27,574 nucleotides of DNA. Source: a virus. Location of the stretch: the IMG/VR virus record IMGVR_UViG_3300037485_001687, positions 1 through 27,574 of that record. The stretch is one strand, 5' to 3'. The translations under genes were made by a program, and so were the position numbers. Shown piece by piece: positions 1-27,574 of the stretch (the first letter of the stretch is position 1; each line of letters starts with the position of its first letter). Below the pieces are notes generated by a model. It saw nothing but the letters and a program-made list of their open reading frames with translations, was not told the origin of the DNA and searched no databases.

Positions 1-654
1 TGCGTAATTCAGAGGAGAAGGGCGTAAGATTCTTATTCCGGTGAAAGCGCCAGTATTTTGAATCTGCTTATCGCTACTATCAAAACGTGTATAGGTCATA
101 TCCTGAGAAATAAATTCAGGAACCCCAAATGTTGCAGATAGTAAACGAAGGATTACCCCTCTTTGTAATGCTTCGAGGTAAGCATTGAACTCAAAGTCGG
201 TGGCACCATTGAGCTCCATTACTTGTTTCAAATTTGAAAGTGTAACAAGTGAATGAAAGCTGCCATCATTAAAGTACCTTCCGCTTTTTGAGAATAGGTT
301 ATTTGTATTTAAAACGGGAGATCCTGCTGACTGTAACCAACCAACCCTGCCAAACAAAGCAGAAATCACCTGTGGATAGTTAAACCCATTTGTGTAATTG
401 CTGCTATATTGTAGCTGATATAAAGTGCCTATGGCAAAAACAAACCATTTCTCTCCATCTTCAAATGTGCTTCCAATCAATCGAAAGCCACCAGTAGAGA
501 TAACAGTGTAAAGCGCATAATCATAAGGGCCGTAACCCTGCTTGCTGATCCAAAGATCTTGTCCAGCTATGATTGAGATATTGCAATCCGTTGCCCCTGC
601 AACTGGATCGTAAATCCCGGCACCGCCTACTGTTATCTCAATTGGTTTGTTCAT
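1..654 (-). CDS. Probable virion structural protein, partial (3' end outside window)
   Basis: An open frame of 218 codons begins with ATG at 654 (MNKPIEITVGG) and reaches the left edge without a stop, so the C-terminus is missing. I do not recognise the family. The visible part has no signal peptide or membrane segment. It is rich in Gly, Ser, Thr and aromatic residues and looks beta-rich, for example around residues 40-75, as many phage head-completion or tail proteins do. It starts 2 bases after the stop of the signal-peptide gene at 657-1058 and lies downstream of the capsid gene, so it most likely belongs to the late structural operon. The assignment to the virion rests on position only. 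Confidence 0.6.
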   Translation of the reverse strand, partial: MNKPIEITVGGAGIYDPVAGATDCNISIIAGQDLWISKQGYGPYDYALYTVISTGGFRLIGSTFEDGEKWFVFAIGTLYQLQYSSNYTNGFNYPQVISALFGRVGWLQSAGSPVLNTNNLFSKSGRYFNDGSFHSLVTLSNLKQVMELNGATDFEFNAYLEALQRGVILRLLSATFGVPEFISQDMTYTRFDSSDKQIQNTGAFTGIRILRPSPLNYA

Positions 655-656
655 TT

Positions 657-1058
657 TTAGTCGTATTTACGAGCGACAAATCTGGTTAATGGAACGAGTA
701 AACAAGTACCGGAACTTATAAATTGAACTCGGTAGAAGTTTGCAAAAGGTGGTGTCCTCTTCCAGATTGCGGTATTAGTGACAGCATTGGTCAGTGTGAT
801 GCTATCAAGATTAGCGCTGTAATTAACTCCATCAAAGGATTCAGACAGATAAACCTTTCCGGCTGCAGTTCCTGAAATCCTTGTAACTATTGGGCTGATC
901 ACGATACCGTGATAGCCTGCAGTAGTTGCAATTACTTTGGTTGTGGTGTCCACATTGGTCAATGAATCGGCAGGCAATAACTGCAACGTAGTTCCACGTT
1001 GAGCATTTGCAATTCCGAAAGAAAGAACCAAGGCGAACAGCATTAGCAATTTTTTCAT
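657..1058 (-). CDS. Small protein with Sec signal peptide in the head-gene cluster
   Basis: The 133-residue product begins MKKLLMLFALVLSFGIANAQ, a textbook type I signal peptide: two lysines, a hydrophobic core at residues 4-16, and an A-N-A site before Gln20. The mature part of about 114 residues is Thr/Ser/Val rich and beta-like (TAAGKVYLSESFDG at about residues 64-77), with one cysteine and no membrane anchor. It lies 26 bases downstream of the capsid gene and 2 bases before the next structural gene, so it should be expressed late. Export of a protein encoded among virion genes is odd. It may act in the periplasm or on the cell surface, for example in superinfection exclusion or lysis, or it may be a decoration-like protein that acquired a leader. 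The family is not recognised. Confidence 0.75.
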   Translation of the reverse strand: MKKLLMLFALVLSFGIANAQRGTTLQLLPADSLTNVDTTTKVIATTAGYHGIVISPIVTRISGTAAGKVYLSESFDGVNYSANLDSITLTNAVTNTAIWKRTPPFANFYRVQFISSGTCLLVPLTRFVARKYD

Positions 1059-1084
1059 TTTACTTTTTCTTTTACAATGGTGAA

Positions 1085-2104
1085 TTAAGAGGTTTGTCCA
1101 AACTGAAGGATTACGCTATCAGTGCGGCCTGTGGTGAAGCTCAAAGGAGCTTTGTTGTAAGAAGTATCAAAAGAAACTTCAAACTCCAAAGAAACGTCCT
1201 GAGAATTACCGTTAGATGCACTGGTGTCAGCACGCTGAGCATAACCATGAACAGCAAAGGTGTATCCACCAAAACTGAATGTGCCGTAACCACCAACGAA
1301 ACTGTTGTAGTCTCCGTATCCATTTCTGTTTTGCTGTGGAATCCAGTTAAGAGCCGATGCGGACTGTGATGGCATTGCTAAAACGATACCATCTGCATAG
1401 TTGGCATCATTAAGCTCTACTGATTCAACAATACGAAGGCCAGCAAACTGGAATGCTGTGTTGGTTGCATTACCTGCACCCTGGGCAGCAAGCCTTTCAG
1501 CAGCTACTTGCATATTGCTATCCGCGATAACATCAATTTGTCCACCAAAATAGTTTTGGCGCATTACTGATTTCAAACGCTGATAAAACACAATAGCATT
1601 GGTTGCATCTATGTCGATAGCATTGGTTGCAGCAGTGAAAGTTCCGCCTTTAAGACCTGCTGGCTGCTGGGTGGCACGCTGGGCACGTAGATAAGCGATC
1701 GCTTCGGTTTCTTTGTCTTCCAATACGTTCATACAAGCCTGCACCATTTTATTGGCGAAAACAGTATTGAAATCAAATACGGATCTGTCAAGCAGCTTCA
1801 AAGAAATTGCGAACTTATCGGACTTGGTAGTCCAGTTAAGCGTTACTTTTTGGCTGTCATCAATAGTTCCGGTGTGATTGTGGGTTCTTGTAGAACCACT
1901 TGAACGCTTAGTGCGAGCAAGCAAATGGGCTTCAATAGCCCTGTCTTCCCTTGTGCGAAGGGTTTCGGCTCCGATGATGAGTGCATCATTTGAGGTCAAC
2001 AGCCCAAAGGCTGGTGCGGGCTTCATCCTCATTTCGGGATTTTCGTAAATTGCATTCACCATCGTTTGCGCGGTGAGCAAGTTCGATACATCGAAATTTG
2101 CCAT
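1085..2104 (-). CDS. Probable major capsid protein
   Basis: The product is 339 residues if translation starts at ATG 2104 (MANFDVSNLL). An ATG at 2224 in the same frame would add 40 Arg/Lys-rich residues, which I reject because MANFD is preceded by an A/T-rich leader typical of this phage. The length, the even alpha/beta composition, the lack of signals, and the position after a scaffold-like gene and behind its own terminator and leader all fit a major capsid protein. Segments such as DVIADSNMQVAAERL (about residues 186-200 of the short form) resemble the central part of phage capsid proteins. The fold cannot be confirmed by eye. Shell assembly on the portal and scaffold is the expected role. 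Confidence 0.7.
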   Translation of the reverse strand: MANFDVSNLLTAQTMVNAIYENPEMRMKPAPAFGLLTSNDALIIGAETLRTREDRAIEAHLLARTKRSSGSTRTHNHTGTIDDSQKVTLNWTTKSDKFAISLKLLDRSVFDFNTVFANKMVQACMNVLEDKETEAIAYLRAQRATQQPAGLKGGTFTAATNAIDIDATNAIVFYQRLKSVMRQNYFGGQIDVIADSNMQVAAERLAAQGAGNATNTAFQFAGLRIVESVELNDANYADGIVLAMPSQSASALNWIPQQNRNGYGDYNSFVGGYGTFSFGGYTFAVHGYAQRADTSASNGNSQDVSLEFEVSFDTSYNKAPLSFTTGRTDSVILQFGQTS

Positions 2105-2251
2105 TATTAAAAATTTAAAATGTTTTGAAAAGTGGTTGAGGTCTTTGTGGGCGGCGTCTTGCCCTGGTGTTGCCCTGCGTCTTGGGCGGTTAGCTTTTGA
2201 GCGATATCTTGCTCTGTAGAGCACAATATTAAAACAAATAATTCAAAGTAA
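2105..2251 (-). promoter_or_regulatory. Possible promoter and 130-nt leader of the capsid gene
   Basis: On the minus strand, TTACTTTG (2251-2244) matches the Bacteroidota -7 box TAnnTTTG at five of its six fixed positions. No well-spaced -33 box is seen. Transcription from here would give a leader of about 130 nt before the ATG at 2104. The leader holds a twice-repeated CAAGACGC and a twice-repeated AGGGCAA (about 2145-2195) that could fold. A separate promoter would make sense because a terminator lies just upstream. Confidence 0.3.
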
Positions 2252-2276
2252 TAAAAATTACAACTTTATTTTTTTG

Positions 2277-2310
2277 CAAATAAAAAGCCTCCTGTAGAAA
2301 CAAGAGGCTT
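2277..2310 (-). terminator. Rho-independent terminator between scaffold and capsid genes
   Basis: On the minus strand AAGCCTC (2310-2304) pairs perfectly with GAGGCTT (2291-2285). TGT/ACA inside the loop can extend the stem, and the T-rich run TTTTTATTT follows. It sits 33 bases after the stop of the scaffold-like gene at 2343 and would separate its message from that of the capsid gene. Confidence 0.75.
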
Positions 2311-2342
2311 ACCCTTAAATAAACAATCTATGAAAACAATCT

Positions 2343-3158
2343 TTAGCTCATTACAAAGCCATCCACTTTTGCGGCTTCCTGTACTGCTTGGCTGAACTCT
2401 TGGCCAAGTAAACTTTTTCCTTCTGCAGTAAATTTTGCCTTTAATGCAGTGAGTGAACTGGCTGATGCACCGCCTCCATCACCTGCACCACGTCCGCCAG
2501 CACCGCCACCTTCAACCGGCGCTAACTTCTTTTCTGCTATGAAAGCACTGATCACATCTTTTGGAGCTGTTGCATTACCAAGTTTATCAGTAAGCTTTGC
2601 GCCTGCTTTGTAAAACACGGTTTTGCCGTCTTCCATTTTTGCCTCATAGCCAGATGCTTTCATTAACTGAATAACATCATCTGCACCAAGGGCAGGGCCT
2701 TTATCACCAAAAGAAGGGATGTGCTGATACAGCTCACTGTTTACACGAATGCCATTAATTTCAGCATCTTTGGCTGCAATCTGAGATTCGTAGTCCGATA
2801 CGGTTGTGGTAAGGGTGGCTACTTTCGTTTCCAACTCCCTTACTTTTTTATCAGGCTCAATCTTTGCATCAGCAATTACCTTTGCGGCTTTTGCTTCAAG
2901 CAGTGCTGCAACAGTTTTACCGGTAAATTCAAGCCCTTCAGCTTTTTTTACGGCATCAACTTCCATTTCAATGCCGGCAGCTTTACCTTCTTTGTAGCTG
3001 TTGTTCTTCAGCGTCTTTAAATCTGATTCGCTGAAAGTCTGAAGATTGGCATCTATTTCAATATCTGTTTCAGTTTCGGCTTTTATAGCTGCTTCGAGGT
3101 CTGCCTTTTTGATTTTAAGCAGTGTGGCAATCTGCTCCAATGTTTGGTTTTTAAGCAT
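2343..3158 (-). CDS. Probable head scaffolding protein
   Basis: The start chosen is ATG 3158 (MLKNQTLEQIATLL), giving 271 residues and an 8-base overlap with the stop of the upstream gene. The open frame extends to 3260, but that part encodes low-complexity residues overlapping the upstream gene. The N-terminal third is acidic and helical. Residues about 75-140 form a Lys/Glu/Ala-rich heptad-like coiled coil (KKVRELETKVATL). A Gly-rich linker (about residues 220-235) precedes a short helical C-terminus. Coiled coil plus flexible linker, directly upstream of the capsid gene and downstream of the portal, is the usual make-up of a phage scaffold. No protease catalytic triad is visible, so a fused maturation protease is not supported. 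Confidence 0.6.
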   Translation of the reverse strand: MLKNQTLEQIATLLKIKKADLEAAIKAETETDIEIDANLQTFSESDLKTLKNNSYKEGKAAGIEMEVDAVKKAEGLEFTGKTVAALLEAKAAKVIADAKIEPDKKVRELETKVATLTTTVSDYESQIAAKDAEINGIRVNSELYQHIPSFGDKGPALGADDVIQLMKASGYEAKMEDGKTVFYKAGAKLTDKLGNATAPKDVISAFIAEKKLAPVEGGGAGGRGAGDGGGASASSLTALKAKFTAEGKSLLGQEFSQAVQEAAKVDGFVMS

Positions 3159-3453
3159 CTGCTTTGGTTTCAGGTGATAGATACATGATTGACTGGAGTC
3201 CATCGGATGAGGCGGAACCAGCGTTGAGTACATCAGCTTCTTCTTGTGTAATCTTAACACAAGAGCGCAGAAGTTTGTTTTTTACCCATTCGCCTTTTTC
3301 CTTTTCCATCCTCCACTCCTCAAAGTGTGCAGCCTTTTCAGGTTGTGCTGATTGTGGTTGATCTTGCACAATTTCCTTTTCAGGTTGTGCTGATTGTGGT
3401 TGATCTTGCACAATTTCCTTTTCAGGTTGTGCTGATTGTGGTTGCTTTCCCAT
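3151..3453 (-). CDS. Small hypothetical protein with 14-residue tandem repeats
   Basis: The 100-residue product begins MGKQPQSAQPEK and carries nearly three copies of a 14-residue unit (QPQSAQPEKEIVQD) at residues 4-40, followed by a charged helical segment (EEWRMEKEKGEW) and a C-terminus containing VKITQEEADVLNA. The repeat part is probably disordered and extended; the rest may be a small folded domain. It ends 8 bases inside the start of the scaffold gene, suggesting translational coupling. No family is recognised. The downstream half resembles small proteins that accompany portal and scaffold genes in Bacteroidota phages, but this is an impression only. Confidence 0.65.
   Translation of the reverse strand: MGKQPQSAQPEKEIVQDQPQSAQPEKEIVQDQPQSAQPEKAAHFEEWRMEKEKGEWVKNKLLRSCVKITQEEADVLNAGSASSDGLQSIMYLSPETKADA
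3333..3444. repeat. 42-bp in-frame tandem repeat, 2.7 copies
   Basis: A 28-bp stretch starting ccttttcagg occurs at 3333-3360, 3375-3402 and 3417-3444, with identical 14-bp spacers between copies, giving an exact 42-bp period. The period is a multiple of three, so changes in copy number lengthen or shorten the encoded 14-residue repeat without breaking the frame. The copies look identical at nucleotide level, which points to recent expansion. Confidence 0.95.
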
Positions 3454-3465
3454 TTTTATTGAGGT

Positions 3466-3768
3466 TTATTGATTACTTTGTTTTTCCGCATGAGATTTTA
3501 CAGCATTAATGTAAAGTGATAGCCCCTGAACATTAAACTCTTTATAAATCTTCTTCATTTTGCGGTGATGATTTATTGAAATTCTCACAGGTTGGCGGAC
3601 AAGATATCTTTCTGAAGGCAGAACGGGTTTGTTATCTTCAGTTTTCATTAGCTCTAACTCCTCAATCATTTCAGCGCCAGTCATTATGTGCTTTTCGCAA
3701 GTGTTGCGCATGATAATGGGAAGTTCTTCCGCTACTTTCCTGATTTGTTTTACAATATTTTTCTTCAT
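3466..3768 (-). CDS. Hypothetical protein between portal and scaffold genes
   Basis: A 100-residue, basic and largely helical protein (MKKNIVKQIRKVAEELPI). There is no signal peptide, membrane segment or recognisable motif. It has a His/Lys/Arg-rich middle (ISINHHRKMKKIYKEF, about residues 64-79). It begins 8 bases downstream of the portal gene stop and ends 12 bases before the next start, so it is part of the head operon. Genes of this size here often encode head-assembly helpers, but nothing in the sequence shows this directly. Confidence 0.65.
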   Translation of the reverse strand: MKKNIVKQIRKVAEELPIIMRNTCEKHIMTGAEMIEELELMKTEDNKPVLPSERYLVRQPVRISINHHRKMKKIYKEFNVQGLSLYINAVKSHAEKQSNQ

Positions 3769-3776
3769 AAAATTGA

Positions 3777-5432
3777 TTACTGAATTTGTGTAGGCTCTGG
3801 TGCCATTTCCTGCGCTGCCGCATATTCTTTCAATTTATCTCTGAGCTGCTGCTCATCCAATGCCGTCAATTCTGCCTGACTGAGCATTGAAAGCCATTCA
3901 CTGTAAAAGATTTTCTGATTGAGAACTAACGGCCCAACTCCAAGCGCCTTTACCTTCTCCGCTGTCATGTGTACAAATGGCTCAACCTTGGTAAGCTTCT
4001 GCATTATGTATAATTTCACGGGATCAGTTCCGTATTTCGCCTCGTAATAATCATACAGCATATCATCAAGTGCGCTAATAGCAACACCTTTGAGTTTGGC
4101 ATCCTGATACTTTTCCCACAACACATCAGGGCCTTCAAGCATAAACCTTCTGCCATAATTTACAGATGATCCTTTGTAACCGGGCTGTATGTTTACAGCT
4201 ACAGACAAATCAACGAGGAATTTGTGCCGCTTCTCAGCCATTCTTGCCACTATTTCAAGCACATCCGCCTCAGGCTTTATATCCTGGACAATCTGAGTAG
4301 CGGTCTTGATCCCTTCCTGCTTCACATCAGCCTGTACCCCCCATCTTGTGTACCTCATCAATGATTCGAGCATCTCCATGCTTTCGCCAGCTATCTTGTG
4401 GTAAACCTCAGATGGCGATACATAACCGGCAACATTGGGCGTTAATACCTGCTCATCCTTTGATGGCCATTCGAGCAGCTTAATATCCGATACCTTACTC
4501 ATGAAGTTCTTACCGGTTCCCTTGCAATCAGGGCAGTCCTTGCCATCCACATACTTCGTGCCGCCACAAGTTGAGCAGCTATCTGCATACTCCCAATACT
4601 TTGGATAAGCATGAAGGAAATCATGTGTAGTTTTAATGCTGCCCTTTAAAAGAAATTCATCGGCCAGCTCAATCACCTGATCAAAGAATGACATCATCAT
4701 TCCACTATTACTCTCGCTTAGGATATCGCTATTGAGTATAGCCGGCACCTTGCCGAAATAGTTTGGTAATGGAGAATGCAGTGTTACCGATTCATCTTCA
4801 ACCTTAACATAAACATCCTGGGCATCATCAACAAGCCTGTAAACCGTATCATCCTCTTTCAATCCAACAGCTTTCCTCTCTTTCTTGCTCGTTACAAAGA
4901 ACACGAACTCAACCTGAGAGCCATTGCATAGGTATTCGTGGATATTGGCAACCGATTTGAAGGTGGGGTAGCATATTGAATTACCCATCTGCTTCTGCCT
5001 TTCTGCCTCCTTAGCAGGGAACAGCTCCATCATCATTATACCCATTGGATCATCAATCATTCTATACCGCCACATACTACTTAGCACATCTTTTACACTC
5101 ATGCCGCTGCGGATATTGGATGCAACCTGCCTTGCTTTATCCTCTTGCTCCCCTTCGAGGTTATAATAAACAGATCCGCCTCTTGCAGTAAACACTTTAT
5201 CGAGTGGGCGGCTGAGGCGGGTAAATAAATCCCTGTTACTTTTTGCGTACTTAACCCTAAGCGTCTGCAATGCCGGAGCTTCAAAACCTCCAATAACAGG
5301 CAGGTAGGTATTCATTTCTTCACCATAGAGATGCATTCGCATCTTTTGCCGGTATTCCCTGGCTTTAATCAGCGTTGCAGCCGATTGATTTTCTTTCAAA
5401 ACATTTTTAATCTGATCAATGGTTAGTATCAT
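3777..5432 (-). CDS. Probable portal protein with an inserted DnaJ-like zinc finger
   Basis: The 551-residue product follows the large terminase gene by 11 bases and precedes the scaffold and capsid genes, the standard place and size for a portal. The portal forms the ring through which DNA is packaged. The N-terminal half is mixed alpha/beta; the C-terminal half is helical (about 330-430), ending in a charged helix and a Gln/Pro tail. At residues 286-303 there is a Cys4 cluster, C286xxCGG and C300xxCKG, in the CxxCxG style of DnaJ zinc fingers. I see no such element in classical portals. The portal call rests on synteny and length, as no strongly diagnostic portal motif can be read by eye. 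Confidence 0.7.
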   Translation of the reverse strand: MILTIDQIKNVLKENQSAATLIKAREYRQKMRMHLYGEEMNTYLPVIGGFEAPALQTLRVKYAKSNRDLFTRLSRPLDKVFTARGGSVYYNLEGEQEDKARQVASNIRSGMSVKDVLSSMWRYRMIDDPMGIMMMELFPAKEAERQKQMGNSICYPTFKSVANIHEYLCNGSQVEFVFFVTSKKERKAVGLKEDDTVYRLVDDAQDVYVKVEDESVTLHSPLPNYFGKVPAILNSDILSESNSGMMMSFFDQVIELADEFLLKGSIKTTHDFLHAYPKYWEYADSCSTCGGTKYVDGKDCPDCKGTGKNFMSKVSDIKLLEWPSKDEQVLTPNVAGYVSPSEVYHKIAGESMEMLESLMRYTRWGVQADVKQEGIKTATQIVQDIKPEADVLEIVARMAEKRHKFLVDLSVAVNIQPGYKGSSVNYGRRFMLEGPDVLWEKYQDAKLKGVAISALDDMLYDYYEAKYGTDPVKLYIMQKLTKVEPFVHMTAEKVKALGVGPLVLNQKIFYSEWLSMLSQAELTALDEQQLRDKLKEYAAAQEMAPEPTQIQ

Positions 5433-5443
5433 TGAGATAATTT

Positions 5444-6889
5444 TTAATTTAATCTTGGCACCGCAATACTTCCCGTTTTCCTTCTCCTTCCCTTAAATGC
5501 TACAAACTCTTTTTCAAGTACGGTGGTTATGAAATATCTTTTTGCATCTGAACAGTGCCCGTGCGGCTCAAAAGTCACGCCTGTTTCCTTATCCTTTTCC
5601 TTGGCTTTCAACATCCTGCCTTCTGCATCCTCTTTTACGATAATGTAATCCTCGATGCTTCCAAAACACATATCGCTCACCTCAATACTCCATCCCTCAT
5701 GGTTGTTTTCGTAGATGGCATTGATAAAATCAGCACTTAGCGAAACTTCCGGTGCCGACCTCTGAACCCTGCTCACAACAGAAAATCCTAAATCTTTGAG
5801 CGTACTTATGTACTTATCAAAGAAACTGGCGTTGTTCGCATCGATGGTTGAACGCTTCCCAGCAGATGGATCTCCATACACAAAAACCGTGTCTGAATAA
5901 CCAATTGAGTGCAACCAATCCGCAAACTGCTTCGCTGCTTTGGGCGCATTATTTGCCGGGCTTCTGCTCAAAATCTCATGAACCTGCGATAATCTCTTTT
6001 CCGCCACACTTATCTGCCAAACAATCTGCGTTACATAAGGATTCACGTTTTCATCAAGTGATACGTGAATGGTTGTATCCTTTCTGGGCTTCAATGGCTT
6101 TACATGCTTAGACTCATCGAAGCACTTCCAGAACTCACCACCGGTTCTAATTGCTCCCCATTCGCCGTTTGCTATTGCATTGAGTACAGCAGCATTGCCA
6201 TTAGCAATAAGCTGTAGCGATTTGTAATACTCCTCCTGATTGATGAAGTAGTTACCGGTATAATTCGCTTTCAATGTAGCCACCTGCCCGGTATAGCCGC
6301 CATCAAAGAATATCTTTCGGATCCAGTGGCTTTGATAAATCTTCTCGGTATTGAATGCACCGTAAAACTGTGTGGCAGCTTTCTCAGTCCTTAACCTGGA
6401 GAAGATAAACCCAAAATCCTCAAATGTAAACTGGTCGAACTCCTCGCAAAAAAAGTGTGTAGGATCCTTAATTGATTTTAAAGAAGCTGCATCACTGGCC
6501 CCGAATGGAATTAACTCGTTGCCGTTTTTCTTGCAAAGGATTCGCATCGAACCGTTTGGCTTATCAGAATAAACAAAGAACTTTTCGAGCTTTCGCTCTT
6601 TTATGCGGTCAGTGAAAGTCTTATGTACCGTGTTACGAACTGTATCTAAAACTTTCCTTCCGAAATAACCCCTGAAATACTTATCATCCAAACACTTATT
6701 CAAAAACAAGTCAACTATGAAAACCGATTTCCCTGAACCATAACTACCATAAAACAGCGTTACCTTGCTATTATTCTCAATCCAGGGTATGAAGCAATCA
6801 TTCACTATCCAGTTGCCCCAATAGGCTTCAATAACCTTTTTCACTTCTGGCGGTTGGTGCCTGAATGCACTCGCCAGTACTACGTTCAC
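5444..6889 (-). CDS. terL: Terminase large subunit (packaging ATPase/nuclease)
   Basis: The 481-residue product starts at a GTG (6889) that overlaps the small-subunit stop; no nearby ATG exists. The ATPase domain shows a Walker A loop, GSYGSGKS, at residues 48-55 and a Walker B strand, THFFCEEFD, at 144-152 with adjacent acidic residues E149/E150. The nuclease half shows the three spaced acidic positions expected of an RNase H-like terminase nuclease: D279 (SLDEN), D340 (VYGDP) and D448 (CSDAKRY). It would pump DNA into the prohead and cut the concatemer, working with the portal encoded 11 bases downstream and the small subunit upstream. Length is normal for the family. Confidence 0.93.
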   Translation of the reverse strand: MNVVLASAFRHQPPEVKKVIEAYWGNWIVNDCFIPWIENNSKVTLFYGSYGSGKSVFIVDLFLNKCLDDKYFRGYFGRKVLDTVRNTVHKTFTDRIKERKLEKFFVYSDKPNGSMRILCKKNGNELIPFGASDAASLKSIKDPTHFFCEEFDQFTFEDFGFIFSRLRTEKAATQFYGAFNTEKIYQSHWIRKIFFDGGYTGQVATLKANYTGNYFINQEEYYKSLQLIANGNAAVLNAIANGEWGAIRTGGEFWKCFDESKHVKPLKPRKDTTIHVSLDENVNPYVTQIVWQISVAEKRLSQVHEILSRSPANNAPKAAKQFADWLHSIGYSDTVFVYGDPSAGKRSTIDANNASFFDKYISTLKDLGFSVVSRVQRSAPEVSLSADFINAIYENNHEGWSIEVSDMCFGSIEDYIIVKEDAEGRMLKAKEKDKETGVTFEPHGHCSDAKRYFITTVLEKEFVAFKGRRRKTGSIAVPRLN

Positions 6890-7422
6890 GATTTACCTCC
6901 GCTCTTATTAACTGCTCTTATCAATTCCTCGTATTGTTTTGGACTCAAAGGCGGCGCAACATCATTACCATCCTTATCGGTATTAGCCACTTTAGTAGGG
7001 GCGTAATCGCCTTCCATCCTGTTGAGTTCAGCTATTGCAGATATCCTGGTCTTTTCATCCGCTGGATTAGAAACCGGTATCATTTGCATTTTCTTTTGTT
7101 CAGGATTCCAGAATGGGCGTTTTAATGTGATTTCAATCTCGCCAAGTATCATTTTGGTAAGGTATTCTTTTCGTTCTGCGGCTGAAATGATGTGATATTT
7201 TCGTGTTTCTACTTCCGTTTCTGTCAGTAAGGCTTTTCTTTCAGATTGGCGCGCAGTGTGGATTTCAAAGGCATTTTTCCAATGGCGGCAAAAAGTTCTG
7301 TCGGTAAACAGATATTTACCGACAATCTTTCTCATGGTTTGGTTAAAAGTCAGTCCTTTTTCTATGTGAAGGATGATTTCCTCAACCACTTTAACGGTCT
7401 TCGCTGTTTTAGATGATGCCAT
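6886..7422 (-). CDS. terS: Probable terminase small subunit
   Basis: A 178-residue protein. The N-terminal part (residues about 10-55) looks like a helix-turn-helix that could bind the packaging site (EKGLTFNQTMRKIVGKYL). A long helical centre (about 60-95) could mediate oligomer formation, and the C-terminus is flexible, with Pro-rich LSPKQYEELIRAV at about 158-170. Its stop TGA overlaps the GTG start of the large subunit, the usual coupling of terS and terL. Recognition of phage DNA ends is the expected role. No single motif is decisive, so the call combines size, predicted secondary structure and position. Confidence 0.8.
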   Translation of the reverse strand: MASSKTAKTVKVVEEIILHIEKGLTFNQTMRKIVGKYLFTDRTFCRHWKNAFEIHTARQSERKALLTETEVETRKYHIISAAERKEYLTKMILGEIEITLKRPFWNPEQKKMQMIPVSNPADEKTRISAIAELNRMEGDYAPTKVANTDKDGNDVAPPLSPKQYEELIRAVNKSGGKS

Positions 7423-7461
7423 GTTGCAATCAAAGTTATAAAAAATATTACTTGCGTTGTA

Positions 7462-7716
7462 TTAAAAATTTAAATTTTTAGCCCATTTGTTTTCATCAAA
7501 GAATCCGTTGGTCTCAAAGTTCCAGTTAAAATCCCTATCCGGTTCAACAGGCGGCTTTGCTTTTTCTTTTACGATGCGGGGAGTGATGCCTCTTAGTCTT
7601 AAACGTACACGCTCTTTGGCGATGTTCATTACATCGGCTATTTGTTCTGGGGTAAGCCCTTTGGAGTGGAGTAGGAAGATGTTATCTACTTGTGGCTGGG
7701 TGAGGGGTTTTGCCAT
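7462..7716 (-). CDS. Small helix-turn-helix protein upstream of terminase
   Basis: An 84-residue protein. Residues 6-42 (QPQVDNIFLLHSKGLTPEQI onward) read as a homeodomain-like or sigma-4-like helix-turn-helix: a first helix, then a second and a recognition helix around NIAKERVRLRL. The C-terminal 40 residues are polar and aromatic with no visible fold. It lies 39 bases before the small terminase, so it could be a late-gene regulator or a second DNA-recognition factor for packaging. Its leader contains a 15-nt motif and a 33-nt hairpin-like element shared with other genes in the window. Confidence 0.7.
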   Translation of the reverse strand: MAKPLTQPQVDNIFLLHSKGLTPEQIADVMNIAKERVRLRLRGITPRIVKEKAKPPVEPDRDFNWNFETNGFFDENKWAKNLNF

Positions 7717-7730
7717 ATCTTATTTTTAAA

Positions 7731-7763
7731 GGTTTACTTTTCGGCTGTATGGAGCAGGGTGTT
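7731..7763 (-). repeat. Copy 1 of a 33-nt hairpin-like leader element
   Basis: Read on the minus strand this element runs from AACACCCTGC to AAAAGTAAACC and aligns without gaps to 8182-8150, with 24 of 33 bases equal. The central stem of copy 2 is only partly kept here (three adjacent pairs, one of them T-A changed to C-G). It ends 15 bases before the ATG of the gene at 7716. Confidence 0.5.
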
Positions 7764-7768
7764 GGCTA

Positions 7769-8044
7769 CTATATTACACTCTGCGAATTGGCAGCACACC
7801 ATTTGTTATACTTTTTCATTGCTGATTTTTCACTCATTGCAATTACTTCAAGTGTTCCAAAACTTTCTTTAAAGACATATTTTTTACAGCCTTTAGGAAT
7901 TGGTGAATTTTTAGGGCGTGTACCAATATCCTTGTTTTTACGCTTTTCTTTATCTTCATAACGAAATCCATCTACTTGCCCAAGCCCACCAAGCATTAAA
8001 GCCATTGTTGCTAAAGCACCCATTTTACCTTTTGAAATTCCCAT
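7769..8044 (-). CDS. Hypothetical basic protein
   Basis: A 91-residue protein (MGISKGKMGALATMAL). The N-terminal 20 residues are Gly/Met/Ala/Leu rich and mildly hydrophobic, followed by a highly basic, probably disordered stretch (KEKRKNKDIGTRPKNS, about 32-47). The C-terminal half (KKYVFKESFGTLEVIAMSEK) looks like a small alpha/beta unit ending with a helix. Small proteins with such ends are frequent in Bacteroidota phages, but the function is unknown. Its 158-base leader carries possible alternative RNA structures. Confidence 0.65.
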   Translation of the reverse strand: MGISKGKMGALATMALMLGGLGQVDGFRYEDKEKRKNKDIGTRPKNSPIPKGCKKYVFKESFGTLEVIAMSEKSAMKKYNKWCAANSQSVI

Positions 8045-8093
8045 AGTATTTATTTTGACAGTTAATAATCCGAAACTTCTTATTACGCCTTAT

Positions 8094-8141
8094 CGGGTAT
8101 AATTTAGCTTAGTTATTGATACACGATACCCGTTGGGGTAT
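8094..8141 (-). promoter_or_regulatory. Alternative-pairing RNA leader (attenuator-like)
   Basis: On the minus-strand transcript, GGGTAT (8131-8126) can pair with the upstream ATACCC (8141-8136), giving a 6-bp hairpin with a CAAC loop. Extended to CGGGTAT (8132-8126), it can instead pair with the downstream ATACCCG (8100-8094), giving a 7-bp stem over 25 bases. The two folds are mutually exclusive. The element is about 50-100 bases before the ATG of the gene at 8044. This is seen by inspection only; no ligand or trigger is indicated. Confidence 0.4.
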
Positions 8142-8149
8142 AATGTAGT

Positions 8150-8182
8150 GGTTTACTTGTCGGTTGCGGAAAGCAACGTGTT
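8150..8182 (-). repeat. Copy 2 of a 33-nt hairpin-like leader element
   Basis: On the minus strand the core is GTTGC-TTTCC-GCAAC, a perfect 5-bp stem, followed by CGACAAGTAAACC. It is the better folded relative of the copy at 7731-7763. Both copies lie in untranslated gaps between small late genes and in the same orientation. Confidence 0.5.
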
Positions 8183-8202
8183 GTTTTAAAATTTTTTGTA
8201 TC

Positions 8203-8436
8203 TTATGATGTAAATAGCATTATTTCAATTCGGAATCCTATTATTACTAATAGTAGTGCTGTTACAAACTTGATAAAAAAATGAACAATGCTATGGCCAC
8301 TCTTACTAAGGCTCTGAAAGGCATTTACAAACAAATACGCAGATATAATAACGCACAAGTACAAAACAAACCAGCCCCAAACCACGAAAGGCATGGCACA
8401 GCAAGTAATTGTGTAGAAGTAGTTATTTGTTATCAT
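8203..8436 (-). CDS. Small two-helix membrane protein (possible holin)
   Basis: The 77-residue product has two hydrophobic stretches, about residues 12-38 (FVVWGWFVLYLCVIISAYLF) and 53-72 (FIKFVTALLLVIIGF), separated by a polar segment with Ser, Lys and His. It starts 4 bases after the 36-codon gene at 8441-8551 and ends before the structured leader of the next gene. The size and topology would suit a class II holin or another inner-membrane effector, but no endolysin gene is adjacent, so the role is open. Confidence 0.65.
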   Translation of the reverse strand: MITNNYFYTITCCAMPFVVWGWFVLYLCVIISAYLFVNAFQSLSKSGHSIVHFFIKFVTALLLVIIGFRIEIMLFTS

Positions 8437-8440
8437 TTTT

Positions 8441-8551
8441 TTAATTATTAAACTTAATAAGCAAAGCCCTAATTTGGTTTATTATTTCAACACGGTTGAC
8501 TTCTTCTTTTGGTGGGTTAAGCAGAATGTTGTAGATAATTGCTACCATCAT
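8441..8551 (-). CDS. 36-residue miniprotein
   Basis: The ATG at 8551 forms an ATGA overlap with the stop of the gene at 8548, and the TAA at 8441 is 4 bases before the next start. The product (MMVAIIYNILLNPPKEEVNR...) has a short hydrophobic N-terminus, a Pro-Pro kink and an amphipathic helix. The perfect coupling on both sides is the main argument that it is real; codon-level evidence is limited by its length. Function unknown. Confidence 0.6.
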   Translation of the reverse strand: MMVAIIYNILLNPPKEEVNRVEIINQIRALLIKFNN

Positions 8552-8826
8552 TTAACTTCAACACCTTTGCTATCTACGAGTGTCCAAGGTAAATCAAACT
8601 GATTAAACTTGACTTGAAAACCTACCCTCCAATCAAACCCGTACTTATCACGAACTTTGTTTATCCATTCATCACAATCATCTTTAGACTTAAATCCTTG
8701 ATTAAATTTCGTCTTTGCTCCAATGCGCCAAAAATACCGATTGCCTTTCTGCTCATAACCGTGACTGCCTACAAAAATGGTATTGCCGCTATTCGGGCTT
8801 GAAGTTATAAATTCAACTGTGTGCAT
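8548..8826 (-). CDS. Hypothetical protein, likely nucleic-acid-contacting or adaptor
   Basis: The start preferred is ATG 8826 (MHTVEFITSSPNSG), 92 residues, because a strongly A-rich leader precedes it and the upstream gene then ends 32 bases before. A start at 8889 would add 21 residues (MARGSKPLPITVV) and overlap that gene by 31 bases. The protein is rich in aromatic and basic residues (YFWRIGAKTKFNQGFKSKDD, then WRVGFQVKFNQFDLPW), showing two similar short strands that suggest a compact beta-rich fold. No family recognised. It is coupled to the 36-residue gene downstream by ATGA. Confidence 0.65.
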   Translation of the reverse strand: MHTVEFITSSPNSGNTIFVGSHGYEQKGNRYFWRIGAKTKFNQGFKSKDDCDEWINKVRDKYGFDWRVGFQVKFNQFDLPWTLVDSKGVEVK

Positions 8827-8858
8827 ATATTTTGTTTTATTTTTTTTAATAACTACCG

Positions 8859-9056
8859 TTATCGGCAATGGCTTTGAACCTCTTGCCATACAATCTTTCG
8901 TTTCCTATAACCACCTACGCATTTATGGGAGCTTTTATGTGTAAACTTATCTCTACCACAAAGCATATATTTCCACCTTACACTGCGTATTTTAATAGTT
9001 CCGAATTTAATAAGTTGAGCATACCTCATAATACTGCGTATTTGATTTTTTCCCAT
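8859..9056 (-). CDS. Small basic hypothetical protein
   Basis: A 65-residue, very basic product (MGKNQIRSIMRYAQLIKFGT...), with two cysteines and two histidines in its second half (C33, H45, C47, H63) that are too irregular to call a zinc site. The N-terminal half could form a helix followed by a strand. It is on the same strand as its neighbours, has suitable spacing if the downstream gene starts at 8826, and ends with its own stop. It could instead be a chance frame; the dense same-strand packing favours a real gene. Confidence 0.45.
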   Translation of the reverse strand: MGKNQIRSIMRYAQLIKFGTIKIRSVRWKYMLCGRDKFTHKSSHKCVGGYRKRKIVWQEVQSHCR

Positions 9057-9135
9057 TTGTGAAGCTTTAGGTTTAATAAAATGAGGGTTGTTTAACTTGA
9101 TTAACTACCCACAAAAAGTAGAACTTGCCAACACT

Positions 9136-9543
9136 TCAATTATTCGGAATTTCCGAACAGTTGGGTTGAAGATTGCGTGACGGTAGTTTTAGATGGGTGA
9201 GGTAATTAGCTTGTTTGACTGCATCTTCAATGTTATCGGAAACGTAAACATTGTATTCGTTTTTAATGTATCCACAAGTTTGATCACTTATAACTACAAG
9301 ATACAATTCCTTTTCCGTGTCCTCTACTTCGAGCATGAGGTTGTTACCGGAAATTGGGTTATTATTAAATATGCCATCAAGTCTCCATGTTGCTTTCGTG
9401 CCATGAATAACACCGCCTAACGGGTACCCATCATCGGTTTCAAAGTTAGTAAGATGCTTTACTTCCCTGCCATCGGCAATTACTGGCTTGCCGCCTGCTT
9501 TCCATGCTTCGATGGTGAAGGGGATTGTTTTTGTTTTTTTCAT
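9136..9543 (-). CDS. Hypothetical phage protein
   Basis: The start preferred is ATG 9543 (MKKTKTIPFTIEAWKAGGKP), 135 residues. The frame also allows ATG 9609, which would add 22 residues and is preceded by a leader motif shared with the gene at 9795, so that start remains possible. The pattern 'IPF..E.WKAGGKPVIADGREV', followed by a beta-rich middle (ATWRLDGIFNN) and a short C-terminal tail, resembles a common type of small phage protein that begins with a Gly-Lys-Pro-Val turn and 'DGR'. The function of that type is unknown. No catalytic motif is seen. Confidence 0.65.
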   Translation of the reverse strand: MKKTKTIPFTIEAWKAGGKPVIADGREVKHLTNFETDDGYPLGGVIHGTKATWRLDGIFNNNPISGNNLMLEVEDTEKELYLVVISDQTCGYIKNEYNVYVSDNIEDAVKQANYLTHLKLPSRNLQPNCSEIPNN

Positions 9544-9630
9544 GATTGATTGATTATTATGTAAATTAAAATTGCATGTGTTAAGATTAGCCCAGCTAAT
9601 TAGTTCCATAATTCAATTTTTACTTGTAAC

Positions 9631-9795
9631 TTAATCTGATAAATCATCTAATAAATCATCTAATAAATCATCTAATATTATTGCAGAAAATATCATTATT
9701 AAATAATCTTTTACAACAGCGGTAATATCATTTTGAGTAATGTCGTAAAAAAGTATTGCCACCCATACAATCATTAAAATTGTTTTTAGTTTCAT
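9631..9795 (-). CDS. 54-residue membrane miniprotein with LDD repeats
   Basis: From ATG 9795 to TAA 9631 the product has a hydrophobic N-terminus (KTILMIVWVAILFY, about residues 4-17), a second hydrophobic patch (YLIMIFSAIIL, about 31-41) and a C-terminal acidic tail LDDLLDDLLDDLSD. The tail comes from exactly repeated 12-bp units. The leader TAAACCTTTAAAAAT is shared with the gene at 7716. It is 21 bases from the next possible start (9609). A small membrane protein is likely, with its acidic tail probably in the cytoplasm; function unknown. Confidence 0.6.
   Translation of the reverse strand: MKLKTILMIVWVAILFYDITQNDITAVVKDYLIMIFSAIILDDLLDDLLDDLSD
9639..9674. repeat. 12-bp tandem repeat, three exact copies
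   Basis: The unit ataaatcatcta occurs at 9639-9650, 9651-9662 and 9663-9674. It keeps the reading frame and encodes the LDD-L steps at the end of the 54-residue protein. Confidence 0.95.
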
Positions 9796-9830
9796 AATTC
9801 AATTTTTAAAGGTTTATAAAAAGTAGTTCT

Positions 9831-10241
9831 TTACAATAGTTCCTGAATATCACTCCCAAAGCTCTGGTAGTTTGTTGCCGTGTATCTAAGGACCCGCCAG
9901 CCTTCCTTCACCGCCAGGTTGTATTTCACACAATCCATACTGAACCCTTCAACCGTGGTATGCCGGCTTTTCTCGCTCATCAATCCCTCATACTCAATTC
10001 CAATCTTGTGAATCTTGATAGCTATATCAAACCGAAACTTTCGTAATTCATGGAACCGGTACTCAGTAACATACTCTATACCCATAGCGTGCAATATATT
10101 GCACATCTCAGCTATCTGTTTTGCCGGTTGTCTGGGAATTTTAACTGGAATATTATTACCGGATTTCTTAACCTCAATTCCATGAGCTTTAAGCCCCAGC
10201 CTTTCAATATCAGCTAAAGTCCATCTGTTTTTCATGTACAT
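9831..10241 (-). CDS. PD-(D/E)XK endonuclease, resolvase-like
   Basis: A 136-residue protein. Residues about 70-120 carry the core of a PD-(D/E)XK or Vsr/DUF559-type nuclease: RFDIAIK with D73 on the first strand, IGIEYEG with E83 and E85, then a conserved SRHTTVEGFSMDCVKYN segment and the strand GWRVLRYT. This block is frequent in small phage endonucleases that act on branched or replicating DNA. The N-terminal 45 residues are helical and basic. It overlaps the upstream gene by 32 bases (26 if the second ATG at 10235 is used). In this replication module a Holliday-junction or debranching role is plausible, but the substrate is inferred only. Confidence 0.75.
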   Translation of the reverse strand: MYMKNRWTLADIERLGLKAHGIEVKKSGNNIPVKIPRQPAKQIAEMCNILHAMGIEYVTEYRFHELRKFRFDIAIKIHKIGIEYEGLMSEKSRHTTVEGFSMDCVKYNLAVKEGWRVLRYTATNYQSFGSDIQELL

Positions 10242-10461
10242 TCATTTTACTCGCCACCACCAAATTGATTTCATGAACACAATTGTATTTCAGTATGGCA
10301 TTCAGGTGCCTGATCCTTAGCGTTTCCACCTCATGATTCAAGTAGCTTTCCCTGATCTTGCAATTGTCTTCAAAGGAAAGGCACTCGTCATGATCTGGAA
10401 GCTCTACATCTACCTCTGTCAGATAAACGCCAATCAATGATAAAATCAGTCGTGCTTTCAT
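10210..10461 (-). CDS. Hypothetical acidic protein
   Basis: An 83-residue protein (MKARLILSLIGVYLTEVDVE). The N-terminal strand-like segment could be mistaken for a signal peptide but lacks a cleavage site. The middle is acidic and helical (CLSFEDNCKIRESYLNHEVE), and the end is basic. It starts inside the last codons of the upstream gene (ATG at 10461, upstream stop at 10458) and overlaps the nuclease gene downstream, so it is embedded in a tightly coupled operon. No family recognised. Confidence 0.65.
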   Translation of the reverse strand: MKARLILSLIGVYLTEVDVELPDHDECLSFEDNCKIRESYLNHEVETLRIRHLNAILKYNCVHEINLVVASKMNVHEKQMDFS

Positions 10462-11102
10462 GGTTCAGATTTATTACCAGATTTCTGGTTGTACTCCCAA
10501 ATGAATTTCTGAATACTTACTTCATTTTCATCAGAAGATTTTGAAAATCGATCATGATCATAACCTTGCTTATACTTTGCAATCTCATCTTGCCGATGCC
10601 TGTACACTACCATGTGTCTTTCTTCCCTGTACTTATCCAACATTTCAAAAATTACATGCTGGTCGATATGATCCAACACCCTTCCGTACTTACCCTGCTT
10701 AGCACCTTCAAAGAAAATGACAAGATCATTAAGACTCAACCGGTCTTCTTCTGCAGAGCTGATTATGGCAAGAGCGCAATCTGCAATCTGCGTGGCTGTC
10801 ATTGGCCTGATTACAGTGTAGCTATTCTGAAATTTTGTAACCTCAGCCATTACCAATGCTGATAATGTGCTTAACCCTATCTTTTCAACAAGGTCTGGTA
10901 TCCTTTCTCCAACAGCTAATAAAGCCGGGTAATTGGGTTGGTTAGCAACAGTGAAGTGCTTAACCATGTTATACCGGCTAACTGGATCCCCGGTCGCCAA
11001 AGATTGCAGCGTGCGCTTGCATAAGTTGGTTACCTGTAACTGCTTGATTTCTCTTTTGCTGATTAAAATCTGCTGCTCCATTCTTTTGATTTTTAAGTTC
11101 AA
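10458..11102 (-). CDS. Bacteroidota phage protein of unknown function in replication module
   Basis: Up to 214 residues (MNLKIKRMEQQILISKREIK). The segment ATQIADCALAIISSAEEDRL, followed by LNDLVIFFEGAKQGKYGRVLDHID (about residues 103-147), resembles a conserved block in Bacteroidota phage and mobile-element proteins usually found next to replication genes. The C-terminus is charged and helical. The start is uncertain. The full frame overlaps the upstream gene by 125 bases; ATG 11081 (MEQQ) leaves 104, and ATG 10967 (MVKHFTVANQ) removes the overlap and gives 169 residues. A replication accessory or helicase-loading role is possible from context alone. Confidence 0.7.
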   Translation of the reverse strand: MNLKIKRMEQQILISKREIKQLQVTNLCKRTLQSLATGDPVSRYNMVKHFTVANQPNYPALLAVGERIPDLVEKIGLSTLSALVMAEVTKFQNSYTVIRPMTATQIADCALAIISSAEEDRLSLNDLVIFFEGAKQGKYGRVLDHIDQHVIFEMLDKYREERHMVVYRHRQDEIAKYKQGYDHDRFSKSSDENEVSIQKFIWEYNQKSGNKSEP

Positions 11103-11757
11103 AAAAGCCTTTCCAACCGCTTGAAACTGATTGTTGAATAATCAGTTCGGCGATTTCTTTTTTGCCGCCAGATTTTTTTACCAAATCTTCGAGCGCGGCC
11201 TGTTCACTTTGGGGGGATTTGTATTGGAATTTATGCTCCAGCCGTTTGTAATCCTTCCAGTTTTGCCATGAGGTTTTAAAATCCTCGTCAAATGGAAAAA
11301 TAATTTCAACGGGTGGCGAAGCGTCTCCCTTCCTTTCCCTTCCTTTCCCTTCCTTTCCCTTCCCTTCCTGTGCACCCGGATACACCCCCATTGTTTCCCC
11401 ATTGTTTCCCTGTTGTTTCTCTCCCTCTGTAATGGCTGGAAACCTGCTATCAGTCTCGCTTTCTTTCCCTGTGATGCGCTGATGAGTTGTGAAATTGATA
11501 ATCTGAATCACTTTCAGTTCGCCAACTTCATATCTTTCAATGAAGCCTGCACTTTGAAGCCGTGACAGTTCTTTATCACAATCAAGGTTATCATAGGGGA
11601 ACAATTCTACTTTAATCCTCTTTGGACGATCCTCCAAGCGCCCTTCCTTGTCGGCCAGTGTCCACAGTCCGATGAAAAGGAGCCGTGCGCTCATGGGCAG
11701 ATCGGCTAATTGTTCATTTTTGAAAAACTCAGGTTTGATAGTTCGTATTCTTGCCAT
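10978..11757 (-). CDS. Replication-initiation / replisome-organiser-like protein
   Basis: A 259-residue protein. Residues 1-95 (MARIRTIKPEFFKNEQLADL, then SARLLFIGLWTLADKEGRLE) match the winged-helix N-terminal domain common to phage replisome organisers and DnaD-like replication proteins. Residues about 130-145 are a Gly/Lys/Glu/Arg linker (GKGKEGKGRERKG) encoded by a 10-bp tandem repeat. The C-terminal part (about 155-225) is helical and could be the helicase-loader contact region. It would bind the phage origin and recruit the host helicase. It lies in the replication module, and its 3' end may overlap the next gene by up to 125 bases. Confidence 0.75.
   Translation of the reverse strand: MARIRTIKPEFFKNEQLADLPMSARLLFIGLWTLADKEGRLEDRPKRIKVELFPYDNLDCDKELSRLQSAGFIERYEVGELKVIQIINFTTHQRITGKESETDSRFPAITEGEKQQGNNGETMGVYPGAQEGKGKEGKGRERKGDASPPVEIIFPFDEDFKTSWQNWKDYKRLEHKFQYKSPQSEQAALEDLVKKSGGKKEIAELIIQQSVSSGWKGFFELKNQKNGAADFNQQKRNQAVTGNQLMQAHAAIFGDRGSS
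11331..11360. repeat. 10-bp coding tandem repeat, three exact copies
   Basis: The unit tcctttccct occurs at 11331-11340, 11341-11350 and 11351-11360, with degenerate partial copies on both sides. The unit length is not a multiple of three, so gain or loss of a single copy would shift the frame of the replication protein in its linker. Confidence 0.95.
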
Positions 11758-11773
11758 TGGGGGGGTATAGCTT

Positions 11774-12169
11774 TTAAGAGGTAAAAATTATCGGCCAGTA
11801 TTCAATAACTTTCAACTTGCCAATTTTTGTGCAGTTACTGCTGATGGTAGCCGATGTGATTTTATCGTTTGAGAACTCCATTGCCTCAACGATAGCATTT
11901 TTGAGGCTGATGTTATTAAAGCCCAGCATTGCGGTTGTTTTATTTAACAACCTCAAATCAAAGCCATCCGCATCTTTATGGATGTACCAGTTGATAGGAT
12001 CGTCAGTGTCCTGCGAGATGCTCACTTTATCATTTTCAGATAATTTCATGATCTGTGCAGCTTTTCTGTTTAAGGAAAAAACGCCCTTTGGGTTGATGGT
12101 TAGCTTTGGTGTTAAGCTACTTTGCCTCTCATTGGGCATTGTGGTTTTGTTGAATGTTTGGAGGTTCAT
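11774..12169 (-). CDS. Hypothetical protein, AbrB-like in places
   Basis: A 131-residue protein; ATG 12139 (MPNERQSSLT) is an alternative start. The segment around NPKGVFSLNRKAAQIMKLSE (about residues 27-46), followed by DKVSISQD, resembles the strand-helix-strand of swapped-hairpin AbrB-type proteins, in which a 'sl.rkaa..l.l..gdkv' pattern recurs. The rest is alpha/beta with no catalytic motif. It overlaps the winged-helix gene upstream by 4 bases and precedes the replication protein by 16. A DNA-binding regulatory role is possible; confidence in that is low. Confidence 0.65.
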   Translation of the reverse strand: MNLQTFNKTTMPNERQSSLTPKLTINPKGVFSLNRKAAQIMKLSENDKVSISQDTDDPINWYIHKDADGFDLRLLNKTTAMLGFNNISLKNAIVEAMEFSNDKITSATISSNCTKIGKLKVIEYWPIIFTS

Positions 12170-12552
12170 AATTGAAAAAGTGAATTTTGGTTTGATAATA
12201 AATGTTTAAATCGTTTATGTAATGGAGCAAAATTGCTCATGATCTCTATTGCCCTTCCGTGATTAGATTCCCATACCTTCTGCATTTCTTTCTCATCTGT
12301 ACTGAACCAGTAACCACCCTGATCTGAAAGAATGAATCCCGGTGCACACAGGTCATTGCGCCTGATGTAACCGATAATCTGCCTCAGCTCTGCATCCCCG
12401 ATGGCAAAACCTCTTTCCCTGAGCTTTACAACTATCTCATTGGACTTAATCTTTCTCTCTGCACTATTGTAATTGGTTGTAAGAGATACCACCAGCAACC
12501 GGGCTGCCCGGATGTGCTTCTCACTGATCATATCGTCAACCCAACTGCTCAT
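12166..12552 (-). CDS. Winged-helix-like small phage protein
   Basis: A 128-residue protein. Residues about 30-85 look like a winged helix: SNEIVVKLRERGFAIGDAEL (helix, turn and recognition-helix pattern), then QIIGYIRRND and a wing GFILSDQGGYWFST. The C-terminal helix (KVWESNHGRAIEIM) resembles helical tails of small Bacteroidota phage DNA-binding proteins. Its ATG overlaps the stop of the SNF2 helicase gene (ATGA), so the two are translationally coupled. A role as helicase partner or DNA-targeting subunit is a guess from position. Confidence 0.65.
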   Translation of the reverse strand: MSSWVDDMISEKHIRAARLLVVSLTTNYNSAERKIKSNEIVVKLRERGFAIGDAELRQIIGYIRRNDLCAPGFILSDQGGYWFSTDEKEMQKVWESNHGRAIEIMSNFAPLHKRFKHLLSNQNSLFQL

Positions 12553-15329
12553 TTCTTCCCGCTGAATAATCCAATTAAATCATCTACCATACTCATCTCA
12601 GTTTGAATATCATTCTCAGCTCCGGTAACCTGAGCCACCATAGCCCGCTTTTTCTCGATGATATTGTAGATGTATTCATCAATAGTATTCTGGCCGAGCA
12701 GGTAGGTACACTGCACACTGTTTTTCTGCCCAATCCTCCAAGCTCTGTCCTCTGCCTGATCAGCGTGCGCCGGATGCCAAGGCAGCTCAATGAATGCCAC
12801 CCTTGATGATGCAGTAAGGGTAATACCTACGCCACCGGATTGAATGTTGCAAATGATCACCTGGCAGTTATGGTTCTTCTGGAAGGCATCCACGTTCCTT
12901 TGCCGCTGATCCATACTATCATCACCGATAACTGTAACGGATCCTGGAATAGCCTGTTTCAATTCAGCCACAACGTCTTTATGTGTTGCGAATACAATAA
13001 TCTTCTCACCAGCTTCCACCACTTCACGGATCTGTTCAATCATAGCATCGATCTTACCTTTGGCAGATAGTTTTTTAAGGATACCCATCTTTACCATGGC
13101 TTCACCACGTAGAGCTGTGGAAATTTCACCTTCTGTCTTGTTAAGGTTATCACGTAAGAAACTGATGAACTCAGCCTCCGCTTTGTCGTAATCTTTCCTT
13201 GTAGTGATTTCGCATGATACGATTGAGCGCATCTTGTCTGGAAGATTATTAAGCACTTCCTTTTTTAAGCGGCGGAAAAAACAAGTTTTGTTGAGAAAGT
13301 AATTCAGCTCTTTAAGGTTTGAGGATTGATTGAAACCCTGGCAATACCTATCGGTAAATCCTTTGTAGCCGCCAAACTCACCGAGCCTGCCAATAATCTG
13401 GAGCTGTGCCAGTAGGTCCATGGGCTTATTCACTACTGGCGTACCGGTCAGCCCGATGATATACTCCTTATCCTTGGCAATACCCATGCAAAACTTTGAA
13501 AGCTGTGTTTTATAGTCCTTGCAATTAGAAACAAGAATGCCGTCTGCGAAGTAGTTGTGGTTATCGGCTATTTCAAGATCATAAACGATCTTATTTTTGA
13601 TAGAACTGTAGGCATATTCATGAGTACATCTTGGTTGGTGAATCGTAACACTTTCCACCCTAACGCATTCAATATTTCCGTTTTTCTTTTGTCCAAAAAC
13701 TTCCATTTTTTGGTGCTGTGGCTCTGCCCATCCACCTCTATTGCTAATTTTATTTCTTCTATTCCAATATCTACTTTGTAGCAACTTGGCAGGCTTTGAA
13801 ACAAATCCTTTACTGGCTTCGTTTTTATAGGAAACTCCATTGCTGATTCCGGTAAATCTAAAGCGGCTAATAGAGTTATCTGTGGAACAGTCGCTTTGCC
13901 ATTCCCTCCTCTTGAAAGAAATGTTTTTCCGACATTGGCTAATCTTACCTTTTCCGAAATTTCTGGCTTGTGCATTGGATTGTTGAACTTCATTCTTTCT
14001 GAATGCATTTCTCTCAATAACGGATTTTGCATTTGCTTCAATGCGCTTTGTCTTAATTTCTCTGCTCTTATTGGATTTTGATTCATTAAAAGCGCTTCCG
14101 GTTGGGCCATTCTCCACTTGGCTGAGCAGCTCTGTGTGCAAAATCTTATTTTCTCTGATTGCTTGCCTCTTGAAAGCCTGGTGAAAGGCTGATTGCAAAA
14201 GGCGCATATTTTTTGAAGCAAAGGCTTTGCGTTGGCTTTTTTTATTGCTTCTTTTACATGAGGCAGTGTATTCACATGCTTCCCTGCGCAAGTTCTCGAG
14301 CAGTATTGAACTGTTGCTTTCCCGGCCTTGGGAGTATAGAAAATCTTCTGACAATAAACACAATTCTTCTCCAGCTTCAATTTCACATACCTCTTTCTTC
14401 CGTCCGGTAGAGAGATAAATTTTGTGGTTGCCCGTGGCGTAGAGCTCTCCTTTATCATGCCTGATGCGGTATAATTTTCTATCTCCAAGATCATTTTTCC
14501 AAAGGTTTTTAATTTTTTTTAAAGATACTTTATTTGTAAAAGTGTTGTAAGAGGCAACAAGTAATCCAGATAGCCCTTGTTCAACAATTTCTCCAATTTG
14601 AATCCATCCTCTGTTAGTTAAAATTTTTGACTCATAGGGCAAACACCTGTGCATCTCATCGATCACAACGGCATCGAATAGGTCAATAGTTTCTTTGAAT
14701 ATGATATGGTTCAGGCGGAGCGGTTTATCTTCCGGCTTATTGATGGCTTGAACGAAATACTTTTTTAAGGATTCATAATTGCAGATGAACACATTGATCA
14801 TTCCCACTTTATAGTATTGTGGCCAGGTGTTTTTTACCCGGTCATTAAGCACCATGGCATCTTTACCTGTCCACATCTTCCATTCCCGCTTCCAGTTCTC
14901 TTTTAGTGTAGCGGGGCAGATAACCAGGATACATTTTGCCCCGGCACCGGTTAGTGTGGCAATGGTTTGCGCTGTCTTGCCAAGGCCCATATCATCACCG
15001 TTAATGATTCTCTTCTTATTGATTCCGTATGCCACTCCATTGCGCTGGTAGGGGAACAGGCTCATCTTTAGCGGGATGTCAATAGTAAGCTCAGGCAGTG
15101 GCTCTATCTCTCCAATTTCAAGTGCTGCTGGCTTTGTAGATACATTGCCATTGATGCCCTTTGCCCAATTCAGAAGAGCTCCACCGCTGCTGGCTGGTAC
15201 CCACCAGAATTTCTTTCCATCGTTCTGGCGAAACTCAGCTCCGGGGATTTGCTTGATAGCTTCCACCAACCAAGGCTTATCCTGGAAGGTTACTTGATAT
15301 CCATTATTGGTTTCTAAAATGTCGAGCAT
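12549..15329 (-). CDS. SNF2-family DNA helicase/translocase interrupted by an intein
   Basis: A 926-residue precursor; removal of residues 229-602 would leave 552. Residues 1-60 are a small N-terminal domain (FRQNDGKKFWWVPASSGGA) like those on phage and SMARCAL1-type SNF2 proteins. The ATPase core shows Walker A, GDDMGLGKT (111-119), and a DExH box, VVIDEMHR (221-228). The intein begins at C229 directly after the DExH box, and the extein resumes at C603 (CKDYKTQ), so the spliced box reads DEMHRCKDYKT as in SNF2 proteins. Then come LTGTP (627-631) and motifs V and VI, SGGVGITLTA (831-840) and DQAEDRAWRIGQ (857-868). It probably remodels replication or recombination intermediates. It ends with an ATGA overlap to the next gene and starts 2 bases after the ParB-like gene. 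Confidence 0.95.
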   Translation of the reverse strand: MLDILETNNGYQVTFQDKPWLVEAIKQIPGAEFRQNDGKKFWWVPASSGGALLNWAKGINGNVSTKPAALEIGEIEPLPELTIDIPLKMSLFPYQRNGVAYGINKKRIINGDDMGLGKTAQTIATLTGAGAKCILVICPATLKENWKREWKMWTGKDAMVLNDRVKNTWPQYYKVGMINVFICNYESLKKYFVQAINKPEDKPLRLNHIIFKETIDLFDAVVIDEMHRCLPYESKILTNRGWIQIGEIVEQGLSGLLVASYNTFTNKVSLKKIKNLWKNDLGDRKLYRIRHDKGELYATGNHKIYLSTGRKKEVCEIEAGEELCLLSEDFLYSQGRESNSSILLENLRREACEYTASCKRSNKKSQRKAFASKNMRLLQSAFHQAFKRQAIRENKILHTELLSQVENGPTGSAFNESKSNKSREIKTKRIEANAKSVIERNAFRKNEVQQSNAQARNFGKGKISQCRKNISFKRREWQSDCSTDNSISRFRFTGISNGVSYKNEASKGFVSKPAKLLQSRYWNRRNKISNRGGWAEPQHQKMEVFGQKKNGNIECVRVESVTIHQPRCTHEYAYSSIKNKIVYDLEIADNHNYFADGILVSNCKDYKTQLSKFCMGIAKDKEYIIGLTGTPVVNKPMDLLAQLQIIGRLGEFGGYKGFTDRYCQGFNQSSNLKELNYFLNKTCFFRRLKKEVLNNLPDKMRSIVSCEITTRKDYDKAEAEFISFLRDNLNKTEGEISTALRGEAMVKMGILKKLSAKGKIDAMIEQIREVVEAGEKIIVFATHKDVVAELKQAIPGSVTVIGDDSMDQRQRNVDAFQKNHNCQVIICNIQSGGVGITLTASSRVAFIELPWHPAHADQAEDRAWRIGQKNSVQCTYLLGQNTIDEYIYNIIEKKRAMVAQVTGAENDIQTEMSMVDDLIGLFSGKK
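13524..14645 (-). mobile_element. Hint-type intein in the SNF2 DExH box
   Basis: The 374-residue intein covers residues 229-602 of the helicase frame. Block A is CLPYESKILT with Cys1; block B is YATGNHKIYL with T299 and H302. Blocks F and G are VYDLEIADNHNYFADG and ILVSN, followed by Cys603 as the +1 nucleophile. The residue before the terminal Asn is Ser rather than the commoner His, which many active inteins tolerate. Splicing domains occupy about residues 229-330 and 553-602. The 220 residues between them are Ser/Asn/Lys/Arg-rich, with no LAGLIDADG or HNH motif in this frame. That stretch overlaps a complete endonuclease gene in the +1 frame. All residues needed for cis-splicing appear present. 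Confidence 0.93.
13568..14494 (-). CDS. Vsr/EDxHD-like homing endonuclease nested out of frame in the intein
   Basis: A 308-residue protein on the same strand as the intein but in its +1 frame. Two zinc knuckles are plain: C45xxC48...C65xxxC69 and C97xxC100...C119xxxC123, likely for DNA binding. A basic, Asn/Met-rich linker with NNPMHKPEISEK (171-182) resembles the short repeated DNA-binding motifs of homing endonucleases. The catalytic domain shows KVDIGI (D242), AIEVDGQSH (E253, D255, H259), a KFLDKRKTEIL helix (D268) and GWKVLRFT (279-286), the Vsr/DUF559/EDxHD core. ATG 14494 has an A-rich leader, and a weak -7-like box, TATCTTTA, lies at 14527-14520. It would cut intein-less SNF2 genes and spread the intein. 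It fully overlaps the splicing protein, which is highly unusual. Confidence 0.9.
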   Translation of the reverse strand: MILEIENYTASGMIKESSTPRATTKFISLPDGRKRYVKLKLEKNCVYCQKIFYTPKAGKATVQYCSRTCAGKHVNTLPHVKEAIKKANAKPLLQKICAFCNQPFTRLSRGKQSEKIRFCTQSCSAKWRMAQPEALLMNQNPIRAEKLRQSALKQMQNPLLREMHSERMKFNNPMHKPEISEKVRLANVGKTFLSRGGNGKATVPQITLLAALDLPESAMEFPIKTKPVKDLFQSLPSCYKVDIGIEEIKLAIEVDGQSHSTKKWKFLDKRKTEILNALGWKVLRFTNQDVLMNMPTVLSKIRSFMILK

Positions 15330-15331
15330 GA

Positions 15332-16906
15332 TTAATCGGCTTCTACTGGTTGAATTTTATCAAGGATGCTGCTGTTGCCGTTCCGGTACTCTTCAAGAAT
15401 GGCATAGATGTTAAGCCCGATTGGCTGCAATTCTTCGGAAAGTTCAGCTGCCTTTTGCGAGTCATCAATTATGTAACAGCTACTATCAATAGAATTTAAA
15501 GCCTGAATTAGTGTAACGATTTTGGGGAGTTGAGCCTCAGATACATGATTATGCAGATAGGCTTTGAAGCTTGCGTTTACGCAGAACTCTACCTGTTCAT
15601 CATCATCAGAATCTTTGATTTTTTCAATATCAAGCACCTTAAAAACAATTTTTTGTAGATACTCTTCAAACCTCCAAAACTTATCCGTTAATTGTTCTTT
15701 TATGAGTTCGTTTAAGTTTTTATCGGGGAAGGAATCGTTCTGCATCTCATACTTGTTGCACAATTTTTTGGCAATAAGCAGGCAGAATTCCTCTTCATGA
15801 TTAACGTAAGTTGATTTACTACTTTTGGTAGTTTTTTCACCTGCATCATCATCCTGATCATCCTCATCATCTTCCTGTTCTTCTTCCGGCTGCAGATAAA
15901 TGATATCACCCACCTTTCTCTCATCCCAAGTTTGAGCTTCAACGATAATGCCCACGCAGTCGGTCTCTTCTTCGCTTTCACTTCGCTGCCAATCTTGCTT
16001 GCCGGTGATATGCTCATCATTGCATTTGTATTTTGCAGTAAGCATTTTAACGGTCTTGCCTTCTTTTTTAAGCTGCTCGATTTTCTGCTCGATAAATGCG
16101 TTCACCTTGGAATTGTAACAGTCTACATCAAGGCACAGATCATCCTGGCGAACATCTTCGAATAGCACCAGTCTGCAGCCTGTTCTTTTGGTGCAATCGA
16201 TACAGCTACCAGCTTTCTTTACCAGTTTCTTGCTCTCGATATCAAAGGGCGCATCTTCCAACTTTAAGTCGAACTTGGATAAAATTTCTTGCTTGATATC
16301 ATCTGCAGTTAAAGTCTCATCATTTTCCACTGAAAGCCACAGCTTCATCTGATCATCATATGGTAGGCGTGCGAATTGCTTACCGTGGCTGATGGAGAAT
16401 TTCCCGGAACGGATGTGCACCTGCACATCTTCAATAACCTTTTGCAGTATCAGTCTGTCATACACATAGCGAACACTGGTGCCGAGCTTATCGGCAATCA
16501 ATTCAGGTGTGCTGATACCTCTTGATACAAGCTGCTGAAAGGCATCGCTCTCCTCCATCACGTTGATGTTTTTGCGCTGCAGGTTTTCAGTAATCTGCAT
16601 TTCGAGCACCACATCATCGGGCAGGGAATCATAAACCATACATGGCACTTCTGTAATCCCGGCAAGCATTGCAGCTCTGAGCCTACGTTCTCCACAGATA
16701 AGTGAAAACTTGATGTCTTTCGGATCCTTATGAGCTACAAGCGGCTGCAGAATGCCTACCTGCTTGATGCTGTTGGATAGTTCAAGGAGATCATCTTCAT
16801 TAAAATGCTTCCGGGTATTGGAGACAATTAAAATATCAGAGGTCAATATTGGAAGTAATACGCCACGATAAGTAAGTGCTTCGGGTAGTTTTTTAGCTTT
16901 TGCCAT
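15332..16906 (-). CDS. ParB-like protein with Cys-rich and acidic regions
   Basis: A 524-residue protein. Residues about 15-115 are a ParB/Spo0J N-terminal domain with GERRLRAA (72-79) and ENLQRKN (107-113), the CTP/DNA-clamp signature. A helix-turn-helix follows (about 131-155, TPELIADKLGTSVRYVYDRL). A Cys cluster at 235, 238, 244, 258 and 263 may bind metal. A run of almost only Asp/Glu/Gln lies near 345-360, and the rest is helical. It begins the replication segment and ends 2 bases before the SNF2 start. Without a ParA partner in view, it may mark or organise phage DNA rather than segregate a plasmid prophage. Confidence 0.88.
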   Translation of the reverse strand: MAKAKKLPEALTYRGVLLPILTSDILIVSNTRKHFNEDDLLELSNSIKQVGILQPLVAHKDPKDIKFSLICGERRLRAAMLAGITEVPCMVYDSLPDDVVLEMQITENLQRKNINVMEESDAFQQLVSRGISTPELIADKLGTSVRYVYDRLILQKVIEDVQVHIRSGKFSISHGKQFARLPYDDQMKLWLSVENDETLTADDIKQEILSKFDLKLEDAPFDIESKKLVKKAGSCIDCTKRTGCRLVLFEDVRQDDLCLDVDCYNSKVNAFIEQKIEQLKKEGKTVKMLTAKYKCNDEHITGKQDWQRSESEEETDCVGIIVEAQTWDERKVGDIIYLQPEEEQEDDEDDQDDDAGEKTTKSSKSTYVNHEEEFCLLIAKKLCNKYEMQNDSFPDKNLNELIKEQLTDKFWRFEEYLQKIVFKVLDIEKIKDSDDDEQVEFCVNASFKAYLHNHVSEAQLPKIVTLIQALNSIDSSCYIIDDSQKAAELSEELQPIGLNIYAILEEYRNGNSSILDKIQPVEAD

Positions 16907-16926
16907 TGTATTTTTTTAAACGGTTA

Positions 16927-17433
16927 TTAATTGGTTTCTGCAACTACAGCATCTTCATCTTCGAACAGTTCCAGTTGCGCTTCCGGTGCCCGCTTGCCTT
17001 CAAATAGATACTGCTCTATCTCATACACACAACTCTCAATGCATGCACCCAGCTCGCTGATAAACGGATAATCGGATGCCTCATACTTTGTGAATGGGGT
17101 ATTGAGATTTACTGTCCCGAACTTACCCTCCTTGCTTCCGGAGATAGTCACACCCTCATTCTCGCCATTACCACCCACACTGAATCCACCTACGGAAAAT
17201 TCCGGATAGGACACCCCTTCAAGGTCACCACGCTTTGGCGTTTTAACTTCATCACAGAGAATGGCAAGATGGAAATGTAGCTGCTCGAATGCATGCTTCA
17301 TATCTTCATGCACAGGCACCGTACTGGACAGCTTCGTATCCTTTTTGTTGTGGCCCGGTAGTTCTTCGGTGTATTCCACTTCCAGGAACATGGAATCTTT
17401 GATCTTCGCTTTTTTGATTTTTACTTTTTCCAT
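16927..17433 (-). CDS. Hypothetical protein with a QLELF clamp-type motif
   Basis: A 168-residue protein. The N-terminal half is alpha/beta with a helix EDMKHAFEQLHFHLAILCDE (about 43-62). The centre is Gly-rich (FSVGGFSVGGNGENEG), and the C-terminal half is helical (GACIESCVYEIEQYLF). The acidic tail contains QLELF at about residues 152-156, which fits the QL[S/D]LF consensus of beta sliding-clamp binders. It is coupled to the upstream gene by an ATGA overlap and belongs to the recombination operon. Its fold is not recognised. A role at phage or host replication forks is suggested only by context and the tail motif. Confidence 0.7.
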   Translation of the reverse strand: MEKVKIKKAKIKDSMFLEVEYTEELPGHNKKDTKLSSTVPVHEDMKHAFEQLHFHLAILCDEVKTPKRGDLEGVSYPEFSVGGFSVGGNGENEGVTISGSKEGKFGTVNLNTPFTKYEASDYPFISELGACIESCVYEIEQYLFEGKRAPEAQLELFEDEDAVVAETN

Positions 17434-17717
17434 CAGAATAGAGTGTTTTGATTTGTGGGAGCTGCTTTCTTTTTCGATACCGGCCCCCGGTTGATAATTG
17501 GTTTATTATTGATAACTGCATCATCGGGTGCAGCTTCATGCTTTATTGTTACTTCTGTCAGATGTTCAGGCTTGACAGCAAACCTATTCTTATCAATCAG
17601 CCGTTCTACAATCAGCACATTTGAAAAGTATGCTATCACTTTTACCTCATCTCCAGCGCTTCCATACTTCACACTTGGCTTCATCGTACTGAAAATGTCA
17701 ATCTTTAGTTTCAGCAT
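17433..17717 (-). CDS. Small basic protein with QNTLF C-terminus
   Basis: A 94-residue protein. Residues 1-55 look like a compact beta-rich domain (KYGSAGDEVKVIAYFSNVLI, then RFAVKPEHLTEV), possibly SH3-like. The remainder is a basic, disordered tail (GPVSKKKAAPTNQNTLF) whose last five residues, QNTLF, resemble a clamp-binding pentapeptide placed at the very C-terminus, as in other clamp partners. It overlaps the NinB-like gene upstream by 7 bases and the next gene by 3. No family assigned. Confidence 0.7.
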   Translation of the reverse strand: MLKLKIDIFSTMKPSVKYGSAGDEVKVIAYFSNVLIVERLIDKNRFAVKPEHLTEVTIKHEAAPDDAVINNKPIINRGPVSKKKAAPTNQNTLF

Positions 17718-18163
17718 TTCTCAATCTCATTTTCCCAATCCTTAAATTCCTGGTACTGCTCATTAGGAGATGGGATGGATATGCTCAGATACTCAGCTGC
17801 CCACCGGCAAATTCTCTCTATGTAATCATTAAATCCTGGCACATTTAGTTCTGCTGTGGATCCGCCAAATTCTATCACATCACCGGTGCTCTTGCTTACA
17901 AACTGTTTTTTAAGATGAAGCAGCTTCAACACTTCATGGGCATCTTCATTTGTCTTTACCTCATCAAATCCCTCTTCATACAAACCTTTCTTTACCATCG
18001 GCACCACAACACCCCAATAGTATGCGTTCTGTGGAAGTGATCTTGTCCTGATATCCTTCACCGTAATTTTGTAGTTGCCATCCCGGAGCTGCCTGAACTC
18101 CTCCCTGAATGCTTCACCATTACGGATGCGGCCTTCCTTTATTTCAATCACACTTTCAATCAT
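17711..18163 (-). CDS. ninB: NinB-like recombination mediator
   Basis: A 150-residue protein. The segment IRTRSLPQNAYYWGVVVPMV (about residues 38-57) is the hallmark of NinB/Orf-like phage recombination proteins, which bind single-stranded DNA and can replace RecFOR-type loading functions. The C-terminal half (GFNDYIERICRWAAEYLSIS) is helical as in that family. The ATG shares bases with the stop of the exonuclease gene, and the stop overlaps the next start. Together with RecT and the exonuclease it completes a phage homologous-recombination set. Length fits the family. Confidence 0.85.
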   Translation of the reverse strand: MIESVIEIKEGRIRNGEAFREEFRQLRDGNYKITVKDIRTRSLPQNAYYWGVVVPMVKKGLYEEGFDEVKTNEDAHEVLKLLHLKKQFVSKSTGDVIEFGGSTAELNVPGFNDYIERICRWAAEYLSISIPSPNEQYQEFKDWENEIEKC

Positions 18164-18819
18164 CAGGCTGCATTTTTAAAGTCCCCGAATAGGTACCAGT
18201 AACGAAATGCCAACTCCTGATACTTCTCTTTGCCTCTGCTAAAAATCGCATCGCCTCTTTTAACCGGCACCTTGAAAATCTTGTGGTTCACCTTACTGAT
18301 GGCAATGAACATGAAATTGTTTTTCCCTTCCAGGTCCATGTACCAAGCCGCCTGTCTGTCATAGCTATATTTATCAATCGTTTCCTCAAATGCTTTCTGT
18401 GTGGTGCAGGATGTTGTTTTCAGGTCTCCGGATAAATCAATTTTGTCTGCATAGAAATCCCATTTGGCTCTGGCCGGCAATGAAAATTTGAATCCGTTGT
18501 AATCAATCTCAAAATCAGGTTTGATGGTAACCTTCTGCATGCTGCACTGAGCAGCCAACGCTTTACAAAAAGGATCTGCAAAAAATACTTTCTTCATTGT
18601 TACAGCCTTTTCAAACTCTGCTTTCTCGAATGTTTTTCCGGCCACGGTGAGGTTAAAGTAATTCACTGTGTGATTTTCAGTTATCATTGCATCTAATAAA
18701 CTACCAAATCGGTACGCTGCCTCTAAATCAATAATGATCTGTTGTGGCAGCCAATATTTCTCAAGCCAACTAAGCTCAGAGTTTGACACTTCGGGTCTGT
18801 TGTAATAATTAGTTTCCAT
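18163..18819 (-). CDS. RecE/YqaJ-like PD-(D/E)XK exonuclease
   Basis: A 218-residue protein from ATG 18819 (METNYYNRPEVSNSELSWLE). An upstream ATG at 18858 would add 13 residues that overlap the HNH gene further, so it is rejected. The N-terminal NSELSWLEKYW and YRFGSLLDAMI (about residues 11-55) are typical of RecE/PDDEXK_16 proteins. The catalytic strand pair reads IDLSGDLKTTS (about 127-137, with D and K), followed by SYDRQAAWYMD (about 151-161), the conserved helix of lambda-exonuclease-fold enzymes. It degrades one strand from ends so that RecT can anneal the other. It follows the HNH gene with an 11-base overlap, so the ancestral neighbour was probably the coiled-coil gene at 19348. Confidence 0.9.
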   Translation of the reverse strand: METNYYNRPEVSNSELSWLEKYWLPQQIIIDLEAAYRFGSLLDAMITENHTVNYFNLTVAGKTFEKAEFEKAVTMKKVFFADPFCKALAAQCSMQKVTIKPDFEIDYNGFKFSLPARAKWDFYADKIDLSGDLKTTSCTTQKAFEETIDKYSYDRQAAWYMDLEGKNNFMFIAISKVNHKIFKVPVKRGDAIFSRGKEKYQELAFRYWYLFGDFKNAA

Positions 18820-19348
18820 ATTCCCATTTGAAGCCGCCAGCAGTTGCTCTCTGCCCACGACAAACTTTAATAATATTTTGATGCGGTATTCCTGTTATCA
18901 TTTTCGCCTGCTGTGAGCTATCGTATTGCTCAATGAAATTTCCTGATAAGTCCTGTTGAATAACTTTTACAGATCTGTTATGATCAGCGCCTTTTTTGCC
19001 AGTCCATACTTTTGGAGACACCCTTAATCCATTTTTATAAGCGTGTATATCATTTTCAGAAGAGGTTACCCATTCAAGGTTTTCAACTTTGTTATTTGCC
19101 TTATCACCATCCTTATGATTCACTACTGATTTATTGCCAGGATTAGAAATGAATGCTATTGCTACAACCCTATGAACTCTGAAATGATTTTTTTTATTAT
19201 TATCCGATAAGCATATGTACACATAGCCATTCTTCTTAAAATTCAACTTCATAAGGCATGGCACAGTAGTTTTTACACTTCTGATATTGCCGAAATTTGA
19301 AACTTCATAAACTCCTTCATATCCTTGAATGGGCAACCAATTTTCCAT
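18809..19348 (-). CDS. HNH homing endonuclease (NUMOD4-HNH-NUMOD1 type)
   Basis: A 179-residue protein. NUMOD4 at residues 1-30 (WLPIQGYEGVYEVSNFGNIR) is followed by an HNH_3 domain at about 55-100 (FRVHRVVAIAFI, VVNHKDGDKANN, NLEWVTSSEN) with the catalytic H and N positions present. A NUMOD1-like DNA-binding region follows (SVKVIQQDLSG, SSQQAKMITG, then a C-terminal WEYGN). It is a free-standing homing endonuclease that has landed between two recombination genes. The junctions are neat: TAATG with the upstream stop and an 11-base overlap downstream, so neither neighbour is broken. It has no intron around it. Confidence 0.95.
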   Translation of the reverse strand: MENWLPIQGYEGVYEVSNFGNIRSVKTTVPCLMKLNFKKNGYVYICLSDNNKKNHFRVHRVVAIAFISNPGNKSVVNHKDGDKANNKVENLEWVTSSENDIHAYKNGLRVSPKVWTGKKGADHNRSVKVIQQDLSGNFIEQYDSSQQAKMITGIPHQNIIKVCRGQRATAGGFKWEYGN

Positions 19349-20718
19349 TATGCTTTTGCTTTGCGGTTTACGGCTTTATAGGTTTCGTTGTACTGCAGGA
19401 ACTTGCTATCTATCTTCATCCCGGCTTTGTGGGCCTCTTTCTCTGCCCAGGCTTTCATCTGGTCAAGCTTGGTATTGCCAATTTTATCTACCGGCAAATC
19501 CTTACCCACCTTTTCAAACCATAAAGCAAAGATTTGAGTGAAGCCAACCGGATGGAGAACAGTAATTTCATAGCCCTGCTTTGTTTCAGGTGCATCCACC
19601 GATTCAGCAACAGCGGCCTCTTTTTCAAACATCACCATAGTCTGCTCACCTTGCTTTTTGATATCGGCATCCATATCTGCTTTCCTCTTAGCCTCAGCAG
19701 CTTCTTCTGCAAGCCGGGCTGATTCAGCAGATTCTCTGTCAGCTTTCTCTTTCTCAGCAGCATCCTGTTGGGCTTTCCTTTGAGCAGCCTCATCTGCTTC
19801 TTTTTTGCGGGCCTGCTCTGCAGCGGCTTCCAGTTTTTTCTTCTCAGCTTCATTGGCTTTTGCAATAGCTTCCAACCTTTCTTTCTCTGCCTGGCGGGCT
19901 TTAAGTTCAGCCTGATAGGCTTCATCAGCCAACCGCTTTGCTTCGAGCAATTCAGCTTTTTTGGATGGAAGTTTTTCAATGATATCATCCCGGTGTATGG
20001 TAAGTTCAGCAATGGCACTGTTTTGGAAGTCGGGTAAAAGCTCGTTGTATTTAGCCATTTCAATGGCATGAGTTTCTCCGGCTAAATGATAGCGGACAAA
20101 TGCTAAATGGTGCACTTGACAAGGCTCCCAATTCACAACAATCTTTGCCTGAGTAAGTCTCTGCTCACCCTCATCGAAGGTTTCCAGTGTAAGGCCGTTG
20201 AAGAATTTCGTCATAGCCATTTTTTTTCCAAGCAGCCATTCGTTGAACTGTTCATTGAGCATCTTTTCGGCATGCGAAGCAATTTCAATAGCCTCATTCT
20301 TTTTTGCCGCCTCAATCTCAGCGGCCCTACGCCTTGCTTCTGCTTCCTCAGCGATTTGCCTGGCATAAGCATCACGCTGCTCTTGGATGAGTGCAGGTAC
20401 TGTACCAGCTTTTTTGATGTCAAGATCATTCTCGACCACGGTGTACATCTTTTTAAGCTCATCCATGATCTGAGTAACAGCAGCCCTTTCCTCCTTCATT
20501 TCTTTTCCGGCTTTATTAATGTTCACCAGATAATTCTTTGCTCTTTCATCAAGCTCCGGAGTCATGCCGGTTTCCTGAATGGTAGAAAGGATATTGCGAC
20601 CAACGGCGAGAGCTTTCTCAGCTCTCTGTTGGTTGGTCGCAAGTATTTGCGGGCCAGTTTTAAGGACCTCAATAGAGTTCTCGATAACTGCCACCTGATT
20701 GGTTTGTGTTGTTTCCAT
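19348..20718 (-). CDS. Large coiled-coil protein between RecT and exonuclease
   Basis: A 456-residue protein. Residues about 30-165 and 275-365 are long Ala/Glu/Lys/Gln-rich heptad regions. Between them a mixed domain (about 165-265) contains NGLTLETFDEGEQRL and WEPCQVHHLAFV. A C-terminal globular piece (about 380-456) follows, with KQGYEITVLHPVGFTQIFAL. The layout, coiled coil with a C-terminal DNA-recombination-like domain next to recT, recalls phage proteins of the DUF1351 or Gp-like group found beside RecT and exonucleases. A tether between annealing protein, exonuclease and single-stranded DNA is a reasonable guess. The low-complexity region makes distant family assignment by eye unreliable. 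Confidence 0.75.
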   Translation of the reverse strand: METTQTNQVAVIENSIEVLKTGPQILATNQQRAEKALAVGRNILSTIQETGMTPELDERAKNYLVNINKAGKEMKEERAAVTQIMDELKKMYTVVENDLDIKKAGTVPALIQEQRDAYARQIAEEAEARRRAAEIEAAKKNEAIEIASHAEKMLNEQFNEWLLGKKMAMTKFFNGLTLETFDEGEQRLTQAKIVVNWEPCQVHHLAFVRYHLAGETHAIEMAKYNELLPDFQNSAIAELTIHRDDIIEKLPSKKAELLEAKRLADEAYQAELKARQAEKERLEAIAKANEAEKKKLEAAAEQARKKEADEAAQRKAQQDAAEKEKADRESAESARLAEEAAEAKRKADMDADIKKQGEQTMVMFEKEAAVAESVDAPETKQGYEITVLHPVGFTQIFALWFEKVGKDLPVDKIGNTKLDQMKAWAEKEAHKAGMKIDSKFLQYNETYKAVNRKAKA

Positions 20719-20751
20719 GATTTTTTTATTGATTGGGTTTATAAAAATGGT

Positions 20752-21720
20752 TTAGAAATCATCGCTCTCAAAGCTCTTGCCTGCAGGCTCCGCTTTTGGT
20801 GATTTGGTGAAAGAATCATCCGCCACATGCTCAACCGGTGCGGCAGGCTCTACAATCATTGTAGGCTGATAGGTGCCGGTAGCTTCCGGAAGCGATGATG
20901 CTGGTGCCGGCATGGAGCCATTAAGTCCGTAATCAATTTTTGTATTAGCATCGTTTTCTTCATCAACCATCTGGCTTTGCAGTGTTGAGAATTCACCCAT
21001 CCTGATTTTAGGATAAGAGCGGAATGCATGCTTGATAGTTTTTGCCTGAACCATGCCTGGCAATCCATCTGTCCATGCTTTGCTGTTTGGATCCTTGCTG
21101 AACTTCTTCAACTTCATTACCTCTTCAATGCTCAGCACTTTGTAATCCACCGATCCATCCGGACGTTCCAGCCTGATGTAGCAAGCGATGATGTTATCCG
21201 TTTTCCTTGGGAATGCAGCAACGTGATCAAGGAAAGGCTTGTCGTTTCTTGTGCCACAAGAAAACACATCACCTTCATAAACCAGCACCGGATTGTCGGC
21301 ATATTTGATTTGGCCTTGGCGTGTGCGCATCTGCAGCTCACCATACCCACTAATCATTAGTGTGGCCCTTTTCTCCCACTTTGGATTATCCCTGCCTCCC
21401 ACATTTGTATTGAAGCTCACCACGTAGGCATGCTTCATGGAAGGATCAAAGGATAGTCCGTTTACTGCCATGTCGAGAAAGCAACCGTACAGAGATAGTT
21501 TGGTGCAGGCAGCGAGATCCGGCTTATCCTGGATCAGCTTCATGAAGTGGAATTTCTCGGCTTCATATTTCACAGCAGCCTTAGAGTGATCACCGCCATT
21601 CATAACGGTGTAAATGTGCTGAAAACGATCTGCTACTTCTGGAATGTTTGCCAGCTGCGCAGGGGAAGACTGTTCTATTTTCTGAACAATATTCATTTTT
21701 TGATTTACATTTGTGCTCAT
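20752..21720 (-). CDS. recT: RecT-family single-strand annealing protein
   Basis: A 322-residue protein. The core (about residues 30-230) contains typical RecT elements: ALxxCTKLSLYGCFLDMAVN-type text at 71-90 (here AACTKLSLYGCFLDMAVNGL), the strand KRATLMISGYGELQMRTR near 117-134, and the KTIKHAFRSYPKIRMGEF segment near 227-244. The C-terminal 75 residues are Ala/Pro-rich and disordered, ending SFESDDF, an acidic tip with a terminal Phe like SSB tails. It anneals complementary strands during phage replication and recombination, paired with the exonuclease. The gene starts 31 bases after a hairpin (21751-21770). Confidence 0.93.
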   Translation of the reverse strand: MSTNVNQKMNIVQKIEQSSPAQLANIPEVADRFQHIYTVMNGGDHSKAAVKYEAEKFHFMKLIQDKPDLAACTKLSLYGCFLDMAVNGLSFDPSMKHAYVVSFNTNVGGRDNPKWEKRATLMISGYGELQMRTRQGQIKYADNPVLVYEGDVFSCGTRNDKPFLDHVAAFPRKTDNIIACYIRLERPDGSVDYKVLSIEEVMKLKKFSKDPNSKAWTDGLPGMVQAKTIKHAFRSYPKIRMGEFSTLQSQMVDEENDANTKIDYGLNGSMPAPASSLPEATGTYQPTMIVEPAAPVEHVADDSFTKSPKAEPAGKSFESDDF

Positions 21721-21750
21721 ATATAAAAATTGATTTTACATTTTTAATGA

Positions 21751-21770
21751 TGCCCGGTTGCCGCCGGGCA
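21751..21770 (-). terminator. GC-rich hairpin before recT (attenuator or weak terminator)
   Basis: TGCCCGG (21751-21757) pairs with CCGGGCA (21764-21770), a perfect 7-bp stem with a 6-base loop. It lies between the stop of the small RHH gene (21777) and the recT ATG (21720). The minus-strand downstream sequence is A/T-rich but has no clear T-run, so it may reduce rather than stop transcription, or serve as a 3' protective structure. Confidence 0.6.
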
Positions 21771-21776
21771 TTGTTG

Positions 21777-21923
21777 TTACTTCTTTAGATCTTTTTGAAT
21801 CAAGTCGCGTACTCTTTGCGACATTGATACATTCAGTTTTTTGCAGTTCGATTTGAACTTCTTGTGCAGCGATGGAGCCAGCTTGGTTTCTACTTTTACT
21901 CCGTCTTTTTTTTCTGTTGCCAT
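21777..21923 (-). CDS. 48-residue ribbon-helix-helix-like protein
   Basis: ATG 21923 to TAA 21777 encodes MATEKKDGVKVETKLAPSLH..., with the strand VKVETKL followed by two helices (SLHKKFKSNCKKL and SQRVRDLIQKDLKK), the Arc/CopG/MetJ ribbon-helix-helix pattern. It could be a DNA-binding repressor of the recombination operon that begins with recT 57 bases downstream. The length is at the lower limit for the fold. The pattern and operon position support it; the DNA target is unknown. Confidence 0.75.
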   Translation of the reverse strand: MATEKKDGVKVETKLAPSLHKKFKSNCKKLNVSMSQRVRDLIQKDLKK

Positions 21924-21950
21924 AGTATGATGAATTGTTTGTTACTTTTT

Positions 21951-21982
21951 AAAAGGAGGCTCCAGTATAGAAATACAGAGCC
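21951..21982 (-). terminator. Probable terminator downstream of tRNA-Met
   Basis: On the minus strand GGCTC (21982-21978) and GAGCC (21962-21958) form the outer stem. GTAT (21976-21973) pairs with ATAC (21968-21965) around a four-base loop, and TCCTTTT follows. It stands between the tRNA (3' end at 22028) and the RHH gene, so it may end the tRNA transcript. Confidence 0.6.
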
Positions 21983-22027
21983 GTAATACTTATTAATCCC
22001 CAAAAACCATGAAACACTTTTTAATTG

Positions 22028-22100
22028 GTGCGGGGGCTGGACTCGAACCAGCGACCTGTAGATTATGAGTCTACTGCGCTACCAACTGCGCTACCCCACA
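22028..22100 (-). tRNA. tRNA-Met (CAT)
   Basis: A 73-nt cloverleaf reads on the minus strand. The acceptor TGTGGGG pairs with CCCCGCA (one T-G wobble). The D stem is GCGC/GCGC with loop AGTTGGTA. The anticodon stem is GTAGA/TCTAC around CTCATAA with anticodon CAT. The variable loop is AGGTC, and the T arm GCTGG-TTCGAGT-CCAGC. CCA is not encoded. The first pair is U-A and there is no run of three G-C pairs in the anticodon stem, so it is an elongator-type Met tRNA (or a minor Ile tRNA if the C is modified). It lies inside phage genes and is therefore a phage tRNA. Confidence 0.93.
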
Positions 22101-22107
22101 TATTTTA

Positions 22108-22350
22108 TTACCGGCTATCTAAAGAGTAGCCATCGTGAACGTCTGAATCCTGAATGTTGCCATGTTCGTCAACCATTAAGGAGCTCATATATGCTTCTTC
22201 AAATATTTCCCGCTTACGCTGCTCTTCTTTCAACTCTTTCTTAATAGGATCGATGTAAAAAAGAACAAGGGTAACAATTAAGCCGAGTAGGATAGTGGAG
22301 GCTGCAAATAGCAGGATCAATTCTTTTGACAGGTTGAATTCTTGTGTCAT
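22108..22350 (-). CDS. Small single-span membrane protein
   Basis: An 80-residue protein. Residues about 10-32 (ELILLFAASTILLGLIVTLV) form one transmembrane segment, followed by a charged helix (PIKKELKEEQRKREIFEEAY) and an acidic tail. No signal-peptidase site is seen. It ends 8 bases before the tRNA. Early position and single-span topology would suit a protein that modifies the host envelope or excludes other phages; no homologue recognised. Confidence 0.65.
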   Translation of the reverse strand: MTQEFNLSKELILLFAASTILLGLIVTLVLFYIDPIKKELKEEQRKREIFEEAYMSSLMVDEHGNIQDSDVHDGYSLDSR

Positions 22351-22360
22351 GCTGATATAT

Positions 22361-22588
22361 TTAGGCGGTGATGAAATCGGATTTAATTCTTTGTTGGCTC
22401 ATTTCATGGATGGACTCAGCCACTTCCTGCATGGCAGCCACATAGCCATCGATTGCTTTTTCTTTGCACTTGATGTAGTAGGCTACCTCAACGCCTCTTT
22501 CGATGTAATTGTCGCAAGCTTCGATGGAGTTCATCCAGTTGATAGCGAGCTGCATAAAGTTTTTTTGAATTTTTAGTTTGGGGTTCAT
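22361..22588 (-). CDS. Hypothetical helical protein
   Basis: A 75-residue, predominantly helical protein (MNPKLKIQKNFMQLAINWMN), with a block IEACDNYIERGVEVAYYIKC and a second helix EKAIDGYVAAMQEVAESIHE. No motif is recognised. It lies 10 bases upstream of the membrane protein and 21 bases downstream of the 70-residue gene, consistent with one early operon. Confidence 0.65.
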   Translation of the reverse strand: MNPKLKIQKNFMQLAINWMNSIEACDNYIERGVEVAYYIKCKEKAIDGYVAAMQEVAESIHEMSQQRIKSDFITA

Positions 22589-22609
22589 GATTGTATATTT
22601 TAGAAGTGA

Positions 22610-22822
22610 TTAAGCTGCTATTTCAGAAGGTTCCTGGTATTCTACATATACTTCAGGCCAGTCCACACTATCAACAATCACATCGGCTGCACCGGAAAGC
22701 ATCAGGTCATTGAGGATATCCGCATCTTCAACTGAGATGGAGATAATCTCATTAACTATTCTTTCTGTTGGTTCGTAAGCGACTTCGATTCTGATATTGC
22801 CTATAAAATGTATAAGGTTCAT
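22610..22822 (-). CDS. Hypothetical acidic protein
   Basis: A 70-residue acidic protein (MNLIHFIGNIRIEVAYEPTE) with alternating strand and helix segments, a cluster VEDADILNDLML and an acidic end (VDWPEVYVEYQEPSEIAA). It could mimic DNA, but nothing specific supports this. It belongs to the run of small early genes. Confidence 0.6.
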   Translation of the reverse strand: MNLIHFIGNIRIEVAYEPTERIVNEIISISVEDADILNDLMLSGAADVIVDSVDWPEVYVEYQEPSEIAA

Positions 22823-22840
22823 TTGGGGGTATTTTGGGGG

Positions 22841-23029
22841 TTATGATAATGCTCTTTTCAATCGCTGCGACACTGCCTGATGCACTTGGATGGTGGGCTT
22901 TAGCTTTTCAATCAGCTCTATACCACGCTCTTCAATCTTTGCAGCTTGCATTCTGAGCTTAGATGCTTGTTGCATAAGTTTAAGTGCCTGGTCAAGCTCA
23001 GGAACAAAGTGCTTTTTCGTTTTTGCCAC
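22841..23029 (-). CDS. Small coiled-coil protein
   Basis: A 62-residue protein (MAKTKKHFVPELDQALKLMQ) that is almost entirely helical with heptad-like hydrophobic spacing (QQASKLRMQAAKIEERGIEL), and basic ends. Its start overlaps the end of the Cro-like gene by 32 bases. No family recognised. Confidence 0.6.
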   Translation of the reverse strand: MAKTKKHFVPELDQALKLMQQASKLRMQAAKIEERGIELIEKLKPTIQVHQAVSQRLKRALS

Positions 23030-23255
23030 TTGGAATTTGTTTTTCTAATAAATAGTCTGTACTTTGCACGCCCAATTCATTCTTTAGGAATTCCAATACG
23101 CTCGCTTGCGTAAGCCTTGGATCGTTTTTATGCAACAATGTCTGTATGCTTGAAGGCGAAATGTTCAATATCTTGCAGATACCGGCCCACAAATCAACAT
23201 CCGATTTTATCCTACCCAAGACCTCTTTTGTCAATCCAATTTTTTCGTGTAACAT
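22998..23255 (-). CDS. Cro-like helix-turn-helix regulator
   Basis: An 85-residue protein. Residues about 25-60 (AGICKILNISPSSIQTLLHK, followed by LTQASVLEFLKNEL) fit an XRE/Cro-type helix-turn-helix. It is the first leftward gene, divergent from the S24 repressor gene, the classical cro position. Its promoter, with a TATCTTTG box at 23284-23277, leaves a leader of about 15 nt. It probably represses the repressor promoter or tunes early transcription. Confidence 0.75.
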   Translation of the reverse strand: MLHEKIGLTKEVLGRIKSDVDLWAGICKILNISPSSIQTLLHKNDPRLTQASVLEFLKNELGVQSTDYLLEKQIPSGKNEKALCS

Positions 23256-23276
23256 TGTTTTTTATTTGTTGTAGAA

Positions 23277-23347
23277 CAAAGATAGGGCGTAATTTGTCAT
23301 ATTGCACATTTTAAGTCATATATTTTGTCTATTTTTTTGGCGTAATT
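23277..23347. promoter_or_regulatory. Divergent promoter and operator region between cro-like and repressor genes
   Basis: The minus-strand -7 box TATCTTTG is at 23284-23277, with only a weak GTG about 20 bases upstream as -33. Direct repeats GGCGTAATT at 23286-23294 and 23339-23347, and GTCATAT at 23296-23302 and 23315-23321 (19 bases apart), are candidate operator half-sites. No exact -7 box is seen for the rightward repressor gene; TATTTTG at 23321-23327 is a near match. Confidence 0.6.
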
Positions 23348-23362
23348 ATTGAATATTTTCTA

Positions 23363-24025
23363 ATGAAAACTAATTTTGCTGACAAAGTATTAAAAGAGGC
23401 GAGGTTAAAAAAAGGGCTAACTCAGTCTGAAGTGGCTGAATTGGCAGGCATTTCATTGAGAAACTACCAAAGATTTGAGGATGGTGTGTTTCCTAAATAC
23501 AAATCTGACACCATAGTTGCTTTAGATAGGATTTTAGGCATACAGATACATGACATAATATATGACAATTTACTTTCTGATCCCGAAGAGCCATACCATG
23601 TTAAACGATTAAAAAGCAAAAACGCAAATTCTTATTCTGATGTGCCGGTTTTTAACGGATCAACTTCTCTGGGAAATATAACGATGTACAATGATGAGAG
23701 AAAAGAGGTTATTGCTACACTGCCAGCCAATGTATTTCCGGGCTGCGACTACGCTGAGAAAGCATCTGGTGATTCCATGTATCCTATTATCATGAACCAA
23801 GCTTGGCTGGTTGGGAAAAGATGCGTATCAAGTGGAATCACTTATGGAGAAAAGTATATTATCAAGACAAAGGATGGGCTTGACACTACGAAATTTGTGC
23901 ATCCCGGAAAAAAGAAAGACACCTTAACACTGGTAGCTCATAATAAAAGCATACCATCCCAGGAAATACATATTGCTGATATCATTTTCTCTTGCCGTGT
24001 AAAATGGATCATTAACCCAACCTAA
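23363..24025 (+). CDS. S24-family phage repressor (CI/LexA-like)
   Basis: A 220-residue protein. The N-terminal helix-turn-helix (about residues 8-62, KKGLTQSEVAELAGISLRNY) is of the XRE type. The C-terminal domain is an S24 peptidase with A-S-G-D-S138-M and a candidate general-base Lys at K177 (TTKFVHPG), 39 residues later as in CI/LexA proteins. Self-cleavage on the RecA-ssDNA signal would release lysogeny. It is divergent from the Cro-like gene with shared operator-like repeats, and is followed by two genes that probably share its transcript. Confidence 0.92.
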   Translation: MKTNFADKVLKEARLKKGLTQSEVAELAGISLRNYQRFEDGVFPKYKSDTIVALDRILGIQIHDIIYDNLLSDPEEPYHVKRLKSKNANSYSDVPVFNGSTSLGNITMYNDERKEVIATLPANVFPGCDYAEKASGDSMYPIIMNQAWLVGKRCVSSGITYGEKYIIKTKDGLDTTKFVHPGKKKDTLTLVAHNKSIPSQEIHIADIIFSCRVKWIINPT

Positions 24026-24038
24026 AAGCCATACAGCT

Positions 24039-24806
24039 ATGCTATCTGATTTAAAAAAACAAAAGCTTTCTGAAAACATCAAGTCTTATTGCAAAAGATT
24101 TCTTTCCGGTTCTATTACTGATCTGGATGAAAGTGGTACCCGGATCATGATTAATCATTTCCTTACCGATGTGCTTGGGTACACTGCCTTGGAAGAAGTA
24201 AGAACAGAATACATGATTAAAGGCACCTATGCTGATTACATGATACAAATGAGCGGCAAAAGGCATTTTCTTGTTGAAGTGAAAGCATTTAGTCTGAACT
24301 TGAATGAAAGCCATCTAAGGCAAGCTGTTAACTATGGAGCCAATGAAGGAGTGGAATGGGCACTTTTAACAAACGGTAAAAACTTTGATTTTTACAGAAT
24401 ACTATTTGAAAAACCAATTATTCATAAAAAGGTTTTTTCGGTAGACTTTTCCGATGCAGCATCTGTGAAAGCAGCTATCGATAAAATTCAATATTTGTGC
24501 AAGGAAATGGTTAACAAAAATGGACTTGATATACTTTGGAATAAAGCTCTTGCACTTACACCAAATTCTATAGCAAAAATACTGTTATGTCCGGATGTTG
24601 TTTCAATGGTTCGAAAAAGTGTAAACAAAAGCTATGAGACAAAGTTTGAAGACCAGCAGATTCAGGATACTATCTACAAAATCATCACTGATAAAATTGA
24701 TATGAATGACTTTAAGATTCCTAAACTACAGAAAAAAGAAACTATATCAAAAAGGGTAAGCATTAAAGAAAACCCTGCAAGTCAAATTGAAAATGCATCT
24801 CAATAA
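24039..24806 (+). CDS. HsdR-N-like PD-(D/E)XK protein in the lysogeny module
   Basis: A 255-residue protein. Residues about 30-125 resemble the N-terminal nuclease domain of type I restriction R subunits: D66 (YADYMI), E80-V-K82 and Q95 (RQAVNYG) are the classic D...EXK...Q positions, followed by WALLTNGKNFDFYRI. The rest (about 130-255) is helical with no helicase motifs, so it is not a full HsdR. It starts 13 bases after the repressor and its stop overlaps the next start (TAATG). Proteins of this kind are common beside phage or island repressors. A defence or superinfection-immunity role is an inference from this setting. Confidence 0.82.
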   Translation: MLSDLKKQKLSENIKSYCKRFLSGSITDLDESGTRIMINHFLTDVLGYTALEEVRTEYMIKGTYADYMIQMSGKRHFLVEVKAFSLNLNESHLRQAVNYGANEGVEWALLTNGKNFDFYRILFEKPIIHKKVFSVDFSDAASVKAAIDKIQYLCKEMVNKNGLDILWNKALALTPNSIAKILLCPDVVSMVRKSVNKSYETKFEDQQIQDTIYKIITDKIDMNDFKIPKLQKKETISKRVSIKENPASQIENASQ

Positions 24807-25126
24807 TGGCAAACAAAAAGCTATCATACGGAGAAATTCCACCGGATACAGGCCGCACCGATCAGGATGTTCGTATGTTAAAATTATTGGCAAGGCTTAT
24901 AAACGAAGGCGATATCGAATACCGGCAGGAATTTCTTGATGTATGTGGAATGAGCAAGCAGAATTTTGCAAAAGTAATCCAGTGCAAGCATTCATTTACG
25001 GTAGCTATGATTGCTGCTGTATGCAAACATTATGGCGTGAGCTGCGATTGGATACTATTGGGCCGGCCTCCCATTTATAGGGTTAATAAAATAATTAATA
25101 AAGTACGCCTAAAAGTACTGTTTTAG
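24806..25126 (+). CDS. Small XRE-like DNA-binding protein
   Basis: A 106-residue protein. Residues about 30-85 (RQEFLDVCGMSKQNFAKVIQ, then AAVCKHYGVSCDWILLG) follow the XRE pattern with its usual 'GVS.dWiLlG' ending. Its ATG shares one base with the preceding stop. The 3' end carries the left copy of the 21-bp repeat that flanks attP. It may regulate the integrase or the lysogeny operon; targets unknown. Confidence 0.8.
   Translation: MANKKLSYGEIPPDTGRTDQDVRMLKLLARLINEGDIEYRQEFLDVCGMSKQNFAKVIQCKHSFTVAMIAAVCKHYGVSCDWILLGRPPIYRVNKIINKVRLKVLF
25082..25102. repeat. Left attP-flanking direct repeat (21 bp)
   Basis: GTTAATAAAATAATTAATAA(A) here and 25255-25275 differ at one base in 21 and point the same way. 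They lie on either side of the tRNA-derived core, at distances that suit integrase arm sites. This copy is inside the end of the gene at 24806-25126. Confidence 0.8.
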
Positions 25127-25173
25127 GTAAGTAGAACCCTTGATTCTATTGAGTTTCATCGCTCTTAATCTTT

Positions 25174-25215
25174 CTACGGATCAGGAGGTTTTAGGTTTGA
25201 ATCCTAACGCGGTCA
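25174..25215 (+). other. attP core: 3' half of tRNA-Arg(ACG)
   Basis: The sequence reproduces the 3' part of a tRNA: anticodon loop CTACGGA (anticodon ACG), 3' anticodon strand TCAGG, variable loop AGGTT, T arm TTAGG-TTTGAAT-CCTAA, acceptor CGCGGTC and discriminator A. The 5' half (expected acceptor GACCGCG, D arm and anticodon 5' strand) is absent; the preceding bases do not pair. Phages that integrate in tRNA genes carry such 3' halves, so integration restores a complete gene. The integrase starts 61 bases downstream. Confidence 0.88.
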
Positions 25216-25254
25216 CAAGCTGGACAAGGCTTTTGGAGAATTTAGGATTTCGGA

Positions 25255-25275
25255 GTTAATAAAATAGTTAATAAA
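25255..25275. repeat. Right attP-flanking direct repeat (21 bp)
   Basis: The second copy of the 21-bp repeat ends one base before the integrase ATG, so it could bind integrase and also affect its own translation or transcription. It is 173 bases from the first copy. Confidence 0.8.
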
Positions 25276-25276
25276 A

Positions 25277-26440
25277 ATGTTATTACTTCCCTCCAATTGC
25301 CGGTGTTCAAATCCTTCGGTTTTTCCAAAAGACTGGCGCACTAATAGGCGGCCCATCGCCTGGCGCATCCAGTACTATTTCTACGAACCCGACAAGAAGG
25401 CAAAGCTCATTGTGATCAAAGGAATGAATATCTACAATGAGCACGCTGAGAAGAAAGCCGCAACCGCTGCACTGTTAGCCAATGAAATTGAGATGCTCAA
25501 AAATGGCTATAATCCTATCGCAAAACAGTTTATTATTCCAAAAGCCGGCCAGGTAACTTCCAGAACTCCTTTATTCGATGCCCTAAGATTTGCATCCACT
25601 AAATTCAAGGGTAAATCAACAGCGGATTACAAGTCAATCATCCTGCATTCTGAGAAAGCAGGCAGAAAGCTTTGTTATTTTAACCTGATAATTGGAGATG
25701 TAAAAAGGCGGCATGTGAGAAGTATCCTGGATGCAGTAGGTGAGGCGAAAGGATCCAAGTGGACTGCTAACAACTTCAACTATTACAGGGCCCATTTATC
25801 AGTTCTTTTTAACGAGCTGCTGCAGTATGATGTTCTTGAATTTAATCCGGTTATCGGCATAAAGAAAGCAAAGGTGGTGCGGGTAATAAAAGAGGTATTA
25901 TCCCGGCAGCAAAGAGCAGAGCTGGATAAGCGGTTACGGATGATCGGGGAGAATCGGTTTCGGTTGTTTTTAAGGATTTTCTTTCATTCAGGGATCCGGC
26001 TTAGTGAAATTATGTTATTGAAAGCCGGGCAGGTGGATTTGCAAAAGCAAACAATCAGGGTGACGATAAAGAAGGATCGCCAACCGGCTGAGGTGGATAA
26101 GCCAGTGAAGAGCATTGCTGTTCGATATTGGAAGATGGCACTAAAAGGGGTGCCGGATGATTATTACCTTTTCAGCAGAAATCTACTGGCCGGTCCTTCA
26201 TCGGTTGCAGCAGATACGGTTACAAGGCGATGGCGTAGGGTAGTGAAGCCGCTGGGCATTACGGCTGATCTGTATGCACTCAAACACGCTAATACAACTG
26301 AGATGGTAGATGTTACAGGCTCAGCTGTGGCTGCGCTGCTTAATTCGCACAAGAGCACTGCAATGGTGCAGCAGGTGTATGATGTTAAGAGAGGTAGGCG
26401 TATCGAAGATGCTGTTAGGGCAGCGAGTAACGAATACTAA
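25277..26440 (+). CDS. int: Tyrosine-recombinase integrase
   Basis: A 387-residue protein. The N-terminal arm-binding region (about 1-95) carries a basic, aromatic segment (WRIQYYFYEP). The core-binding domain is at about 97-195. The catalytic domain has R241 (HSGIRLSEI), a beta-hairpin lysine (K265/K266 in IKKDR), YALKH at 333-337 in place of the usual HxLRH (a form seen in Bacteroidota integrases), H358 (LNSHKST) and the nucleophile Y368 (VYDVK). It should recombine the adjacent attP core with a host tRNA-Arg gene. No excisionase is obvious nearby; the small XRE-like protein could serve. Confidence 0.95.
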   Translation: MLLLPSNCRCSNPSVFPKDWRTNRRPIAWRIQYYFYEPDKKAKLIVIKGMNIYNEHAEKKAATAALLANEIEMLKNGYNPIAKQFIIPKAGQVTSRTPLFDALRFASTKFKGKSTADYKSIILHSEKAGRKLCYFNLIIGDVKRRHVRSILDAVGEAKGSKWTANNFNYYRAHLSVLFNELLQYDVLEFNPVIGIKKAKVVRVIKEVLSRQQRAELDKRLRMIGENRFRLFLRIFFHSGIRLSEIMLLKAGQVDLQKQTIRVTIKKDRQPAEVDKPVKSIAVRYWKMALKGVPDDYYLFSRNLLAGPSSVAADTVTRRWRRVVKPLGITADLYALKHANTTEMVDVTGSAVAALLNSHKSTAMVQQVYDVKRGRRIEDAVRAASNEY

Positions 26441-26485
26441 TAAAATTAGCCAAATGTTAAAATTTCGTTAACGATTAAACACCTA

Positions 26486-26516
26486 TTGCATGGTAACAAA
26501 ATTGTTACTATCTTTG
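26486..26516 (+). promoter_or_regulatory. Bacteroidota-type promoter
   Basis: TTG at 26486-26488 and TATCTTTG at 26509-26516, 20 bases apart, match the TTG-N20-TAnnTTTG promoter used by the primary sigma factor of Bacteroidota. The expected start point leaves a leader of about 35-40 bases to the ATG at 26560. It makes the right-hand genes independent of the integrase transcript. Confidence 0.8.
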
Positions 26517-26559
26517 ATTTTCAAATGAGGGGGCAACTCAATAAAGACCGCTTTAAAAT

Positions 26560-27258
26560 ATGAAAAAGTACAGCGTATTAGTAACAGAGGATTACGATGG
26601 TAACAGGGGTGATTCTATACACGAATCATTTGATTTTGAAAGTTTACAACAAGCAAAAGATGAATTTGCGAAACAATGCAAAGGCGATTATTCTGAGAAT
26701 GGTAAGTACTGCACTGTCGAACTGCAAGAGCTTACTATTGATGAAGAAGACTACATGTCTGACCCTGAGGTGCTCGAGTCTTTTCGCAAGCCTTCTAAGG
26801 CTATCCCTGACGGATCTATTATTGTCACATTCCACCACGTTCAATACATGCACTACTGCTATGCTGTGACACATGTACGTGAAGCATTCGGTGATACGCA
26901 TGAAAATCTCAATGTAAGCGTTGACAACACCAATAGACCCTGGGATGCCGTTTTCTCCAGCCTCGAAGAAATGACGCTTGCATTTGAAAACAAGTCTGGC
27001 ATGCCCTTTAACAAGTTGAATTCAGGCAGCAAAATCGTAACCGAATTCATCGAGTCGCAATACGACTATGATGTTGTTTTCAATTGTTCGCACAACACGA
27101 TGAGCAAGGGCTTCGCTTATCAATACGATAAAGCGGTAGACTACATTGACAGCAATAACGGCAGCAATGAGAGTTATTTTGCAGATTTCAAAGGCGGCAC
27201 GGCCAGCATCGTATGCAACCAGACCGGCATAGCTGTTTTTCAAACAGAAGTGATTTAA
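26560..27258 (+). CDS. Hypothetical protein beyond integrase
   Basis: A 232-residue acidic, aromatic-rich protein (MKKYSVLVTEDYDGNRGDSI). The first 75 residues read as a small alpha/beta domain with a strand-helix-strand pattern; the rest has repeated Asp, Asn and Tyr, with HVQYMHYCYAVTHVREAF near 93-110. No signal peptide, membrane span or known catalytic motif. It has its own promoter and is separated from the integrase by 119 bases, so it may be an accessory (moron-like) gene of the phage. A host origin cannot be excluded without the flanking sequence. Confidence 0.65.
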   Translation: MKKYSVLVTEDYDGNRGDSIHESFDFESLQQAKDEFAKQCKGDYSENGKYCTVELQELTIDEEDYMSDPEVLESFRKPSKAIPDGSIIVTFHHVQYMHYCYAVTHVREAFGDTHENLNVSVDNTNRPWDAVFSSLEEMTLAFENKSGMPFNKLNSGSKIVTEFIESQYDYDVVFNCSHNTMSKGFAYQYDKAVDYIDSNNGSNESYFADFKGGTASIVCNQTGIAVFQTEVI

Positions 27259-27326
27259 ACCCAAATCGCACAGGGGGGTCCAGCATCCTTACAACTGCTT
27301 TTTTCAAAACCCAAAAACAAAAAATC

Positions 27327-27548
27327 ATGTCACACTTATTAATTTCAAATGCAGAGCAAATTTTAAGAGAAAATTACAACAACTCTAATATGAGTTTAAA
27401 TTTCGATGCTTGGGTAAAAAATGAAGCGGATAACGACCCGGCATTTTTTAACTGGATTTTAAAAGATGGATCAAATGTAAATGATTACGGCTCAGGAATG
27501 ACGAGAGAGCAACAAGATGCAGTAGAAGATTTTATAAATTCATTATAA
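27327..27548 (+). CDS. Small acidic hypothetical protein
   Basis: A 73-residue product from ATG 27327 (MSHLLISNAEQILRENYNNS). The frame extends upstream but that part overlaps the preceding gene, and this ATG has an A-rich leader (CCCAAAAACAAAAAATC). It is acidic and helical (DAWVKNEADNDPAFFNWI, then GMTREQQDAVEDFINSL). No family recognised. The next start follows after 2 bases. Confidence 0.65.
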   Translation: MSHLLISNAEQILRENYNNSNMSLNFDAWVKNEADNDPAFFNWILKDGSNVNDYGSGMTREQQDAVEDFINSL

Positions 27549-27550
27549 CA

Positions 27551-27574
27551 ATGGTAAACGAAGCAACATTACAA
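27551..27574 (+). CDS. Start of a further gene (partial)
   Basis: ATG 27551 begins MVNEATLQ and runs to the window edge, 2 bases after the stop of the preceding gene. Eight codons are too few to judge; the spacing is the only support. Confidence 0.35.

Follow-up and report, generated by a model that had tools for sequence, protein, structure and literature searches.

A putative homing endonuclease gene hidden in the +1 frame of a phage helicase intein, and related loci in phages and bacteria

Can a single stretch of DNA encode, in two reading frames of the same strand, both a contiguous intein and the endonuclease that would mobilize it? The question is raised by the window analyzed here, the whole of a 27,574-base virus record, whose integrase, repressor, terminase and portal genes identify it as a temperate phage. 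A first-pass annotation placed on its minus strand an SNF2 frame (12549-15329) and, in a different frame, an overlapping ORF (13568-14494), described as a complete nuclease gene lying out of frame within a continuous, apparently splicing-competent intein. Both ORFs are found at these positions, the former encoding 926 amino acids, and the arrangement proves to be conserved at about 100 loci. The features of the locus are collected in Table 1. The reading favored here, which we consider very probable, is that of a mobile intein with its homing endonuclease overprinted in the +1 frame as a separate, internally initiated gene.

Table 1. Coordinates of the helicase, intein and nuclease features in the window.
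Feature	Position	Strand	Remarks
SNF2 helicase N-extein	14646..15329	-	ends ...VVIDEMHR (motif II / Walker B)
Contiguous intein	13524..14645	-	374 aa, C1...N374, +1 Cys
Intein N-terminal splicing segment	14349..14645	-	residues 1-99; block A C1, block B T71-x-x-H74
Intein-frame linker	13686..14348	-	residues 100-320; overprints the nuclease gene; open, protein unconserved
Intein C-terminal splicing segment	13524..13673	-	residues 325-374; VYDLEIADNHNYFADGILVSN, blocks F/G
SNF2 helicase C-extein	12549..13523	-	begins CKDYKTQ
Nuclease ORF as listed	13568..14494	-	308 aa, +1 frame
Probable true nuclease gene	13568..14386	-	272 codons from GTG 14386 or 270 from TTG 14380; placed from relatives' starts
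Shine-Dalgarno-like AAAGAGG	14390..14396	-	putative, weak; 9 nt 5' of TTG 14380, 3 nt 5' of GTG 14386
First Cys4 zinc knuckle	14288..14362	-	CVYC...CSRTC
Second Cys4 zinc knuckle	14126..14206	-	CAFC...CTQSC; C61, C64, C83, C87 invariant in 63 aligned nucleases
Vsr/EDxHD-fold catalytic core	13634..13780	-	YKVD...IEVDGQSH...DKRK...GWKVLRFTN
Nuclease TAG stop	13568-13570	-	within block F codons

Pfam analysis of the SNF2 frame returns SNF2-rel_dom (E 2e-21), Helicase_C (E 6e-13) and, above the cut-off, the Intein_splicing family PF14890 (E 2e-10). The insertion is in frame and intein-free alleles exist: three relatives (L014-L016, with 86-93% identity over the best segment) possess an uninterrupted helicase gene, and excision of 13524-14645 in silico restores a helicase of 552 aa. 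The +1 Cys reported in the first-pass annotation is present in the window, whereas the empty alleles harbor a Thr at this position. The complete set of splicing residues can be identified, namely a nucleophile at position 1, the block B TxxH, a C-terminal Asn and a +1 Cys/Ser/Thr. Among 20 aligned inteins C1, T71 and H74 are invariant; the terminal Asn and the +1 Cys are likewise invariant, and the penultimate residue is a Ser and not a His. The AlphaFold model assembles residues 1-99 and 325-374 as a confident Hint domain, with a pLDDT over 90 for the N-terminal segment, while the linker is predicted with low confidence (pLDDT mostly 40-74). This model superimposes on the splicing domain of the Mtu RecA intein (Z 21.2, 136 residues, rmsd 1.5), as expected for a Hint fold. 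The layout of a split intein, with its halves in separate ORFs, is not found in the window, where a single frame is open from 15329 to 12549.

The C-terminal end of the nuclease frame matches DUF559 (Pfam, E 2e-13). With residues counted from GTG 14386, the invariant core positions among 63 sequences are D206, E217, D219, G220, H223, D232, K235, G243, W244, R248, F249 and N251. The AlphaFold model displays a mean pLDDT of 93.8 and a pTM of 0.53, this low value being expected of a nuclease built as beads on a string. Its core matches the solved structures of NGO0050 (PDB ID 3hrl, Z 11.7), I-Bth0305I (Z 10.9) and Vsr (Z 9.9), which, together with the DUF559 match, identify a Vsr-like PD-(D/E)XK catalytic fold. 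The residues of a candidate EDxHD motif (E217, D219, H223, D232) are all invariant, yet I-Bth0305I aligns different residues at two of these positions. Foldseek comparison with viral models returned DUF559 and HNH-type phage proteins, mostly with poor superpositions.

The distribution of this arrangement was followed by nuclease searches that yielded 12 viral loci, then 40 phage records and then, with an alignment as query, 80 viral and 80 bacterial loci; all three forward frames were scanned with profiles for the nuclease and for the N- and C-terminal splicing blocks. Both splicing blocks stand beside a strong nuclease match at 102 loci, 87 of them non-redundant, in phages and bacterial contigs. 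The nuclease frame leads the intein frame by one base at all 102 (on the N side only in L008) and coincides with it at none, a statement limited to loci chosen by their likeness to this nuclease or to the C-block, and not extending to all DUF559 nucleases. Its stop falls within the intein at 87 of 87 loci, most commonly at the conserved Y[DN]LE[IV] of block F. The intein frame is free of stops at 101 of the 102 loci, the exception being L008, in which a 52-bp deletion relative to L002 breaks it, and the nuclease frames of L046, L068 and L074 are broken in appearance only, their stops lying 5' of the real starts. An assembly error as the source of the overlap is ruled out by the same layout at 87 non-redundant loci.

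Phages of Vibrio, Pseudomonas and Corynebacterium possess this architecture. The bacterial contigs are assigned to Chloroflexota, Planctomycetota, Bacillota, Bacteroidota, Acidobacteriota, Verrucomicrobiota, Myxococcota, Elusimicrobiota, Campylobacterota and others, some of which may be prophages or binning errors. In the actinobacteriophage records of the collection the full nuclease family was not found, Corynebacterium phage phi673 excepted. The interrupted genes encode SNF2 helicases, ResIII helicases and DnaX-type clamp loaders, and at the 102 loci the insertion point is nearly always at, or adjoining, the DE of motif II / Walker B. The hidden-frame architecture is therefore widespread and has been missed by annotation: full-length matches in phage records are labeled only as helicase, coil-containing protein, P-loop hydrolase or hypothetical protein. 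To note, a Polaromonas locus (L097) encodes the nuclease without intein blocks and is probably a relic. The nuclease, Hint and extein distances are correlated in Mantel tests (0.66-0.75), values that neither show nor exclude swapping of modules.

Selection on the two frames was examined at the 85 non-redundant loci by permuting synonymous codons within the nuclease and counting the stops that arise in the intein frame. Some 912 such stops are expected and none is observed, the third frame giving 1595. Applied to the window only, shuffling produces a mean of 11.8 stops and none of 2000 shuffles is open, which rules out that the intein frame is open by chance and substantiates the earlier view of a second frame open beyond chance. 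The avoidance is visible in the codons themselves: a nuclease wobble T preceding an AA, AG or GA codon, which would create an intein stop, occurs in 0 of 1223 cases, as compared to 3561 of 5102 elsewhere. Between close pairs, nuclease codon positions 3, 1 and 2 accumulated 855, 395 and 340 substitutions, respectively, and nearly all pairs show a higher identity in the nuclease than in the linker. In the splicing segments, substitutions follow the order 3 > 1 > 2 of the intein frame. The linker gives no sign of a second functional protein, as its identity (0.205) and hydropathy (-1.06) fit the values expected from nuclease constraint and a ban on stops (0.197 and -1.05). As judged from these substitution patterns, purifying selection acts on the nuclease frame and on both splicing blocks, and the 220-residue linker is an overprint, unconstrained save for the absence of stops. 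Purifying selection in both frames, which the first-pass annotation would take as support for dual coding, thus holds for the nuclease frame and the splicing blocks and fails for the linker protein. The overlap is asymmetric, with an enzyme in one frame and a tolerated tether in the other.

A second search was performed from the splicing side, with the C-block as query, and shares many contigs with the first; the alignment of the N-half held no stretch conserved enough for a scan. It retrieved 46 inteins with this nuclease, never in frame, and 33 without it. Four of the 46 (L244, L233, L238 and L195) are split, in the order helicase N-half with intein N-half, free-standing nuclease gene, and intein C-half with helicase C-half; in L244 and L195, whose sequences were read through, the intein occupies the DEIHK/C site, equivalent to DEMHR/C in the window. 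In L218, most of the nuclease has been lost by an in-frame deletion that retained the intein frame. Some of the 33 are canonical inteins with an in-frame LAGLIDADG nuclease, and 12 such controls display 8-42 stops in each other frame. Different nucleases are also found hidden: HNH nucleases in the +1 frame of L192, L224 and L235, in L185, again in the +1 frame, a LAGLIDADG_2 nuclease that bears zinc knuckles, and an HNH nuclease in the +2 frame of L228. The intein frame is significantly open in each of these five loci, and the architecture therefore recurs with other nuclease families. In the tree, which has no established root, the split pair lies on a long and uncertainly placed branch, and this placement does not indicate a direction of change between split and contiguous forms. 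It is plausible, as suggested in the first-pass annotation, that the overlap represents an intermediate between split inteins with a free-standing nuclease and fused ones.

The start of the nuclease bears on how it would be expressed. The first-pass annotation began the gene at ATG 14494, which is probably the wrong start since the homology of most relatives begins near residue 38-45 of the 308-aa ORF; this ATG sits in the middle of the N-splicing segment, and GTG 14386 or TTG 14380 agree better with the relatives. In the window there is no ATG near the nuclease core and the Shine-Dalgarno sequence is weak. Among the 87 loci, 84 possess an in-frame ATG upstream of the first CxxC, mostly within 20 codons and in many cases with an in-frame stop just 5' of it; in two loci no ATG, GTG or TTG precedes the first CxxC. 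A strong Shine-Dalgarno (4-11 nt) stands at the nuclease ATG of 25 of the 84 loci, as compared to 20 of 692 internal nuclease ATGs, the former being counted per locus and the latter per ATG. In the Vibrio phages, its GAGG falls in the intein codons for Asp-Glu-Val. This pattern of ATGs and Shine-Dalgarno sequences suggests internal initiation as the favored mode. Programmed ribosomal frameshifting from the intein into the nuclease frame, which would fuse the nuclease to the N-splicing segment, is unlikely: it is in line with two co-directional, overlapping frames, with a nuclease frame open upstream to ATG 14494 in the window and with the lack of a strong Shine-Dalgarno in about 70% of the loci, but it does not account for the ATGs ahead of the first CxxC, often isolated by a 5' stop, nor for the enrichment of strong Shine-Dalgarno sequences at these ATGs. 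In L244 and L195, moreover, a nuclease of the same family stands alone as a gene with a start of its own, and the shift needed is a +1 shift, for which no conserved slippery site was recognized by eye in the start regions read.

Two other explanations concern the function of either partner. The zinc-binding and catalytic residues kept invariant in 63 nuclease sequences, and synonymous nuclease sites that evolve fastest, make it extremely unlikely that the nuclease is a relic, an in-frame enzyme frameshifted twice and left open by chance or by recent origin. Homing endonucleases do decay after fixation, and the deletion in L218 is an example of a nuclease lost while the intein frame was kept, but the single offset across 102 loci means that the origin cannot be recent. 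Very unlikely, too, is an intein that does not splice and persists in the helicase as a tolerated loop, as has been suggested for the ShiLan element discussed below. Its best arguments are the penultimate Ser in place of His and the Thr at +1 in the empty alleles, indicative of a site not pre-adapted for a Cys-type intein; they are opposed by the conservation of C1, TxxH, the terminal Asn and the +1 nucleophile, by purifying selection on the splicing blocks, and by the fit of the model to solved splicing domains (Z about 21). Furthermore, an unspliced insert of 374 residues in helicase motif II should disable the enzyme.

The overprinted, internally initiated nuclease gene within a mobile intein is thus the preferred reading. 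Comparative sequence data carry its architecture and conservation, the intein frame kept open and the constraint on the nuclease and splicing blocks; internal initiation, splicing, cleavage and homing are its putative steps. From the ATG of the helicase, ribosomes would translate the full 926-codon frame, and the Hint domain, formed by the two conserved segments and the stop-free linker, would self-excise to yield the 552-residue helicase. Initiation within the end of the N-splicing segment, at GTG 14386 or TTG 14380, would produce a free-standing zinc-knuckle endonuclease of the Vsr/EDxHD fold, terminating within block F. Its targets would be alleles lacking the intein, cut at the conserved codons of motif II, whose repair would bring in both genes together. 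The Thr at +1 in L014-L016 counts against this scheme unless flanking codons were co-converted during homing or these alleles are not the direct target.

On a broader scale, there is a better than even chance that hidden-frame inteins form an old and general class, in which a nuclease gene overprints the linker: the offset of the DUF559/EDxHD type would be fixed across at least 87 divergent loci in phages and in contigs attributed to about ten bacterial phyla, and the HNH and LAGLIDADG types would have arrived separately. If so, nuclease and intein are tied by their overlap, since a nuclease mutation must in most cases leave the intein frame intact too, and nuclease expression is freed from the helicase precursor. 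A single DNA segment would yield two proteins, one to splice and one to cut, and about 220 of its codons would have kept their dual coding despite great divergence. Such loci would provide a natural overprinting system, opposing an enzyme to a frame that merely avoids stops, whose many independent replicates would allow theories of overlapping-gene evolution to be tested. The origin of split inteins becomes directly testable as well, since related genes hold contiguous, split and nuclease-deleted versions side by side, and the nuclease family itself has been overlooked by annotation pipelines.

Textbook inteins are bifunctional, a single polypeptide both splicing and cutting. The window shares with the canonical LAGLIDADG inteins the Hint domain, a nuclease at the usual insertion point and, sometimes, a second intein in the gene; in those, however, nuclease and splicing domain share one frame and stops abound in the others. 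The fractured genes attributed to Dassa et al. (2009) reportedly associate split inteins with a free-standing EDxHD endonuclease. They resemble the present locus by the nuclease fold and by an intein in a phage gene, and L195, L233, L238 and L244 share their exact layout, whereas the intein of the window is one continuous ORF that the nuclease overlaps instead of separating two halves. The catalytic fold is also that of I-Bth0305I (PDB ID 3r3p; Z 10.9, 92 residues, rmsd 2.9), but this enzyme is borne by a group I intron and its aligned active site reads EVNGVYW instead of EVDGQSH.

The closest parallel is ShiLan (Arsenault, Gosselin, Gogarten 2025, PMC11855218), in which an out-of-frame HNH nuclease is hidden in insertions of phage DNA methylases; the element has been proposed to remain in the protein as a tolerated loop. 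For frequent overlapping frames in actinobacteriophages, PMC11855218 cites a preprint on non-canonical intein architecture, 10.1101/2025.01.02.630785. This preprint may already describe out-of-frame nucleases in inteins, and priority is uncertain; beyond these two sources, nothing further on such nucleases was found in the open literature. The arrangement is less isolated than the first-pass annotation supposed, as out-of-frame nucleases within in-frame phage insertions had been described in PMC11855218, although in an element that lacks an intein. In both systems a phage gene holds an in-frame insertion free of stops, a second frame of which encodes the nuclease, and both appear to be homing elements. 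In contrast to ShiLan, with its HNH nuclease and no detectable splicing domain, the window possesses a full Hint domain around a nuclease of the DUF559/EDxHD fold.

Nucleases of other families are also hidden out of frame: in five contiguous inteins besides that of the window, a LAGLIDADG_2 or HNH nuclease occupies the second frame, +1 in four cases and +2 in one. Most of the hidden nuclease has been lost from a 181-aa intein (L218) by an in-frame deletion that leaves the intein frame open. A Polaromonas glacialis locus (L097) encodes a nuclease of the window's family but shows no intein blocks that could be recognised; this nuclease is probably a relic.

At the +1 position, the intein-free helicase genes of L014-L016 carry Thr codons (about 4690 in L015), in contrast to the Cys of the intein-bearing allele, which suggests that flanking sequence was co-converted with the intein. 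In some loci a second intein occupies the same helicase gene: in L087 it matches LAGLIDADG_3 (Pfam), and in L002, L004, and L010 the Walker A motif holds, as judged by eye, an extra insert that resembles an intein.

Elsewhere in the window, an HNH endonuclease (phrog_59, E 3e-47) is encoded by a gene of its own, which adjoins an exonuclease VIII-like gene, with a RecT-like gene nearby. A candidate 231-codon ORF, antisense to a 456-codon ORF, has no family match.

Coordinates of the related inteins, nucleases, and window genes
Feature	Locus	Positions
Split SNF2 intein, window-family nuclease	L244	1607-4532
Same	L195	1092-3921
Same	L233	
Same	L238	
Split intein, TnsA-like or HNH/NUMOD3 nuclease	L229	2353-3432
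Same	L250	2668-3462
Same	L251	2471-3451
Contiguous intein, hidden LAGLIDADG_2 or HNH nuclease	L185	2296-3519
Same	L192	3007-3516
Same	L224	2536-3516
Same	L235	2653-3525
Same	L228	835-1482
Reduced intein	L218	3030-3572
Nuclease without intein blocks	L097	3944-4618
HNH gene	Window	18809-19348 (-)
231-codon ORF	Window	20107-20802 (+)
456-codon ORF	Window	19348-20718

The split inteins listed here harbor a nuclease gene between their halves. In four split SNF2 inteins, inserted at the site equivalent to that of the window, this free-standing nuclease belongs to the window's family; three further split inteins enclose other nucleases.
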